Positions 1 to 64,000 of a stretch of 64,000 bases of DNA are shown piece by piece. The stretch lies in the NCBI GenBank assembly GCA_008081045.1, contig VMDC01000010.1, forward strand, positions 27,589 to 91,588. The letters are read 5' to 3'. Under the pieces are notes generated by a model. That model was not told the DNA's origin. It saw nothing but the letters and a program-made list of their open reading frames with translations, and made no database searches. This stretch comes from Gammaproteobacteria bacterium. Lineage in GTDB: Bacteria > Pseudomonadota > Gammaproteobacteria > Pseudomonadales > Pseudohongiellaceae. Made by a program: the position numbers and the translations under genes. The first letter of the stretch is position 1. The number at the start of each line of letters is the position of its first letter.

Positions 1-572
1 CGCGCATCAGCAGCCACGCGGGGATCTGCTGTAAACAGACCCTCCTGATCGGTGAGAATAACCAGACCATCAGCATTAATCAGATTCGCCACAAGCGCCG
101 CCAGCGTGTCGTTATCACCGAAGCACAGCTCTGCCGTGGCGACCGTATCATTTTCATTAACCACCGGCATCGCACCCAGTTCCAGTAGCGTTTGCAGAGT
201 GCTACGGGCGTTGAGATAACGGGTACGATCAGACAGATCCTCGTGACTTAGCAAGATCTGGGCTGCACGCACCTCGTGCTCCATGAAGCAGCTTTCATAG
301 GCCTGAATAACCCCCATCTGCCCCACCGCGGCAGCAGCCTGCTGCAAATGAATCTCGCGAGGGCGCTCAGTCAGGCCCAGGCGGCTGACGCCTTCTGCCA
401 CCGCGCCACTGGACACGAGCACAAGTTGCATACCGGTCGCCTTGAGGCAGACCAGCTGTCTTGCCCAGTCTGCAATTGCCCTGCGGTCAAGCCCCAGCCC
501 GTCATTGGTAACCAGCGAGCTTCCGACTTTGACAACCCAGCGTTTGCCCTGAGTGAATTTATCCCTGTTCAT
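1..572 (-). CDS. proB: Glutamate 5-kinase, N-terminal part (3' end outside window)
   Basis: Phosphorylates L-glutamate to glutamyl-5-phosphate, the first step of proline synthesis, in the cytoplasm. The reverse-strand frame opens [19 protein letters not shown], has the amino-acid-kinase start [16 protein letters not shown], and further on VVNENDTV and LTDQEGLF, all typical of ProB. About 190 codons are present; the family usually has about 370, so the rest of the kinase domain and any PUA domain lie beyond base 1. The ORF track does not list it because the frame runs off the window. The ATG at 572 lies about 30 bp after the obgE stop, giving the common gammaproteobacterial order rplU-rpmA-obgE-proB. 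Identity is secure; the partial state is due to the window edge. Confidence 0.93.
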
Positions 573-602
573 GGCCTTTGTGTTCTGTGACTGCGCATGT
601 GC

Positions 603-1799
<1,197 letters not shown>

Positions 1800-1812
1800 T
1801 CAGCACAAACAA

Positions 1813-1840
1813 AAAAGCCCCGTCGACTGACGGGGCTTTT
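1813..1840 (-). terminator. Intrinsic terminator between rpmA and obgE
   Basis: A perfect 12-bp inverted repeat (AAAAGCCCCGTC / GACGGGGCTTTT) around a 4-nt loop. On the minus strand it is followed by a run of T. It lies 17 bp after the rpmA stop, so it should end or attenuate the rplU-rpmA transcript before obgE. The sequence is nearly symmetric and could also work in the other direction. Confidence 0.85.
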
Positions 1841-1857
1841 CGGAAACTGGTGACGTT

Positions 1858-2115
1858 TTAAGCCGTCTCGACGCTGACAAATTTCCGATTGTGCGGGCCC
1901 TTCTCAGCGAATCGAACCACGCCGTTCGCCTTGGCAAAGAGTGTGTGATCCTTGCCGCAACCCACGTTTTCACCCGGATGAAATTTGGTGCCCCGCTGTC
2001 GAACGATAATGTTCCCGGCTTTCACTTCCTGCCCGCCAAAAAGCTTGACGCCCAAGCGTTTGGATATGGAATCGCGACCGTTATTGGTACTACCGCCTGC
2101 CTTTTTATGTGCCAT
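1858..2115 (-). CDS. rpmA: 50S ribosomal protein L27
   Basis: Structural protein of the large subunit whose N-terminus reaches toward the peptidyl-transferase centre. The 85-residue product begins [16 protein letters not shown] and continues with [11 protein letters not shown] and [15 protein letters not shown], the family signature. It lies 25 bp downstream of rplU on the same strand, and a strong intrinsic terminator follows. Nothing unusual is seen. Confidence 0.98.
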
Positions 2116-2140
2116 GGTTCACTCCTGATCCCGTGTCAGC

Positions 2141-2452
2141 CTAGCCTTTGATGCCAGTGATTTTCACTTCGGTAAAACTCTGGCGGTGGCCCTGAGTTTT
2201 CTGAAAATGCTTACGCCGGTTGAATTTGACGATTTTTACCTTGCTGCCGCGGCCCTGTTTCAGTACTTCAGCAGTCACCTGACCACCTTCAACATAAGGC
2301 GTGCCAATTTTTACCGACTCCCCTTCGCCGACCATCAGAATCCGGTCGAAGGTGACTTCATCACCGGCACCAGCGTCCAGCTTCTCAAGCTGGAGTATCT
2401 CGCCTTCCGTCACTCGGTGCTGTTTGCCACCGCTTTCAATTACCGCGTACAT
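2141..2452 (-). CDS. rplU: 50S ribosomal protein L21
   Basis: Large-subunit protein that binds 23S rRNA. The 103-residue product starts [17 protein letters not shown] and contains [19 protein letters not shown], the conserved L21 C-terminal motif. It is the first gene of the rplU-rpmA(-obgE-proB) unit. A 246-bp intergenic region separates it from divergent ispB, the usual arrangement in gammaproteobacteria. Confidence 0.98.
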
Positions 2453-2615
2453 AACTTTCTCCGATACCTGTCGGGAATGGAATCACCCATTTCCATAGGG
2501 GCCGGCATTTTACGGGATACCCCTGCCGGAGGCAAGCGCTATCGCATGCTATTTGCCTGCCCTGAGTTGCCCCAGAGCCCGCGAAATTGCTCGACTTGCA
2601 GCTTTGATGACTGTC

Positions 2616-2644
2616 TTGACAGTCTTCTTCAGGCTCCCTAGCAT
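2616..2644 (+). promoter_or_regulatory. Candidate sigma-70 promoter of ispB
   Basis: TTGACA at 2616-2621, a 17-bp spacer, then TAGCAT at 2639-2644 (four of six matches to TATAAT). The predicted start would leave a leader of about 48 nt before the ispB ATG. The -35 overlaps the palindrome CTGTCTTGACAG (2611-2622). Read by eye only. Confidence 0.45.
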
Positions 2645-2698
2645 GCACCGGATTCTTCAAGCCAACCGTTTGACCTCACATACTTTTTGAAACGCGCC

Positions 2699-3670
2699 AT
2701 GTCCGAACAACTCAGATCAGTCGTCTCGGCCGATTTTAATGCGGTGAACCAGTTTGTTATCGACCAGCTCTACTCCGAAGTCGAACTGGTTGAAAGCATC
2801 GGCCACTATATAGTCGATGCCGGAGGAAAACGACTTCGCCCTTTGTTGGTGCTGTTGACTGCGAAAGCGTGCGGAATCAAGACAGACCAGCACATTTCGA
2901 TGGCTGCGGTGATCGAATTCATCCACACCGCAACCCTCCTGCACGATGACGTCGTGGATATGTCCACCCTGCGCCGCGGCAGACCAACCGTTAATGCCGC
3001 CTGGAACAATCCATCCAGCGTGCTTGTCGGAGATTTCATTTACTCACGGGCATTTCAGGTGCTGGTCAGCATTGGCAATCTGAGCATCATGGAAATCATG
3101 GCCAACACCACCAACAAAATTGCTGAAGGTGAGGTTCTGCAATTGCTGGCGAAATCCAACCCGCAACCTACTGAGCGTGACTACATGCGCGTCATTGAAA
3201 ACAAAACCGCGATTCTGTTTAAAGCAGCAGCTGAATGTGGCGCGATACTGGCCAACGCAGAGGCGGCGACCGCCGAAGCTTTGGGTCGCTTCGGGATGCA
3301 TATCGGCACGGCCTTTCAACTGATCGATGACGTCCTCGATTATCAGGGTGAAGCTGAAGCCATGGGCAAAAACCTGGGAGATGATCTCGCCGAGGGAAAA
3401 TCGACCCTGCCACTGCTGTTTGCGATGACCCACTGCCCGGCTGACGAACAGGCGCTCATCAAGGCATGCCTGGCTGCAGAATCGCCTGACGCTGAACAAC
3501 TGCACCAGGTGATTGAGATCGTACTCAAGTCAGGGGGTATTGCCTATACGCTGGACAGAGCCGAACAACAGGCGACACAGGCCAAAGCCTGCTTGTCCTT
3601 CTTGCCGGATTCCCGGTATCGCGAGACGCTCGACCAGATGGTCGACTTCGCCCTGCGGCGAAGCAGCTGA
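2699..3670 (+). CDS. ispB: Octaprenyl/polyprenyl diphosphate synthase
   Basis: Trans-prenyltransferase that extends farnesyl diphosphate with isopentenyl units to make the ubiquinone side chain. Both aspartate-rich motifs are present: DDVVD at residues 83-87 and DDVLD at 210-214; GGKRLRP and the IEFIHTATLLHDD block are also typical. From the ATG at 2699 the protein is 323 residues, the same length as E. coli IspB. The ORF track starts four codons earlier at a TTG, which I did not use. It is divergent from rplU. Chain length cannot be read with confidence from sequence alone; octaprenyl is inferred from the resemblance to IspB. Confidence 0.96.
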   Translation: MSEQLRSVVSADFNAVNQFVIDQLYSEVELVESIGHYIVDAGGKRLRPLLVLLTAKACGIKTDQHISMAAVIEFIHTATLLHDDVVDMSTLRRGRPTVNAAWNNPSSVLVGDFIYSRAFQVLVSIGNLSIMEIMANTTNKIAEGEVLQLLAKSNPQPTERDYMRVIENKTAILFKAAAECGAILANAEAATAEALGRFGMHIGTAFQLIDDVLDYQGEAEAMGKNLGDDLAEGKSTLPLLFAMTHCPADEQALIKACLAAESPDAEQLHQVIEIVLKSGGIAYTLDRAEQQATQAKACLSFLPDSRYRETLDQMVDFALRRSS

Positions 3671-3719
3671 TAAAACCGAGGAAACCATTTGTCGGACTGT
3701 TGCACCAAGGACACTTCTC

Positions 3720-4298
3720 ATGACTCGCCTTAAATACAGCCTTTTATTGCCCTTAATCGCGATCCTGATCAACTGCACGGCCACGGGCCTCGGAGACGCA
3801 AGCCTCGAACAGCGCCGCCAGAACGTGCTGACTATGCGCCAAGAGGTGCTGGCTGAGCTCTACGGACTCAAGCCTGATACCAGAGTGCAGATCGACAGCG
3901 CTGCAGGTTACGCCGTATTCACCAATGCCAACGTCAATCTGATCCTGGCGAGTTTCGGCGGCGGACTGGGCGTCGTCAGGGACAACGAAACCGGTGTAGA
4001 AACTTTCATGCGAATGGGCGAGGTCGGGATTGGTCTGGGCGCAGGCATCAAAGATTTCAGAGCGGTTTTTGTATTCCATGACCGCGCAGCACTCGAGCGC
4101 TTTCTGGACGTCGGCATTTCAATTGGTGGACAAGCTGACGCTGCGGCAAAAGCTGGTGATCTGGGGGCCGCAGTTGGCGGCGAAGCTATCGTAGACAATG
4201 TTACAGTCTATCAGATGACACAGTCTGGCCTGGCCTTACAGGCGACCATCAAGGGCACGCGATACTGGCGCGACCCGCAACTCAACGCGGGCTCCTAA
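3720..4298 (+). CDS. SYLF-domain (Ysc84-like) lipoprotein
   Basis: The likely start is the ATG at 3720, not the long upstream extension of the ORF track, which overlaps ispB. This gives 192 residues beginning MTRLKYSLLLPLIAILINC, a hydrophobic signal with a Cys at 19 that could be lipidated. The rest matches the SYLF lipid-binding fold: AAGYAVFTNANVNLI, a glycine-rich FGGGLGVV, GEVGIGLGAGIK, then AVGGEAIVDNVTVYQM. In bacteria these are poorly characterised envelope proteins. It is convergent with the next gene and 49 bp downstream of ispB; a functional link to ispB is not evident. Confidence 0.82.
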   Translation: MTRLKYSLLLPLIAILINCTATGLGDASLEQRRQNVLTMRQEVLAELYGLKPDTRVQIDSAAGYAVFTNANVNLILASFGGGLGVVRDNETGVETFMRMGEVGIGLGAGIKDFRAVFVFHDRAALERFLDVGISIGGQADAAAKAGDLGAAVGGEAIVDNVTVYQMTQSGLALQATIKGTRYWRDPQLNAGS

Positions 4299-4300
4299 GC

Positions 4301-4331
4301 GAGAGTCTGTCGGAAATGATGACAGACGCTC
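4301..4331. terminator. Hairpin between convergent genes
   Basis: GTCTGTC at 4305-4311 pairs with GACAGAC at 4321-4327 around a 9-nt loop, extended by GAG/CTC after one mismatch. It lies between the SYLF gene and the convergent lipoprotein gene and touches the latter's stop codon. There is no long T run, so termination is plausible but not certain. Confidence 0.45.
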
Positions 4332-5538
4332 ACCAGGGCTGATTGTTGAACTGGTCCAGCCTGATCGTGCTTCCGGCCCGGCCTTCGCCGATAATCCCTG
4401 ATGAATCAATCAAACGCAGCTTATCTGAACTCGGCTGATAGATCGCTGCATCGCTTACCAGCACCGCTTCGGCTCTTTGCCGCAGCTCTGCGGCTCTGAG
4501 CTCTTCACCCATTTCGACATGCACCTGTGCCAGCGCGCTGTAAAAATCCGGTTCAGTTTCTTTCAGCCGCAGGGCATTTAAAAATGAATCCCGCGCGAGC
4601 AAGAAATCCTTTGCTTCGAGGGCCATCTGTCCCCTTCCGAAATGGTAATAAGGATTTCGCTCATTGAATTGCTGGATAGCCAGCTCATATTGCTCCGCGG
4701 TATCCAGCGCGCCGGCATTTCGATAGTGCTTGGCCAGATTATTTACCGCCGTGGCATTATCGTTTTCGTGCCAGAAGGCCATGTGGTAGCTGTATTCAGC
4801 CAGCTCAGCCTCTCCCGCGCGATTATAGGCAGCTCCGATGTTATTCCAGGCAATGGCCAGGTCGGGCTGCAGAAACAGCGCATTTTTAAAATATTCCAGC
4901 GCTGACTCCAACTCTTCAGACACCAGCGCTTCAGCGCCCAGATTGTTGAAGAACAGCGCCCGCGCGTGAAGATCACTGACAGTTTTAGCGGTCAGCTGTT
5001 GGAGTTGAATTTCAGGCGTGAAATCCACGATGTATTTACGTTTGTAACCCAGGCTGCCTGAGGCATTAATATGGCGACTCAGAATCAGCAGCTCACCTCG
5101 CTTATCCCATTCAGGCCTGACCGCGACCGTTTGAAACGCCGCGTCGATGCCGGCATAGCGCGCCATGGCGATATACAAATTCATCACCGAAAGACAATTT
5201 CCCCGGCGGGATCTGAACACCTCATCGGCTGTGAGAGTCTGGGATTCGGAGTACTGAAGATTCAGATAGCGCTCGTTGAACAACAGGGTCTGTATCTTGG
5301 CAATGCGCAGCGCGGGACTGTCATTCTTCGCGATCAGCCTATCGAGCATCCCTGTGATGTCAGCGCTGATGTAGAGGGGATCAATTTCAGGATAGGCATC
5401 GGTGGTCTGGGAAATTATCTCGGCTTCGAGTTGCCGGTCCCTGACAAATCCGGTTTCGAGATCAATGCTCGAACAGGCCGTTGAAAGCATGCCAACAGCA
5501 AAAAGCCAGAGCAGTCGTTGAACACCACGGGTTGCCAT
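4330..5538 (-). CDS. Lipoprotein with transglutaminase-like and TPR domains
   Basis: From the ATG at 5538 the product has 402 residues and begins MATRGVQRLLWLFAVGMLSTAC, a clear lipoprotein signal with lipobox STAC (Cys22). Residues about 100-180 form a transglutaminase-like fold with a possible Cys115 (RRGNC), His156 (LSRH) and Asp172 (VDF) triad. The region from about 195 to 390 contains several TPR units (for example AWNNIGAAYNRAGEAELAEYSYH). The ORF track extends 67 residues upstream, but that part is basic, lacks domain character and would put the signal inside the protein, so I rejected it. It is probably an envelope-anchored peptidase-like or scaffold protein; the substrate is unknown. 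Confidence 0.8.
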   Translation of the reverse strand: MATRGVQRLLWLFAVGMLSTACSSIDLETGFVRDRQLEAEIISQTTDAYPEIDPLYISADITGMLDRLIAKNDSPALRIAKIQTLLFNERYLNLQYSESQTLTADEVFRSRRGNCLSVMNLYIAMARYAGIDAAFQTVAVRPEWDKRGELLILSRHINASGSLGYKRKYIVDFTPEIQLQQLTAKTVSDLHARALFFNNLGAEALVSEELESALEYFKNALFLQPDLAIAWNNIGAAYNRAGEAELAEYSYHMAFWHENDNATAVNNLAKHYRNAGALDTAEQYELAIQQFNERNPYYHFGRGQMALEAKDFLLARDSFLNALRLKETEPDFYSALAQVHVEMGEELRAAELRQRAEAVLVSDAAIYQPSSDKLRLIDSSGIIGEGRAGSTIRLDQFNNQPW

Positions 5539-5735
5539 CTGTACCTTAAATCTTTGCAGCGCCCTGCGCGGCACGAGACGAAAGCGCTGTGCCCGACCAG
5601 CATCAGGAGAAGCCCTGAGAGTCCGCTGAGTAAAATGTCTGTAAGAAGCCGTTACGCAGTAGCTCTTCAAGAAACCAACCCCAGTCGCGAACTGATTCTG
5701 TTTCATGTTGCTACGTTCATGCCCGGCGTGACTAA

Positions 5736-7394
5736 TCACATCCCGGGGTAACTGGGGCCACCCCCGCCCTCAGGCACGACCCAGGTAATGTTCTGGGAAG
5801 GATCCTTGATGTCACAGGTTTTGCAGTGAACACAATTCTGAGAATTGATCTGAAAGCGTTTGCCACCTTCCGCTTCCTCAACGACCTCGTAGACGCCGGC
5901 TGGGCAGTAACGCTGTGCAGGCTCATCGTATTTCGGCAGGTTTACCTCCAGCGGAACGGAGACATCCGCGAGGCGCAAATGACAGGGCTGATCCTCAGCG
6001 TGATTCGTATTGGACAGAAATACCGATGACAGCTTATCAAAGGTGATCACTCCATCCGGTTTCGGATAGTCAATGCGGGGACTGTCTGACGCCAATCTGA
6101 GTTGCGCGTGGTCTTCCGTTCTGTCACGCACCGTGAAAGGAAACTTACCGAAGAAGATATTCTGCTCAACAAAGGCAAGGGCACTTCCCAGCCAGAATCC
6201 GAACTTGTGAAATCCTGCGCTGAAATTCCGGGTCTGGTGTAATTCGCGGTACAGATCGGAGTTTTTGAATCTGGCTGTATATTCACTGATTTCAGCAGCA
6301 GAATCTTCTGACCCCAACGCCTCAAACAGGGATTCAGCCGCCAATATACCCGACCACATGGCGGTATGACTGCCTTTGATTTTAGCGGCATTCAGAGTGC
6401 CGGCGTCGCAACCGATCAGCAGGCCGCCCGGGAAAGTCATCTTCGGCAGTGAATTCAAGCCGCCTTTGATGATCGCCCGCGCGCCGTAGCTCAGGCGCTT
6501 ACCGCCTTCGAGATACTGCCTGATCACCGGATGCTGTTTGTACTTCTGAAACTCATCGAATGGGCTGATATGCGGGTTGCTGTAGCCCAGATCGACAATA
6601 AGCCCGAGCGACACCTGATTGCCTTGTGTGTGATACAAGAATCCGCCGCTGCTCCCGGCATAGGAATCACCGATCATCGGATAACCGGCGGTGTGGACCA
6701 CTAACCCCTCTTCGTGCTTCTCTTCCGGTATTTCCCACACCTCTTTAATGCCGATACCGTAATGTTGTGGATCTGAGTGCTCATCAAGGCGGTAGCGCGC
6801 AATGAGCTCTTTACCCAGATGCCCCCGGCAACCTTCGGCAAAAATGGTGTACTTGGCGTGGAATTCAAAACCGGGCTCGAAGGACGCTTTCTGCTCACCG
6901 TCGGCAGAAACCCCCATATCGCCGGTGGCAACCCCTTTAACGCTTCCGTCTTCATGGTAGAGGATTTCAGCGGCCGCAAAACCCGGAAACACCTCAGCAC
7001 CCAGCTCCATCGCCTGCTCACCCAGCCAGGCACACAAATTTCCGAGGGAGATGATGTAGTTGCCATGGTTGTCCATGGTTCGGGGAACCAGTGGACCCGG
7101 AAACTTAAAGGACGATTCGCTGCCGCCGAGGTAATAGATCTCATCCTTGGTGACGGCTGTTTGCAGGGGAGCGCCCCGCTCTTTCCAATCCGGAAACAAC
7201 TCCGTCAGCGCGCTGGGTTCGAAAACTGCTCCGGAGAGGATATGAGCGCCAATTTCTGAGCCTTTTTCCAGCACACAAACCGTTAACTCACGTTCACCGG
7301 CCTGCGCCAGCTGCAGCAATTTACAGGCAGTCGCAAGACCTGCCGGACCGGCCCCTACAATGACTACGTCAACTTCCATTGATTCACGTTGCAT
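5736..7394 (-). CDS. Electron transfer flavoprotein-ubiquinone oxidoreductase
   Basis: Passes electrons from ETF, reduced by acyl-CoA and other dehydrogenases, to the membrane quinone pool. The N-terminus has the FAD dinucleotide motif VVIVGAGPAGLATA. The C-terminal ferredoxin-like end, CVHCKTCDIKDPSQNI followed by VVPEGGGGP, holds the 4Fe-4S ligands typical of ETF-QO. The ATG at 7394 (552 residues) is preceded by GAGGAAC; the ORF track uses a GTG six codons upstream. It makes sense with the acyl-CoA dehydrogenase at 18 kb. The etf genes themselves are not in the window. Confidence 0.96.
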   Translation of the reverse strand: MQRESMEVDVVIVGAGPAGLATACKLLQLAQAGERELTVCVLEKGSEIGAHILSGAVFEPSALTELFPDWKERGAPLQTAVTKDEIYYLGGSESSFKFPGPLVPRTMDNHGNYIISLGNLCAWLGEQAMELGAEVFPGFAAAEILYHEDGSVKGVATGDMGVSADGEQKASFEPGFEFHAKYTIFAEGCRGHLGKELIARYRLDEHSDPQHYGIGIKEVWEIPEEKHEEGLVVHTAGYPMIGDSYAGSSGGFLYHTQGNQVSLGLIVDLGYSNPHISPFDEFQKYKQHPVIRQYLEGGKRLSYGARAIIKGGLNSLPKMTFPGGLLIGCDAGTLNAAKIKGSHTAMWSGILAAESLFEALGSEDSAAEISEYTARFKNSDLYRELHQTRNFSAGFHKFGFWLGSALAFVEQNIFFGKFPFTVRDRTEDHAQLRLASDSPRIDYPKPDGVITFDKLSSVFLSNTNHAEDQPCHLRLADVSVPLEVNLPKYDEPAQRYCPAGVYEVVEEAEGGKRFQINSQNCVHCKTCDIKDPSQNITWVVPEGGGGPSYPGM

Positions 7395-7659
7395 GATGTT
7401 CCTCAATCGCACTTTGGGAATACTTCAGACGGGCAATGACCGGTAGCATTCATCAGAACACCCCGGCCGGGCCGCTGCCATTTCAGGGACAATTATCCCT
7501 TTTTCGGGAATTGCCCGCAAACGACGCCCGACGTTTCGGGCCGGGGCATGGGTCTGGCCAACGCAGCTGCATCCGACGCTCAAGGAACAAACCCGTGACG
7601 ATTTTCAGCAAAGCGGACAGCCGGAAGAACACAGGGCTACGGAACACCCGGGGAATGGC

Positions 7660-8403
7660 TTACCCGCGCTTGGTAAAAATCATCATGTGCTGCCAGGGCA
7701 AAAAATCGAGAGTCTCTGTCCATTCCAGACCGAAGACACTCATTTCTTTGACAACCTGCTCTTCGGTCATCTTATGTAAAGGACGGATCGGCACGGAGGG
7801 GTCCTCGCCCCGATATTCGAGGAGGAAAATCCGGCCACCCGGACGCAGCGCCTGATAAATGCCATTGATCATTTCAAAGGGATGGGAAAATTCGTGGTAG
7901 GCATCTACCATGATTGCTGCGTCAATGGATTCAGCCGGCAAATTAGGATCATCGATCTCACCGAGCACTCCCTCAACGTTCTCGATGCGGTTTTGCGCTT
8001 TCTGCTGCTCGATGAGCTGCAGCATTTCTGGCTGAATGTCTACCGACAGCACCTTACCCTCCGGTACCAGAGCCGCAATGCGAAATGAAAAGTAGCCGGA
8101 CCCGGCGCCGATGTCAGCGACCACATCGTCGGCTGCAAGCCCCATGTTCGCCACAACCTGATCCGGCATTTCCTCCTGAATCCGGCTCGGCCGGTTCAGC
8201 CACTGCGCAGCCTGATGCCCCATGACGAATGAAATCTCCCGCCCCATGTAAAACTTACCGATGCCGGTCGTTCTGCGTTCGGGGGCAACTTCATAGCCCG
8301 GATGGACAATATCCTGAGCAAGCGCCGGACCGGCCAACAAGCACCAAGTCACTGAAGCCAACAGGAAGGGAATTTTGCAAACGCGTGAATAATACTGAGT
8401 CAT
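7660..8403 (-). CDS. Exported class I SAM-dependent methyltransferase
   Basis: From the ATG at 8403 the product has 247 residues and begins MTQYYSRVCKIPFLL with cleavage likely after GPALAQ, a Sec signal peptide. A class I methyltransferase fold follows, with motif I VADIGAGSGYF near residue 95. DAAIMVDAYHEFSHP and RPGGRIFLLEY follow. The ORF track extends 62 codons upstream into sequence with no signal or domain, which I left out. The substrate is unknown. A periplasmic SAM-type methyltransferase is odd, because SAM is a cytoplasmic cofactor, yet the signal looks genuine. Confidence 0.75.
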   Translation of the reverse strand: MTQYYSRVCKIPFLLASVTWCLLAGPALAQDIVHPGYEVAPERRTTGIGKFYMGREISFVMGHQAAQWLNRPSRIQEEMPDQVVANMGLAADDVVADIGAGSGYFSFRIAALVPEGKVLSVDIQPEMLQLIEQQKAQNRIENVEGVLGEIDDPNLPAESIDAAIMVDAYHEFSHPFEMINGIYQALRPGGRIFLLEYRGEDPSVPIRPLHKMTEEQVVKEMSVFGLEWTETLDFLPWQHMMIFTKRG

Positions 8404-8744
8404 TGAATGGTCTCGAATTGTTTGAGTCACAGAGCCCGCGGCATATTTTGCCCCGTCAGCGGACAGCCGGCGATCCACTCGCACCTTTGCCCGTGCTGCC
8501 TCATCTGTTGGGGACGCGATGACAGCGGCGTTCGTGGAATTACCGGATGGCGCCTCGCCCAGAGTATACCGCACCCCTGCCGGGCTCAAGGACCTGCAGC
8601 AACTCCCTATTCAACAGGACGCTGAGCTGGATAATCGCTGGCAACCCGCGCGGGTCAGGCTGAACAGGCTCTTGTGGTAGACTCAGCTTTCCCGGCGGAT
8701 TACCAGTTGTCCGTTGCTTCAGTTTTTCAACAGGAAATAAGCAC
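8404..8744. other. Divergent intergenic region, 341 bp
   Basis: Lies between the divergent methyltransferase and CoA-transferase genes and should hold both promoters. I see no RNA gene, convincing small ORF or strong palindrome. CAGGAAATAAGCAC before the CoA-transferase ATG supplies its ribosome binding site. Confidence 0.5.
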
Positions 8745-9929
8745 ATGAGCAAAGTGTTAGAAGGCATCAGGGTGTTAGACTTCGGGCGCTATATCGCGGG
8801 CCCTTACTGCGCGACACTCCTGGCAGATCTTGGTGCCGACGTCATCCGCATCGAAAAAGTTGACGGCTCGGAAGACCGCTTCGTCTCTCCGGTCACTGAC
8901 ACCGGCGATGGCGCCATGTTTCTGCAGCTCGGGCGCAACAAGCGGGGCCTGACGCTGAACCCGATGAAACCTGAGGGGCGCGAAATTGTGAAGAAACTGG
9001 TTGCGACGGCCGATGTGGTCGTCGCCAATCTACCGCCTGACACTCTGAGCGCTATGGGGCTGGACTACGAAAGTCTGACCCAGATCAAACCCGACATTAT
9101 CCTGACCATGATTTCCGCTTTTGGCCGCGGCGGCCCCTACTCGAATCGAGTCGGTTTCGACGGGCTCGGACAGGCCATGTCGGGGAATATGTATATGTCA
9201 GGCACACCCGACCAGCCGGTCAAAGCCTATGCGCCGTTCATCGATTTTGGTACTGCCAGTCTGTCTGCCTTTGGCACGCTCGCAGCGCTTTACGAGCGAC
9301 AGAAGACCGGCAAGGGTCAGATTGTGGAAGGAGCGCTGTTCAATACTGCCCTGACGATGATGAACGCGACTGCGATCGAACAGCAGGCGCTTCAGGTTAA
9401 CCGGACGGCGACCCTTAATCGCTCCCAAACCTCGGCCCCGGCTGATACTTTCCAGACAAAAGACGGGTGGGTTCTGGTACAGACTGTGGGTGGCCCGCTG
9501 TTCAAACGCTGGGCGGAACTGATGGGAGAAGACCATTGGCTGGAAGATCCCCGGTTTAAAGACGACATCAGCCGCGGGGACAACGGCGAAATCATCAGCA
9601 ACAGGCTGGCCTTGTGGTGTGCTGAGCGCACAACTGACGAGGTGCTTCAGGAAATGGAAACCGCCAGAATCCCCGCAGGACCGATACTCTCGCCTCAGGA
9701 TGTTCTGAATGACCCTCATATTGCCGCCAAGGGCCTGTTTCAGCCAGTTGAATTTCCTGGCCTGCCCAATGCTGCCCCAATCATGCAGACGCCTGTGGAG
9801 CTTTCGGACACCCCCGGTGAAATACGCCACCGGGCTCCGACCCTCGGCGAACATACTGAAGCCATTTTGCAGGATCTGGGCTACACGGAGACCGAAATCG
9901 CAGATTACCGTGCCCAGAGAATTGTCTGA
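8745..9929 (+). CDS. Family III CoA-transferase (CaiB/BaiF)
   Basis: Moves CoA between carboxylic acids. The 394-residue product begins MSKVLEGIRVLDFGRYIAGPYC and contains LLADLGADVIRIEKVDG, a nucleotide-binding-like block standard for this family. FGRGGPYSNRVGFDGLGQAMSG follows. The catalytic aspartate of family III enzymes should lie in the region after FDGLGQAMSG, which is not diagnostic here by eye. Substrates cannot be assigned. The gene could feed the acyl-CoA module at 18-21.6 kb, for example as a dicarboxylate CoA-transferase, but it is not adjacent to it. Its stop is 69 bp before the next gene. Confidence 0.9.
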   Translation: MSKVLEGIRVLDFGRYIAGPYCATLLADLGADVIRIEKVDGSEDRFVSPVTDTGDGAMFLQLGRNKRGLTLNPMKPEGREIVKKLVATADVVVANLPPDTLSAMGLDYESLTQIKPDIILTMISAFGRGGPYSNRVGFDGLGQAMSGNMYMSGTPDQPVKAYAPFIDFGTASLSAFGTLAALYERQKTGKGQIVEGALFNTALTMMNATAIEQQALQVNRTATLNRSQTSAPADTFQTKDGWVLVQTVGGPLFKRWAELMGEDHWLEDPRFKDDISRGDNGEIISNRLALWCAERTTDEVLQEMETARIPAGPILSPQDVLNDPHIAAKGLFQPVEFPGLPNAAPIMQTPVELSDTPGEIRHRAPTLGEHTEAILQDLGYTETEIADYRAQRIV

Positions 9930-9998
9930 CAGCAGACTCATGCAGCCCTCAGTCAGCGCAACATCTGGCGGGCTGGACAGACTGAACTGGAGAACACC

Positions 9999-11249
9999 AT
10001 GCTGAAACCGAATCGCAAAAGCAGCCGCCGGGACTTTCTGAAGAAAGGCTCGGCAGTTGTGGCCGCCATGGGAGCAACTCCCAGAGCACTGAACGCACAA
10101 ACAATGGACGAGGAAGCATTCTGGCTTCAGGTTCGCAGCCAGTTCGCCTTTACAGAAAACGCAGTACCCATGAACGCAGCGAACCTTTGTCCGTCCTTTC
10201 GCGCCGTCACCGATAGCGTCGAGCATTTTACTGCCGACATTGACCGGGACTGCTCTTTCAACAACAGAGCCAAGTACAGCGATTTACTTGAACGCTGCCG
10301 CAGCAGAATCGCCTCCCAACTGAATGTCTCCGCTGACGAAATCGCTCTGGTGAGAAATACCAGCGAAGCCAACAACATGATCAACAACGGGCTGCCGCTG
10401 GAGGCCGGCGACGAGGTATTGCTCTGGGATCAGAATCACCCCACCAACAACGTGGCCTGGGATGTGCGCGCCGGGCGCTTCGGACTTTCCGTCAAGAGGG
10501 TCAGCACCCCGGCCGCGCCCTCGGGCGTGCAGGAGCTGCTGGAGGCTTTTACCCGGGAGTTTGGACCCAACACACGGGTGCTGGCGATCACGCAGATTTC
10601 CAATGTCAGCGGTATCCGCTTACCTGTCGCCGAACTGGTCTCAGCAGCACATGATCGCGGAATTCACGTTCATGTGGACGGCGCTCAGTCCTGGGGAGCG
10701 CTGAATCTGGATCTGACGGCCCTGGGTGTCGATTCGTTCAGCGCGAGTGCGCACAAGTGGTACATGGGACCAAGAGAGGTTGGACTGCTCTTCGTCAAAT
10801 CAGAGCACATCGCGAAAATCTGGCCAAGCGTTATCGCTCCCGGATGGGGCAGTGACAGCGAAACCGATCTGATTGGCGCAAGGAAATTTGAATCGCTCGG
10901 TCAACGGGACGATGCGGCGCTGGCGGCACTGGGCACCGCCGCTGAGCTTCACGATCAGATCGGACCGGGGCGAATCGAAGCGCGCATCAGGTTTCTCGCG
11001 CAGCGCCTCAAGCAGGGGCTTGTGCAGGCCAATCTGGAACTGGTGACCCCGCTGACAGAACAGCTCAGTCATGGCGTCTGTATTACCCGGGTCGCTGGCA
11101 ACCGGGGTGGCGAGATCAGCAACAAACTCTATTCAGACCATGGCATTGCCGCCGCAGCTACCGGAGGACTGCGATTGTGCCCGACGATCTACAACACCAC
11201 CGGGCATATAGATCGTGCCATTGAGGGCATGAAAACGCTGCTGGCCTGA
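9999..11249 (+). CDS. Tat-exported class V aminotransferase-like PLP enzyme
   Basis: The 416-residue product starts with a twin-arginine signal (SRRDFLKKGSAVVAAMG) ending near ALNAQ, so it is probably exported folded with its cofactor. The body is a fold-type I class V enzyme related to cysteine desulfurases and isopenicillin-N-epimerase-like proteins: LVRNTSEANNMINNG, HVHVDGAQSWGAL and SASAHKWYMGPREVG, with the PLP lysine at 253. The GGAG of GGAGAACACC precedes the ATG. Whether it acts as desulfurase, epimerase or lyase cannot be told. Export of PLP enzymes by Tat is known but uncommon. Confidence 0.85.
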   Translation: MLKPNRKSSRRDFLKKGSAVVAAMGATPRALNAQTMDEEAFWLQVRSQFAFTENAVPMNAANLCPSFRAVTDSVEHFTADIDRDCSFNNRAKYSDLLERCRSRIASQLNVSADEIALVRNTSEANNMINNGLPLEAGDEVLLWDQNHPTNNVAWDVRAGRFGLSVKRVSTPAAPSGVQELLEAFTREFGPNTRVLAITQISNVSGIRLPVAELVSAAHDRGIHVHVDGAQSWGALNLDLTALGVDSFSASAHKWYMGPREVGLLFVKSEHIAKIWPSVIAPGWGSDSETDLIGARKFESLGQRDDAALAALGTAAELHDQIGPGRIEARIRFLAQRLKQGLVQANLELVTPLTEQLSHGVCITRVAGNRGGEISNKLYSDHGIAAAATGGLRLCPTIYNTTGHIDRAIEGMKTLLA

Positions 11250-11278
11250 TTTCGCTTTTCGGGTCAGCTGCGCAATCA

Positions 11279-11301
11279 CGTCAGGATCACTAATCCTGAC
11301 G
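11279..11301. terminator. Hairpin between convergent genes
   Basis: A perfect 9-bp stem, CGTCAGGAT / ATCCTGACG, with the loop CACTA, sits between the class V enzyme gene and the convergent hydrolase gene. The flanks are only weakly T-rich, so it is a probable bidirectional terminator rather than a sure one. Confidence 0.55.
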
Positions 11302-11340
11302 ATTTACCGACCCTGATTCAGCGGCCCTGTTTCTTCAGCC

Positions 11341-12438
11341 CTATAAGCTCTCAAGAAACTCCAGCATGACCCGGTTGGTTTCTGATGGAGCCTCCTGCTG
11401 AACCCAGTGTCCGATACCGGGCAACAGAATAACCTCCCTCAGATCATCAACCACCCGCGCCATAGCACCCTGCAGACGACCGCGATTGGCGCCGGCAATG
11501 ACCACATCCTGTTCGCCGGCGATAAAAAGCGTCGGAACCGTAATGCGTGCATCCTGTAAATCGGCGGTAATTTCCCAGTTCCGATGAAAGTTTCGGTAGT
11601 AATTCACTCCTCCCCGAAAACCGGACCGTTCGAATTCACTGACTACATAATCGAGATCAGACTGATCCAACCAGTCCGGCAAACCCAGCGGCTCCCCGAG
11701 TCGCGGTATCCAGCCTCCGGCAGCTCGCCGTGGGTCAGTCACTTCAGGTGCATGCCGCGGCGAATCAGGAGACAGGTATAATCTGCTGATGAGACCATAG
11801 GGATTGCTGTCATACTCCGCCTCAGCGACGCCTTCAGGCTCATTGTGGTAAAGAATGTAGTAAAAGTTATCAGCAAAGGCTTCTCTCCATGAAACCAGCG
11901 GCGACTGCTCCGGTCTGCCACTGTAAGGTACGCTCATGGCAATCAGCCCGGAGAATCGATCGGGATACATGAGCACGGTATTCCAGGCAACTATCGATCC
12001 CCAGTCGTGCCCGACCATAATCGCGCGCTCTTCACCAAGGGCATCGAGAATCCCCACCATGTCGGCAGCCAGAGTTTTGATGTCGTAGGCTTCAACCGCA
12101 TCAGGGGCATCAGTTGAACCGTAGCCACGCATATCCGGAGCTACCACACGATAACCTCTCTGAGAAAAATACTGCATTTGATGGCGCCAGTTGTACCATG
12201 ACTCAGGCCAGCCATGCGCAAACAGCAGCAACGGCCCCGAATCGCCTGCCACAGCAATCCTGAAATTCAAACCGTTGGCCGTAATCTGTCTGAAATTTAC
12301 ACCGGAAACAGGCGATGGCTCGGTCATAGCAGAACTCCCTTGTGCAGCGAGCGGAGAAGACAAAAACACAGAAAAAGCAATCAGGCAGCCAAGCAAAATC
12401 CCCGGAAGGCTAAACTTGGGTGGAGTCAGTAGGGTCAT
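11341..12438 (-). CDS. Exported epoxide-hydrolase-like alpha/beta hydrolase
   Basis: The 365-residue product begins with a hydrophobic signal ending near SSPLAAQG, followed by an alpha/beta-hydrolase domain. The oxyanion-hole motif HGWPES starts near 75, the nucleophile Asp145 sits in GHDWGS, and a C-terminal GIGHWVQQEAP gives the catalytic His. HGxP with an aspartate nucleophile favours epoxide hydrolase or haloalkane-dehalogenase chemistry over esterase. Epoxide hydrolase also uses two cap-domain tyrosines; NYYRNFHRNWE may supply one. It is divergent from the selenoprotein candidate. Confidence 0.85.
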   Translation of the reverse strand: MTLLTPPKFSLPGILLGCLIAFSVFLSSPLAAQGSSAMTEPSPVSGVNFRQITANGLNFRIAVAGDSGPLLLFAHGWPESWYNWRHQMQYFSQRGYRVVAPDMRGYGSTDAPDAVEAYDIKTLAADMVGILDALGEERAIMVGHDWGSIVAWNTVLMYPDRFSGLIAMSVPYSGRPEQSPLVSWREAFADNFYYILYHNEPEGVAEAEYDSNPYGLISRLYLSPDSPRHAPEVTDPRRAAGGWIPRLGEPLGLPDWLDQSDLDYVVSEFERSGFRGGVNYYRNFHRNWEITADLQDARITVPTLFIAGEQDVVIAGANRGRLQGAMARVVDDLREVILLPGIGHWVQQEAPSETNRVMLEFLESL

Positions 12439-12486
12439 GGCTCGTTAATCCAAAATGGGGGCGGTAAGCAAAGCTATCACGCCCAC

Positions 12487-12498
12487 GAATCTAGATTC
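12487..12498. promoter_or_regulatory. 12-bp perfect palindrome (possible operator)
   Basis: GAATCTAGATTC lies in the 223-bp divergent region between the hydrolase gene and the GrdB-like gene. Position and symmetry suit a repressor site, but no regulator is adjacent and one such palindrome can occur by chance. Confidence 0.25.
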
Positions 12499-12519
12499 AA
12501 ACAGGCGCTCCGGGCACGA

Positions 12520-12558
12520 CCGGGGGCGAAAATGCACAGCGCATTCCCGTCGCCCCGG
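12520..12558. other. Nested hairpin upstream of the selenoprotein candidate
   Basis: An outer stem CCGGGGGCGA / TCGCCCCGG (one bulge) encloses an inner stem AATGC-ACAGC-GCATT. It lies about 100 bp before the GTG start of the GrdB-like gene. It could be a leader structure or a terminator for upstream transcription; no T run follows. Confidence 0.35.
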
Positions 12559-12661
12559 CGGAGGACTGCTTGAACTGCCGGGGTACCGACCCTGCCCTGC
12601 CTCTTTTTATTCGCCGGATTTGCCGCTATTCTTGCAACAAAAAAACAGGAGCGCCAGCGAC

Positions 12662-13540
12662 GTGACGACCCCCTACGACGTGCCCTACATGGAGCGCACC
12701 CGCCTCTACTACGAGGCTCAGGGATACACCACCCCATATCAGTGGGCGCACCACGACGACACCCCCTTCACCCAGCTGAGCAAGTCGCTGCCTCAATCAC
12801 GGGTGGGCCTGGTTACGACGGCCATGCCAGACACTGAACAGGGACGTGCCGAACGCAAACTTTATTCAACCCCCTCAAGGCCGGTCCCGGATTCCATGTT
12901 CACACTGGGCCTGTCCTGGCACGATACGGTGACTCACACGCGTGATGTAGGCAGCTTTCTGCCGATCGAAGCTCTGCTCACAATTGAGTCCGAGGGAGGT
13001 ATCGGCAGTCTGGCTTCGCAGTATCAATCAGTCCCCACCGCCTACAGTCAGCGTCAAACCATTGAAGAAGACGCGCCCGCCATTGTTGACCTCATGAATA
13101 AAGATGAGGTGGATGTCGCAATCCTCGTTCCCTTGTGACCTGTCTGCCACCAGACCGTGAGTCTGGTTGCCCGTTATCTGGAAAACAGCGGCATTCCGAC
13201 AGTCGTCGTCGGCAGCGCGCTGGACATTATTGAGCACGTCGGAGTCCCACGCTATCTGCATACAGATTTCCCTCTGGGAAATCCGTTGGGCACTCCCTAT
13301 GACCGCGAAATGCAACGACAACACGTCGACATGGCACTGGATCTGCTGGACAAAGCCTCTCAGGCCAATGCGGTGAGTCGCTCGCCGTTTTCCTGGCAAG
13401 GGGACGCTGGCTGGCGGGACGACTACTCAAGAGTAACCGATGCCAATCGTGCGGCCCTGGCTGCGGCCGGAGAAGCGCGCCGCGCTAAACAGCGTGCCAT
13501 GAAAAAAACCAATCCAAAACAGCAAATCCCGATGCCCTGA
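12662..13540 (+). CDS. GrdB/PrdB-like oxidoreductase, candidate selenoprotein (UGA = Sec159)
   Basis: Two ORF-track pieces (12455-13138 and 13157-13540) are in the same frame and are separated by a single TGA at 13136-13138. Read as selenocysteine, this gives one 292-residue protein from the GTG at 12662, which has AGGAG nine bases upstream. The segment around the UGA reads VDVAILVPL-U-PVCHQTVSLVARYLE and then SGIPTVVVGSALDIIEHVG, matching the family of glycine/sarcosine/betaine and D-proline reductase selenoprotein B (Pfam GRDB, as I recall), where Sec lies in UxxC. Conservation runs straight across the stop and both halves keep good coding character. A SECIS-like hairpin follows at the right distance. 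The substrate is unknown; partner subunits of glycine or proline reductase are not nearby, so it is likely one of the standalone proteobacterial homologues. The alternative is a pseudogene with a nonsense mutation. Confidence 0.82.
13146..13170 (+). promoter_or_regulatory. Bacterial SECIS-like hairpin
   Basis: Just after the UGA at 13136-13138, ACCAGAC (13149-13155) pairs perfectly with GTCTGGT (13161-13167) around the 5-nt loop CGUGA. After one mismatch, GC/GC extends the stem. The distance from UGA to the apical loop is 17 nt and the second loop base is G, fitting the published bacterial SECIS rules (16-37 nt, G among the first two loop bases) as I recall them. It would recruit SelB. Confidence 0.75.
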
Positions 13541-13580
13541 ACTTACCCTTAAACCCTTAACGCCCTGAAGCGAGCGCATC

Positions 13581-14450
13581 ATGAAAACAACAGGACTCTT
13601 CTCCGCCCTCGTCCTCACCACAGCATGGCTCCACGCCTGGTCTTCCGCGACTGCTCAGGAGGTTCGAATTTACAACACCGTTAAAAGCAAACTCATCGCG
13701 GGGCAGCAGGTCGTGGGCGGAACCGTGGATACCGCGGATCCGGAGATCTACTGCGCCATGGCCAATGCAGGCTTTGATTTTATCTGGATTGAAATGCAGC
13801 ACAGCCCCCTCTCCTTCAGCGAGGCAGCACGAATGATCTGGGCCTGCCGGGATGCACCTGCCATACCGTTTATCAGAGTCCCCGATGCCAGCGAAGGAAC
13901 GATCCAGAAGGCCACAGATATCGGCGCGTTAGGCATTATTGTGCCGATGGTCGACAGTGCGGAGAAAATGGCTGATGCCGTGCGGTATGCCAAATATCCG
14001 CCACAGGGGCGCCGCAGTCAGGGAGGAGGACAATACGGGCGATTATGGGGGCGTGATTATCGACAAACCTGGAATGACAATGTGCTGATCATTGCCATGA
14101 TCGAAACCCTGGAAGGCACTGCCGAGGCTGACAAGATTGCTTCCGTAGCAGGCGTGGACGGGGTATTCGTCGCCAGCGGAGATCTAGGCAGCTTCAGTGG
14201 CAAGCGCCAGGGAGAGCCGGAATACGAAAGTCTGGTAGCGCGTATCAAGGAAGAGACCGAAGGCGCGGGTAAATTCCTCGGAGGCCCCTCCGCGTGGATG
14301 TCCGAACGCGAAGGCTATCAATTTTTCCAGGCACCCAGCACCAGCAGTCTGATCCGAATCGGAGCCAGAATCACGCTTGAAGCGGCGGACCCATGCCGTT
14401 TCCTGCCTTCGGGAGCCACTCCGGTAGACGGAGAGAACCCCTGCCCCTGA
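13581..14450 (+). CDS. HpcH/HpaI-family aldolase with signal peptide
   Basis: Class II, metal-dependent aldolases of this family cleave 4-hydroxy-2-oxo acids to pyruvate and an aldehyde. The 289-residue product has FIWIEMQHSPLSF, RVPDASEGTIQKATDIGALGI and IETLEGTAEADKIASVAGVDGVFVASGDL, all family hallmarks. Unusually it begins MKTTGLFSALVLTTAW with likely cleavage after SSATAQ, so it is predicted to be exported. It lies 40 bp after the GrdB-like gene on the same strand and may be co-transcribed with it. The actual substrate is unknown. It is convergent with the amidohydrolase gene. Confidence 0.87.
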   Translation: MKTTGLFSALVLTTAWLHAWSSATAQEVRIYNTVKSKLIAGQQVVGGTVDTADPEIYCAMANAGFDFIWIEMQHSPLSFSEAARMIWACRDAPAIPFIRVPDASEGTIQKATDIGALGIIVPMVDSAEKMADAVRYAKYPPQGRRSQGGGQYGRLWGRDYRQTWNDNVLIIAMIETLEGTAEADKIASVAGVDGVFVASGDLGSFSGKRQGEPEYESLVARIKEETEGAGKFLGGPSAWMSEREGYQFFQAPSTSSLIRIGARITLEAADPCRFLPSGATPVDGENPCP

Positions 14451-14469
14451 CGCATTCAGGCTGAATAGA

Positions 14470-15750
14470 TCAGTCAGCTACCCGATTGCCTGCGATATAC
14501 ACCGACTCGATCGTCTTGGTGTTGGCAATATTTTCGGTCGGATCAGCTGACAGCACGCTGAAATCTGCCCACCGGCCCGGCTCCAGGGTACCGAGGTCAG
14601 ACATGCCGATACAGTCCGCGGCAATGCCTGTCGCTGATCTGATGGCATCCAGGGGGCTCATGCCGGCATCAACCATAAGCTGAAGCTCGAGATGCTCAAA
14701 GTACCCCTGAAATCGCGCAGGCGGCCCGGTATCGGTTCCCATCGCAATGGGAACTGCCGCCGAGTGAAGTGCCCCGACATTGCCCATCGCCACCTCAAGG
14801 CCAGCCTTATAGGCTTGTGCTGACCGGCTTGCGGCCATACGAGACATTCTCTCGGGCGTCTGGAGCGCTTCCAGCACAGCCGGATCGGCTTCTTTGAGAA
14901 AATACGGGTCTGAAAAGAATTCCGGGACGCTCTCGTAGACAAAGGTGCTGATTTCCCGGGTCAGCGTAGGGATGTAACACACCCCTTTGGCTGACACAGC
15001 GTCGATGAACTCATCATCAACCGGCAGATCCCTGATACTGTGTGCAATGAGATCCGCATCAGCCTCCAGCATGTACTTGGCATCGTCCAGGTAGAACAGA
15101 TGAACCGCCACCGGGAGTCGCCGACTGTGGGCCTGATCAACCAGCGCATCGAACACCGCGCGCGGCATCTTCGCAGTCGCCCCGAGATTGTCATCGATGC
15201 GCGTTTTAATGAAATTGGCGCCTCGGTCGGCATTCTGGTTCACCTGATCGCGTACAGACTGCGCATCGTTTCCGGCGATGACACTGCCTGCCACAAACAG
15301 CCTCGCCCGGTCTAGATCGGCCCGGTACTGCTCGTCGCGCAGCGCAAACCCGGCTGCCTCATCTCCCCCGAGACTGTTGACTGTGGTGATGCCGTAGCGG
15401 GCATACAAACGCAGCTGCCGGAGTAAATTCTCAGTGCTCGAATCCGCATTTGCGTCCAGACCCACAGTCGCCCCGACGTGACCGTGTGCATTTATCAGGC
15501 CCGGCATAATCGTCTTACCCTCAACGCTGATGATTTCTGCATCATCAGGCAGGGTGACTGCTGAACGAGGACCTACGCTGCGAACCCGCCCATCGCTGAT
15601 GACCAGCACGCCGTCTGACAGCGGTGCGGCGGCAGTCCCATCGATGATGGTGGCGCCAACAAAGGCAAGCGTGCCCTCGTTGGCGGAACCGGCCCAGGCA
15701 AAAACCAGGACAAATAGTAGGCTAGAAAGACGGACTGTGGTTGACATCAT
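14470..15750 (-). CDS. Exported amidohydrolase-family protein
   Basis: The 426-residue product starts with a signal peptide (MMSTTVRLSSLLFVLVFAW, cleavage after GSA or nearby). It has the amidohydrolase metal ligands: HGH in MPGLINAHGHVG, later AVHLFYLDDAK and LIAHSIRD histidines, and an Asp in AMGTDTGPP. The C-terminal LEPGRWADFSVLSADP block is typical of imidazolonepropionase-like and prolidase-like amidohydrolases. AGGAG lies six bases before the first of two ATGs. It is probably periplasmic and acts on cyclic amides or peptides; the substrate is not evident. Confidence 0.88.
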   Translation of the reverse strand: MMSTTVRLSSLLFVLVFAWAGSANEGTLAFVGATIIDGTAAAPLSDGVLVISDGRVRSVGPRSAVTLPDDAEIISVEGKTIMPGLINAHGHVGATVGLDANADSSTENLLRQLRLYARYGITTVNSLGGDEAAGFALRDEQYRADLDRARLFVAGSVIAGNDAQSVRDQVNQNADRGANFIKTRIDDNLGATAKMPRAVFDALVDQAHSRRLPVAVHLFYLDDAKYMLEADADLIAHSIRDLPVDDEFIDAVSAKGVCYIPTLTREISTFVYESVPEFFSDPYFLKEADPAVLEALQTPERMSRMAASRSAQAYKAGLEVAMGNVGALHSAAVPIAMGTDTGPPARFQGYFEHLELQLMVDAGMSPLDAIRSATGIAADCIGMSDLGTLEPGRWADFSVLSADPTENIANTKTIESVYIAGNRVAD

Positions 15751-15942
15751 CGGTTGCTCCTCCCCGATCTCATTGGAGTGGAATAGCCTCGTTGAGTCAA
15801 GTTACAAAAGAACAAGCTGCCCCGCCTGCATGATCGTTTACTGACCGCCTTGTGACCGTCTTTTGGCCGCCAAACGGAGAGCGCCTGCGCGATGGAGATG
15901 AGAACCGAACCAAGAATGACTGAAGAAGCCCTGAGCACGGAC

Positions 15943-15969
15943 CAAAAAAAAGCCCGCAATCGCGGACTT
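15943..15969 (-). terminator. Intrinsic terminator after tRNA-Arg
   Basis: On the minus strand AAGTCCGC / GCGGGCTT form an 8-bp stem (one G-T pair) with loop GATT, followed by a run of T. It lies about 10 bp past the CCA end of the tRNA gene. Confidence 0.85.
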
Positions 15970-15978
15970 TTGGCAGAA

Positions 15979-16055
15979 TGGCGCACCCGGCACGATTCGA
16001 ACGTGCGACCCCCTAGTTCGTAGCCAGGTACTCTATCCAGCTGAGCTACGGGTGC
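15979..16055 (-). tRNA. tRNA-Arg(ACG)
   Basis: The reverse complement folds as a standard 77-nt tRNA: acceptor GCACCCG / CGGGTGC, D arm with AGCTGGATA, anticodon stem CCTGG / CTAGG (one mismatch) with loop CTACGAA, T arm GCACG-TTCGAAT-CGTGC, discriminator G and encoded CCA. The anticodon ACG reads CGN arginine codons after conversion of A34 to inosine, which is the job of TadA, encoded at 59.7 kb. Confidence 0.97.
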
Positions 16056-16092
16056 GTAAAACCTGTCCGGCACGTCCGGACAAAGGACGCGT

Positions 16093-16098
16093 ATTATA
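16093..16098 (-). promoter_or_regulatory. -10 box of tRNA-Arg promoter
   Basis: A perfect TATAAT on the minus strand, followed by the GC-rich discriminator ACGCGTCC typical of stringently controlled stable-RNA promoters. The -35 is unclear; the palindrome TGACTATTCCTAGTCA (16109-16124) occupies that region. Confidence 0.6.
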
Positions 16099-16153
16099 GC
16101 GAAATTCCTGACTATTCCTAGTCATCACCGAAAAAGGACCGGAGGGAGATTTG

Positions 16154-16306
16154 ATGAACAATCGCGATACGCTACACTTCCGCCAGACGGCCAGAATTAT
16201 CGGAGTGTGCGCAGTGAGGCAGCCTGCCATTGCCTGTCGAACCCCCTTGCCATCTGGAAAACTGGATGAACCGAAGGGTATTTCAGAAAGTCTTGAGAAG
16301 TTCTGA
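16154..16306 (+). CDS. Candidate 50-residue small protein
   Basis: An ATG at 16154 follows GGAGGGAG by five bases, a very strong ribosome binding site. The frame stays open for 50 codons (starts MNNRDTLHFRQTARIIGVC, ends ESLEKF). It is too short for the ORF track. I do not recognise it. It is basic, has no clear membrane segment, and lies 67 bp before the Sel1-repeat gene on the same strand. It may be a real small gene, a leader peptide or chance. Confidence 0.35.
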   Translation: MNNRDTLHFRQTARIIGVCAVRQPAIACRTPLPSGKLDEPKGISESLEKF

Positions 16307-16373
16307 TAAGCCCTGAGAGCCTGCGAGAGCCACTCAGCAAGTCTGAAAATTTTTGGAAAGCCCGGAAGAGAAG

Positions 16374-17006
16374 ATGCGCCATTCAAGCTGCCGCGCCAGA
16401 GCGGCCCACTGGGTCACCCTGTTGACGGCGATCAGTCTGCCATTCACCACAGTGCCAGCCGCTGCGGACTATGAGGATGGCGTAAACGCGGCTTTTGCCG
16501 GCGACTTTGACACTGCCTTTCGCGAGTTCAGTCTGGCCGCCCAGCAGGGCCTGGACCTGGCGCAGTATAATCTGGCCATCCTGTACTTTACCGGACAAGG
16601 CGTTGATCAGGATTATGAGCAGGCTTTCCGATGGACAGAAGCGGCCGCGGTGCAGGGGCATATCAACGCCCAAGCCAATCTGGCCAGTCTGTACCTGGAA
16701 GGCACCGGGGTGACGCGGGATGTCGCTCAGGCAATCAACTGGTTCTCGGCCGCGGCCCGCTCCGGCCACGCCAGTGCAGCCATGACCCTGGCCGCCATGT
16801 ACCGGGACGGCGAGCCGATTGACCAAGACATCGTGCAGGCACATGCCTGGGCACAGGTCGCCCAACGGGAAGCGCATCCCGAAGCAGAAGGAGTTTTAAC
16901 CGGTCTTGAAGCGCGCATGAGCAGGGAGGAACTCAGGGCGGCGCGGCGCCTGTTCGCCCGCTGGCAAATTGAGCCAGTAAAGCTCCCCTGGCCGCCTGAA
17001 CAGTGA
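16374..17006 (+). CDS. Sel1-repeat (SLR) periplasmic protein
   Basis: From the ATG at 16374, preceded by GGAAGAGAAG, the product has 210 residues. It has a signal peptide ending near TVPAAA. At least three Sel1-like repeats follow (AQYNLAILYFTGQGVDQDYEQAFRW, AQANLASLYLEGTGVTRDVAQAINW, AAMTLAAMYRDGEPIDQDIVQAHAW; each quoted in part here). SLR proteins are alpha-solenoid adaptors in envelope signalling. The C-terminus is rich in Arg and Pro. A start seven codons upstream (TTG) is given in the ORF track and is less likely. Confidence 0.85.
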   Translation: MRHSSCRARAAHWVTLLTAISLPFTTVPAAADYEDGVNAAFAGDFDTAFREFSLAAQQGLDLAQYNLAILYFTGQGVDQDYEQAFRWTEAAAVQGHINAQANLASLYLEGTGVTRDVAQAINWFSAAARSGHASAAMTLAAMYRDGEPIDQDIVQAHAWAQVAQREAHPEAEGVLTGLEARMSREELRAARRLFARWQIEPVKLPWPPEQ

Positions 17007-17094
17007 GCCAGAACCCGGGCGGACCAATGCGCACCGTCAGAGTTGCAAGACATCTGTCTCGCTGCGCACTCAAAGTCGTTGTCAGCACCGACAC

Positions 17095-17934
17095 TCAGTT
17101 AGCCAGTTCCCGCTGCTGCTGGAGATAGCGCTCACCGCGCTCCAACCAGAGCGCAAGGAAGTTGTCCCACCCCTCAGGGTCGACGAACGGGTGCGGATCA
17201 CCCTCAGCACGCTCTGCAAGCCGGTCGCGACGTGCGAACACGTCAGCTGCCGGGGCATGGTTCGGAATATTGACTTCAATGCCCTGAAGCGCCTGCAGGC
17301 GTCTGACGCTTTCAACATAACTCTCAGCCTGCTCTACGCCGTTGAAATTCAGACCCACTCCCCCGAACATAAAGGCCGTATGAGGATAACCCTTGTCGTA
17401 CACTGTGAATCGGGTCGACAGCACACCCGGCGTATGACCGGGCGTTTTCATAAACTGCAGGCGCGTTCGCCCCAGCGTGAGCGTGCTGCCATCACTCGCT
17501 GATAAATGTCGTATCGGCCGCGGATATTCCCTGAATTGAGCCGCTCCCTCCGTCATCAACCAATCTTCCTCGGTCATCATCACCACCGCACTGAACTCCT
17601 GCTGGAATCGGGCCGCACCACCGATGTGATCATAATGTGCGTGTGAACCGATCAGGTAGCGGATGTCATTAGGATCAAAACCCAGGCTTCTGATGTTGCT
17701 GATAGCCATGTCCGTGAGCTCATCGTAAAGCGCATCGAACACGATCAGTCCCTGATCAGTCACCAGCAGCCAGGAAGCCACCCACTCTGCGCCTATGTAG
17801 TAGAGATTGTCGAATACCTGAAACGGTTCGACATACTGCAGTTCGGGATCATCCCGTTCACTTTGCTGAGGAAAAACATTCAGCGCGAAGACACTGGCCG
17901 CGATGCCGATGCCTCGGATGATAAGGTATTTCAT
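17095..17934 (-). CDS. Exported metallo-beta-lactamase-fold hydrolase
   Basis: The 279-residue product (ATG at 17934) has an N-terminal hydrophobic signal. The HxHxDH metal motif is in GSHAHYDHIGG (His98, His100, Asp102, His103), with GHTPG and a late IPNHAPA histidine. The arrangement resembles subclass B3 and its non-lactamase relatives. True resistance activity cannot be inferred; many such exported proteins are lactonases or unassigned. The ORF track start eight codons upstream (MKQQRRQL) is possible. Confidence 0.83.
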   Translation of the reverse strand: MKYLIIRGIGIAASVFALNVFPQQSERDDPELQYVEPFQVFDNLYYIGAEWVASWLLVTDQGLIVFDALYDELTDMAISNIRSLGFDPNDIRYLIGSHAHYDHIGGAARFQQEFSAVVMMTEEDWLMTEGAAQFREYPRPIRHLSASDGSTLTLGRTRLQFMKTPGHTPGVLSTRFTVYDKGYPHTAFMFGGVGLNFNGVEQAESYVESVRRLQALQGIEVNIPNHAPAADVFARRDRLAERAEGDPHPFVDPEGWDNFLALWLERGERYLQQQRELAN

Positions 17935-17973
17935 GAGCTGTCTTCTTTGTTGTTTCAATTTCGTCGTTAACTC

Positions 17974-18007
17974 TTGGGATTTGTTATTTGGGATTTGGGA
18001 TTTGTTA
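17974..18007. repeat. Short direct repeats, TTGGGATTTGTTA
   Basis: A 13-bp unit occurs at 17974-17986 and 17995-18007, with a partial copy TTGGGATTT between them. It lies between the MBL-fold gene and the acyl-CoA dehydrogenase gene and includes the latter's stop codon. It is much more T-rich than its surroundings. Confidence 0.7.
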
Positions 18008-19171
18008 ATAGGAACGCGGCAATCCCAGTTCGTGCTCCGAGATAAAATTCAAAATCATTTCCTGAGAAATAGGCGCGAGCTTCATCAGACGGGCCTCCCG
18101 CCAGTACCGTTCAACGTGATACTCCCGGGCATAGCCAAACCCCCCGTGGGTCTGCATGGCCGCATCCGCTGCGTAAAACCCGGCCTCGGCTGCCAGCCAC
18201 TTAGCCATGTTTGCTTCGGTACCACATGGCATCCCCTGATCCAGCTTCCAAGCGGCCTTTTGCACCATCAAACCGGCAGCATCCAGCCGGGTTCTGGCCT
18301 CAGCCAGCGGAAAGGCAATCCCCTGATTTTTACCAATCGGTCTGCCAAACACCACCCGCTCATTGGCGTAAGACACCGCTCGCGCCAGCGCTGCACGGCC
18401 AATTCCTACTGCTTCTGCGGCAATCAGGATTCGTTCAGCATTCAATCCGTCCAGCAGATAGCGAAAGCCTTTGCCCTCTTCTCCCACCCGATCGGATTCA
18501 ACAACCTTCAGCTCATCGTAAACCACCTCACAGGTTCTCACCGCATTGCGACCAAGCTTTTCAATCGGAGAAATGGCCACCTCCGGACGCTTGAGTTCAG
18601 CGAACAACAGCGTCATCCCGTCGGTTTTTCGCTCAACTTCCTGCTTGCTCTGTGTTCGAACGAGAAGTAGCACCCTATCCGATTCAAGCGCCTTGGTGGT
18701 CCACACTTTCCTGCCGCTCACGACATAATGACCATCCACCAGACTTGCTCTGGTCTCGATTGATGTCGTATCGCTACCGGCGTTAGGCTCAGTCACCCCG
18801 AAGGCGACCTGAAGCTTGCCACTGGCAACATCCGGCAAATAACGCTTTTTCATGCTCTCTGAGCCATGCTTGATGACCGGATGCATGCCAAACATGGACA
18901 AATGCAGGGGTGTTGCACCATTCATCGCAGCGCCTGATGCTGCCACCTGCTCCAGCACCACGGCGGCTTCCTGCACGCCCTTGCCGGCGCCGCCATAGGC
19001 TTCAGGGATCGCGATACCGATCCAGCCTGCCTCAGCCATGGCATCATAAAATTCCTGCGGATACTGGCCTTCGCGATCCAGCTTTTCCCAATACTCATCG
19101 GGAAAATCCCGGCACACATTGCTGACCGCCTCGCGAATCAGCTTCAGGTCAATCGGCTCAGAAAAATCCAC
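18005..19171 (-). CDS. Acyl-CoA dehydrogenase
   Basis: FAD enzyme that desaturates an acyl-CoA at C2-C3 and passes electrons to ETF. The 388-residue product (GTG start) carries FGVTEPNAGSDTT, the SGRKVWTT block and QTHGGFGYAREYHVERYWREAR. The usual catalytic Glu of short- and medium-chain enzymes (in YEGT) is replaced here by APIS. A Glu at about 246 in LNAERILIAAE aligns instead with the base of isovaleryl-CoA and long-chain dehydrogenases. It is upstream-linked to CitE and MaoC genes on the same strand, which suggests a branched or dicarboxyl-CoA substrate. Confidence 0.92.
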   Translation of the reverse strand: MDFSEPIDLKLIREAVSNVCRDFPDEYWEKLDREGQYPQEFYDAMAEAGWIGIAIPEAYGGAGKGVQEAAVVLEQVAASGAAMNGATPLHLSMFGMHPVIKHGSESMKKRYLPDVASGKLQVAFGVTEPNAGSDTTSIETRASLVDGHYVVSGRKVWTTKALESDRVLLLVRTQSKQEVERKTDGMTLLFAELKRPEVAISPIEKLGRNAVRTCEVVYDELKVVESDRVGEEGKGFRYLLDGLNAERILIAAEAVGIGRAALARAVSYANERVVFGRPIGKNQGIAFPLAEARTRLDAAGLMVQKAAWKLDQGMPCGTEANMAKWLAAEAGFYAADAAMQTHGGFGYAREYHVERYWREARLMKLAPISQEMILNFISEHELGLPRSY

Positions 19172-19242
19172 AGCTCATTTATTCCCGTTTAATCAGTGCA
19201 ACAGACAGCACGCAGTCGCGGGCCAGGTGGTCTATTGTTGCT

Positions 19243-20166
19243 TCAGCTTTTCAGCTGAACATCAATTTGCTCAGCAATGGCAAGCACCTTGCGGGCGCGT
19301 TTCAGATGCGGCACATCAACCATCTGCCCGTTGAAGCTGAACGCCATCTTGCCTTCCGACTGGGCTTCAGCAAACGCCATAAGCAGTTCCCTGGCGGCTG
19401 CGACCTCCCTTTCGCTCGGCGTAAAAGCCCTGTTCACCACATCAACCTGAGTCGGATGAATCGTCAGTTTACCCATAAATCCCATTGCAGCCGCCTCAGC
19501 ACATTCTTTAGCCAGCGCGGCCTGCTCTGTAATTTCGACAAAAACTGTATCAATGGGGTGCACCTGATTCGCGACAGCCGCCAGCAGGCAGGATGAACGA
19601 ACAAAGCGGAACACATCAAGATAGACTCCTTCAGCGTTTCGCTTGGCGCGAGCGCCCAACTCCCCGGCGAGATCCTCGGCTCCCCAGGTAAGACCGTCCA
19701 CCCTGCCGTTGCCTGCCATATCAGCAAGACAAAACACCGCCTCAGGCAGTTCGGTCCCGATCAGCACCAGAGAAATTGCGCCAGGTTGCACATTATTTTG
19801 CTCCTCAATCGCGCTGATCAGCTGGTCGACCGCGTCCACACTGGCGCGACTGCTTACTTTGGGAAGCACCAGCCCATCCGGACGCGCCGCAGCAATCGCT
19901 TCAGCATCATCTCTTCCCCACGGCGAATCCTGCGGATTTATGCGAACCAGACATTCTTTCGCGCCAAAGTCTGCCTGTTCAATCCAGTCGCAAACCGCCC
20001 TTCGGGCTGCTTCCTTGTTCTCCGGCGTGACCGAATCTTCCAGATCAAGAATCAGAGTATCCGCATTCAGCGTCAGCGCCTTCTCGAACATTCGTGCATT
20101 ACCGCCCGGCACGAAATGCAGTGATCTGCGAGGGCCTTTCGGCCCTGGAGTTGGAACCACTGCCAT
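19243..20166 (-). CDS. CitE-like CoA-ester lyase
   Basis: Members of the HpcH/HpaI-CitE superfamily cleave malyl-CoA, citramalyl-CoA or related 3-hydroxyacyl-CoA esters. The 307-residue product has RRSLHFVPGGNARMFEKAL, LILDLEDSVTPENK (metal-binding Asp/Glu), RINPQDSPWGRDD, LTWGAEDLAGELG and GFMGKLTIHPTQV, all family features. Its ATG lies three bases past the stop of the MaoC gene, so the two are surely co-transcribed. Pairing with a MaoC hydratase points to hydration of an enoyl-CoA followed by cleavage; citramalyl-CoA lyase is one option. Confidence 0.92.
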   Translation of the reverse strand: MAVVPTPGPKGPRRSLHFVPGGNARMFEKALTLNADTLILDLEDSVTPENKEAARRAVCDWIEQADFGAKECLVRINPQDSPWGRDDAEAIAAARPDGLVLPKVSSRASVDAVDQLISAIEEQNNVQPGAISLVLIGTELPEAVFCLADMAGNGRVDGLTWGAEDLAGELGARAKRNAEGVYLDVFRFVRSSCLLAAVANQVHPIDTVFVEITEQAALAKECAEAAAMGFMGKLTIHPTQVDVVNRAFTPSEREVAAARELLMAFAEAQSEGKMAFSFNGQMVDVPHLKRARKVLAIAEQIDVQLKS

Positions 20167-20168
20167 GC

Positions 20169-20639
20169 TCAGTTTCTCTCAGAATGTCCGGCATTTAATT
20201 TAAGCATCATGCCTTTGCGCAAGCATTCGCACACAATTTCGCCCCTCTGATTACGGGCAAGGTGCCTGAACCAGACTATCCCTCGGTCAGGTTTCGTTCT
20301 GGATTCCCGCTTGTCTACGATCTCTGTCGAAACGCTCAAGGTATCGCCGATGAAAACGGGGTTCGGGAACTCAGTCTGCTCCATACCAAGATTGCCGATG
20401 GTAGTTCCGAGCGTGGTGTCAGCAACAGACAAGCCCACCACCAGCCCCAACGTATACAGACTGTTAACCAGTATTTGGCCGTACTGTGACTGCTTGGCGA
20501 ACTCGGCATCCAGATGCAAAGGCTGCGGATTGTGAGTGAGCGCGGTAAACAGCAGATTATCGGTTTCAGTGATAGTCCGCGCCGGTTGGTGTTGAAACAG
20601 CGCACCCACTTCAAGTTCTTCAAAGTATTTTCCGCTCAC
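20169..20639 (-). CDS. MaoC-family enoyl-CoA hydratase
   Basis: Hot-dog-fold hydratase of 156 residues (GTG start). It has YFEELEVGALF at the N-terminus and FTALTHNPQPLHLDAEFAKQ carrying the catalytic Asp/His pattern of MaoC proteins. It resembles the single-domain mesaconyl-CoA or methylmalyl-CoA-type hydratases. It is directly followed by the CitE-like lyase gene and is divergent from another MaoC-type gene. The substrate is inferred from context only. Confidence 0.9.
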   Translation of the reverse strand: MSGKYFEELEVGALFQHQPARTITETDNLLFTALTHNPQPLHLDAEFAKQSQYGQILVNSLYTLGLVVGLSVADTTLGTTIGNLGMEQTEFPNPVFIGDTLSVSTEIVDKRESRTKPDRGIVWFRHLARNQRGEIVCECLRKGMMLKLNAGHSERN

Positions 20640-20751
20640 GTTTATTTATCGTTATCAGTCTGCAAAGGAGTCAAACATTGTAGTGGCAACCGACAGGCGC
20701 ATCCATTAAATTCTGATGCACGGAGACAAAAGCAACCGCCAGGCGCCTTTA

Positions 20752-21600
20752 ATGAACGAATCGCATGCACACGAATGGATTGGCAGAACAGAGACACTGT
20801 CAGACACCCTGAACCCGGTTCCCTGCAAGGCGTTGGCCGCCACCCTCAATCAGGCCTGGGACCCGAAAGAAGGAGACAAGCTACCGCCTCTTTGGCACTG
20901 GCTGTATTTTCTCGAGACGGCTCAGCAGGAAGAACTTGCTGCTGACGGCCACCGCAAGCGGGGAGGATTTCTCCCCCCCGTCCAGCTACCGAGACGCATG
21001 TGGGCAGGCAGCCAGATTCAATTTCATTCCCCGATCACTTTGGGCGAGACACTGACCCGTCAATCGACCATAGAACACATCAGGGAAACTACCGGACGCA
21101 GCGGCGCACTGACGTTTGTCAAAGTCCGTCATGAAATCGGGTCAGAGCAGCGTCCTGCTCTCACTGAGATACAGAACCTGGTCTATCGCGAGGCCGCAAA
21201 ACCGGGCGTTGCGCCGCCGGCGCCTGCTGCTGCAGAATCATCTGGCGACTACCACCGTGAATTGACCGCAGATTCACGCCTGCTGTTTCGCTACTCTGCC
21301 TTAACCTTCAATGCACACAGAATCCACTATGATTATCAGTATGCGACGCATACAGAGGGCTACCCGGGAATCATTGTCCACGGACCACTGCTGGCCACTC
21401 TGATGCTGGAGCTGTTGCGCTCAAATTTTCCGGAAGAAACGATAAAAACGTTTGAATTCAGAGCTTTAGGGCCGATTTTCGGGGACCAGCGGTTCAGTGT
21501 GCACGGCACCAAACCAAACCCCGATGGCAATACCACCCTGTGGATTGCAAATCAGGACGGCCAGCTCTGTATGCAGGGCACAGCCAATATTGAGCGCTAG
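20752..21600 (+). CDS. MaoC-like dehydratase with FAS1-type N-terminal hot-dog domain
   Basis: The 282-residue product (ATG at 20752; the ORF track has an in-frame ATG 12 codons upstream) begins near EWIGRTETLSD. It has a first hot-dog domain with FLPPVQLPRRMWAGSQ and a second with FNAHRIHYDYQYATHTEGYPG and HGPLLATLM. This is the architecture of mesaconyl-C4-CoA hydratase-like and fungal Htd2-like enzymes. The catalytic HxxxxH-type residues lie in ALTFNAHRIHYD. Divergent from the ACAD-CitE-MaoC group, 112 bp away, so a shared regulatory region is likely. The exact substrate is not known. Confidence 0.87.
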   Translation: MNESHAHEWIGRTETLSDTLNPVPCKALAATLNQAWDPKEGDKLPPLWHWLYFLETAQQEELAADGHRKRGGFLPPVQLPRRMWAGSQIQFHSPITLGETLTRQSTIEHIRETTGRSGALTFVKVRHEIGSEQRPALTEIQNLVYREAAKPGVAPPAPAAAESSGDYHRELTADSRLLFRYSALTFNAHRIHYDYQYATHTEGYPGIIVHGPLLATLMLELLRSNFPEETIKTFEFRALGPIFGDQRFSVHGTKPNPDGNTTLWIANQDGQLCMQGTANIER

Positions 21601-21665
21601 ACGGTGCGCCAGCCTGCTGGCTTGTGCTATGATTCGGCGGCGTTTTCGGGCACATCCCGAATTCC

Positions 21666-21755
21666 GGAGAGTTGGCCGAGTGGCTGAAGGCGCGCCCCTG
21701 CTAAGGGCGTATAGGTTAACCCCTATCGAGGGTTCGAATCCCTCACTCTCCGCCA
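21666..21755 (+). tRNA. tRNA-Ser(GCT)
   Basis: A 90-nt tRNA with acceptor GGAGAGT / ACTCTCC, D arm GCCGAGTGGCTGAAGGC, anticodon stem CGCCC / GGGCG with loop CTGCTAA (anticodon GCT), the long variable arm of serine tRNAs, T arm GAGGG-TTCGAAT-CCCTC, discriminator G and encoded CCA. tRNA-Ser beside csrA-lysC-alaS is a familiar order in gammaproteobacteria. Confidence 0.97.
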
Positions 21756-21781
21756 CGAATCTAGGTGATTCACCAAGACCC

Positions 21782-21808
21782 AAAAAGCCCCGCTTTGCGG
21801 GGCTTTTT
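21782..21808. terminator. Bidirectional terminator after tRNA-Ser
   Basis: A perfect 12-bp stem AAAAAGCCCCGC / GCGGGGCTTTTT around a TTT loop, 26 bp past the tRNA. The A and T tracts make it work in both directions, so it probably also ends the csrA transcript coming from the other side. Confidence 0.88.
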
Positions 21809-21949
21809 GGGTCTTAAGCAGCATCTCTTGCTGCGTCACTGGCGGCGTTTCTCGCTCCGTCTCCAGCGGTATTCGCCTTGAAGGCGCATTGCAGGTGCTG
21901 AGGGGGCGCTGGCTCGCTCAATGGCCAGCCGGAGGCGCGCTCGCGGTCT

Positions 21950-21985
21950 TCCCTGTAGTCGCCATTTTCTCCCTGTTCTCCCTGT
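21950..21985 (-). promoter_or_regulatory. Three ACAGGGA motifs in the csrA 3' region
   Basis: On the csrA strand ACAGGGA occurs at 21956-21950, 21976-21970 and 21985-21979, the latter two in a 9-nt tandem repeat. ACARGGA is the core of the CsrA consensus RUACARGGAUGU. The sites lie 80-120 nt past the csrA stop and before the shared terminator. I saw no coding frame in 21809-22066 otherwise. Confidence 0.4.
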
Positions 21986-22066
21986 TCTCCGCGCGAACAG
22001 TTTACGGCTCCGAGACCCTGGTCAGGCAGACTTCCCGCGGACTTGAGTCAGTCAGCCGATCCGGCG

Positions 22067-22264
22067 CTAGTGCCCATTCTCTTCAGTGTTTTCAGCGGGC
22101 TGCTCCGTCTGGATACGCTGGTAGATTTCCTCACGGTGAACGGCGACGTCTTTCGGGGCATTTACTCCGATCCGGACCTGATTACCCTTAACGCCCAGAA
22201 CGGTAACGGTAACATTATCTCCGATCATGAGAGTTTCGCCAATGCGGCGCGTCAGTATCAACAT
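22067..22264 (-). CDS. csrA: Carbon storage regulator CsrA/RsmA
   Basis: Small dimeric RNA-binding protein that represses or activates mRNAs by binding GGA motifs near ribosome binding sites. The 65-residue product begins [16 protein letters not shown] and contains [20 protein letters not shown], essentially the textbook CsrA. The leader has four GGA triplets within about 45 nt, two of them in the ribosome binding region (CTGGAGATAGGAAATG), suggesting autoregulation as in E. coli. It follows lysC on the same strand after 277 bp. Confidence 0.98.
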
Positions 22265-22414
22265 TTCCTATCTCCAGTACTCATTCCATTGTGTAGTTCC
22301 TGCAAGGCAGAATGGCGACGCAAAGAGAAATGCATACTGAGGTCACGGTATCACTGAGGACGTTGGGCCTTCCTGCTCGCCCGCCTCAGTAATAGGGCTT
22401 CTGCGCTTTGTTGG

Positions 22415-22493
22415 GGTTTTGCTCGGATCAAAACCACTGGATTCCGAGATGCCACGGGCAGTCTTCGCCTAGTATCTGCCTATCTCGGCAGAT
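22415..22493. other. Two hairpins between lysC and csrA
   Basis: GGTTTTG / CAAAACC (22415-22435, 7-nt loop) and ATCTGCC / GGCAGAT (22474-22493, 6-nt loop) stand in the lysC-csrA gap. Neither has a T run on the minus strand, so their role (termination of lysC, csrA leader structure) is open. Confidence 0.35.
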
Positions 22494-22541
22494 TGCCAAC
22501 CCATAAATCAGTCTTTGTGCCGGAAAGGCTTTGCTGACAGA

Positions 22542-23783
22542 TCAGGAGCTGCTGTGCTCGCCGTCCGGATCGCCCAGTTCAAAAGCGCTGTGCAATGCGC
22601 GCACGGCCAATTCGAGATACTTTTCTTCAATGACCACTGAAATCTTAATTTCGGAGGTGGTGATAATCTGGATATTGATGCTTTCCTGCGCCAGCGCCTT
22701 GAACATTTTGCTGGCAATACCCGCATGCGACCTCATACCCACACCCACCAGAGAGACTTTGCAGATCTTGGTATCCAGATCCACCTCTCGCGCTTTGAGG
22801 GATCTGGCGATATTGTCCAGAATTGATTTTGCGCGCTCACTTTCACCCCGCTTGACGGTAAAAGTGATATCGTTGGTGCCGTCAGCGGCGGCGTTCTGAA
22901 CGATAACATCCACCTCAATGCCTGCTTCGCTCACCGGCCCGATGACGTTATAGGCGATTCCTGGCACATCAGGCACACCGGTCACGGTCAGTTTGGCTTC
23001 GTCGCGCTCAAACGCAATGCCAGCAATGCTCGGATCTTCCATAGCCTCATCTCCTTCAAAACTGATCAGGGTGCCCTCACCTTCCTCAAAACTGGAAAGC
23101 ACCCGTAATGGCACCTTGTATTTCCCGGCAAATTCTACCGAACGAATCTGCAGCACCTTGGCACCCAGACTCGCCAGTTCAAGCATTTCTTCAAAGGTTA
23201 CGGTTTTGAGCAGGCGGGCCTCTTCAACCACGCGCGGGTCAGTGGTGTACACCCCTTTGACATCGGTATAGATCTGACACTCATCGGCCTTGAGCGCTGC
23301 TGCGAGCGCGACTGCAGTCGTGTCACTGCCACCCCGACCCAGGGTTGTGATACACCCGGCTTCATTAACCCCCTGAAAACCGGCCACCACCACCACATTT
23401 TGCTGCTCCAGCTGCGCCATGATACGCGTGCTGTCGATCTCGCGGATCCTTGCTTTGGTGTGAGCATCGTCGGTAAGAATGCGCACCTGACCACCGGTAA
23501 AAGATCTCGCCCCGTATCCCCTTTTTTCGAGCGCCATGCTCAACAGCGCAATGGTGACCTGTTCGCCCGTGGAAAGCAGCACATCCATTTCTCTTGCGAT
23601 CGGTTGCTCCATCATTTCCTGAGCCAGCGCGGTGAGTCGGTTCGTCTCGCCGCTCATGGCAGACACCACCACGACGACGTCATCTCCGCGATCCCGGAAA
23701 CTGATAATCTTTTCTGCGACGGCCTCTATTCTTTCTACAGAGCCCACCGACGTTCCGCCGAATTTTTGTACTATCAATGCCAT
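22542..23783 (-). CDS. lysC: Aspartate kinase
   Basis: Phosphorylates aspartate, opening the lysine, threonine and methionine branch. The 413-residue product starts MALIVQKFGGTSVGSVERI (kinase motif KFGGTS) and has LGRGGSDTTAVALA and YTDVKGVYTTDPR. Two ACT domains fill the C-terminal third (VTGVPDVPGIAYNVI and VSLVGVGMRSHAGIASKMF) and mediate feedback control by lysine and threonine. It lies 12 bp after alaS. An internal ATG at MEDPSIAGIAF could give a separate regulatory subunit, as in Bacillus-type enzymes, but this is speculation. Confidence 0.97.
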   Translation of the reverse strand: MALIVQKFGGTSVGSVERIEAVAEKIISFRDRGDDVVVVVSAMSGETNRLTALAQEMMEQPIAREMDVLLSTGEQVTIALLSMALEKRGYGARSFTGGQVRILTDDAHTKARIREIDSTRIMAQLEQQNVVVVAGFQGVNEAGCITTLGRGGSDTTAVALAAALKADECQIYTDVKGVYTTDPRVVEEARLLKTVTFEEMLELASLGAKVLQIRSVEFAGKYKVPLRVLSSFEEGEGTLISFEGDEAMEDPSIAGIAFERDEAKLTVTGVPDVPGIAYNVIGPVSEAGIEVDVIVQNAAADGTNDITFTVKRGESERAKSILDNIARSLKAREVDLDTKICKVSLVGVGMRSHAGIASKMFKALAQESINIQIITTSEIKISVVIEEKYLELAVRALHSAFELGDPDGEHSSS

Positions 23784-23795
23784 TGCAGATTGTCT

Positions 23796-26399
23796 CTAGA
23801 CCAGACGGGCCTCCAGCCAGGGCTGTACGCTCTCCAGCGCTACCGACAGATTTTCTGGCTGGCTGCCTCCCGCCATCGCCATGTCCGGGCGCCCCCCGCC
23901 TTTACCCCCGACCTGTTCGGCGACCATGTTCACCAGCTCGCCGGCTTTGATCCGGTCAGTAAGTGCCTTACTGACACCTGCCACGAGATTCACTTTACCC
24001 TCCGCCGCACAGGCCAGCACAATTACCGAGTCGCCCAGCTTGTTTTTTAGCTGATCGACCGTGTCGCGCAGAGACTTGGGATTAAAACCTTCGAGATTGG
24101 CAACCAGCACCTTAATTCCCGCCAGCTCGACAGCGCGCGATCCGAGATCATCGCCGGCGCTTGCCGCCATTTGTGCTTTCAGCTGTGCGAGTTGTTTCTC
24201 AAGGGCTTTGTTCTGGCTCAGCAGGCCGGACAGCTTGTCCAGCAAATTGTCCGTTCCCGTTTTCAACAGCGACGATGCCTCGCGCAGAACATCCTGCTCC
24301 CGCTCGATCAGCGCCAGCGCACCGTGACCGGTGACCGCTTCAATTCGCCGAACACCGGCCGAAATACCGGACTCACTGACAATCTTGAACAGACCGATAT
24401 CGCCTGTCCGGTCGACATGGCAACCGCCGCAGAACTCGACGGAGTAGTCTCCACCCATTGAGACCACCCGTACTTCTTCGCCGTATTTTTCTCCGAACAG
24501 CGCCAGTGCGCCCTTGCTTCTCGCCGCCTCAATTGGCATGACTTCTTTGCTGACTTCAGAATTGGCCAGTATCTCAGCATTCACCTGCTCCTCAATGCGC
24601 CGGATTTCTTCAGCCGACACAGGGGCACCATGAGAAAAGTCAAACCGCAGTCTGTCAGCCTCAACCAGAGAGCCTTTCTGCAGCACATGATCGCCGAGCA
24701 CACTGCGCAGGGCCGCATTCATCAAATGAGTTGCAGAATGATTCAGCGTAATCGCTGCTCGATCATTACCGGCTACCAGCGCCCTGACTGAATCCCCGAT
24801 TTTAAGCTTCCCACTGGTCAGCCTGCCTTTGTGAATAAAAATGTCTGACTGCTTCTGCGTGTCCGAAACCTCGAAACGCGCCTCATCACTCTCCAACAAT
24901 CCGGCATCACCAATCTGTCCTCCTGACTCAGCATAAAACGGCGTGGTATCAAGGATGATCAGCACTTCACTGTTGGCAGGAACAATATCCAGCTTCTCGT
25001 TGGCCGGAGAGAATATCCCAACAATCTGTGCCTCTGATTGCAGACTGGCATACCCTGAGAACACTGTTTTTTCCAGTCCATCAAGATCGAGCTTCTCAAC
25101 CGCAGAAAAATTGCTGGCTGCCCGAGCCTGGTCGCGCTGGATCTCCATGGCAGCCTCGAAACCGGGCATGTCCAGGGTCAGATTATGTTCACGCGCAATA
25201 TCCGCCGTCAGATCAACCGGGAAACCGTAAGTATCATACAGTTTGAATACCGTTTCTCCGGCGAGAACAGAACCTGACAGCTCACCGATCGCTTTTTCCA
25301 GAATGGTCATTCCATTATCCAGAGTCCGGGCAAACTGCTGTTCCTCTTCATTCAGCGTCTTCTCGACGTAAGCCTGACGCTCCAGCAACTCGGGATAGGC
25401 TTCCCCCATGACGCGCGCGAGAGATGCGACAATTTTGTAGAAAAAAACCTCTTTAACACCCAACCGATAACCGTGACGCACGGCGCGGCGAATAATACGT
25501 CGCAAGACGTATCCGCGACCTTCATTGGACGGAGTCACTCCGTCAACGACAAGAAAGGCACAGGAGCGGATGTGGTCGGCGATCACCCGCAGGGAATTGT
25601 TCTGCAGATCAGCCGTTCCGGTTATTTGCGCAATGTCGCTGATCAGTTCAGCGAACAGATCTATCTCGTAGTTACTGTGGACATGCTGAAGAACCGCAGC
25701 AACGCGCTCAAGGCCCGCACCGGTATCCACCGACGGCTTTGGCAGTGGTGTCATGCTTCCATCAGCTTTACGTTCAAACTGCATGAAAACCAGATTCCAG
25801 ATTTCGATGTAGCGATCACCGTCCTCATCAGGACTGCCCGGTGGACCTCCTGCCACATCAGGCCCGTGATCATAAAAGATTTCAGAGCAGGGGCCGCAGG
25901 GCCCGGTATCGCCCATCGCCCAGAAATTGTCTTTTTCACCCAAACGCGAGAAGCGCTCCGAATCGACTTTCATCTCATTCAACCAGATGTCAGCCGCTTC
26001 ATCATCATCCTGATAGACAGTGACCCAGAGTCTGTCAGCAGGCAATCCAAGTTCCTCAGTGAGAAATTCCCACGCAAACTGAATAGCCTCTCGTTTGAAA
26101 TAATCACCGAACGAAAAATTGCCCAGCATCTCAAAAAATGTGTGATGACGAGCGGTATAGCCCACGTTCTCCAGATCGTTGTGCTTGCCACCCGCTCTTA
26201 CACATCGCTGGGAACTGGTCGCCCTGATCCTTTCCCGCTTTTCATCTCCAAGAAATACGTCCTTGAACTGAACCATACCCGCATTGGTGAACAGCAAAGT
26301 AGGATCATTGGCAGGAACCAGGGAACTGCTTGACACGATTTCGTGATCGCGCGCCGCAAAGTAGTCGAGGAATTTTTGTCTTATTTCAGCAGATTTCAT
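23796..26399 (-). CDS. alaS: Alanyl-tRNA synthetase
   Basis: Charges tRNA-Ala and edits Ser/Gly misacylation. The 867-residue product begins [20 protein letters not shown] and has the class II core ([29 protein letters not shown]), the editing-domain zinc ligands in [12 protein letters not shown] and [11 protein letters not shown], and a glycine-rich C-Ala domain ([15 protein letters not shown]). Length matches the bacterial family. It is first in alaS-lysC-csrA. Confidence 0.98.
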
Positions 26400-26462
26400 C
26401 GGTTTAGCTGTCGCTGGGTTGATTGAATGAGCGATAAAAGGCCGCCCGCTAACAAACCGGCG

Positions 26463-26468
26463 ATTATA
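26463..26468 (-). promoter_or_regulatory. -10 box upstream of alaS
   Basis: TATAAT on the minus strand within GGCGCTATAATCGCCG, 64 bp before the alaS ATG. The -35 is not convincing by eye. Confidence 0.5.
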
Positions 26469-26587
26469 GCGCCATATCCACTGTGGTTGCAGAAAAAACT
26501 CCCAAAGAATGAGGGCTTCTTGTCACAAGAGCCTTCGCAAGGATTGCAGAGGGGTAATCCAGCAGCGCTCAGCGAGATGGAAATGAT

Positions 26588-27712
26588 CTAGTTGCCGTCA
26601 GTTTTCCCCTCGTCGACCAGTAGAGCAGAGACACTCGGCTTAAGGCTAAAATTGGTAATAGTCTTATCTTCCGGCACCCTGAGATTGCCATCACTGGACA
26701 ACATAATCGCGATCGAGCGGGTTTGCGGGAAATGACTGAGAACTATCGCGACTATGATGAGGAAAGGAACACACAGAAACATTCCCGGAATTCCCCAGAT
26801 TGCGTTCCAAAGCGCAAGATTCAGCAGAATAACGACAGGGCTGAGATTGAATGACGAACCCATAAGCCGGGGCTCGAGAATATTCCCAATGCAGATTTGC
26901 AGCACGCCAATGCCCAGCAGCACCAGCACAAACAGGCCATAAGCCTCCGATTGGGCGAGCGCGATCAGCGCGGGGAACAGGGTAGCAACGATTGAGCCGA
27001 CCGTTGGAATAAAATTCAGTAAAAATATAAGCAGACCCCACAGGCCGGCAAAATCCACTCCAACCGCGAGCAAGTACAGATAACTGGCCAGCCCCGTCAG
27101 GGAACTGGTGAACAGTTTGATACTCATGTACTTCTGAATGTCATCGCGAATTTGTGCGATGATTTGCTGTACTTCCGATTCTTTCTCGGGGTTTGCGACC
27201 AGAGCAGAAATCTTGTTGCTGAAATGGCCCTGCTCGAGGAAGAGAAAACCCAGATAGATCAGTATCAAGCCGCCACTGGCAAGAATACCGGCAAAAGAGG
27301 AAGCAACCGATGTCGCATAGGACGGGATATCAATCCATTCGGTCAACAAATCACTGAGTGAACGTTCCTCAAACGCGGCGAAGTCAACAAAAGGCAAATT
27401 CTGCAGACGCTTGCTCAGATTCTCTTGATAAACAGGTGCCACTTCCAACACTTCGTCAGCCGAAGCGCTTAAGAAATTTATCAGCGCCCAGATGAGAGAC
27501 AGAAACGTGAGCACTGCAGCCGTACGACAAAAAAGGACAGGCAACCTGTAACCGGCCACTTCAATCCGATGAAAAGACTGAGCCAGGGTGTTGATCAAGT
27601 ACCAAAGCGCAATGGCAATGACCAGCGGCAGCAGCAGCGACTCACCCACAACGAGAAGATAAAATACCAGAACGACCAGTACGGCTGATGCAGTAAAATG
27701 GAGAATTCTCAT
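26588..27712 (-). CDS. AI-2E-family (PerM/YdiK-like) membrane transporter
   Basis: The 374-residue product is a polytopic inner-membrane protein: two or three helices at the N-terminus (ASAVLVVLVFYLLVVGESLLL), a hydrophilic middle with a coiled periplasmic-type segment, then helices including LWGLLIFLLNFIPTVGSIVA, the family signature. Members move diverse solutes; AI-2 export is only one assignment and should not be assumed. Its promoter side faces a 573-bp intergenic region shared with the divergent PP2C gene. Confidence 0.9.
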   Translation of the reverse strand: MRILHFTASAVLVVLVFYLLVVGESLLLPLVIAIALWYLINTLAQSFHRIEVAGYRLPVLFCRTAAVLTFLSLIWALINFLSASADEVLEVAPVYQENLSKRLQNLPFVDFAAFEERSLSDLLTEWIDIPSYATSVASSFAGILASGGLILIYLGFLFLEQGHFSNKISALVANPEKESEVQQIIAQIRDDIQKYMSIKLFTSSLTGLASYLYLLAVGVDFAGLWGLLIFLLNFIPTVGSIVATLFPALIALAQSEAYGLFVLVLLGIGVLQICIGNILEPRLMGSSFNLSPVVILLNLALWNAIWGIPGMFLCVPFLIIVAIVLSHFPQTRSIAIMLSSDGNLRVPEDKTITNFSLKPSVSALLVDEGKTDGN

Positions 27713-27807
27713 GAGCTGGCTTCCCTTGGGCTTGAGGCGTGGAACGCTTATTCTGCGAACTGCCAGAACCCTCTCTGGATCAACAAGGCCGCCTGAACGG
27801 ATTTGGG

Positions 27808-27834
27808 ACTGACCATACAGTTTTCATGGTCAGT
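27808..27834. promoter_or_regulatory. 9-9-9 inverted repeat upstream of the AI-2E gene
   Basis: ACTGACCAT and ATGGTCAGT are perfect inverted copies separated by nine bases. It lies about 100 bp before the transporter start. It may be an operator or a hairpin in the leader. Confidence 0.35.
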
Positions 27835-28027
27835 GTAGCATATTTCAGCCTGCCCATTGCCTATGTCAGTCTTCCTCTCACGACGGCACTGACGCCCCCT
27901 GATCCAGATTCGTAACTTACTCGTTCCGCTGCTGCCTGCAACAGCGAGCAACCCTGGACGGCTGCGATCCCGGCCGGACGAAACCCGAGGCCAAAACTCT
28001 TTTGGAAGACCGGCGGCCTCCCCCGCT

Positions 28028-28039
28028 GTAAACGTTTAC
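28028..28039. promoter_or_regulatory. Palindrome GTAAACGTTTAC (LacI/GalR-like operator shape)
   Basis: A perfect 12-bp palindrome with the central AAACGTTT seen in many LacI/GalR-family operators such as PurR. No LacI-type regulator is in the window. Confidence 0.35.
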
Positions 28040-28285
28040 TGCTTCAGGCGAGCGTGATACAAAAGCAGTTGAGCGGCTGCGGCAAGGCCGGATAAGCCGG
28101 ACAGATCAGCACACTCAGCCGTACTGGTAAGAATCTGCAGCCGCAGGCAATTGTGTTCTGACTTCGGAAGCCGCGCTCCTTCAGAAAACGTGCAATCAAC
28201 TGCACATCAGAATGACCTGATGCGGGCCGACCCACCTGTTCCAGAACCTGATACAGACAAAGACCGGCAAGAAGACCTGTCCAGC

Positions 28286-29053
28286 ATGCCAGAACAACAT
28301 TTTCATTTACGTATCGTCAGCGAGTCGCACCCCGGCAGAAAGAGACCTAATAATGAAGATCATTTTGCCGTCGATGAAAGCCGGGGCATCATCGTACTGG
28401 CAGACGGCATGGGCGGACACCGCTCCGGTGAAGTGGCATCGGAGATGGCCACCCGCTTGCTCATGAATAAGCTCCGGCTGCTCGGCAATACCGAATCGAC
28501 AGAAAAAGAACAACGCACCGAGTTGCTCGAAGGCATCAGGCTCGCAATCAGCGAAACCAACCAGAGCATTTATCAAGCAGCGTCAGACAACGCTGAGTAT
28601 AAAGGCATGGGAACCACGGTTGTCGCGGTTTTGCTGAGCGGCCCCCGCATTCATATCGGGCACGTTGGAGACTCAAGACTGTACTGCTTCAGGCAAGACA
28701 GGCTGAGCAAACTCACCAGGGATCACAGTCTGGTTCAGGATCTCGTCGACCGGGGCCTGTACACAGAGGAGCAAGCAAGAGCTGCAAGCGTTTCGCATAT
28801 CCTCACCAGGTCTGTCGGACTGAAAGCTCAGGTCGAGATCGACGCTCTTACGGCAGAGCTTCAAGCGGATGACCTGCTGTTGGTTTGCTCCGACGGCCTC
28901 ACCGACATGGTGCCCGACTGGCAGATCAGGGAGATCTTGAGGGACCATGCAAACCGCCCCGGGACAGCCGTGACGAAACTGATCGAGACCGCAAATTACC
29001 ACGGCGGGCGGGACAACATCTCTGTCATACTGGCACAGGCCTGCGCAGACTGA
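28286..29053 (+). CDS. PP2C-family serine/threonine protein phosphatase
   Basis: Metal-dependent phosphatase of 255 residues from the ATG at 28286. Motifs are RPNNEDHF, VLADGMGGHRSGEVAS (metal-binding Asp), GMGTTVVAVLL, HVGDSRLYCF, SDGLTDMV and GGRDNISVI, covering all core motifs. It likely reverses Ser/Thr kinase signalling; no Hanks-type kinase is next to it here. The ORF track starts 45 codons earlier at weak sequence rich in Pro and Asp; the start is uncertain. Convergent with dsbD. Confidence 0.93.
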   Translation: MPEQHFHLRIVSESHPGRKRPNNEDHFAVDESRGIIVLADGMGGHRSGEVASEMATRLLMNKLRLLGNTESTEKEQRTELLEGIRLAISETNQSIYQAASDNAEYKGMGTTVVAVLLSGPRIHIGHVGDSRLYCFRQDRLSKLTRDHSLVQDLVDRGLYTEEQARAASVSHILTRSVGLKAQVEIDALTAELQADDLLLVCSDGLTDMVPDWQIREILRDHANRPGTAVTKLIETANYHGGRDNISVILAQACAD

Positions 29054-29164
29054 CTTTCTTCCTCTTGCAGTGGCGAGGTCGGCTGCCGTACTGAAGGCCC
29101 GGATAGGATGGCCCTGACTACCAGCGCCGGTATTTTTCCAGAATCCCCGGCGGAGCCAATCGGG

Positions 29165-32086
29165 CTAGATCGATTCGAAGGCCTCGGCGACTATTCCCGG
29201 CGTGAGAATTTGAGGCAGGATAACGGGCTCTCTGTCTTTTTGTCCCGGATACAACACATACAGCGGCACAGACGGCCGGTTGAAATGCTCCAGAACAGCA
29301 GTGATTTCCGGATCTTCGTTAGTCCAGTCACCCTTCATATAGGTAATGCCCCGATCAGCCATCACTGCTTTGACTCGCTCTGTACCAAGCGTGGTCTGCT
29401 CATTAGCCAGGCAGGTGATGCACCAGGCTGCAGTCATGTTGACGAAAACCGGTTTGCCGGCGGACTGAAGCTCTTCCAGACGCTGAGCGCTGAACACCTC
29501 ATACTCCTGCGACGCACCTTCTTCATTTGCTGCGGCATCTGAAGTCGCCGGCACGGATTGCAGAAACGGCGTCTGCGCCAGATAAATCGCCAGAACCAGA
29601 GCAGCCAGGCTCGTCCCGTAATTCAGCGTGCGCAGGAATGGCCCCATCGTGAAGCGGCGCTGGTAGAGCCAGGCGGCAAACGCCATCACCACGCACATGC
29701 CCAACACCAGCGACATCCCCATCACTCCCACCTGATTACCGAGCACCCAGAGAAAAAACAGCGCCGAGGCATACAGCGGAAAGGCCATAAACTGCTTGAA
29801 TGTCTCCATCCACGGTCCGGGTTTGGGTAAAAATCGAAACAGCGCGGGTGAGTAACTCAGCAACAGAATAGGAAAAGCCATACCCACTCCCAGCGAGACA
29901 AATACCGCCATGGCCACCAGCCAGGATTGCGCCAGCGCAAAACCGATCGCTGGCCCCATAAAAGGTGCCGTGCACGGCGTTGCGACGGTAGTGGCCAGCA
30001 CACCGGTAAAGAACGAACCCTGATAGCCGCCCCGGGCGGTGAGAGAGCTGCCGGCTCCCATCAGGCTGGTCCCTATTTCAAAGACGCCTGACAGACTCAG
30101 GCCCATCAGGAAAAACAGATAAACAATGAACGCCAGGAACCAGGGTTGCTGAAACTGGAATGCCCAGCCCACAGCCTCCCCTCCCGCCCTGAGAGCAATC
30201 AGCACCGACGCCAGAGTGACGAATGCCACTACCACACCGAGCGTATAGAACACGCCGTCCATACGTTGCTTCTGACTGGATTCACCCACATTCTTGGCGA
30301 AGCTCATCGCCTTGATGGACAGCACCGGAAAGACGCAGGGCATCAGATTGAGAATCAGGCCTCCAAGGAAGGCGAACCCCATAAACATGAGTAACCCGGA
30401 ACTTCCGCCTGCGTCAGACCCGCTCTCTGCAGACGCAGCGAATGGCATGATGGTCATGGTGCTGGCATCAGCCGCCGGATTGACGAAATCAAAGGCCACG
30501 CGTTCCCCGGATTCATTTTCCAGCACCAGCACTCCGAACACTTCTGACAAATCCTGCAGCATGCGCCGGGGTTGCTGGTGCGTAATCTGCAACAAATTGG
30601 CCTGCATAGACACATCACGAAGAGGTCCGGGCTTGATTATCCGGCGCTGATCCGGGAAAAAGTAGGCATCGGAATATCGGTCGAACAGTGCGTCAGAGGA
30701 TTCAAAGCCAAGGCTCACCCGTTCACCGGCCACGGCAATAATCGAGCGAATGTCGTGGTCAGCTTCGGGCAGCTGTGCGCGCGCGTCGGCGAACAGAGAT
30801 TGGGTTTCAGCATCGAGCTCGGCGACTTCGCCGACGGGCAGTTTGATACTCAGCCTCTGCTCACCGGGTATGCAAATCTGATCGCACACATTCCAATAAG
30901 CCAGCGCGCTCAATTCCACCTGGTCTGCGCTGAAATCTGTCGGCAGGGTGACGGCAACAGGAAGGACGACTTCCTGCTCATAACCAAAGTTCACCAGGTC
31001 CGTCTCATAAAACGGCAGCCAGTGCGGGGCCGGCCACTTAAGCTCGCCAATCTGGGTGCCTTCCGGAGCCTGCCATTCCGTCAGGGTAGTAGGCTCCCCG
31101 CTGTCACCCCCCATTTTCCAGTAGGTGTGCCAGTGCTCAGCCGGGTCGAGCCGGAGCGCCAGCCAGGTGGTTTCACCCGGCACAATGTTGGTGGTCTCGG
31201 ACAGTAATTCGACTTCAATACTGTGATCCCAGGCCGCAGCACTGCGCGTTGCGGTGAGTTCAAAAGCACGCAGTTCACCATTGTCGTCTCTGACCGAGAG
31301 CAGACCTTCCAGCTCGTTACGCGCGTCATCGTACCGGCGGTGCTGTTCAGTTGATATCTGGACTCTGCCACCGTCCAGCATGACCTCTCGATAGGGCGCG
31401 TAACGCATGATGCGACGCTCCGTCGGAAAAAACCACGCCTCATCAATGTCGGTAAACAGCGCTTCCTCGCCGGCGATCATGACATTGACTTTGCCGTCAT
31501 GATCATTGAATTCAGCGACCAGTTCGTGCTGACCCTCAGGAGTCGGAAGCAGACTGCGGGTCTCGGCAAACGCCCCCACCCAGCGGGGATCTGCTTCGAG
31601 GGTGGAGCTGACCGGAAGCGAAATGGCAAAGTCTGCTTCACCCGGAATACAGATTTCATCGCACACCTGCCACTCGATGCGCGTGCTCGCCTGAAACACC
31701 TCCGCATCAAAGTCCTCAGGCACCGTCAGCGCCATCGGCAGGAAGACCTCGCGCTCGTAGGTAAAGGTCACCAGATCACTGCCAAGAAAGGGGGTCCATT
31801 CGGGAATCGGCCACTGGATCTGCCCCACTGCCGCGCCGGCCGGCAGCTGCCAGTCAACCGCGCGCGTCGCTTCACCACTGTCACCGCCAAATTTCCAGTA
31901 GGTATGCCAGTGTTCAATCGGGTCAAGGCGGATTGCCAGCCAGGTAGTCTGGCCGGGCACGACATTTACGGTCTCCGAGACCAGCTCAACCTCGATCTGA
32001 TCAGTTTGATGCACCTGCGCACCGACAGTCATCGCGAAAAAAGAAAACGCGATGAAAATCAATAGCTTGGTCTTATTAAGGGCCAT
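29165..32086 (-). CDS. dsbD: DsbD/ScsB-type thiol:disulfide interchange protein with duplicated N-terminal domain
   Basis: Carries reducing power from cytoplasmic thioredoxin across the inner membrane to periplasmic partners such as DsbC. From the ATG at 32086 (AGGAT upstream) the product has 973 residues: signal peptide, two tandem sensor domains each with EHWHTYWK.GGDSGE and VCD.ICIPGE, a membrane domain with the redox cysteines of NLMPCVFPVLS and TVATPCTAPFMGP, and a thioredoxin-like end with WCITC. The two N-terminal copies are offset by exactly 259 residues with no gap over the first 120 positions, so this is an intragenic duplication. Usual DsbD is about 570-700 residues. Partner DsbC is at 37 kb. 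Confidence 0.92.
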   Translation of the reverse strand: MALNKTKLLIFIAFSFFAMTVGAQVHQTDQIEVELVSETVNVVPGQTTWLAIRLDPIEHWHTYWKFGGDSGEATRAVDWQLPAGAAVGQIQWPIPEWTPFLGSDLVTFTYEREVFLPMALTVPEDFDAEVFQASTRIEWQVCDEICIPGEADFAISLPVSSTLEADPRWVGAFAETRSLLPTPEGQHELVAEFNDHDGKVNVMIAGEEALFTDIDEAWFFPTERRIMRYAPYREVMLDGGRVQISTEQHRRYDDARNELEGLLSVRDDNGELRAFELTATRSAAAWDHSIEVELLSETTNIVPGETTWLALRLDPAEHWHTYWKMGGDSGEPTTLTEWQAPEGTQIGELKWPAPHWLPFYETDLVNFGYEQEVVLPVAVTLPTDFSADQVELSALAYWNVCDQICIPGEQRLSIKLPVGEVAELDAETQSLFADARAQLPEADHDIRSIIAVAGERVSLGFESSDALFDRYSDAYFFPDQRRIIKPGPLRDVSMQANLLQITHQQPRRMLQDLSEVFGVLVLENESGERVAFDFVNPAADASTMTIMPFAASAESGSDAGGSSGLLMFMGFAFLGGLILNLMPCVFPVLSIKAMSFAKNVGESSQKQRMDGVFYTLGVVVAFVTLASVLIALRAGGEAVGWAFQFQQPWFLAFIVYLFFLMGLSLSGVFEIGTSLMGAGSSLTARGGYQGSFFTGVLATTVATPCTAPFMGPAIGFALAQSWLVAMAVFVSLGVGMAFPILLLSYSPALFRFLPKPGPWMETFKQFMAFPLYASALFFLWVLGNQVGVMGMSLVLGMCVVMAFAAWLYQRRFTMGPFLRTLNYGTSLAALVLAIYLAQTPFLQSVPATSDAAANEEGASQEYEVFSAQRLEELQSAGKPVFVNMTAAWCITCLANEQTTLGTERVKAVMADRGITYMKGDWTNEDPEITAVLEHFNRPSVPLYVLYPGQKDREPVILPQILTPGIVAEAFESI

Positions 32087-32311
32087 AAATAAATCCTGCA
32101 ACCGGGTGATCGTTACCAACCCGCGAAACCTGCTATACCGGGACTAAAGGTATCAAAATCGCCCTCTGCTGTCATGAAACTGTCGGCCGGCCGGCACGAA
32201 CCCTTCAGTGCGCCGAGCGTTCGGGGGCCTGAGCCAACCGCCCTCCTGAACCAGAAAAACGCGGTTTCCCCGAAAACGGACTTGCTCCGGCCTGAATATT
32301 ATCGCGCCCGG

Positions 32312-34045
32312 TTACTGGCTCCGGAGTATTTTTTCCACCATCAACTGCAAATTCAGCGAATCACGGAAGTCGTTCACTGCCAGACGGAAGACCAGTTCTA
32401 TCCGGGTAGCGTGTGAGTCAGGCCAACTCTCCTCAGGCACGTTAAACGCGATGGCGTCGACTATTTTGCCCGGTTCAGATTCAGGGCTCAGCACCATTTT
32501 CAGATGCTTGCCACCAAGTCTGCGCTGTTCACGCAGCAGGAACCTGCCATCAAACTGAGGCTCAGGGAACGCCTGCCCCCAGGGCCCTGCAGCCTGAATC
32601 AGCTGTGCAGTTTCCAACGTAAGATGGTTTGCCGCAACCTCGCCATCGCTTTCGATGACGGCCTGTAGTTGCGACCGGCTCAGCCGAAGACGCGCCTCGG
32701 CCTCAAACGCCGATTGAAAAGCGGTCAGCTTATCAGGCGCGAGGCTGAGACCGGCGGCCATGGCATGCCCCCCGAATTTAGTGATAAGCCCCGGATTTTT
32801 GGTAGCCACAGCATCAAGCGCATCGCGGATATGAAAGCCGCCGATAGACCGAGCAGAGCCTTTGAGCTCTTCGCCTCCCTCCACCGCTGCAAAGGCGATC
32901 ACCGGGCGATGATATTTTTCCTTTATACGTGACGCGAGGATACCCACCACACCCTGATGCCAACGTTGATCAAACAGGCAGAAGGAGTTGGGCAGGTCTG
33001 ACTCATTGAATTCAAATTCCGCCAGAGATTCGAACGCCTGCTGACGCATGTCTGCCTCGATCTGCTTTCGGTCCTGATTCATCGAATCCAGTTGAAGGGC
33101 CAGTTGGTAAGCCGTATCGGCATGCTCAGACAGCAGGCATTCAATCCCAGTGGTCATGTCATCCAGTCGGCCTGCCGCATTAAGCCGGGGACCGACGCCA
33201 AAAGCCAGGTCTGAAGCCGTGAGCGCGGCCGTGTTCTTACCGGCCACCTGCAACAGTGCCTGTATGCCGGGCCTTGCTTTACCGGCTCTTATCCTGCGCA
33301 GCCCCTCCGCAACCAGGATCCTGTTGTTGTGGTCGAGCGGGACAACGTCGGCGATCGTGCCCAATGCGATCAGATCGAGCAGCGCAGCCATATTAGGTTC
33401 GGACAGACCGCTTTCAAATCGCCCCAGTTCACGCAGCCTGCCCCTGAGCGCCAGCATCACATAAAAAATCACGCCCACACCGGCTATGGCCTTGCTCTTG
33501 AAAGAACAGCCTTGCTGGTTAGGATTCACAATGGCGTCAGCCTCCGGCAGTGTCTCCGGGGCAAGGTGATGATCAGTGATCAGAACCTGACTGCCGATCT
33601 GTTTGGCCGCCTGAACACCGGCAACGCTCGAAATCCCGTTATCAACGGTAATAATTAGATCCGGCTCTTTTCCCTTGGCTAACTCATCAACAATTTTAGG
33701 CGTCAAGCCGTAGCCGAAGTCGAAGCGATTGGGAACAATGTAGTCAACGTGACGAAAACCGAAGTCTTGCAAGGCAGACATTGCGAGCGCACAGCTGGTT
33801 GCACCGTCTGCATCGAAGTCAGAGACGATCAGAACGCGGCGCTGATGATCCAGCGCCGCAACCAGCAAGTCGACGGCAGTGGCCATCCCGAGCAATTCAT
33901 GGGGAGGAATAAGGTTCGCCAGTGCCAGATCCAGTTCCTGCTCACCGGTAAGGCCGCGCTGGCGGTAGACCCGCTGTAGCAGGGGGTGCATCGCTGCAGG
34001 AAGTGTTAAGCCTTCATCGGGGCTTCGCCGCTGCAGTCGAGTCAT
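32312..34045 (-). CDS. recJ: Single-stranded-DNA-specific exonuclease RecJ
   Basis: 5'-3' ssDNA exonuclease for recombination and mismatch repair. The 577-residue product has the DHH-family motifs: VSDFDADGATS (residues 74-84), VLITDHHLAPE, DLIALGTIADVVPL, and the DHHA1 end with FGGHAMAAGLSL. The start is eight bases past the thrC stop, so it sits in the dsbC-hom-thrC-recJ series common in pseudomonads and relatives. Confidence 0.97.
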   Translation of the reverse strand: MTRLQRRSPDEGLTLPAAMHPLLQRVYRQRGLTGEQELDLALANLIPPHELLGMATAVDLLVAALDHQRRVLIVSDFDADGATSCALAMSALQDFGFRHVDYIVPNRFDFGYGLTPKIVDELAKGKEPDLIITVDNGISSVAGVQAAKQIGSQVLITDHHLAPETLPEADAIVNPNQQGCSFKSKAIAGVGVIFYVMLALRGRLRELGRFESGLSEPNMAALLDLIALGTIADVVPLDHNNRILVAEGLRRIRAGKARPGIQALLQVAGKNTAALTASDLAFGVGPRLNAAGRLDDMTTGIECLLSEHADTAYQLALQLDSMNQDRKQIEADMRQQAFESLAEFEFNESDLPNSFCLFDQRWHQGVVGILASRIKEKYHRPVIAFAAVEGGEELKGSARSIGGFHIRDALDAVATKNPGLITKFGGHAMAAGLSLAPDKLTAFQSAFEAEARLRLSRSQLQAVIESDGEVAANHLTLETAQLIQAAGPWGQAFPEPQFDGRFLLREQRRLGGKHLKMVLSPESEPGKIVDAIAFNVPEESWPDSHATRIELVFRLAVNDFRDSLNLQLMVEKILRSQ

Positions 34046-34053
34046 GGTCGCAT

Positions 34054-35454
34054 TTAAGCTTGCTGGCCGAGAGCTGCGCTGATGAAGGCGGAGACTTCTC
34101 CAAGATCATTGGCGATCACCGAATATCGCTCTTCCCGCTCGAATAAATCGGCAAGGTGAGCAGGCAGTTCCGGCAGATCCAGCCCGGCAACTGTAATGGC
34201 TTCGCTGAATTTTGCGGGATGCGCTGTCGCCAGGGTAATCATGGGCACCTGCGGGTTTTTCCGGGTCAAACGCCCGGATTCCACGCCGATTGCTGTGTGG
34301 GGATCAAGCAGCTTGCCCAGCTCAGCAGCAGTTTCGCTGATGACCCGACAGGTGGTCTCATCGCTGACGCTGGCACTGTCAAAAATTGCTTGCACAGCTT
34401 GCCACTGTGATTCACTGACGCTGAGGCGTTCCTTACTGGATCTGAGCATAAAGTCAGTCAGCTGCGCCGAATCGCGCCCGAACAGATCAAACAGGTAGCG
34501 CTCAAAATTACTGGAAACCAGAATGTCCATACTGGGCGAATAGGTCTTGCTCAACTGCGTCTTGCTGTAGTCGTTGTTGCTGATGAAGCGATGCAGAATA
34601 TCGTTCTGATTGGTCGCGACCACAAGCTGGTCGACCGGCAATCCCATCTGCTTGGCCAGATAGCCAGCATAAATATCTCCGAAATTTCCGGTTGGCACTG
34701 AAAAAGACACTTGCCTGTCCGGGGCGCCCAGCCTGAGCGCCGCCGCAAAATAGTAGACGATCTGCATAAGGATGCGCGCCCAGTTGATCGAGTTAACGGC
34801 AACAAGCTGACGATCATCAGGCAGGAAAGACTGATCAGAAAAGGCGGCTTTGACTATGCGCTGGCAGTCATCAAAATTTCCTTCGACTGCAAGATTGAAG
34901 ACATTGTCACCCGGCACCGTTGTCATCTGGCGGCGCTGCACCTCTGAGACCCTCTGATGCGGATGGAGTATGAAGATATCCACCCGATCTGAGTGGCGGC
35001 ATCCCTCCAGCGCTGCCGAGCCAGTATCTCCGGAAGTCGCTCCCAGAATCACCACCCGCTGATCGTTCTTCGCCAGGACATGATCCAGCAATCGCCCGAG
35101 CACCTGTAACGCAAAGTCTTTGAATGCGAGAGTCGGGCCATGGTAGAGCTCGAGCAGATATTCATGCTCCCTGAGCGCGGTAAGCGGTGCCACCTCCGGA
35201 TGACCGAAATCTGCATAGCTTTCGGTAATAATCCGTTTCAGTTCATCGGGTTGCAGTGCATCTCCGATAAAAGGCGAAATGACTGCGAGGGCCAGATCAA
35301 CGTAGCTGAGATCACGCCACGAGGCAATCTGCTCCGGACTGAAAGACGGCAACTCTACGGGGACATACAACCCGCCATCCGGGGCCAGACCGGTCAGCAA
35401 TACCTGCTCGAATGACTGCGGCGTCCCGCCGCCACGGGTACTGATATATTTCAC
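34054..35454 (-). CDS. thrC: Threonine synthase
   Basis: PLP enzyme that converts O-phosphohomoserine to threonine. The 466-residue product begins MKYISTRGGGTPQSFEQVL and has the PLP lysine at 112 in TLAFKDFALQ, the phosphate/PLP loop GATSGDTGSAAL and the SVPTGNFGDIYAGYLAK block. It starts with GTG, 12 bases past the hom stop, and is co-transcribed with hom. Confidence 0.97.
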   Translation of the reverse strand: MKYISTRGGGTPQSFEQVLLTGLAPDGGLYVPVELPSFSPEQIASWRDLSYVDLALAVISPFIGDALQPDELKRIITESYADFGHPEVAPLTALREHEYLLELYHGPTLAFKDFALQVLGRLLDHVLAKNDQRVVILGATSGDTGSAALEGCRHSDRVDIFILHPHQRVSEVQRRQMTTVPGDNVFNLAVEGNFDDCQRIVKAAFSDQSFLPDDRQLVAVNSINWARILMQIVYYFAAALRLGAPDRQVSFSVPTGNFGDIYAGYLAKQMGLPVDQLVVATNQNDILHRFISNNDYSKTQLSKTYSPSMDILVSSNFERYLFDLFGRDSAQLTDFMLRSSKERLSVSESQWQAVQAIFDSASVSDETTCRVISETAAELGKLLDPHTAIGVESGRLTRKNPQVPMITLATAHPAKFSEAITVAGLDLPELPAHLADLFEREERYSVIANDLGEVSAFISAALGQQA

Positions 35455-35466
35455 TGTATTGGCAGG

Positions 35467-36792
35467 CTACGCCTCTCCATCAAAGGGCTCAATCCGAATA
35501 CGGGTGACCGGGCCGGTGACCTCATCGAGTTCAGCGAGCGCGTCCAGCGCGGCATTAAGTTCCCGTTCCCGGACTACTTGCGTAAGAATGACAACAGGCA
35601 CGGTTTCAGAATTTTCAGATTCTTTCTGGATAATGGCCTCGATACTGATGCCCCGCTGCTGCAGAACAGCAGAGAGTTTTGCCATGACCCCAAGCTTATC
35701 CAGCACCGGGATCTTCAGATAATATCCGACCTCAATCTGCTCGATCGGCAGTACTTCCAGCGAAGAGCCTGTTTGAGTAGAGCCCAGCGCCGGGCGAACC
35801 GGAGCTTTGACACCAGCCAGCCGATCTCTGGCCAGGTCGATCAGATCAGCGACCACCGCTGATGCTGTTGCTTCAGCTCCGGCGCCGGGACCGCTGTACA
35901 GAGTCGACCCGACGAAATTTCCCTGCACCATTACTGCATTACCGACGCCGTTGACGTTTGCCAGCAGGCGAGTGTTGGAAACCAGCGTAGGATGCACGCG
36001 CATCTCCACTCCACGGACCGTTTTTCTGGCAATACCGAGGTGCTTGATCCGATATCCCAACTCTTCGGCGAAGCTGATGTCAGCCGGAGAGATGCCGCTA
36101 ATGCCCTCGGTGTAGGTCTTCTCAAACTGTAGCGGTATGCCAAACGCGATAGCGCTCATGATCGTCAGCTTGTGGGCCGCATCAATGCCTTCCACATCAA
36201 ACGTCGGATCTGCTTCGGCGTAACCCAGCTCCTGCGCTTGCTGAAGCACTTCCGAAAACTCACTCTGCTTGGCCGACATTTCGGAAAGAATAAAATTTCC
36301 TGTTCCGTTGATGATGCCTGCGAGCCACTCGATGTCGTTGGCTGCCAACCCCTCCCGCAAGGCCTTGATTATCGGAATTCCACCAGCTACGGCGCTTTCA
36401 AACGCGAGCGTGACTTCATTGGCGCTCGCCAGCGCAAACAGCTCGTTGCCTCTTTCCGCAATCAGGGCTTTGTTCGCTGTCACCACATGTTTGCCGTTGC
36501 TCAGGGCGCGCTGGATCACCTCGAAGGCCACATCGTAGCCACCCATGGTTTCCACCACCACATCAACCTCAGGATCTGACGTGATTGCGAGCGGATCTGA
36601 ACCGGTATGGGCAACCTGCCCGCACAGATCCGGCTTCGGTGTCCGTGTCGCAACATGAGTAACCCGGATTGGACAACCTGCACGCGCCGTGATCAATGCC
36701 GCATTCTGCTCCAGCAACGCCAGCGTACCACCACCGACAGTGCCAAGACCGCAGATGCCGACTGACAAAATTTCTGTATTTTTTCCGCTCAA
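35467..36792 (-). CDS. hom: Homoserine dehydrogenase
   Basis: Reduces aspartate semialdehyde to homoserine using NAD(P)H. The 441-residue product has the nucleotide-binding VGICGLGTVGGGTL, ANKALIAERGNELF, the catalytic region AGGIPIIKAL and a C-terminal ACT domain (VGYYLKIPVLDKLGVMAKL), which usually binds threonine. The only reasonable start in front of the Rossmann strand is the TTG at 36792. Together with thrC and lysC it covers threonine synthesis except the semialdehyde step. Confidence 0.97.
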   Translation of the reverse strand: MSGKNTEILSVGICGLGTVGGGTLALLEQNAALITARAGCPIRVTHVATRTPKPDLCGQVAHTGSDPLAITSDPEVDVVVETMGGYDVAFEVIQRALSNGKHVVTANKALIAERGNELFALASANEVTLAFESAVAGGIPIIKALREGLAANDIEWLAGIINGTGNFILSEMSAKQSEFSEVLQQAQELGYAEADPTFDVEGIDAAHKLTIMSAIAFGIPLQFEKTYTEGISGISPADISFAEELGYRIKHLGIARKTVRGVEMRVHPTLVSNTRLLANVNGVGNAVMVQGNFVGSTLYSGPGAGAEATASAVVADLIDLARDRLAGVKAPVRPALGSTQTGSSLEVLPIEQIEVGYYLKIPVLDKLGVMAKLSAVLQQRGISIEAIIQKESENSETVPVVILTQVVRERELNAALDALAELDEVTGPVTRIRIEPFDGEA

Positions 36793-36967
36793 GATAGTGC
36801 TCGTCTATTGTGCTCTTTATCCAGACCACCGCCTCATTTTCAGCAGTTTAAACGGGCAGTCCGGAACGTAATCAGACATTGCTTCCCTGCTCCGAACCGG
36901 GGAATCGATGGCGTCAGCAGCGTGCTTTCAGAACCGGCTCCTGAGCATCTCTCCCGTACAGGCGTGA

Positions 36968-37717
36968 TCAGTTCAGACCGAGCATGGCGGCCAGTCTTTC
37001 GCTGTCCATATACCCGGGGACCAGGCGACCATCAGAAAAGACCAGCGCAGGCGTACCGCTGATACCAAGCTCGTTACCCAGTTGGTAGTGATCCAGAATC
37101 GGCGTGTCGCAGGCGGCTGCCGGCAGCTCTTCTCCCTCCTTGGCGAGGGTCAGGGACTGTTTACGATCATCCGAACACCAGACCGAGATCATCTTGTCGT
37201 AGGAGGTCGATGCCTGCCCGCCGCGGGGGTAAGCCAGGTACCGTACTTCAATACCGTAAGCCAACAGCTCTTCCAGATCACCGTGCAGAGCGCGGCAGTA
37301 GGTACAATCCACGTCGGTAAACACCGTAATGCTTGCCTTCACGGTTTCCGGTGTGAACACGATCATTTCGTCTTCCGGGATGGCAGCAATCTTGTCCAGT
37401 GCGCGCTGCTGCCGCGAACTCGCCGACAGATTGGTGAGCCCACCCGGGCTTGTCGCATACATGTCGCCAGCAAACAGATAATCACCGGAGATATCGCTGT
37501 AGAGCACTTCGCCTGTATTCAGCTCAACCTCAAAAATATTCGGCAGGGCTGTCTGATTCAGGGACACAATCTTCAATTGATTCTGAGAGGCCACTTCGAT
37601 CGCCTGTTCCAGTTTACCGCGCAGAGATTGATCACCCTGTGCCGATACCGGGCTGATCAGAATCAGACTCAACAGCACTCCTACCAGCAACCGAACCTTG
37701 TGGATTGTCATTCGCAT
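36968..37717 (-). CDS. dsbC: Periplasmic disulfide isomerase DsbC
   Basis: Corrects wrong disulfides in the periplasm and is kept reduced by DsbD. The 249-residue product has a signal peptide ending near SPVSAQ, an N-terminal dimerisation domain, and a thioredoxin-like domain with C138-TY-C141 (VDCTYCRALH), a structural Cys pair (VWCSDD and AACDTP) and cis-Pro in SGTPALVF. It lies 175 bp before hom in the order common to Pseudomonas-type genomes. Confidence 0.95.
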   Translation of the reverse strand: MRMTIHKVRLLVGVLLSLILISPVSAQGDQSLRGKLEQAIEVASQNQLKIVSLNQTALPNIFEVELNTGEVLYSDISGDYLFAGDMYATSPGGLTNLSASSRQQRALDKIAAIPEDEMIVFTPETVKASITVFTDVDCTYCRALHGDLEELLAYGIEVRYLAYPRGGQASTSYDKMISVWCSDDRKQSLTLAKEGEELPAAACDTPILDHYQLGNELGISGTPALVFSDGRLVPGYMDSERLAAMLGLN

Positions 37718-37877
37718 AGCGTTCTCTCTCTCGACCGGTAGCGGCCGACGTCACAGTAAATAATTCACTCTTCAGGGTGTCGGCAGGCTAAATCAATGGT
37801 TGATGGACGCCTGCGTGCTCTAGCGTATGTTACCAAGCCAGAGCCCAAGTGTAAGGTTTTGCGGGACCAGAAACAAA

Positions 37878-37909
37878 AATGAGAAGGATGCCGAAGCAAC
37901 CTTCTCATT
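37878..37909 (-). terminator. Intrinsic terminator after rplS
   Basis: AATGAGAAGG / CCTTCTCATT is a perfect 10-bp stem with a 12-nt loop. On the minus strand it is followed by TTTGTTTC. It lies 43 bp past the rplS stop and should end the rpsP-rimM-trmD-rplS transcript. Confidence 0.82.
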
Positions 37910-37952
37910 GTTACAGGTCTCAACCAGGCTTCGCGAAGCGAAGCGCGGCCTG

Positions 37953-38327
37953 TTAGGCCTGATCGCCGGTCTTTTTATCGAGTTTTTCAGAAATTCGCGC
38001 CGCTCGACCGGTCAGTTCGCGTAAGTAGTACAGTTTTGCCTGGCGCACATCACCGCGACGCTTCAGCGTCACGCTGTCTACCAAGGGACTGAAGGACTGG
38101 AAAGTTCGCTCTACACCCACACCGTGTGAGATCTTACGAACGGTAAAGGAGGAATTGAGGCCGCGATTACGCTTGCCGATGACGACTCCCTCGAAGGCCT
38201 GCAGTCGCTCGCGATCGCCTTCCTTGATCTTAACCTGAACTACCACTGTGTCTCCGGGGCCGAATTCTGGAAGCTCCTTCCCCATCTGCTCGGTTTCGAT
38301 CTTTTCGATGATCTTGTTTTTGCTCAT
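37953..38327 (-). CDS. rplS: 50S ribosomal protein L19
   Basis: Large-subunit protein at the interface with 16S rRNA. From the ATG at 38327, preceded by GGAGTTGAG, it has 124 residues. [29 protein letters not shown] and [23 protein letters not shown] are the L19 signatures. The ORF track begins ten codons upstream. It is the last gene of the rpsP-rimM-trmD-rplS unit. Confidence 0.98.
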
Positions 38328-38361
38328 CTTGCTCAACTCCTGACCTAAATGAAGCACCGGG

Positions 38362-39123
38362 TCACGCTCTGTCTGTCCGGTACTCTTGTTTAAATTCGTC
38401 CAATAATGTCTGCTGTTCCTGACTCAGCTCCAGTCGGTCCAGTAAATCCGGACGCTTCAGCCAAGTCACTCCCAACCGCTGCTTACTGCGCCAGCGCGCA
38501 ATTGCAGCGTGATCTCCGCTCAGTAAGACCGGCGGCACGGCACGGCCCTCATACAGCTGGGGCCTGGTGTACTCCGGAGCGTGCAATAGCCCGTCCGTCA
38601 AACTGTCCTGCGTCGCTGAACCCTCATCGCCCAGCGCGCCCGGCTGAATCCTGATCATCGCGTCCAGCAAGGCCATGGCCGCAATCTCTCCCCCGCTGAG
38701 GACAAAGTCTCCGAGCGAGAGCTCTTCATCAATTTCAGCCTCAATCACTCGGGCATCAATGCCCTGATAGCGACCGCACACCAAAGTCAGTGACTTCAGC
38801 GCTGCCAGCTCAGTCACCTTCTGATGATTGATCCGCTGCCCTTGAGGCGAGAGATAAATACACCGCGACTGCCCTCTTTCCTGCTCACCGAGTCCGGCCC
38901 GCGCAGCACCGATGGTTGCGAGCAGCGGCTCTGTCTTCATCAGCATTCCGGGACCACCACCAAACGGTTTATCGTCCACGTTACGATGCTTGTCTGTGCA
39001 GTAGTCCCTTGGATTCCAGAAGGACAACTCAAGCAATCCGCCTTCGATACCGCGACTGCTGACACCGTATTCCGTCAGCGCTGTGAATATCTCGGGAAAC
39101 AACGTGACAACCGCAACCTGCAT
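38362..39123 (-). CDS. trmD: tRNA (guanine-37-N1)-methyltransferase
   Basis: Knot-fold enzyme that makes m1G37 in tRNAs reading CNN codons. The 253-residue product starts [16 protein letters not shown] and has [17 protein letters not shown], the SAM-binding knot segment [28 protein letters not shown] and [16 protein letters not shown]. It lies 53 bp after rimM in the standard order. Confidence 0.98.
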
Positions 39124-39176
39124 CTTGCCAGCTCCCGTACCCGCCAGCGGTTTAGCTCATGTCTCGTGCAGCGCAC

Positions 39177-39719
39177 TCAACTCAAATAATCGATATCCCA
39201 GTCTACAGTCAGGCTGACATCATTCAGCGATACCTGCTTCACCACCTGACCCATCAGATAGGGTATCAGTCGCTCTCGCTGGTCGCAGCTGTGTGCAGTG
39301 GGCTGCACCACAAGAACGTCGTTCGCCCCCGTCTCCAGCAAACCCGAAACCGTTCCCAGTATCTCACACTGCAGATTGGTCACTTCCAGCCCGACCAGTT
39401 CGTGCCAGTAAAACGTACCGGACTCAAGATCGGGTAGCTCTGAGCTGTTCACCCAGACTTCCTTGCCGGTCAGTGCCCTGCTGACCTCCGGACTGTCGTA
39501 TCCGTCAAAGTGAACCAGCAGCCCCTTGGGCTGACGCCGACTGGCGTCGATCTCTAAAGTGCCCTGCGTGCCGTTCAGCTCTGTGCGCAACAACGGGTAG
39601 TCCAGAATATTGTCTGGCGGCGCGGTGTAGGAGTTCAGCCTGACCCAACCGCTTAAACCGTGAACCCGGCCTACCTTGCCGAGCACTACCTTTTTGTTGG
39701 CCGCCTCCGGGTCACTCAT
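39177..39719 (-). CDS. rimM: Ribosome maturation factor RimM
   Basis: Assists 30S maturation by binding S19. The 180-residue product has the N-terminal LGKVGRVHGLSGWVRLNSY and a C-terminal PRC-barrel domain (FYWHELVGLEVTN, GTVSGLLETGANDVLVV, LIPYLMGQVVKQVS). Located between rpsP and trmD as usual. Confidence 0.97.
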   Translation of the reverse strand: MSDPEAANKKVVLGKVGRVHGLSGWVRLNSYTAPPDNILDYPLLRTELNGTQGTLEIDASRRQPKGLLVHFDGYDSPEVSRALTGKEVWVNSSELPDLESGTFYWHELVGLEVTNLQCEILGTVSGLLETGANDVLVVQPTAHSCDQRERLIPYLMGQVVKQVSLNDVSLTVDWDIDYLS

Positions 39720-39741
39720 AAAGGCCAGTCAATCAGAGCGC

Positions 39742-39993
39742 TCAGGCCGATGCGGCAGCGGCATCCTTTGCCAGGCTCGACACCCTGTCGCTGACCTGCG
39801 CACCCTGGGACTGCCAGTAGGCCATCCGATCCAGATCAAGGCGCAATCGCTCTTCCTGACCACGCGCTACCGGGTTAAAGAATCCGATCCTTTCAATGAA
39901 ACGGCCATCGCGGGCGCGGCGACTGTCGCTCACCGTGATATGGTAGAAAGGCTTTTTCTTTGCGCCACCGCGAGCCAGTCGTATCGTGACCAT
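39742..39993 (-). CDS. rpsP: 30S ribosomal protein S16
   Basis: Small-subunit assembly protein. The 83-residue product begins [19 protein letters not shown] and contains [19 protein letters not shown], diagnostic of S16. First gene of rpsP-rimM-trmD-rplS, 166 bp downstream of ffh, a gap that could carry its own promoter. Confidence 0.98.
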
Positions 39994-40159
39994 ACTATTT
40001 TCCTAATCGATAAATTGCTAAATAATTCAGATGGTTAGCGACAATAAAACCGGGCCGCACAGCCCCCTGAATAAAAAGGCCGGTATTCTATGCCAAATGC
40101 GTAGGTATTGGAAGCGCTGAAACAGCCGCCGTGCGGGGCTTTTACACCGCGCGCTGCCC

Positions 40160-41560
40160 TTAAAATCGCGGGAATTTTCCACCGGGAGGCATTCCGGGCA
40201 TTCCCCCGGGGCCCATCTTGCCCTGCATGCCTCCGAGCCCACGCATCATGTTAGCCATGCCGCCACCCTTCATCTTTTTCATCATCTTCTGCATTTGCTT
40301 GTGTTGTTTCAGCAAGCGGTTCAAATCCTGAATCTGAGTGCCTGAGCCCTGCGTGATCCGCCGTTTTCTGGAACCATTCAGCAGCTCGGGATTCAGACGC
40401 TCGCGCGGCGTCATCGAGTTGATGATCGCCTCCATCCGGCGGAATTGAGAATCGTCAACCTGGCTGGCAGCACCCGGCGGCAGCGCGCCCATGCCCGGCA
40501 TCTTTTCCATGATGCTCGCAACGCCGCCCATATTTTGCATCTGCTTGAGTTGCTCCTTGAAATCTTCCAGGTCAAAACCTTTGCCTTTTTTAATCTTACG
40601 GGCGAGACGCTCAGCCTGCTTCTTGTCAACTTTCTGCTCGGCTTCTTCAATCAGCGAGAGCACATCCCCCATACCGAGAATGCGCGAAGCAATACGGTCC
40701 GGATAGAACGGCTCAAGCCCGTCAATTTTTTCCCCGGTACCGATAAATTTGATCGGCTTGCCAGTGATATGCCGAACTGACAGCGCGGCACCGCCCCGAG
40801 CGTCACCGTCTGCCTTGGTAAGAACTACGCCCGTCAGAGGCAATGCCTCGTTAAAGGCTTTCGCGGTGTTAGCCGCGTCCTGACCGGTCATTGCATCCAC
40901 CACGAACAGGGTCTCCACCGGATTCAAGTGGCGGTGCAGTGCAGAGATTTCATCCATCATCTGCTGATCAATGGCCAGACGTCCGGCGGTATCGACCAGC
41001 AGCACGTCGACAAATTTTTTCTTCGCCTCCCGCAGCGCTGCATCGACGATGGTAAGAGGGGCCTGGCTGGCGTCGGACCCGAAAAACTCGACGTCTATTT
41101 CACCCGCCAGCGTCTGAAGCTGCTGAATCGCAGCCGGCCGGTAGATATCTGCGCTGACCAACATGACCCTTTTCTGCGATTTGGTCTTGAGCAGCCTGGC
41201 GAGTTTGGCTGCCGTAGTGGTCTTACCGGCGCCCTGCAGACCCGCCATCAGCACCACCGCAGGCGGCACAGACTTCAGATTCAACTCCGCGTTGGCAGAG
41301 CCCATGATCGTCTGCATTTCGGCCTGGACCAGTTTGATGAAAGCCTGCCCGGGCGTCAGACTTTTCGACACCTCTTGCCCGACGGCCCGCGCACTGACCC
41401 GATCAATGAAGTCCTTGACCACCGGCAGCGCGACATCAGCTTCAAGCAGCGCACGACGAACCTCTCGCAGGGCTTCCTGGATATTGCTTTCCGTCAGGGT
41501 CGCTTTGCCCGTCAGCTTACGAAAAGTCCCACTGAGACGCTCAGTTAAATTCTCAAACAC
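40160..41560 (-). CDS. ffh: Signal recognition particle protein Ffh
   Basis: GTPase that binds signal sequences and 4.5S RNA for co-translational membrane targeting. The 466-residue product has the N domain, G1 GLQGAGKTT, DTAGRLAID, TKADGDARGGAAL and a Met-rich M domain ending with KMKGGGMANMMRGLGG and a Gly/Met/Pro tail. It starts with GTG. It is divergent from the YpjD-type gene. Confidence 0.98.
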   Translation of the reverse strand: MFENLTERLSGTFRKLTGKATLTESNIQEALREVRRALLEADVALPVVKDFIDRVSARAVGQEVSKSLTPGQAFIKLVQAEMQTIMGSANAELNLKSVPPAVVLMAGLQGAGKTTTAAKLARLLKTKSQKRVMLVSADIYRPAAIQQLQTLAGEIDVEFFGSDASQAPLTIVDAALREAKKKFVDVLLVDTAGRLAIDQQMMDEISALHRHLNPVETLFVVDAMTGQDAANTAKAFNEALPLTGVVLTKADGDARGGAALSVRHITGKPIKFIGTGEKIDGLEPFYPDRIASRILGMGDVLSLIEEAEQKVDKKQAERLARKIKKGKGFDLEDFKEQLKQMQNMGGVASIMEKMPGMGALPPGAASQVDDSQFRRMEAIINSMTPRERLNPELLNGSRKRRITQGSGTQIQDLNRLLKQHKQMQKMMKKMKGGGMANMMRGLGGMQGKMGPGGMPGMPPGGKFPRF

Positions 41561-41617
41561 ACAATCACCTGCTCATTCATATCAGAACCGGCAGCAAGCC
41601 GTCGCCGCCAAACCGGG

Positions 41618-41623
41618 ATTATA
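41618..41623 (-). promoter_or_regulatory. -10 box upstream of ffh
   Basis: TATAAT on the minus strand in GGGCTATAATCCCGG, 58 bp before the ffh GTG. A TTCACG-like element about 18 bp further upstream could be the -35. Confidence 0.5.
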
Positions 41624-41710
41624 GCCCTATTCGTCGCGACCGTGAAAAAGGGCTTCTACCACTCTGGTACATGTGCGACACTCTGACTGTTAAAAGCCCT
41701 TACGTTACGA

Positions 41711-42526
41711 ATGCAACTGACTCTTATTGCGGGCATTTTTGCCATCGCGCTTTATTCGACCGGTTTTGCGCTCCAGCTGTCCCGACTGGCAAACGGCGGA
41801 ACCGGTGGCCTCGTAGCCGTCAACCGCCTGCCCGTTTTTGTGGCCGGTGGAATGGCCGTGCTTGCCCATGTCGCCAGCGCGTCCGGTGTCATTTACACCA
41901 GCACCGGGTACCACTTCGGCATAGCCGAGATCAGCACACTCATCGCCGCTTCGATTTCACTGCTGGTCCTCACCAGCAGTTTACGCAAGCCGCTGGACAA
42001 CCTCTTTCTGGGTCTGTTCCCCCTCGCTGTAGTGGCCATTATTCTGTCACTCACCGTATCCAGCGATTACCCTCCCACCGAGTTGAGTGCCGGCATGGCA
42101 GGTCACGTGCTGATCTCAATTCTTGCCTACAGCTTCATCACGATAGCTGCAGTGCAAGCCGGCTTTCTCGCCTACCAGAACTACCAGCTCAAGCATGGGC
42201 ACGCGGGCGGATTTTTGAAACGCTTTCCTTCGCTTCAGGATATGGAGGCCCTTCTGTTCGAACTGCTCTGGGTCGGACAGCTGCTCCTTTCCCTCGGGAT
42301 TGTTGCCGGGTTTGTATTTATCAGTGACATTTGGGGGCGTGACGGCGTGATTCACAAAAGTTTCTTTTCTGTGCTGGCCTGGATCGTGTTCGCTGTTCTG
42401 CTCTGGGGTCGCCATCAACTCGGGTGGCGCGGAGCCACCGCAATCCGCGGCACACTGTCCGGGTTTGCTCTGTTGCTGGTCGGTTTCTATGGTTCCAAAT
42501 TTGCCCTTGAATTTCTGGTCAGCTAA
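41711..42526 (+). CDS. YpjD/CcsA-type cytochrome c assembly-like membrane protein
   Basis: The 271-residue product is an integral inner-membrane protein with about eight helices, starting MQLTLIAGIFAIALYSTGF. It belongs to the CcsA/CcmC-like family: histidines in MAGHVLISILAYSFI and near GVIHKSFFSVLAWIVF occupy positions of possible haem ligands, and WGRHQLGWRG is the usual closing motif. Such ypjD genes commonly lie between ffh and the CorC-like gene, as here. The molecular role of YpjD is not settled. Confidence 0.88.
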   Translation: MQLTLIAGIFAIALYSTGFALQLSRLANGGTGGLVAVNRLPVFVAGGMAVLAHVASASGVIYTSTGYHFGIAEISTLIAASISLLVLTSSLRKPLDNLFLGLFPLAVVAIILSLTVSSDYPPTELSAGMAGHVLISILAYSFITIAAVQAGFLAYQNYQLKHGHAGGFLKRFPSLQDMEALLFELLWVGQLLLSLGIVAGFVFISDIWGRDGVIHKSFFSVLAWIVFAVLLWGRHQLGWRGATAIRGTLSGFALLLVGFYGSKFALEFLVS

Positions 42527-42583
42527 CCGGACCACGCGGTGAACCAGCCCTTTCACTTCTCCCACCTGGATGCGCCCTGAACC

Positions 42584-43876
42584 ATGGCAGCCGACGAAGC
42601 TTCACTGGGTGTTCTGATCCTGTCTTTTCTGGCTCTGATTTTGGCCTCAGCCTATTTCTCCAGTTCGGAGACCGGCATGATGAGCCTGAACAGGTACCGC
42701 ATGAACCATCTGCGCCGGAGTCAGCATGCAGGCGCTACGCGCGCCAGCAAACTGCTGGAAAAGCCAGACAAGCTGATTGGCGTGATTCTGATCGGCAACA
42801 ACTTCGTCAATTTTCTCGCTGCCTCAATCGCCTCCTCCATCGCCATTTTAATACTGGGCGAACCGGCACCCTTTGCTACCGCAATTGTGCTTACCCTTGT
42901 TGTGCTCATTTTTGCTGAAGTCACCCCGAAAACAATTGCCGCGCTTTATCCGGAAAGGATTGCTTACCCTTCAAGTATTGTGCTGGGGTTACTGCTTAAA
43001 GTGCTTTACCCCGTGGTGTGGATGGTCAACTTCGTGTCGAACATGCTGGTGCGCGCCCTTGGATTCCACCCTCAGGCGGATGGCAGCGACCAGCAGCTTA
43101 ATCAGGAAGAGCTACGCACCGTGGTGCACGAATCAGAAAGCCGACTGCCGAAAAAGCGACAGGGTATGCTGCTCAACATCCTCGACCTCGAAAAAGTGCA
43201 GGTAGATCAGATTATGGTACCGCGCAATGAAGTGACGGGGCTTGATATAGAAGACGACATGGAAGACATGCTCGAGCAGATAGCCAGTGCGCAGCACACC
43301 AGACTGCCGGTTTATCGCAAAGATATCGACAATATCGTTGGCGTGCTGCACATGCGCAGTGCCGGCAGGCTGATCAAAACCGAAAACCTCAACAAGGCAG
43401 CCATCATTCAGGAAACCACGGAACCTTACTTTATTCCGGACAGCACGCCATTACATACCCAGCTGTTCAATTTCCAGAGTAAAAAACTGCGACTGGCGGT
43501 AGTGGTCGATGAATTCGGCGCGGTCAAAGGGATCGTTACGCTGGAAGACATTCTGGAAGAGATTGTCGGTGAATTCACTACCGATTTAGCCGACAGCAAC
43601 AGGGATATCTTTGCGCAGGAAGATGGCAGCTATCTGATCGATGGCGGTACGAGCATTCGCGACATCAACCGCAGCCTTTCCTGGCAACTGGACAGCGAAT
43701 CGGCCAACACTTTGAACGGAATGTTGATGGAAATCCTCCAGTCGATTCCTGACTCTAGCGTCGGCGTCAAGCTCGACGGCTACTACGCCGAAATTCTTCA
43801 GGTGAAAGATAATGTATTCAGAACAGTTAAGATGTGGGAAGCCACGCCGCAGGAGAACCTGCCGTTTACTGACTGA
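42584..43876 (+). CDS. CNNM/CorC-type membrane protein with CBS pair
   Basis: The 430-residue product has an N-terminal DUF21 membrane domain (SAYFSSSETGMMSLNRYRMNHL), a CBS-domain pair (QIMVPRNEVTGLD, HTRLPVYRKDIDNIVGVLHMRS, VVDEFGAVKGIVTLEDILEEIVGE) and a C-terminal transporter-associated domain. These proteins are linked to Mg2+ or Co2+ efflux. It is 57 bp downstream of the YpjD-type gene and probably in its operon. Metal specificity cannot be told. Confidence 0.93.
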   Translation: MAADEASLGVLILSFLALILASAYFSSSETGMMSLNRYRMNHLRRSQHAGATRASKLLEKPDKLIGVILIGNNFVNFLAASIASSIAILILGEPAPFATAIVLTLVVLIFAEVTPKTIAALYPERIAYPSSIVLGLLLKVLYPVVWMVNFVSNMLVRALGFHPQADGSDQQLNQEELRTVVHESESRLPKKRQGMLLNILDLEKVQVDQIMVPRNEVTGLDIEDDMEDMLEQIASAQHTRLPVYRKDIDNIVGVLHMRSAGRLIKTENLNKAAIIQETTEPYFIPDSTPLHTQLFNFQSKKLRLAVVVDEFGAVKGIVTLEDILEEIVGEFTTDLADSNRDIFAQEDGSYLIDGGTSIRDINRSLSWQLDSESANTLNGMLMEILQSIPDSSVGVKLDGYYAEILQVKDNVFRTVKMWEATPQENLPFTD

Positions 43877-43904
43877 AGACTAGCCGGCAGTCCGCGCCAG
43901 CGCT

Positions 43905-44675
43905 CTAAACAGAGGACCGTAACACCGCCACCGCCTCTTCCGAATGCTGAGTCATGTTGCGATACCTGAAGGCTCTGAGTCTTCTGCTGGCGTCTCCGGC
44001 CTGCAACTGCACCGCAAGCGCCAGGGCATATAGTTGTCCGGTGTACAGCTGCCAGGTTTGCCAGCGCCATTGCGCGGCAGACGATCTGCTCATTTCATTC
44101 AACTCAAGCCTTTCCGGCGAGAATGAATACGCGAAACTTCTCAGCGGAATGGCGAGCCCCAATCCTCTGGCCTTGATATACGCTTCTTTAAGCGACCAGA
44201 GCTCATAAAAACGCGACAGCTGCTCTGAGTGCGGCAGAGCAAGCAGAGCCTGAATTTCTTCCTCCGCAAAGTAGCGATGGGCAATCTGGGCCACCCGCCG
44301 CTTCCTGCCGGTGAATTCGATATCAACACCGAGCTCAGGTGTCCGGCCTACCGCCAGTACCGCGCAGCCGTGGCTGTGCGAGAGATTAAAATAGGGGGCT
44401 TGCACACCAAGCCCTCCCCGCGCCTGCGGCTTGCCATAGGCATTATAGGTGAACTGCCAGTCACCCATGGCAAGGCCCGTATATTCACTGAGGCAAATTC
44501 TTGTCAGCCATTTCCCCAGCAGAAATTCGAGACGATGCCGCTGCTGAACCAGCCTCTCGTAACGCACGATTTCTTTCGCCTGCAGCCAGGCCAGCGCTTG
44601 TTGTGTCAGCGCAGCGGGATCGACGTCCGACAGCGCCACTTGCCAGATGTGAATTTCATTCTCAGGCAGGTTCAC
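43905..44675 (-). CDS. Sfp-type 4'-phosphopantetheinyl transferase
   Basis: Transfers phosphopantetheine from CoA to carrier proteins. The product has FNLSHSHGCAVLAVG, the Mg2+ motif GVDIE and WSLKEAYIKARGLGL, characteristic of the Sfp class. I place the start at the GTG at 44675, seven bases after GGAGAG, giving 256 residues and a 14-bp overlap with the upstream gene; the ORF track starts 32 codons earlier inside that gene. No polyketide or peptide synthetase is in the window, so the partner carrier is unknown. Confidence 0.9.
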   Translation of the reverse strand: MNLPENEIHIWQVALSDVDPAALTQQALAWLQAKEIVRYERLVQQRHRLEFLLGKWLTRICLSEYTGLAMGDWQFTYNAYGKPQARGGLGVQAPYFNLSHSHGCAVLAVGRTPELGVDIEFTGRKRRVAQIAHRYFAEEEIQALLALPHSEQLSRFYELWSLKEAYIKARGLGLAIPLRSFAYSFSPERLELNEMSRSSAAQWRWQTWQLYTGQLYALALAVQLQAGDASRRLRAFRYRNMTQHSEEAVAVLRSSV

Positions 44676-45471
44676 GACGATTCTCTCCAGCCAGAACGCT
44701 TGGCACAGCTTCAGTATCAAATATGCAAACCAATTCCTTACGTGCAATGCGCGCTTCTTTAGGCGTAGCAAAAGCGTTATTCATATAGCGTATACCATCA
44801 ATCTCGATCGCCTGATTGACGTGGCTGTGACCGTAAACATGAATCGCTGGCTGAAGTTTCCTGATCTGGTGATCAAGTCGCGCACTGCCGAGAACCGGAT
44901 AGACCTTCCGACGGTGTTCTGGAATCGCGGCCGGCATCACGTCGAGCCTGGGTAGAAAATGGGAAAAACTGATCACATGTACATTGTCCGTCGACAAATA
45001 GCGATCGTTCTGCCGCAGAAAGAAATCGCAGATCTTCGCCTGCGAATCAAACTCTGCCGGCCACCGACACGCCCTGAAATCACGCCATGCCCGCTGCAGG
45101 AACGCGTCAGGCTGCCCAAAGCTGAAGTCATACCAGCCCAGTAGCGGGACGATACTGACACAGCCTTTCGTGTACACGCCGGTCCTTATCCCTTCATGCG
45201 AACAGAGCGACATCACGGCATCAAATTTCTCAAGCGAGCAGGAAAACTCGCCACCATCGACCCAGAGCTCATGGTTGCCGGGCACGAACAGGACTTCGGC
45301 AAAACGCGACTTCAGCGCGCGCAATGTCGAGCCGAGCAGCCGCAAATCATCAGTGACATCGCCCGCCAGCAGCAGCACGTCTTCCCGGTATCTGTCCCGG
45401 GACAGACTATCGATCCAGTCGAGATTCTCCCGATAGTCAACGTGCAAATCAGAAACGGCGAACACCTTCAT
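44662..45471 (-). CDS. Calcineurin-like metallophosphoesterase
   Basis: A 269-residue cytoplasmic-type protein from the ATG at 45471 (MKVFAVSDLHVDYRENLDW). All metal motifs are present: DLHVD, GDVTD, GNHELW, a SFSHFLP histidine and GHSHVNQ. It probably hydrolyses a phosphodi- or monoester. An 18-codon upstream extension is given by the ORF track; I prefer the start directly before the first beta strand. It overlaps the PPTase gene, suggesting translational coupling. Confidence 0.88.
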   Translation of the reverse strand: MKVFAVSDLHVDYRENLDWIDSLSRDRYREDVLLLAGDVTDDLRLLGSTLRALKSRFAEVLFVPGNHELWVDGGEFSCSLEKFDAVMSLCSHEGIRTGVYTKGCVSIVPLLGWYDFSFGQPDAFLQRAWRDFRACRWPAEFDSQAKICDFFLRQNDRYLSTDNVHVISFSHFLPRLDVMPAAIPEHRRKVYPVLGSARLDHQIRKLQPAIHVYGHSHVNQAIEIDGIRYMNNAFATPKEARIARKELVCIFDTEAVPSVLAGENRREPA

Positions 45472-45617
45472 AGGGGATGTGACTATACCTGAGTAACAGA
45501 GAATGTCATTGGCGGCACTCATCATGGCCCGTCACCTTGATCACGCGCAAGATCCCGGCACGGACGTTATAATCGAGGCTGACCGATGACCACGCTGCGG
45601 CTATCCGGGCGCGCCAG

Positions 45618-46529
45618 CTAGCTGATCGGTACCGCGCCCGAGGTGTTGGCTTTGATGAATTCGGACAGCAGCAGATACTCTTCGCGGCGCGGGTCTGATT
45701 TTCGCCAGGCCATGCCGATCTTTCTGGACACATTCTCGTTGCCGAATTCTCTGATCTGCAGATCGGTGTCCCCCAGCACATCTGCTGCGACAGAAATGGC
45801 GGGCAGCAACGTCACACCCAAGCCATTCGCAACCATCTGAACGAGCGTGTGCAGACTGGTGCCCTGGTAGACCACATCGGTTGCAGTACTCTGCAGCTTG
45901 CATGCCTCAAGCGCATGGTCGCGCAGGCAGTGGCCCTCCTCCAGCAGCAGCAGGCTTTCACCGTGCAGCTGTTTCTGCTTGACCAGTTTGCTGCCCTCAA
46001 GCTGGTGTCCGGGCGGCAGGCACAGCAGGAAATCATCCCTGAACAGGGTCAGTGTCTCCATGTCCGGCATCGGGTACGGAAATGCCAGAATCGCCAGATC
46101 GAGTTTCCCTTCCTGCAATTGCTGCAGCAGGTTCGCACTGAGATCCTCTTTGAGAAAAAGTTTGAGCTTCGGATAGTGATGTCGCAACTGTGCAAGCAGC
46201 TGTGGCAGCATGAAAGGGCCTACGGTCGGAATCACACCCAGGCGTATTTCCCCGGTCAGGGCTTCGTCATGGGATTTCGCGAGCCCGACAAAATCCTCCA
46301 CGTTGCCCAGAATCAGGCGCGCCTGGTGCAGCAGCTTTTCGCCCAGCGGCGTAACGAGAACGGTCTTTTTATTCCGCTCGAAGATCACCACCCCCAACTG
46401 TGATTCAAGCTCCTGGATAGCGGCACTCAGTGTCGACTGCGTGACATGACAGGCCTCAGCAGCCTTGCTGAAGTGTTTGTATTCGGCGACCGCGCAGATA
46501 TAGCGCAGCTGTTTCATTGACGGCAGCAT
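45618..46529 (-). CDS. oxyR: OxyR-type LysR regulator
   Basis: Peroxide-sensing activator. The 303-residue product has a LysR HTH (KHFSKAAEACHVTQSTLSAAI) and the effector domain with the OxyR redox pair: Cys201 in EEGHCLRDHALEAC and Cys210, the same spacing of nine as C199/C208 in E. coli. IPTVGPFMLPQLL and TSLHTLVQMVANGLGVTLLP are also OxyR-like. It is divergent from the rubrerythrin gene, its likely target. The start could be 12 bases later (MKQLRYICAV). Confidence 0.95.
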   Translation of the reverse strand: MLPSMKQLRYICAVAEYKHFSKAAEACHVTQSTLSAAIQELESQLGVVIFERNKKTVLVTPLGEKLLHQARLILGNVEDFVGLAKSHDEALTGEIRLGVIPTVGPFMLPQLLAQLRHHYPKLKLFLKEDLSANLLQQLQEGKLDLAILAFPYPMPDMETLTLFRDDFLLCLPPGHQLEGSKLVKQKQLHGESLLLLEEGHCLRDHALEACKLQSTATDVVYQGTSLHTLVQMVANGLGVTLLPAISVAADVLGDTDLQIREFGNENVSRKIGMAWRKSDPRREEYLLLSEFIKANTSGAVPIS

Positions 46530-46556
46530 GGGACAGAATACTAATCGATAAAACCG

Positions 46557-46579
46557 ATCAATACATCAATTAAATCAAT
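46557..46579. promoter_or_regulatory. Triple ATCAAT repeat between oxyR and rubrerythrin
   Basis: ATCAAT occurs at 46557, 46565 and 46574, spaced 8 and 9 bp, followed by ATTTGATA. This AT-rich block lies in the 158-bp divergent region. It may be part of an OxyR or other operator or a promoter. The classical four-ATAG OxyR pattern is not evident. Confidence 0.35.
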
Positions 46580-46687
46580 TGGATTTGATAAGTAAATATC
46601 CTTACTTTAGCGCCAGTTTCAGTAATCCAACTGACTAATCGATGCGTTAGAACCAACGCAACTACTCAACTCGACGGGAGAATTATC

Positions 46688-47107
46688 ATGTCGCTGAAAG
46701 GTTCCAAGACCGAAGAAAACCTCAAGGCCGCCTTCGCTGGCGAGTCTCAAGCCAACCGACGCTACCTTTACTTTGCACAGAAGGCTGACGTAGAGGGCTA
46801 CAACGACGTATCTGCCCTGTTCCGCTCCACCGCGGAAGGCGAAACCGGACACGCTCACGGACATCTCGAATATCTCGAGGAAGTCGGCGATCCTGCGACG
46901 GGCATGCCGATTGGCAGCACAGCCGACAACCTGAAGTCGGCGGTTGCAGGTGAGACGCATGAGTACACCGACATGTATCCCGGCATGGCCAAGGACGCCC
47001 GCGATGAGGGCTTCGAAGAAATTGCTGACTGGATGGAAACGCTCGCAAAAGCTGAGCGATCCCACGCCAATCGCTTCCAGAAAGCCTTAGATTCGCTGGA
47101 AGACTGA
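46688..47107 (+). CDS. Rubrerythrin (diiron domain only)
   Basis: Peroxide-reducing diiron protein of 139 residues (MSLKGSKTEENLKAAFAGES). Iron ligands are seen in GESQANRRY, EGETGHAHGHLEYL, AGETHEYTDMY and AKAERSHANRF (two ExxH pairs). It lacks the C-terminal rubredoxin domain of classical rubrerythrin, so an external electron donor is needed, and the Fe-S protein gene that follows is a candidate. GGGAG lies before the ATG. Divergent from oxyR. Confidence 0.95.
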   Translation: MSLKGSKTEENLKAAFAGESQANRRYLYFAQKADVEGYNDVSALFRSTAEGETGHAHGHLEYLEEVGDPATGMPIGSTADNLKSAVAGETHEYTDMYPGMAKDARDEGFEEIADWMETLAKAERSHANRFQKALDSLED

Positions 47108-47181
47108 CCTACTGCGGCTCCTGCAGGCACCCCTGCAGGAGCCAATCTTAATTTACTGTCTTTGCATTCAGGAGACCTTCC

Positions 47182-48543
47182 ATGGCAGAGCATGGCAGAG
47201 AAGGCGGCCTCGACGCGCCTACCAGACACCCACTCAATCAGGACGACCCAAAATTCTGGGATGAAGATGACCTGAATAAGGAACTGGAGCGGGTTTATGA
47301 TATTTGCCACGGCTGTCGACGCTGCGTCAGCTTGTGTAATGCTTTTCCGACCCTGTTCGATCTGGTTGACGAAAGCGACACCATGGAAGTGGACGGAGTT
47401 GCCGTTGCAGACTACAGCAAAGTCGTCGACCAGTGCTATCTCTGCGATCTTTGCTACCTGACAAAATGCCCCTACGTGCCGCCCCATGAGTGGAACCTGG
47501 ACTTCCCTCATCTGATGCTGAGAGCGAAAGCCGTCAAATTTAAAAAGGGAGACACCAAATTCAGGGACAACATCATCACCAGCACTGACATGGTTGGCAA
47601 AATGGCGTCAATGCCACTGGTCAACACTCTGGTCAACAGCGGAAACAAAAACAGCGCGGTGCGAGCCGCACTGGACAGCGGTCTGGGCATTCACAAGGAC
47701 GCCAAGCTGCCGGAATACCACCGCAAAACCGCCCGCAAGCAACATGCGGTGAAAATATACAATCCGCAGGCCAACTCGGACTCTGGGAACAACGCGGCCG
47801 GCACTGAAGGCGACCCCCTCAGTCGGGTAGCGCTCTTCACAACCTGCTATTGCAACTACAACGAGCCAGACATCGCCGACAGCGTCATCAAGATCCTCAC
47901 CCACAATGAGGTGGAAGTCAGCCTGCCCGCCAAGGAGCATTGCTGCGGCATGCCGAAACTGGAACTGGGCGACCTGACGACCGTACGCAAGCTCAAGGAG
48001 CTCAATGTTCCGGCCCTTTATGAACTCGTGTCCCGGGGCTACAGCATCATCGCTGCCGTTCCATCCTGTGTTCTGATGTTCAAGCAGGAGCTACCACTGA
48101 TGTTTCCGGATGACGAGAAAGTCAAAGCGGTTGCTGCTGCCTTCCATGATCCGTTCGAATTCCTGCACAAACTGCACAAGGCCGGCAGGCTCAAAACCGA
48201 CTTCAAACAGAAACTCGGCAATGTCAGCTATCACGTTGCCTGCCACCAGCGGGTACAGAATATCGGGCCGAAGACCAAACAGATTCTAGAGCTGATCGAA
48301 GACACCAGCGTCAATAACATTGAGCGCTGCTCAGGCCACGACGGTACCTATGGCGTAAAAAGCGAAACACTTAAATTTGCCAACAAAATCGCCAAACCTA
48401 TTGTCCGGCAGATCACACAGCAAGAACCCGACTACTATGGCAGCGACTGCCCGGTGGCCGGCAAACATATCGAAAACAACCTGCAGACAGACCAGGAAAC
48501 AGTGCACCCCATTGACTTACTCAGGCTCGCATACGGCCTGTAA
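47182..48543 (+). CDS. Fe-S oxidoreductase with two 4Fe-4S sites and CCG domains
   Basis: The 453-residue product has two CxxCxxC motifs: C42/C45/C48/C52 in CHGCRRCVSLC and C85/C88/C91/C96 in CYLCDLCYLTKC. CCG-type cysteine-rich domains follow with HCCGMP and ACHQ, and DCPVAGKH near the end. This is the GlpC/heterodisulfide-reductase-D architecture, often annotated as such. No flavin subunit is present. It sits between rubrerythrin and DUF3501, a recurrent three-gene set, so it probably supplies electrons to the diiron protein (inference). AGGAG precedes the ATG. Confidence 0.92.
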   Translation: MAEHGREGGLDAPTRHPLNQDDPKFWDEDDLNKELERVYDICHGCRRCVSLCNAFPTLFDLVDESDTMEVDGVAVADYSKVVDQCYLCDLCYLTKCPYVPPHEWNLDFPHLMLRAKAVKFKKGDTKFRDNIITSTDMVGKMASMPLVNTLVNSGNKNSAVRAALDSGLGIHKDAKLPEYHRKTARKQHAVKIYNPQANSDSGNNAAGTEGDPLSRVALFTTCYCNYNEPDIADSVIKILTHNEVEVSLPAKEHCCGMPKLELGDLTTVRKLKELNVPALYELVSRGYSIIAAVPSCVLMFKQELPLMFPDDEKVKAVAAAFHDPFEFLHKLHKAGRLKTDFKQKLGNVSYHVACHQRVQNIGPKTKQILELIEDTSVNNIERCSGHDGTYGVKSETLKFANKIAKPIVRQITQQEPDYYGSDCPVAGKHIENNLQTDQETVHPIDLLRLAYGL

Positions 48544-48592
48544 CTCACACTCAACACGAGACCACTTTATGAACTCTGAGGTAAAGATTGCC

Positions 48593-49177
48593 ATGAAGAA
48601 AATCGCTTTGGCTGACCTGCTTTCTCTCGAAGCCTATGAAGCCCAACGGCCCGTAATCCGCCAGGCCATTATGGATCACAAAAAGACCCGTAGGGTGCCG
48701 CTGGGCCCTAACGCGACACTGCACTTTGAAGATTATATGGTGATGCGCTATCAGATTATGGAATTGATCCGAGCTGAAAAGATCACCGCTGATGAGGAAC
48801 TAGAAGGCGAACTGGAAGCCTACAATCCGCTCATCCCGGACGGCAAAAACCTGAAGGTTACCTTCATGCTCGAATATCCTGACGAGGCGGAGCGGAAGGA
48901 AAGGCTGCGACAGCTTACCGGCATTGAAGAGTTGATTTCGATTCAGATCGCAGGCTTCGACCCGGTGTATCCAATCGCCAATGAAGACCTGCCGCGCTCC
49001 ACGGAAGACAAAACTTCAGCCGTCCATTTTCTGCGCTTCGAATTCACGGATGACATGATCGAGGCGGCAAAAAATGGCGCCTCCTGGAGTATTCGGTCAG
49101 AACATCTGAATTATCAGCACGCCACCGACCCCGTGGCGCCTGAAATCGCCGAATCCCTGCTGAGAGATTTCGCCTAA
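48593..49177 (+). CDS. DUF3501 family protein
   Basis: A 194-residue cytoplasmic protein, starting MKKIALADLLSLEAYEAQRP. It contains HKKTRRVPLGPNATLHFEDY and MRYQIMELIRAEKIT, as in other DUF3501 members. An in-frame ATG eight codons earlier (48569) is an alternative start; the ORF track goes much further up into the Fe-S gene. Function is unknown; the family co-occurs with rubrerythrin and the GlpC-like Fe-S protein. A terminator follows directly. Confidence 0.9.
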   Translation: MKKIALADLLSLEAYEAQRPVIRQAIMDHKKTRRVPLGPNATLHFEDYMVMRYQIMELIRAEKITADEELEGELEAYNPLIPDGKNLKVTFMLEYPDEAERKERLRQLTGIEELISIQIAGFDPVYPIANEDLPRSTEDKTSAVHFLRFEFTDDMIEAAKNGASWSIRSEHLNYQHATDPVAPEIAESLLRDFA

Positions 49178-49196
49178 CATTCAATCCGTGCGTCTG

Positions 49197-49236
49197 AAAA
49201 GGCCCCTTAGCGAATAATCGTTGAGGGGCCTTTTTT
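49197..49236 (+). terminator. Intrinsic terminator of the rubrerythrin unit
   Basis: AAAAGGCCCCTTAGCGA pairs with TCGTTGAGGGGCCTTTT around ATAA, with a T run at the end. Ends the rubrerythrin-Fe-S-DUF3501 transcript. Confidence 0.88.
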
Positions 49237-49314
49237 GTTCCGATAGACTGCCGACAAAACCAGAATAACTCACGTCTGCGCCCACGGCGGCGCACTTGCC
49301 TCGGGGTCCGATTC

Positions 49315-50553
49315 ATGAAATTTGCTCACTCCCTTTGTACCACTGCCCTTGTCAGTCTCAGCGTCATCTCGCATTGCGCAAGCGCCGACCATCATGAAGA
49401 AGAGGCCATCAAAATGATTGAGCCCTCGGTTTTCAAGCTCGATCAGGCGGATATAGACAATATTCGACAGCGCATGCAGGAAGCAGTCGATGGGGAATTT
49501 ATTCCGGGCGCCCTGATTCTGGTTGGCAATTCCGACGGAGTCGGGCTGCTCGAAACGGCAGGATTTCAGACATCTGCGGGACGCAATCCGGTGAACAGCC
49601 AGACGATCTTCCGAATCTATTCGATGACCAAGCCAATCGTCAGTGTGGCCGCCATGTCCCTAATTGAGGATGGCTTGCTCGCTCTGGATGACCCCATCGA
49701 AAAGTACATTCCTGAGTTCAGCAACCTGCGGGTGATAGACCGGGACAGTGGCGAAGTCCGCGCTGCGCGAAACTCGATTACCGTCGAGAATCTGTTAACT
49801 CATGAGTCAGGTCTGATACAGGCGATTTTTTCTCCTGACAGCGAACTGGGCAAGATGTACCAGCGGGATTTTCCGGACTATTCCGACATCACAGCACGGG
49901 ACCTCGCTGGCCGGATCGGCAAGCTCCCCGTGTATTTTGAACCGGGCAGTGCCTGGCATTATGGCCACTCAACCGATGTGCTCGGTGCGGTGCTCGAAGT
50001 GGCAGCAGGGAAAGCCCTCGATCAGGTGCTCAATGAACGGATATTTGAGCCGCTCGGCATGGATGAAACGTCATTCTACCTGTCAAGCGACAAGGCCGAG
50101 CGCATTGCAGAGCCGAACTTCGGCGCCATGGCTGACAACACGCAAGTCCGGGCAATGCTCTCCGGAGGCGGCGGACTCAATGCAACGACAGAAGACTATG
50201 TGCGATTCGCCGAGATGCTGCTCCGGGGCGGCGAATACCGTGGCACGAGAATCATTGAAGAAAGCACGCTGGATCTCATGCGTGAAAAACGTATCGGCAG
50301 CGAGGTATCCCGAGAGTTCTTTTTCTATGGTGAAACCGGCGATTGGGGACTGGGTTTTCATTTGCAACCCACTACGGAGGACCCGGACGGGCCGCACAAT
50401 TTCGGCTGGCGCGGAATTGGCGGCACCTTGTTTCTGGTCGATGAAGAAAACGATTTCTATATGATCTACATGGAGCAGAAGCGCGGGGGGCCCAGAGCCC
50501 CGTTCAACAACAATGTCGCGCAGCGGATGGTCTACGAGGCCATGCGAGACTAG
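49315..50553 (+). CDS. Exported beta-lactamase-family serine hydrolase
   Basis: A 412-residue product with a signal peptide (MKFAHSLCTTALVSLSVIS, cleavage near CASA). The class C/DD-peptidase-like active site has SMTK with Ser103 and Lys106, and a Tyr in WHYGHSTDVLG; FGWRGIGGTLF occupies the third-motif position. More likely an esterase (EstB-like) or peptidase than a resistance enzyme. Its stop overlaps the stop of pspF in the shared CTAG (50550-50553). Confidence 0.9.
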   Translation: MKFAHSLCTTALVSLSVISHCASADHHEEEAIKMIEPSVFKLDQADIDNIRQRMQEAVDGEFIPGALILVGNSDGVGLLETAGFQTSAGRNPVNSQTIFRIYSMTKPIVSVAAMSLIEDGLLALDDPIEKYIPEFSNLRVIDRDSGEVRAARNSITVENLLTHESGLIQAIFSPDSELGKMYQRDFPDYSDITARDLAGRIGKLPVYFEPGSAWHYGHSTDVLGAVLEVAAGKALDQVLNERIFEPLGMDETSFYLSSDKAERIAEPNFGAMADNTQVRAMLSGGGGLNATTEDYVRFAEMLLRGGEYRGTRIIEESTLDLMREKRIGSEVSREFFFYGETGDWGLGFHLQPTTEDPDGPHNFGWRGIGGTLFLVDEENDFYMIYMEQKRGGPRAPFNNNVAQRMVYEAMRD

Positions 50554-51572
50554 CCCAGCAGGTCATATTTTCTGAGATAACCGCGTAGCTGGTGATAGCT
50601 GAGGCCGAGAGTCTCGGCAGCCTTTTTCTGGTTGAATTGGTTCTGTTCAAGCGCCCGGCGTAACAGGGCAATTTCAAAATCCTTCACGGTGGATTTGAAA
50701 TCAAAAGAACCCGCCTCAGATGGCTGCAGCGCGGCCAGAGAATCCGCAGAAGCAGCTAGGCCTGCTTCACGCTCCGGACCAGGTGCCGACAGGCGATAGG
50801 GGGAGTCAAACGGATTGAACACCAGATTTGTGATGACACCTTCCCCATTCTGGTATACCGCCCTTTCAATGACATTTTTTAACTCGCGGATGTTTCCCGG
50901 CCACGGATAATTCAGCAGCGATGCGGTGACTGCATCGGAGAAACCCGAAAAGCGCTCCCCGCCGAGCTCTTTCACCATGCCGACCGCAAAATGTTCTGCC
51001 AGCACGAGGATATCTTCCGACCGCTCCCTCAGCGGCGGCAGAGTGATGACATCGAACGCGAGGCGGTCCAGCAGATCTTCTCTGAAGCGGTTCTGACGGG
51101 CCAGCTCGGGGAGGTCCTCGTTGGTTGCGGCGACGATGCGCACGTCCACAGAGAGCGTCTCGCTGCCGCCTAGGCGCTCAAATTCACCATATTCAATCAC
51201 TCTGAGGATTTTTTCCTGCACCGACAGCTCGGTGTTGGCCAGCTCATCCAGAAATAGGGTTCCTCCGTCTGCCCGCTCGAAGAAACCTTTGCGCTGCTTG
51301 ACGGCACCGGTAAAAGCCCCCGCTTCGTGGCCGAACAGCTGCGCCTCCAGCAGGGTTTCGCTCACTGCCGCGCAATTGATCTTGAGAAAAGTCTGTTCCC
51401 AGCGACGTGACAGAAAATGCAGCCGGGCCGCAACCAGCTCTTTACCGGTGCCCCGCTCGCCGACGATCAGAACCGGCTTGTTCAGGGGCGCAACCAGGGA
51501 AACATGTTCCTGCATCTCGAGGAAACTCGCTGATTCCCCGATCATGCGAGGCGCCTTCATACTGCTGTTCAT
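50550..51572 (-). CDS. pspF: Phage shock activator PspF
   Basis: Sigma-54 enhancer-binding protein of 340 residues that lacks an N-terminal sensor domain, as is normal for PspF, because PspA binding controls it. The AAA+ domain has Walker A GERGTGKE, the sigma-54 loop GAFTGA, Walker B GGTLFLDELAN and the R-finger region. The C-terminal Fis-type HTH is KKAAETLGLSYHQLRGYL. Divergent from pspABC. Confidence 0.96.
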   Translation of the reverse strand: MNSSMKAPRMIGESASFLEMQEHVSLVAPLNKPVLIVGERGTGKELVAARLHFLSRRWEQTFLKINCAAVSETLLEAQLFGHEAGAFTGAVKQRKGFFERADGGTLFLDELANTELSVQEKILRVIEYGEFERLGGSETLSVDVRIVAATNEDLPELARQNRFREDLLDRLAFDVITLPPLRERSEDILVLAEHFAVGMVKELGGERFSGFSDAVTASLLNYPWPGNIRELKNVIERAVYQNGEGVITNLVFNPFDSPYRLSAPGPEREAGLAASADSLAALQPSEAGSFDFKSTVKDFEIALLRRALEQNQFNQKKAAETLGLSYHQLRGYLRKYDLLG

Positions 51573-51673
51573 AAGAGCCGACCGTGCCGATGCTTACCTG
51601 TTGACCGGGTGTATCTAGGTCCACGCCCGGTTGCCGTGGAGAACGTTAGCGAAAATTACCACTTATTAAGTTA

Positions 51674-51689
51674 TCTGGCTATTTCCAGA
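51674..51689 (+). promoter_or_regulatory. Possible PspF enhancer half-site pair
   Basis: TCTGG-CTATTT-CCAGA is an inverted repeat about 100 bp before the predicted pspA start, a region where PspF sites lie in E. coli. No consensus was available for a firmer call. Confidence 0.3.
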
Positions 51690-51712
51690 AGCCTTACGCT
51701 CAAGGTTGAGAA

Positions 51713-51725
51713 TAATAGGTTGATT
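51713..51725 (-). promoter_or_regulatory. IHF-like site upstream of pspA
   Basis: On the minus strand AATCAACCTATTA fits WATCAANNNNTTR exactly. It lies between the enhancer region and the sigma-54 promoter, as in E. coli psp. Confidence 0.5.
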
Positions 51726-51753
51726 TATCAGTGGGTTACAGAACTTCATAGAG

Positions 51754-51770
51754 TTGGCACAATCCCTGCT
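51754..51770 (+). promoter_or_regulatory. Sigma-54 promoter of pspABC
   Basis: TTGGCACAATCCCTGCT, with GG and GC 12 bp apart as required for -24/-12 elements. It lies 56 bp upstream of the pspA ATG and divergent to pspF. Confidence 0.88.
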
Positions 51771-51825
51771 CTTCAGATCTTACACGCCACACAATTCAGG
51801 CGGTATGACTCAAGAGGAAGTCACC

Positions 51826-52488
51826 ATGAGTATTTTTTCGAGACTGTCAGACATTATCAATTCAAATATCAGCGCACTGCTGGACAAAGCAGAAAACCCG
51901 GAAAAGATGATCCGTATGGTGATTCAGGAGATGGAGGAAACGCTGGTCGAAGTGCGCAGCGGAACCGCCAAGGTCATTGCCGAGAAAAAGACCCTGTCCC
52001 GTCGCGCAGAGCAGCTGCGCAAACAAGCGACTGACTGGGAAAGCAAGGCCGAACTGGCCCTGACAAAAGGGCGAGAAGATCTGGCCAAAGCGGCCCTGCT
52101 TGAGAAAGCAAACATCCAGGCCAGTATCGAGATTACCGAGAACGACTTGGCCAAGCTGGATGAGACGCTCGATAAACTCAGCTCGGAAATAGAACAGCTG
52201 CAGGCCAAACTCAATGATGCGCGCGCACGGCAAAAAACGCTGGTGATGCGCAGCACGGCAACGCAATCACGGGTGGATGTCCACCAGCAACTCAATAGCC
52301 ATACTATTGACAACGCAATGGACAAATTTGAGTATTACGAGCGCAAGATAGATCAGATGGAAGGCCAGATAGACAGCAGCCACATCGAAGCGCGCGGCCT
52401 GCAAAGTGAATTCGATGAGCTTGAGAAGCAAGAAGCTATCGACAAAGAATTAGAAGCGCTCAAGAGCAAGCTGCAGCAAAACTCTTAA
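51826..52488 (+). CDS. pspA: Phage shock protein A
   Basis: ESCRT-III-like membrane-repair protein and inhibitor of PspF. The 220-residue product starts MSIFSRLSDIINSNISALLDKAENPEKM and is mostly long coiled coil with Q/E/K-rich helices. AGAGGA lies before the ATG at 51826; the upstream ORF-track extension runs into the promoter and is not real. First gene of pspABC. Confidence 0.97.
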   Translation: MSIFSRLSDIINSNISALLDKAENPEKMIRMVIQEMEETLVEVRSGTAKVIAEKKTLSRRAEQLRKQATDWESKAELALTKGREDLAKAALLEKANIQASIEITENDLAKLDETLDKLSSEIEQLQAKLNDARARQKTLVMRSTATQSRVDVHQQLNSHTIDNAMDKFEYYERKIDQMEGQIDSSHIEARGLQSEFDELEKQEAIDKELEALKSKLQQNS

Positions 52489-52509
52489 TAACTCCCGGCA
52501 GGTCCCCTC

Positions 52510-52749
52510 ATGGATGTTTTTGAATTCATCATCTCCATCGTCGCACTGGTTCTTATCTTCGTGACGCTATGGATAATTCTCCTGAGAAAGCGGCGAAACG
52601 ACTCCCCGATTCAGCCGGAAGGCCAATATGATCTGGACGAGCTCAGCCGCATGGCAGAGTCAATGGGTGATCGGATCGGCACACTGGAATCTATCCTCGA
52701 TGCCGAAGTGCCTGACTGGAGAGAGCAGCTCGAAAGAGGGAGTCAGTAA
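52510..52749 (+). CDS. pspB: Phage shock protein B
   Basis: Small inner-membrane protein of 79 residues: an N-terminal helix (FEFIISIVALVLIFVTLWIILL) followed by a short amphipathic region containing YDLDELSRMAESMGDRIGTLE. Works with PspC to release PspF from PspA. It lies 21 bp after pspA and one base before the pspC start. Confidence 0.93.
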   Translation: MDVFEFIISIVALVLIFVTLWIILLRKRRNDSPIQPEGQYDLDELSRMAESMGDRIGTLESILDAEVPDWREQLERGSQ

Positions 52750-52750
52750 C

Positions 52751-53533
52751 TTGTATCTCGATACAGCAAATCGATTCTGGCTGGGGGTATGCGCTGGTCT
52801 CGCAAACTGGCTGGACATTCCGGCAGCCATCGTCCGGATTGTCTTTATCCTCTGCGTCTTTGCCTGGCCCGGCTTTATCCTGGGGTATTTTGTTCTGTAC
52901 TTTTGCCTGGATAAGGAGTGGTCGCCCGGCAGCGTGCGGGACTATATTAAGCGCGCGCCAGCTGCCGAACATTTCCGCACGCTGAATTATCGAAAACCGA
53001 TCTATAAGAACACTCGTGAGAAAAAAATCGCAGGGGTCTGTGCCGGCCTGGCGGACTATCTCGAAATCAGTCCATTTTCGGTACGACTCTTCACGCTGCT
53101 GTCCCTGATACTCTTCGGACCGTTTACCTTCTGGGCTTATGTCATCTGCTGGTTTGTCTTCGAACCTGACCCTGACATGACCGATCAGAGGCGATACCAG
53201 CGCATCATGAAAAGGCGCGCGCGAAGGGCTGAACGTCAACAGCGCCGGTATGAAAGACGCGCAGCCCGCAAGCAGGCTCGGAGCAGACGCGGACATTACA
53301 GGAACTCTGAGCCGGCTGAGCCTGCCGCGGAAACCGCGTATTCCTCACATTCCCCACAACAGCATTTCGAATCTGCTCCGACTGATGAGCCTTCAGATCT
53401 CGGTGCGAATAATCGACACAGTCGCCAGCAATGCGTGGAGTCACTGGCCGCACTGGAGACCAGGCTACAGAAAATGGAGGCGTTCATGACTTCAAAGCGT
53501 TTCCGCCTGCACTGTGAAATCAAGCGAATTTAG
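52751..53533 (+). CDS. pspC: PspC with two tandem PspC domains
   Basis: Inner-membrane signalling protein. I start it at the TTG at 52751, nine bases after AGGGAG, giving 260 residues; the ORF-track start lies within pspB. Two copies of the PspC domain follow each other: FWLGVCAGLANWLDIPAAIVR (in part) and IAGVCAGLADYLEISPFSVR, each with a helix pair. A basic Arg-rich segment and a C-terminal LESLAALETRLQ-like helix (here ESLAALETRLQKMEAF) end the protein. E. coli PspC is about 120 residues with one such domain. Confidence 0.9.
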   Translation: MYLDTANRFWLGVCAGLANWLDIPAAIVRIVFILCVFAWPGFILGYFVLYFCLDKEWSPGSVRDYIKRAPAAEHFRTLNYRKPIYKNTREKKIAGVCAGLADYLEISPFSVRLFTLLSLILFGPFTFWAYVICWFVFEPDPDMTDQRRYQRIMKRRARRAERQQRRYERRAARKQARSRRGHYRNSEPAEPAAETAYSSHSPQQHFESAPTDEPSDLGANNRHSRQQCVESLAALETRLQKMEAFMTSKRFRLHCEIKRI

Positions 53534-53639
53534 GTCGTAGGCTTTACCCCAACTGCCAAAGCACACTTAGCACTCCCTCTTTTCCCTATTAGGCAGTACA
53601 CTGCGCATTGGCCCCTCCCAATTCAGCCAAACGAGTGTC

Positions 53640-54236
53640 ATGAAATTCTGTCACCACTGCGCTTCACCTATTGTTCTTCGAATCCCCGACGGCGATGACA
53701 AGGTCCGCCACTGCTGCAATCACTGTGACAGCGTGTTTTATGAAAATCCGAAGAATGTTGTCGGCACACTACCCTTTTACGAAGATAAGATTCTCTTGTG
53801 CAAACGCGCAATACAGCCCCGCCTTGGTAAGTGGACTCTTCCTGCTGGATTTATGGAAAATGGAGAAACCAGCCTTGAAGGTGCCGTGCGCGAAACTGCG
53901 GAGGAAGCCGGGGCCACCGTCAGGATTCATGACGACTGTCTGTATACCCTGTTCAATCTGCCGTCGATTAATCAGGTATACCTCTTCTTTCGTGCCGAGC
54001 TGGCGACTCCGGAGTTCGAGGCGGGCGCAGAGTCGCTCGAAGTCGGCCTATTCTCTGAATCGCAGATCCCCTGGAGCGAGATTGCGTTTCCCGTCGTCAG
54101 GACCACGATTGAATATTTTCTGGAAGACCGGCCGCGAGGCAGTTTCCCCGTGCGGATGTTTGACGTCCAGCATGGGGCAGACCGCAGTATTTCTACCCAT
54201 TTGATCAGCCAGAGCCTGCCGTCTGCGCGAGACTGA
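53640..54236 (+). CDS. Nudix hydrolase with zinc ribbon
   Basis: The 198-residue product has an N-terminal zinc ribbon (CHHC and CCNHC) and a Nudix box GFMENGETSLEGAVRETAEE (Gx5Ex7REUxEE). The zinc-ribbon plus Nudix layout resembles NADH/ADP-ribose pyrophosphatases, but it lacks the larger NudC N-terminal domain. Substrate unknown. ATG at 53640 follows an A/C-rich leader without a clear ribosome binding site. Confidence 0.92.
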   Translation: MKFCHHCASPIVLRIPDGDDKVRHCCNHCDSVFYENPKNVVGTLPFYEDKILLCKRAIQPRLGKWTLPAGFMENGETSLEGAVRETAEEAGATVRIHDDCLYTLFNLPSINQVYLFFRAELATPEFEAGAESLEVGLFSESQIPWSEIAFPVVRTTIEYFLEDRPRGSFPVRMFDVQHGADRSISTHLISQSLPSARD

Positions 54237-54423
54237 TTCAGATTCACAGAGAAATGTCAGCACTGCATACCGGCGCGCACCGGGCTAGGTATCGATGTGC
54301 ACCCGCCGCCGCAATGTTGACGAAACCGGCGTTGCCGGCCGAAGGACGCTCCCGTAATTTCGAAGCCAGAACCTCAGCAGTCAACACAGAGTACCGGGGA
54401 AACCGCAATTGACTCAGGATAAG

Positions 54424-54636
54424 TCAGAGATCCGTGATATAGCTGCGCACCGCCCGAAATGCGGGGGAGATACTGTCGGCCAGTCTGTTTATCGACTCTC
54501 AGTCTTCGTCTGCCCCTGCCTGCTCGAGATCCCGGCAAAGATCGGCCAGCTGATCCGCCCCGATCGACCGGGAGGAAGACTTCAGTTTATGAGCCTGCGC
54601 CTTCACCTCGACGGCAGCGCGTTCATCCAGCGCCTA
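54424..54636 (-). pseudogene. Decayed Hpt-domain remnant
   Basis: The minus-strand frame after a TAG at 54634-54636 reads DERAAVEVKAQAHKLKSSS, then RSIGADQLADLCRDLEQAGADED, an internal TGA at 54499-54501, then ESINRLADSISPAFRAVRSY and a stop at 54424. This is the helical Hpt domain of a hybrid sensor kinase with its phosphorylatable His in AHKLKSSS. A tryptophan codon is often expected where the TGA stands (ED-W-ES), so a TGG to TGA mutation is likely. Nothing of the kinase remains upstream, so the gene is a truncated relic. No ORF track entry shows it. Confidence 0.65.
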
Positions 54637-54676
54637 TGGCCGCGCGGCGCTGCCCAAACAGTGCTAGAAAGGTCGC

Positions 54677-54997
54677 TCAGGTTTTGGTCCGGATCGCCGT
54701 ATAAGCCACTTCCTCGTAGGGATGCGCCCGCTTGAGCGCAGCGATCACGGCTTTCAGGCATCGCTCTTCACACACCAACTCAAGCTTGTACTCGATCACT
54801 GTTTCGACCTGACCCTGATTACCAAGAAAAGGCGCACTGCCTTCCAGTGGTCGGAATTGCCCCTCACCTCTGGTTTGCCAGGCACAACAGTCGTAATTAC
54901 CGACCCTGCCGGCACCTGCCTCGAACAGCGCCGTTTTTACCGCAGTCAGATGCGATTCAGGCACATAAAGTTCAATTTTATACAGCGCGGATGACAC
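54677..54997 (-). CDS. YqfO/NIF3-C-like small protein
   Basis: A 106-residue cytoplasmic protein (GTG start) beginning MSSALYKIELYVPESHL. It has GAGRVGNYDCCAWQTRGEGQFRP and a C-terminal ALKRAHPYEEVAYTAI, the fold inserted in NIF3/YqfO proteins and related to CutA/PII. It stands alone here, two bases after purL, so is co-transcribed with it. Function is not established. Confidence 0.85.
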   Translation of the reverse strand: MSSALYKIELYVPESHLTAVKTALFEAGAGRVGNYDCCAWQTRGEGQFRPLEGSAPFLGNQGQVETVIEYKLELVCEERCLKAVIAALKRAHPYEEVAYTAIRTKT

Positions 54998-54999
54998 GG

Positions 55000-57900
55000 C
55001 TAGCCGAGCCAGCTGCGGGCATTTCTGAACATCCGCATGGCCGGTGCATCTTCACCCCAATGCGAGGGGTGCCAGGAGTTCTGTACCGTCCGAAAGACGC
55101 GCTCCGGATGAGGCATCATGATCAGCGCCCGGCCATCCATCGAGGTGATACCCGTGACGCCCCCGGGCGACCCATTAGGGTTTGCGGGATAGCGCTCAGT
55201 CGGGGCGCCGTAGCCGTCTACATAGCGCATGGCAACACCGCCCGACGAGACCAGTGACTGATATTGCACTTCACCCTCAAAGTGCGCCATCCCCTCACCA
55301 TGTGCTACGGCGATCGGGAAACGAGAACCCTGCATATTCCTCAGCAGGACCGACGGACTTTCTGACACAGCGGCCATCACCAGCCTGCCTTCAAACTGTT
55401 CCGACCGGTTTCGCATAAAGCGCGGCCAGTGCTCAGCACCGGGAATCAGTGGGCGCAGCAGCGAAATCATCTGGCAGCCATTACAGACACCAAGGCTGAG
55501 TGTCGTCTCACGCTCGAAGAAGGCCCGGAATTGCCGGCTCAATCGTTCATTAAACAGGACTGATTTGGCCCAGCCTCCGCCGGCACCAAGCACATCGCCA
55601 TAGGAAAATCCGCCGCACGCAACCATCATGTTAAACTGCTCAAGAGACACACGTGACTCGATAAGATCGGTCATGTGCACATCAATCGCTTCAAAGCCGG
55701 CGCGTACAAATGCCGCCGCCATTTCAATCTGACCGTTCACCCCCTGCTCTCGCAGAACAGCGACCTTGGGTTTGACATCGAGATGGATAAACGGTGCGCA
55801 TATATCATCGTCCGGGTCAAACGTGAGCTCAGCGTGCAGACCCGGATCAGCAACATCGAGCAGGCCCTCGAATTCCTCTTGGGCGCAGTCTGAATTATCC
55901 CGCAGCGCCTGCATGTGATAGCTCGTCTCTGACCAGCATCGCTGCAGCGTGTGACGCGCTTCCGAGAAGAGTAGCTGGCCTGAGAGCCGGATGGCAAGTT
56001 CATCCCGGTCGTTCACCCTCCCAATCACGGTGACACAGGCTTTCAAACCATGCTGATCTGCCAACTCGCAGAGGCGGGGCAGGTCATGCTCGGCGAGCTG
56101 GACGACGGCACCCAGCTCTTCGTTGAACAATACCTCGACCGGCTCTGCCGCGCCTGAAAACTGATCGAGATCGAGATCGACGCCACAGTGCCCCGCGAAA
56201 CACATTTCAGCAACACAGGCGAGCAGCCCGCCGTCAGACCGGTCATGATAAGCCGTTAGCAAGGCTTCTGCCTTGGATTGCTTAATGAGCTCAAAAAAGC
56301 CTATTAGCGCTTGGGCGTTATCAAGGTCCGGAACTGAACCCAGAATTCTGCCAAAGACCTGCGCCAGAGCAGATCCGCCCAGCCGGAAACGATTAGCGCT
56401 CAAGCTGATCAGGACCAGCAAAGAGCCAGCGTTCCGCGAGAGTTCAGGCGTTATTGACTGGCGGATGTCCGCGACCGGCGCGAATCCGGAGACAATAAGA
56501 GATAACGGCGCGGTATTACTCCTGGCTTCACCCCGCTCTTCCCAGACCGTGCGCATGGACATCGAATCCTTACCGACCGGGATACAAATCCCCAGCTCGG
56601 GACACAAGTCCTCAGCGACCGCTTTCACGGTGTTATAGAGTTTGGCGTCCTCAGCGCCATGTCCTGCCGCAACCATCCAGTTCGCGGACAGCTTGATGTG
56701 CCGCAGCGTCGGCACATCGGCGCCCAACAGGTTGGTCACTGTCTCTGCAATGGCCATACGTCCGGAAGCGGGCGCATCGAACAGCGCAAGCGGTGACCGC
56801 TCTCCCATTGCCATCGCCTCACCCACGTAATCCTTGTAGGACGTTGCCGTGACCGCACAGTCTGCCACGGGGACCTGCCACGGGCCGACCATCTGATCGC
56901 GGCACACTTGCCCGGTTATCGTCCGGTCTCCGATCGTAATCAGAAAACCTTTGCTCGCAACCGCTGGCAAAGCGAGAACACGGTGTATCGCCTCACTCAG
57001 TTCAATTCCCTCAAGCCCCTCATCGACAGGGGGCACCACCGCTGACTGAACGTTTCGATGCATTTTGGGAGGCTTGCCGAACAGGACATCCATGGGCAGA
57101 TCGATCGGCTTGTTGTCAAAGTGGTGGTCGTTCAGCTCGATGTGCTTGTCTTCAGTAGACTCTCCGACCACCGCGAAGGGGCAGCGCTCTCTGGCACAAA
57201 TGGCTTCAAACTGGGCAATTTCCGCTTCCGCAACAGCCAGGACGTAGCGCTCCTGAGCTTCATTGCACCAGATCTCCAGCGGCGACATTTGCGGCTCAGC
57301 ACTGGGAATGGTCCGCAGCTGAAAGCGTCCGCCGGTGCCTCCGTCCTTCACCAGCTCTGGCAACGCATTGGACAGACCCCCGGCACCCACATCGTGGATA
57401 AACAGAATCGGATTGCTGTCACCCAGCTGCCAGCAGCGGTCAATTACCTCCTGGCAACGCCGTTCCATTTCTGCATTTTCGCGCTGCACGGACGCAAAAT
57501 CCAGATCTTCACTGCCACTGCCCGAAGCCATCGAGGAAGCGGCACCGCCGCCCAGCCCAATCAACATTGCCGGACCGCCAAGAACGATCAGCTTCGCACC
57601 AACCGGGATATCCCCTTTGAGCACGTGCGACTCGCGAATGTTGCCGAGTCCGCCGGCAATCATGATCGGCTTGTGATAGCCACGCATTTCCATGAGGCCG
57701 GACTCATTGCCGATTGCCGCCTCGTAGGTGCGAAAATAGCCACAGAGATTAGGACGTCCGTACTCGTTATTGAATGCCGCCCCGCCGATCGGCCCCTCCA
57801 GCATGATGTCAAGCGGTGACGCAATGTGAGCCGGCTTGCTCTCAACGTTTTCCCAGGGTTGCGGCAAATTCGGAATCCTGAGATTCGAAACGCTGAAGCC

Positions 57901-58923
57901 GGTCAGCCCCGCTTTAGGCTTCGCACCCTTCCCGGTCGCTCCTTCGTCCCGGATTTCGCCACCGGCCCCGGTCGAGGCGCCGGGAAACGGTGCAATTGCG
58001 GTCGGGTGGTTGTGTGTTTCAACCTTCATCAGAATGTGGACCGGTTCCTGATGAAACCCATAGCTTTGAGAATCGCCACTGGGGAAAAATCGCTCGGTCG
58101 TGTGGCCCTCCATCACGGCTGCATTGTCTGAATAGGCGGACAACACCCGATCAGGGGACTTTTCATGACTGACCCGGATCATGCCGAACAGCGACCGCTT
58201 CTGCGTCTGTCCGTCAATCGTCCAGTCAGCATTGAATATCTTGTGCCGGCAATGCTCGGAATTCGCCTGCGCGAACATCATCAATTCAATGTCATTCGGA
58301 TTCCGGTTGAGCTCTGTGAAGCGTGCCGCCAGATAGCCCATCTCATCTTCAGCCAGAGCCAGCCCCCACTCAGCGTTGGCCCGGCGCAGTGCCGCCTCTC
58401 CTGCCCCGAGCAGGTCAACTGATTTCAGCGGCTGAGGCTCGCTGCTGACAAACATCGCTGCGGCGTGCTCAACTCCGGGCAGCACCGTTTGTGTCATCCG
58501 GTCATGCAACTGGCTTTGAAGTGCACTGACTACAGTCGCATCCACCGTGCCAGCAAAGCCAAGTCTGAACAAACTTCCCCGCTCTACCCGCCTGACCTGA
58601 GTCAGCCCGCAGTTTTGCAGAATATCGGTGGCTTTACTGGACCAGGGAGAGATCGTCCCCAATCTGGGCACCACCAGACATTCGAAATGAGAAGCCTCAT
58701 CACTGGCTTCCTCCGCTTCGGAAGGCTCTTCGTAAGGCTCGCCGTACTCCAGCAGTTGGCTCAGCGTATGCTGATCTGAGGCAGACAGCGGTTCTGCCAC
58801 ATCGAATAGGTGGATATAGCGCGCAGAAATGGCGAGTAGCTCGGGGCAGATTGTCTGGAGCGAGGCGAGCAGTTTCGCTTGCTTGAACACAGAAAGCGCA
58901 CTGGCTCCGGGCAGAAATTGCAT
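55000..58923 (-). CDS. purL: Phosphoribosylformylglycinamidine synthase (large, single-chain)
   Basis: ATP- and glutamine-dependent fourth step of purine synthesis. The 1307-residue product begins [22 protein letters not shown]. It has the synthase domain with [41 protein letters not shown], and a C-terminal glutaminase with the nucleophile Cys in [13 protein letters not shown] and the His/Glu in PHPERVFR. This is the gammaproteobacterial one-chain form. The stop lies two bases before the YqfO-like gene. Confidence 0.98.
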
Positions 58924-59024
58924 GTAACAGGTTACTCTCTTTTAGATGGTGAAACGGGGCGAAACCGGCCGTTAGCTGGTGGCCGCAATAATAATCGAAT
59001 TCACGGTAAAATTCAGGAGGAACC

Positions 59025-59591
59025 TCAACGGGTAGGCAATGGATAACTTCCCCGGGCACGGGAAACAACCGTTGCGCCATTTGAATCCTCGACCCAGAAA
59101 TTCACATGAGACAGGGTCGTGATATCCTGGCGATCTGAGCTGAACTGAGGTTCCGCCATCACCCGGTACACCTCTCCTGCTACAGCCTCAAAGCGAAGAA
59201 TCCGCGACAGAGATTCTCTGGCTGCCGCGTAACTGACCAGAGCGGGTGCCAGCCCCCGGGCGCTGCCCATATCCCAGTAAAAGTAAACGGCAATTTCGTG
59301 AGCGCCCGGTTTGATCTCAACACGCTCATGCTCAACACTGTTGACTATGGCCTCGCCGTCGACCTGCGCAAAGCGCACGGCATCAATGTAGCGGTTGAGC
59401 CAATCCTGACGCAGGTACTGCGAACCCTCGAGGGTTGCTACCGCGTTGGCAGGAAGGCGATCTCCGCTGTAAGCCTGGTAAGGACCGACCGCCCCGCAAC
59501 CAACGGCGACGGCCGACAACAGCAGCACAAATCCAGCGCGAGCGATTCCACTAATGTGTGAGAACTGACACCTATATCCGGATTCATTCAT
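59025..59591 (-). CDS. Hypothetical lipoprotein
   Basis: The 188-residue product has a signal sequence with a lipobox near AVGC (Cys32), so is likely anchored in the membrane. The mature part contains a beta-rich domain with YFYWDMGSARGLAPALVSY and RILRFEAVAGEVYRVMAEP, a pattern seen in small uncharacterised envelope proteins that present a PEGA-like or tetratricopeptide-free beta fold. I do not recognise a family. It sits between purL and tadA with no evident link. Confidence 0.7.
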   Translation of the reverse strand: MNESGYRCQFSHISGIARAGFVLLLSAVAVGCGAVGPYQAYSGDRLPANAVATLEGSQYLRQDWLNRYIDAVRFAQVDGEAIVNSVEHERVEIKPGAHEIAVYFYWDMGSARGLAPALVSYAAARESLSRILRFEAVAGEVYRVMAEPQFSSDRQDITTLSHVNFWVEDSNGATVVSRARGSYPLPTR

Positions 59592-59664
59592 CTATTGAGG
59601 ATCGCTGTAAAATGTCCTACAACCCAAGAGCTGTCTGAGAAAGCCCCAGCATATTGCGCAACAC

Positions 59665-60126
59665 TCAGCGTCTGGATTGAAAAAAAGCCTGCATGATCTT
59701 GCCACACTCTTCCGCCAGCACCCCTTCCTGATAGCGCACCTTGTGATTCAAACTGGCACTGTCCAGCAAATTCTGTTGACTGACAACGGCTCCCGAACGA
59801 GGCTCCCGGGCGCCGAACACAAGCAGATCAATCCGGGCGTGAACCAGGGCACCAACGCACATTGTGCAGGGCTCGATAGTAACATAGAGCGTGGTTCTGG
59901 GAAGGCGGTAGTTCTGCTGACGAATGGCAGCAGCCCTTAGAGCCAGAATTTCCGCGTGAGCCGTGGGGTCCTGAGCGCTGATAGGCCGGTTATGCGCTTG
60001 CGCAAGGACCTCGCCCTCTGCAATCAGCACCGCTCCGACCGGCACTTCACCGGCCTGCGCGGCCGCTTTCGCTTGCTGAATGGCCAAGGTCATCCAGCGC
60101 TCGTGAGTTTCTAAATCCTGGCTCAA
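59665..60126 (-). CDS. tadA: tRNA-specific adenosine deaminase
   Basis: Converts A34 to inosine in tRNA-Arg(ACG), the tRNA encoded at 16 kb. The 153-residue product has the zinc motifs TAHAEILALR and PCTMCVGALVHARI. A TTG start at 60126, six bases after AGGGAG, gives an N-terminus (LETHERWM) that aligns with E. coli TadA, so I keep it over the ATG at 60093. Confidence 0.95.
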   Translation of the reverse strand: MSQDLETHERWMTLAIQQAKAAAQAGEVPVGAVLIAEGEVLAQAHNRPISAQDPTAHAEILALRAAAIRQQNYRLPRTTLYVTIEPCTMCVGALVHARIDLLVFGAREPRSGAVVSQQNLLDSASLNHKVRYQEGVLAEECGKIMQAFFQSRR

Positions 60127-60365
60127 CGGATGCTCCCTATTTTCTTTCTCTGTCTCTCATTTTGCATTCCGCTTTGCCTTTCGCTTTTTCTTTCGCTGTT
60201 TTCCCTGTCGCCCTTAAGTTTGCACTCGCTTGGCATACGATGTCCGCTCACAGATCAGCCACGCGGCACACCGCCCTCGCGTTGACCCTGATTCTGACAA
60301 AACGCCGCCGCATCAGACCGAAACTGCCTCTTCGCCATTACCGGCAGAAGCTGCTTTTGCAACAA

Positions 60366-61031
60366 TCAGTCTGCATCCGCACCGGCAAAGATCAAACCCA
60401 CAGCGTAAAGTCCCAGAGAGACAGCCGGACCAATACCAAAAGCGAACAGCACTGTACCCAGACCGATGGTCCCACCCAAACTCCATCCAACAGCGACCGC
60501 GGCGATTTCCAGTGTGGTTCTCACCCCGGCAATCGGAAAATCGGTCCTACTTGCCAGGCCAGTCATCAGGCCATCTCGGGGGCCAGGACCCAGATTCGCG
60601 ACCAGATAAATTCCGCTTCCTAAGCCGACCAATAAAACACCGGCGATGGCTTGCGCAAGCTGAAACGAAATGGCTTCAGGCTGCGGCAAAATCCTGAGAG
60701 ACTGTTCGATTACCAGAGACACAATCAGAGCATTGGCCACGGTGCCGATGCCGGGTATCTGCTTTAACGGAATCCAGAGCAGCAGCACGCAGACACTTAC
60801 CAACAGGGTCGCCAAACCCAGGTTCACGTCTGCCACTCGACCAACACCCTGAGCCAACACCGTCCACGGACTCACCCCGGCACTGGCAGTCACAAGCAAT
60901 GCTTCCCCCAAACCAAATACACTGAGCCCGACACACAGGTAAAAAAGCGTGCTGAGCCTGGGACGCAGATTCAACGGCTGCGGCGAACTCCAGGGAACCA
61001 CTGGCACTTTTTTCAGCTTGAGGAACTTCAT
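60366..61031 (-). CDS. YczE/YitT-like membrane protein
   Basis: The 221-residue product (ATG at 61031; eight codons of ORF-track extension rejected) is an integral membrane protein with about five helices, including LFYLCVGLSVFGLGEALLV and GVLLVGLGSGIYLVANLGPGPRDGL. The NLGPGPRDGL(MT)GL motif is typical of YczE-type proteins of unknown function. The region 60127-60365 between it and tadA holds a pyrimidine-rich tract but no gene. Confidence 0.82.
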   Translation of the reverse strand: MKFLKLKKVPVVPWSSPQPLNLRPRLSTLFYLCVGLSVFGLGEALLVTASAGVSPWTVLAQGVGRVADVNLGLATLLVSVCVLLLWIPLKQIPGIGTVANALIVSLVIEQSLRILPQPEAISFQLAQAIAGVLLVGLGSGIYLVANLGPGPRDGLMTGLASRTDFPIAGVRTTLEIAAVAVGWSLGGTIGLGTVLFAFGIGPAVSLGLYAVGLIFAGADAD

Positions 61032-61120
61032 GGTAAATGACCCATGGCACAGCACTAACTAGCGCGATCAGTGACGCTCGTAAGTATAGAGTAATGTCGG
61101 ATCCTTGAGCGGAAATCCTA

Positions 61121-61612
61121 CTAACGGGGTTCATGAAGGTCAGCCAGTGTATTCACCGACGGCAGAATTATTTCCATATCCAGCCGATGCATACCCGGTC
61201 CCCAGCCGTCGTTTTGCGAACGCAGGGTAACGGCCCCGAATCGGGCAAAAAACTGATCCGCATGCTGACTGGTAGAGATAGCCACTTTCCGATAACGTGC
61301 CGCACCTGCCAGAGTGAAAAGCTGCGCCATCATCTCCTCTCCGTAACCTTGGCGCTGATATTCGGGATGAACCATGATCCAGCTGAGCGCACAGGTTTCT
61401 GACGACACGCGCGCCATTCCAAAACAGGCGATCAGGCGTTGCTCGCGCCAACCGAGCAGATAGATAGTGTTCGTGGATCCTAAAACCGGCAACTGCTGTA
61501 AAAAGTGCGAATAGTCTGATCGCTCCTCTCGTGCAAAAAACCGGGGACAGTTCAGATCAAACAGTTCAATACAACCGGCCATATCGTCCTGTGAGTACGG
61601 TTTGAATTCCAT
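61121..61612 (-). CDS. GNAT-family N-acetyltransferase
   Basis: A 163-residue protein (ATG at 61612, AGGAG nine bases upstream). The acetyl-CoA-binding motif is VHPEYQRQGYGEEMM, preceded by the beta strand SWIMVHPE. Substrate unknown. Located between the YczE-type gene and the long intergenic region before the nitrogen unit. Confidence 0.87.
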   Translation of the reverse strand: MEFKPYSQDDMAGCIELFDLNCPRFFAREERSDYSHFLQQLPVLGSTNTIYLLGWREQRLIACFGMARVSSETCALSWIMVHPEYQRQGYGEEMMAQLFTLAGAARYRKVAISTSQHADQFFARFGAVTLRSQNDGWGPGMHRLDMEIILPSVNTLADLHEPR

Positions 61613-62106
61613 CAATAGCTGCTCCTTCGATCTGGTGCTGTCGTTTTGGCAGATCAGTCAGTGAGACACTGCACTTAAAAAGACAAACCTCAGGGTTGCT
61701 CCACTGCGCGCTACCTTACCGCCGACTGCCGTGTGCGTTGCTTGAGGGTTCGGCTCGGGAGTCTGTCAAATCGTGCGAAGAAATCAAGTTCCGTAAACAC
61801 CAAAATTGGGCACGCTGAAAAATCGCATATTTTTGGTGCAAGCCCTGTTCAGCAATGACATCGAATTCCGAGCCCATTTAACAAGAGCACCGAAGAGAAA
61901 GACTTTGCGGCAGCGACTTGAATCCGATTCACTGCCCTACCGGCTGCTGTCACTAAATGCTGAGCGTGGCCCTGCAATCACCCGCAACGCGTCTTTTCTT
62001 GCGCCAATCCGGCAAACCCGCATGCTCAGCATCGGACTGGATCAGCGTTATCCGTACGGCAACCAAAGGAAGATTACGCACAATATTAGAGCGAGAAACA
62101 AAAATC

Positions 62107-62121
62107 GCACGCCAATAGTGC
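62107..62121 (+). promoter_or_regulatory. NtrC-like enhancer site
   Basis: GCAC-N7-GTGC (GCACGCCAATAGTGC) fits the NtrC dyad, TGCAC-N7-GTGCA. It lies about 100 bp upstream of the sigma-54 promoter, a standard enhancer distance. Confidence 0.6.
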
Positions 62122-62206
62122 ATTAAATCGAGGGTTTTCTCTGGCCTCTCGGGCAGATTGCTCTCTGATTCTCCCACTGGACTGTTTTTATTGGATTTTT
62201 TGGCCT

Positions 62207-62222
62207 TGGCCCAGTCTTTGCT
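62207..62222 (+). promoter_or_regulatory. Sigma-54 promoter of torF-type porin/glnK/amtB
   Basis: TGGCCCAGTCTTTGCT has GG and GC 12 bp apart and TTGC at -12, fitting the sigma-54 consensus. The start of transcription would be about 60 nt before the porin ATG. Confidence 0.8.
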
Positions 62223-62294
62223 AAGCAAACCGCGTTCGGATCAAAGAAGTTCCCACACTAATATTTTTTACGACAAGCCTGAGGAGGCAGCACT

Positions 62295-63044
62295 ATGGCC
62301 GTTAACGCAAAACACCTTTATCGCCCTCTAATCGCGGCAACTTTGTTCGCAGCAGCAGGGTCAGCCCACGCAGAATGGTCGGCCAATGCCGCCATGACCA
62401 ACAACTATCTGTGGAGAGGACTGACACAATCTATCAATGAAGCTGCGATACAGGGTGGCATCGACTACGCAGATGAGAGTGGGTTCTATATCGGCACCTG
62501 GGCTTCCAACGTCTCCTACGACTCTGATGATGCTTACTCTTATGAGCATGACGTGTACTTCGGTTACGCTGGAGAGGCCGCGGGTTTCTCCTACGACATC
62601 GGCTATCTCTACTACAACTATGATGCGAACGCTGGGTACGATTTCGGTGAGGTATACGGGTCAATCAGTGTAGGCAACTTCTCTGCACAACTTTCTCTGC
62701 TCTCAAATGCCGAACCAGACGAGGGGCCGGGCGAAGATTTCGGTTTCGCCAAAGCCAGCTATACGTCGCTCGATTATGTGATACCGCTGGAGAGTGGCGC
62801 GGAAATCGGTCTACATGCCGGATTCCACGAGGGGGACTTCATGTACTCATTCAACGGTGCCACCGATGACTACTGGGATTTCAACATCAGCATTGCCAAA
62901 GACGGCTTCTCTGCAATGATCTCGACCACGACTCTAGGCGACGATGACGATGGTGACGGCATTGAGGATTACGCCAGCATGGCTGCAAGAGACAACGACT
63001 CTGTCAAATTTGTAGTGGGCTATGCGGTGGATTTCGAACTCTAA
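62295..63044 (+). CDS. TorF-family outer-membrane porin-like protein
   Basis: The 249-residue product has a signal peptide ending SAHA and a mature beta-barrel-type sequence with alternating aromatic residues (WSANAAMTNNYLWRGLTQS). It ends with an aromatic/hydrophobic strand (VVGYAVDFEL). It matches the TorF-type family often placed next to PII and AmtB genes. GAGGAGG precedes the ATG. Likely an outer-membrane channel expressed under nitrogen limitation; direct substrate evidence is lacking. First gene after the sigma-54 promoter. Confidence 0.85.
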   Translation: MAVNAKHLYRPLIAATLFAAAGSAHAEWSANAAMTNNYLWRGLTQSINEAAIQGGIDYADESGFYIGTWASNVSYDSDDAYSYEHDVYFGYAGEAAGFSYDIGYLYYNYDANAGYDFGEVYGSISVGNFSAQLSLLSNAEPDEGPGEDFGFAKASYTSLDYVIPLESGAEIGLHAGFHEGDFMYSFNGATDDYWDFNISIAKDGFSAMISTTTLGDDDDGDGIEDYASMAARDNDSVKFVVGYAVDFEL

Positions 63045-63431
<387 letters not shown>

Positions 63432-63492
63432 CAGAGCCTGGTCTACTTTTACCAAACGCTTCCTTGCGAGCCAATTTTTGGAGAACGTAACA

Positions 63493-64000
63493 ATGCAAGA
63501 TCAAATTTTTGAATTACAGTACGCCATGGATACTTTTTACTTCCTGATCTGTGGCGCCTTAGTGATGTGGATGGCAGCAGGATTTGCCATGCTGGAAGCC
63601 GGACTGGTTCGCACTAAAAACACCACTGAAATCTTAACCAAGAACGTCGCCCTGTTCGCAATCGCCTGCACTATGTATTTGGTTTGCGGGTACAACTTCA
63701 TGTACGACGGCGGTCTATTCCTGTCGGGGGTAACCACTGTTGCCGGGATGGACGACGCGGCAATTCAGGCGGTACTTGACGCATCGAATGAGTCAGGATT
63801 CGGCGACATGGGCGAATATGCCGGTGCCTCAGACTTTTTCTTCCAGGTGGTGTTCGTAGCGACCGCGATGTCGATCGTCTCAGGTGCGGTGGCCGAGCGC
63901 ATGAAGCTGTGGGCTTTCTTACTGTTTGCCGTTGTGATGACCGGTTTCATCTATCCCATCGAGGGCGGCTGGACTTGGGGTGGAAAGTCCGTGTTCGGTC
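63493..64000 (+). CDS. amtB: Ammonium transporter AmtB, N-terminal part (3' end outside window)
   Basis: Membrane channel for NH3/NH4+. The frame from the ATG at 63493 (GGAG upstream) runs to the window end, about 169 codons. It reads MQDQIFELQYAMDTFYFLI, then FAMLEAGLVRTKN (conserved first helix) and SGAVAERMKLWAFL. It is not in the ORF track because it is open at the end. A segment of about 40 residues after FMYDGG (GVTTVAGMDDAAIQAVLDAS) extends the first periplasmic loop. GlnK is just upstream. Confidence 0.95.
   Translation, partial: MQDQIFELQYAMDTFYFLICGALVMWMAAGFAMLEAGLVRTKNTTEILTKNVALFAIACTMYLVCGYNFMYDGGLFLSGVTTVAGMDDAAIQAVLDASNESGFGDMGEYAGASDFFFQVVFVATAMSIVSGAVAERMKLWAFLLFAVVMTGFIYPIEGGWTWGGKSVFG

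Follow-up and report, generated by a model that had tools for sequence, protein, structure and literature searches.

A UGA-interrupted PrdB/GrdB-like gene of a Pseudohongiellaceae bacterium as a probable stand-alone selenoprotein

Two adjoining open reading frames that resemble the halves of one PrdB/GrdB-like gene raise the question of whether the locus is broken or encodes a selenoprotein and, if the latter, whether that protein is a proline or glycine reductase of the known sort. The locus lies in the window, the whole stretch of 64,000 nucleotides of gammaproteobacterial DNA that was analysed. A preliminary description had placed the two pieces in one frame, split by one TGA, and this was confirmed both by reading of the frame and by 59 genomes of the same genus. 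The single frame opens with GTG 12662 and closes with the stop TGA at 13538-13540, and its sole interruption is the TGA at 13136-13138 (codon 159), which falls within VPL-U-PVCHQ in the translation ...DVAILVPL-U-PVCHQTVSLVARYLENSGIPTVVVGSALDI...; the remaining five frames over 12662-13540 contain 5-18 stops each. The start proposed by the ORF finder, ATG 12455, is in the same frame as GTG 12662, and the alignment of relatives begins at about the GTG. The gene is single-copy in the window's genome, and its closest named relative (98% identity) belongs to an uncultured Pseudohongiella sp. (L049). A gene caller unaware of selenocysteine (Sec) would give two fragments or a pseudogene for 12662-13540. 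The features on which the argument depends are these:

12647..12651, + strand: AGGAG, likely ribosome-binding site, 10 nt 5' of the GTG, judged from sequence only
12662..13540, + strand: predicted selenoprotein gene, PrdB/GrdB-like, 292 codons plus stop, GTG start
13136..13138, + strand: in-frame TGA, putative Sec codon 159 of the UPVC motif; TGA in all Sec members, TGC/TGT (Cys) in others
13145..13147, + strand: codon of the probable resolving cysteine C162 (U-P-V-C), invariant in the alignment
13146..13170, + strand: predicted bacterial SECIS hairpin within the coding sequence (fold, synonymous-site freeze, covariation)
13146-13147 with 13169-13170, + strand: lower pairs of this hairpin
13149-13155 with 13161-13167, + strand: stem of this hairpin
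13156-13160, + strand: SECIS loop CGUGA, near-invariant

The apparent half-genes are read here as one intact gene in which the internal UGA would be translated as selenocysteine. Fifty-nine genomes of the same genus have a copy that reaches across codon 159, and exactly one in-frame TGA is present in all 59; it falls within UxxC in every copy examined. Three short matches without a TGA stop short of that codon. Because protein identity within the genus falls to about 51%, the UGA form is old. The preliminary description had assigned the UGA to the Sec position of UxxC and had taken both sides of it for the same conserved gene. Alignment with homologues bore out each point: 44 of 65 copies examined carry Sec at this column and 21 carry Cys, with no unrelated residue, and the sequence outside the column is conserved among relatives, without decay. 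The Cys members come from a SAR116 bacterium (L060), several gammaproteobacterial families and several alphaproteobacterial genomes, and the tree requires about four Sec/Cys changes. One Cys copy, L115 (G706:C1:2994212-2995066), is sister to the Sec copy L117 and retains most of the SECIS hairpin; its genome is without selB, and it looks like a recent Sec-to-Cys conversion.

The putative SECIS element lies directly downstream, its apical loop beginning 17 nt 3' of the UGA. The stretch CACCAGACCGTGAGTCTGG is nearly frozen at synonymous sites: normalised codon entropy at conserved amino acids is 0.24 in codons 162-168 against a mean of 0.86 elsewhere, and 100,000 random draws gave no value so low. 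Across the alignment, 93% of cells are paired in the hairpin (9 pairs), compared with 24-31% for slid versions, and covariation is seen at pair 15-31, where C-G is replaced by U-A in 7 of 25 sequences. Sec members keep a mean of 6.7 of the 7 core pairs, Cys members 4.6; the loop CGUGA is found in nearly all Sec members, and the hairpin is degraded in most Cys members. Total folding energy separates the two groups poorly, since G+C-rich Cys members fold regardless. The fold of the single sequence is unremarkable by itself (z -1.5), and the case for the predicted hairpin is a comparative one that does not depend on it. A search of the whole window with Rfam at gathering scores gave no SECIS and one tRNA only. 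Few bacterial SECIS elements have models, so this negative is not counted against the hairpin.

The machinery for selenocysteine insertion, whose genes the preliminary description had named as the ones to seek, is complete: a genome-wide search found selA (549 bits), selB (392 bits), tRNA-Sec (selC, 66.6 bits) and selD (285 bits), all above curated cut-offs. Of the genomes tested, all 14 that carry the UGA form have selB, as against 2 of 19 Cys-only genomes, the other 17 being without it, counts that come from related genomes and have no formal p value attached. The reading as a pseudogene with a true nonsense mutation, or as a sequencing error, has only the in-frame stop codon in its favour and is for practical purposes ruled out by the recurrence of this TGA in 59 genomes and across other families as well, the synonymous-site freeze, the covariation of the SECIS hairpin and the Sec machinery. 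Five further genomes of the genus (G009, G011, G035, G041, G054) contain selB and gave no PrdB-like gene; there, the Sec trait probably persists on account of other selenoproteins.

The kinship with GrdB and PrdB claimed from the first reading was upheld by profile searches. The best NCBIfam match is PrdB (TIGR04483, E 7e-22), which scores 78 bits where the equivalog cut-off is 300; the NCBIfam models of the GrdB group match next, all under the curated cut-off, and Pfam GRDB (PF07355) gives 16.6 bits against a gathering score of 22, over profile positions 276-345 of 347 alone. All five GrdB/PrdB models are matched by 31 of the 31 aligned members, and broad homology to the superfamily is present around the [UC]xxC motif. 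The likeness to PrdB covers residues 37-246 and places the Sec of UxxCH in the same column, aligned with the clostridial U-GTCHR; Sec/Cys exchange is known in PrdB as in the window family. The window protein differs in having UPVCHQ (the family signature is this or a close variant) where PrdB has UGTCHR, and in having conserved N-terminal (~36 residues) and C-terminal parts beyond the match. About 30 positions are invariant across the protein, including Y17, Y26, W28, R197, D202, W245, W251 and R274, of which all but R197 and D202 fall beyond the PrdB match or at its margin. When two true PrdB proteins were included in a tree, rooted by midpoint only and with a long branch to one deep member (L083), the family formed a separate clade with a very long branch to PrdB.

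Compared with GrdB, GrdF and GrdH (PF07355, TIGR01917, TIGR01918, NF040794, NF040795), residues 87-236 correspond to the C-terminal part of GrdB, including UxxC, but the window protein has ~290 residues as against ~435, the N-terminal part of GrdB is absent, all scores are under curated cut-offs, and neither GrdE (PF09338) nor a credible GrdA accompanies it. Equal in size and motif are proteins that NCBI names 'glycine/sarcosine/betaine reductase selenoprotein B family protein' (WP_207415257.1 and WP_035710215.1, from plasmids of Roseomonas haemaphysalidis and Haematobacter massiliensis), with 42-43% identity over 85%. These likewise have no Prd or Grd partner adjoining, but carry Cys, not Sec, at the column.

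A pyruvoyl subunit, PrdA/GrdE (PF09338), is part of D-proline reductase and of the enzymes of the glycine reductase family, and its pyruvoyl group activates the amine in proline or glycine reduction. No PF09338 protein was found in the window's genome (96% complete, so that a PrdA gene could conceivably lie in a gap) or in three congeners, and the same search, as a positive control, finds PrdA on an Enterococcus plasmid. A search for GrdA (PF04723) in the window's genome gave a sub-cut-off match only (12.6 bits, E 0.156). The earlier assumption that glycine- and proline-reductase partners are missing is upheld for the window's genome. True prdB genes occur in the context prdC-prdA-prdB-prdD with a proline racemase; nothing alike was seen around the window gene, which has no PrdA, PrdC or racemase nearby, or at the loci of its relatives. 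The gene product appears, from genomic sequence, to be a stand-alone protein. In Clostridia, a gene named prdB on a Peptoclostridium acidaminophilum plasmid (L137, 4935-5648; UGTC) has no prdA listed beside it, and a stand-alone PrdB may exist there too.

The protein could nevertheless be a D-proline reductase PrdB whose PrdA-like partner went undetected, as would agree with TIGR04483 being the best named family, with the way in which Sec and the C-H after it line up with clostridial UGTCH, and with the name PrdB given to marine members in the Sargasso and Global Ocean Sampling (GOS) papers (PMC1088965, PMC2398784). This is quite improbable in view of the score far below the equivalog cut-off, the negative PF09338 search of four genomes of the genus, with the control positive, the lack of the gene context of true prdB and the very long branch between PrdB and the window family. 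The protein is homologous to PrdB and GrdB, and closest to PrdB, yet by its match of 78 bits against 300 it would not be D-proline reductase PrdB.

Gene neighbourhood contributes little to the question of function. The window gene is followed by an HpcH/HpaI-aldolase gene (13581-14450), an order seen in 17 loci, and preceded by a divergent epoxide-hydrolase-like (alpha/beta hydrolase) gene in 25 loci, in both cases in the genus only; the region within the genus also has class III CoA-transferase, acyl-CoA dehydrogenase, CoA-lyase-like and MaoC-like genes, the names being given from sequence character, without domain search. No neighbour is conserved beyond the genus, where the neighbours change completely, and operon context therefore tells little. 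Neighbours that cluster (<=4.5 kb) between lineages are mainly class III CoA-transferases (the genus and f255) and FAH-family hydrolases (f230 and f200); a function drawn from them was rejected, both families being too frequent to count for much. At most, the neighbourhood hints at organic acid metabolism. Window positions 8745-9929 and 18005-20166 hold, in one region that is syntenic within the genus, genes for a class III CoA-transferase, an acyl-CoA dehydrogenase and a lyase of CitE/HpcH-like type, and this region looks like an organic acid degradation cluster.

The AlphaFold2 model, a confident one, is of an alpha/beta protein (pLDDT 91, pTM 0.91) in which strand 152-156 is followed by Sec159 and helix 160-175. 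No related solved structure was found by sequence search, and a fold search of the PDB and viral models gave no match at E <= 0.001; fold hits to glutamate racemase, dihydroxyacid dehydratase and 2-hydroxyacyl-CoA dehydratase were weak and were set aside. As there is no confident match to a solved structure, the active site is not readable off a known enzyme. A mechanism can still be proposed. SelB and Sec-tRNA would decode UGA 159 via the hairpin directly downstream, and the product would be a protein of one domain, probably cytoplasmic, whose homologues are PrdB and the C-terminal part of GrdB, with Sec159 where a strand gives way to a helix and the invariant Cys162 completing U-x-x-C. The selenolate would attack an electrophilic small substrate, the reduced product would leave, Cys162 would resolve the adduct to give a selenenylsulfide, and thioredoxin or a low-molecular-weight thiol would re-reduce the latter. 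The substrate might perhaps be a small organic acid derivative or its CoA ester. With no PrdA/GrdE to supply a pyruvoyl group, the protein is not expected to be a known type of D-proline or glycine reductase, and reduction of proline or glycine in the known manner is unlikely.

It was concluded, with a probability of about 0.7, that the locus is an intact selenoprotein gene whose product would be a stand-alone UxxC reductase with a Sec159/Cys162 redox mechanism, and not a proline or glycine reductase of known type. The alternative that survives best is a selenol/thiol redox protein without substrate specificity, acting on disulfides or peroxides, in which the PrdB fold has been reused in the manner of a thioredoxin or peroxidase. 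The UxxC motif, the replacement of Sec by Cys in several lineages and a weak Thioredoxin_3 match (residues 151-182, E 0.064) are consistent with such a protein, but the spread of some 30 invariant positions across the whole length suggests a specific substrate pocket, and this alternative is considered rather unlikely.

The conclusion that the window gene probably encodes a partnerless reductase bears on a set of marine genes that was described early. A survey of the Sargasso Sea in 2005 reported 42 'PrdB' Sec genes (PMC1088965), the GOS survey of 2008 reported 235 Sec and 110 Cys genes for marine PrdB (PMC2398784), and in 2021 proline reductase selenoproteins made up 6.4% of marine selenoprotein genes (PMC9402790). 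These papers assign D-proline reduction by homology, and the literature search found no paper giving PrdB-type marine selenoproteins or their relatives a tested function. The window gene shares with this set the UxxC motif, a relation to PF07355 and abundance in surface-ocean bacteria, and is very probably a member of it, by inference rather than by comparison of those sequences. The genome evidence for the window lineage speaks against D-proline reduction, however, and for that lineage the label 'proline reductase' looks wrong. Of the undescribed activity that the preliminary description had proposed, the activity itself is plausible, but the family had already been catalogued in 2005 and 2008 (PMC1088965, PMC2398784); it is known at the sequence level from the three marine surveys and from the Cys relatives named by NCBI.

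If the window lineage is typical, a good share of the marine 'proline reductases' are without their catalytic partner, and the chemistry of a selenoprotein family that ranks among the commonest in the sea would have to be worked out afresh. Tentatively, and with rather less assurance than attaches to the gene itself, a PrdA/GrdE-independent selenoenzyme family may extend across ocean Proteobacteria, performing pyruvoyl-free reductive bond cleavage on an organic substrate and mislabelled as proline reductase for twenty years. The Cys relatives in culturable alphaproteobacteria offer an easy, selenium-free route to an assay.

A second, longer GrdB-like family came to light in other genomes, with open frames of ~380-425 codons, an in-frame TGA of its own and a long C-terminal part. 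A genome search did not find it in the window's genome; its members include L095 (G504) and L096 (G409:C42:5112-5588), which share the motif VLAPV-U-PACTRAVSG, with matches in G075, G045, G066, G051 and G046. In G409, the gene of this second family shares a contig with selB, which is ~3 kb away.

Follow-up and report, generated by a model that had tools for sequence, protein, structure and literature searches.

In E. coli, electrons pass from thioredoxin to the membrane domain of DsbD, from there to its gamma domain and finally to the N-terminal head nDsbD, and this single head serves DsbC, DsbG and CcmG (PMC7347389). The protein that we describe here shares the three-part logic of nDsbD-tmDsbD-cDsbD, with its DsbD_N, DsbD_TM and thioredoxin families and equivalent motifs for the membrane and gamma cysteines. 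However, it differs from E. coli DsbD in carrying two heads, and in that these are of the ScsB-like CxxxCIPG kind and not of the GCAxxGxCYPP type. The other close point of reference is ScsB, for which the N-terminal domain of the Proteus mirabilis protein is available as PDB 6c29: the alpha-beta-gamma layout is the same, and each unit here matches the fold of the whole domain with the CxxxC pairs aligned, although at only ~16% identity. Here too there are differences, namely two alpha units instead of one, and a locus of the form dsbC-hom-thrC-recJ-dsbD with no adjoining scsC-like gene, rather than an scs cluster. Our literature search, conducted largely without subscription journals, found no paper describing a two-headed DsbD, and the layout looks like a variant of a known family, conserved and specific to its lineage.

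The gene lies on the minus strand of the window, by which we mean the whole 64,000-nucleotide stretch of DNA analysed, and belongs to the genome of a marine bacterium of genus g1, in the family that contains Pseudohongiella and OM182. Its protein has the domain order DsbD_N twice, DsbD_TM and Thioredoxin_7, all above the curated Pfam cut-offs. Residues are numbered from the methionine at 32086 as residue 1; an in-frame TTG at 32119 is an alternative start that would give 984 residues. The parts of the gene, and the two neighbours that matter most below, are as follows.

29165..32086, minus strand: the whole dsbD gene, 973 residues with its ATG at 32086 (Pfam)
32018..32086, minus strand: predicted N-terminal signal sequence, residues 1-23 (hydrophobic start judged by eye; helix at 2-20 in the model)
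31265..31996, minus strand: unit R1, residues 31-274, a DsbD_N-like half (31-159) and a second beta-rich half (160-274)
31649..31663, minus strand: cysteine pair of R1, C142-xxx-C146 (CDEIC-IPG), invariant in 61/61 distinct genus sequences
31220..31264, minus strand: R1-R2 junction, residues 275-289 (alignment of 61 sequences)
30452..31219, minus strand: unit R2, residues 290-545, a DsbD_N-like half (290-418) and a second half (419-545)
30872..30886, minus strand: cysteine pair of R2, C401-xxx-C405 (CDQIC-IPG), invariant in 61/61 distinct genus sequences
30395..30451, minus strand: Ser/Gly-rich linker to the membrane domain, of varying length among relatives (pLDDT 25-28 in the full-length model)
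29573..30394, minus strand: DsbD_TM membrane domain with C584 (LMPCVFP) and C705 (ATPCTAPF) (Pfam, alignment and model)
29168..29500, minus strand: C-terminal thioredoxin-like (gamma) domain with C889-IT-C892 (Pfam Thioredoxin_7; PDB matches to gamma domains of E. coli and others)
32312..34045, minus strand: recJ, the upstream neighbour on the same strand, in conserved synteny (identity by reading)
36968..37717, minus strand: dsbC, 249 residues, four genes upstream of dsbD; a candidate client

Unit R1 begins at residue 31 and unit R2 at residue 290, exactly 259 further on, and the two are identical at 113 of 244 aligned residues (46%; BLOSUM62 local alignment), with a score of 611 where the best of 300 shuffles reached 56; Pfam likewise places DsbD_N twice. 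Their alignment runs without a gap over the first 129 residues or more, and continues into a second half whose similarity is genuine, if weaker, and interrupted by a single 2-residue gap. Each unit has its own CxxxCIPG pair, C142/C146 in R1 and C401/C405 in R2. The first-pass annotation, which had described tandem 259-residue copies, gap-free over 120 residues and each with a cysteine pair, as a departure from the single N-terminal domain of usual DsbD, was thus right on all of these points, and the span that it gave (30485-31996) is correct within a few dozen bases: it begins within the last part of unit 2 and closes on the first base of unit 1. Its word for the duplicated part, a 'sensor' domain, was wrong, as the domain passes electrons to clients. 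Its further idea, that two arms could serve two partners or form a relay, is compatible with these data.

What kind of reductase is this? The DsbD_N, DsbD_TM and thioredoxin-like order is that of the DsbD/ScsB superfamily, and the three redox cysteine pairs of head, membrane and gamma domains are all present, together with one extra head pair. Modelled by themselves, the two units give a confident structure (pLDDT 85.9, pTM 0.73) that has 6c29 as by far its best PDB match (Foldseek E 2.2e-11, TM 0.70 by target, 262 columns), and 6c29 is also the only PDB match by sequence profile (E 6.9e-12), with the cysteine pairs aligned to each other. Because the match extends over the whole domain, each 259-residue repeat corresponds to one complete ScsB alpha unit of two beta-rich halves, as seen in 6c29, and not to half of one. 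The full-length model, at a pTM of 0.45, is too weak to place the domains. On the other hand, the NCBIfam DsbD model PRK00293 scores the protein at 118 bits, short of its cut-off of 330, and there are two heads where E. coli-type DsbD has a single alpha head. The protein is therefore nearer to ScsB than to the DsbD of E. coli: the first pass was right to name the DsbD family and the duplication, but the type is ScsB-like. It is nonetheless ScsB-like by structure and not a member of the scs system, as there is no scsC/scsD cluster at the dsbD locus, where the neighbours are recJ, thrC, hom, dsbC, a PP2C-like gene and a permease, the last two lying downstream. The array dsbC-hom-thrC-recJ-dsbD sits on one strand (window 29165-37717), and its order is kept across g1.

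Both units are present in every genus relative with an unbroken N-terminus, which answers the earlier suggestion to look for the same architecture in relatives; in the four genus entries with fewer motifs a contig end or a frame break interrupts the sequence, and most genomes of genus g1 give full-length matches. The two CxxxC motifs lie 257-259 residues apart in 96 of 96 entries, a figure that counts all loci and in which some are one species fetched twice. A search of named genomes returned ~70 same-clade contigs with the tandem (uncultured Pseudohongiella, OM182 bacterium MED-G28, Pseudomonadales MAGs and others), and two of these, at 98-99% identity, are the isolates AG-899-E05 and AG-916-F08, which we presume from their names to be single-cell genomes. 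Genus g25 has it as well (L111), with the start cut by a contig end, two DsbD_N matches and cysteine pairs 257 residues apart. Further afield, the two-unit region used as a query against 369 Gammaproteobacteria gave no further full match. A one-unit profile run over 398 Pseudomonadota picked up R1 and R2 in the window's genome and matched 190 other genomes; among the matches listed there was no second two-unit frame outside the window's genome, though remote or independently duplicated heads could escape such a search. One long frame in G519 (1011 residues) proved to be one unit plus an upstream open frame. Two genomes of the same genus, G024 and G122, hold seven and six DsbD_N matches respectively, which suggests further expansion of the DsbD_N family there.

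In the sister genera of the family, the orthologous frames are 712-817 residues long and contain one unit (L112-L138). They share the domain order and an intact CxxxC pair, but have one alpha unit only. In g26-g28 the one-unit gene is likewise preceded by recJ, and the one- and two-unit genes are therefore positional orthologues. The single units of g26-g28 (L112-L122, L124, L129, L140) have CLLG or CLI after the second cysteine, not CIPG; an empty CIPG search had hinted at loss of the pair in these genera, but it is present as CDEICLLG or CDLICLI.

Within the genus, 61 distinct sequences show C142, C146, C401, C405, C584, C705, C889 and C892 to be invariant, as is C798 of the membrane domain. 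Selection on both units is purifying, with dN/dS of 0.05-0.20 in all four half-units (from the two near-species pairs computable throughout). The junction stretch 270-292 shows zero length variation in the 61 sequences, whereas the linkers vary by 8 residues towards the membrane domain and by 7 towards the thioredoxin domain. At 62 positions, active site included, the two heads are alike at >=95%, and at 11 others each head is fixed for a different residue: F66/M325, S103/T362, T107/N366, Q140/N399 (two residues before the first cysteine), F153/L412, M203/G460, Y229/P486, A230/G487, R241/L498, T246/H503 and H249/P506. The second half of R1 is the fastest-evolving half-unit (column conservation 0.69).

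How old is the duplication? A tree of units recovers R1 as one clade and R2 as another (95/97 and 100/100), and we therefore conclude that there was one old duplication, kept without homogenisation. R1 is nearer to the single units in its first half (0.57, against 0.52 for R2), and R2 in its second (0.44, against 0.34 for R1). The whole-unit tree places the g26-g28 single units next to R2, which would imply that the duplication preceded their split and that g26-g28 lost a unit; the tree of first halves favours neither alternative (AU p values of 0.35 and 0.45), and a quick tree of the second halves groups R2 with the single units. Such split affinities would be expected if ancestral contacts were kept at the outer ends of the tandem, or if g26-g28 arose by tandem collapse, and the origin would lie either in the ancestor of g1 and g25 or in an earlier event with later collapse. 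Either way, the domain duplication is real, old, conserved and lineage-restricted, in a protein closest to ScsB. As both copies are kept throughout the genus, the second very probably has a job of its own, whose nature we infer.

All the cysteines of the E. coli electron path are present in the two-headed protein, and by homology we posit that it moves electrons from thioredoxin to periplasmic clients in the same way. Cytoplasmic thioredoxin would reduce C584/C705 of the membrane domain, which would pass electrons to C889/C892 of the gamma domain, and this in turn to the CxxxC pair of either head. The two heads could form a single arm, fixed in length and flexibly tethered, each head reducing the thioredoxin-fold clients that it prefers, among them DsbC, CcmG and probably peroxiredoxins of the periplasm. 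We put the probability of this reading, an ScsB-type reductase with a tandem-duplicated alpha unit in which one conduit feeds two redox-active heads with different clients, at roughly one half, and favour it because both cysteine pairs are invariant and fixed differences separate the heads. That both heads are active, and that clients are divided between them, would fit the same pattern, although the heads may have diverged for structural reasons.

Candidate clients are at hand in the window's genome: DsbC, CcmG (whose gene adjoins ccmF and ccmH), a ResA/TlpA-like protein (L147) and two peroxiredoxin-like proteins (L149, L151). Co-location with dsbC is also seen, in general, around loci well upstream of recJ, and is no proof of contact. 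The peroxiredoxin-like frames, at about G000:C9:33120-33515 (L149) and about G000:C4:118615-119058 (L151), each begin with a signal-like sequence and carry a single TGA in frame at the active site (GGUTMQC and DWUPYC); the genome has a tRNA-Sec match of 66.6 bits (L160); judging by these sequences, both are likely to be exported selenoproteins. The ScsB of Caulobacter, reportedly, feeds a periplasmic peroxiredoxin.

A serial relay, in which gamma reduces only the membrane-proximal R2, R2 reduces R1, and R1 reduces clients of the outer periplasm, is the best placed of the alternatives, though we think it rather unlikely. It would fit the half-unit affinities, with R2 keeping its membrane-side context in the second half and R1 the outer side in the first, and a junction of fixed length is what a fixed head-to-head geometry would need. 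Against it, the Ig-type head of E. coli exchanges with thioredoxin-fold partners, from a site behind a cap loop (PMC7347389), and the two subdomains per unit here probably set the cysteine pairs far apart. Could one head pass electrons to another at all? We know of no precedent for exchange between Ig-type heads.

Perhaps, instead, the heads are equivalent, and the second simply adds flux or allows simultaneous clients without any specialisation. The 62 positions that are fixed and identical in both, active site included, are consistent with such redundancy, but the tree keeps R1 and R2 apart and gives no hint of homogenisation, and the 11 fixed differences speak against interchangeable copies; we regard it as unlikely. 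Less probable still is a role in reach or scaffolding, where the extra unit would lengthen or steady the arm and its cysteine pair would be unneeded for electron flow: the rigid junction and the fast evolution of the second half of R1 suit this, yet C142, C146 and the CxxxCIPG motif are kept in 61 of 61 sequences, which is unexpected for a pure spacer. An assembly or annotation artefact, which the first-pass annotation would have recognised by a single copy on re-sequencing, can be dismissed, since the copies, at only 53% DNA identity over aligned codons, are too different for a collapsed or doubled assembly, and the identical layout recurs in dozens of independent assemblies, including the presumed single-cell genomes that are ~98-99% identical (L034, L093).

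Many genomes of the family (L141-L145, L158) also encode a lone DsbD head of the E. coli type, ~160-230 residues long with the motif QGCAxxGxCYPP and apparently exported, between fabB-like and aroQ-accB-accC genes and without a membrane or thioredoxin domain. Its seeming absence from the window's genome is not real evidence, as the contig breaks off within aroQ, the adjacent gene. This free head would need an outside reductant, for which the two-headed protein is a candidate. We would therefore entertain, more tentatively than the reading with two active heads, a wider picture in which the conduit of the two-headed reductase feeds specialised heads or a relay, while the classical DsbD of the lineage has been reduced to a free soluble head that needs its electrons.

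To return to the two active heads, the interest of such a protein lies in a standing question, that of how one DsbD head serves several clients while avoiding the oxidising pathway, and how these are kept apart. Twin heads that have diverged and are conserved would represent the functions of one head split in two, in a form tractable by point mutation. Furthermore, orthologues with one head in some genera and two in their sisters, at one locus, provide a clean evolutionary contrast.
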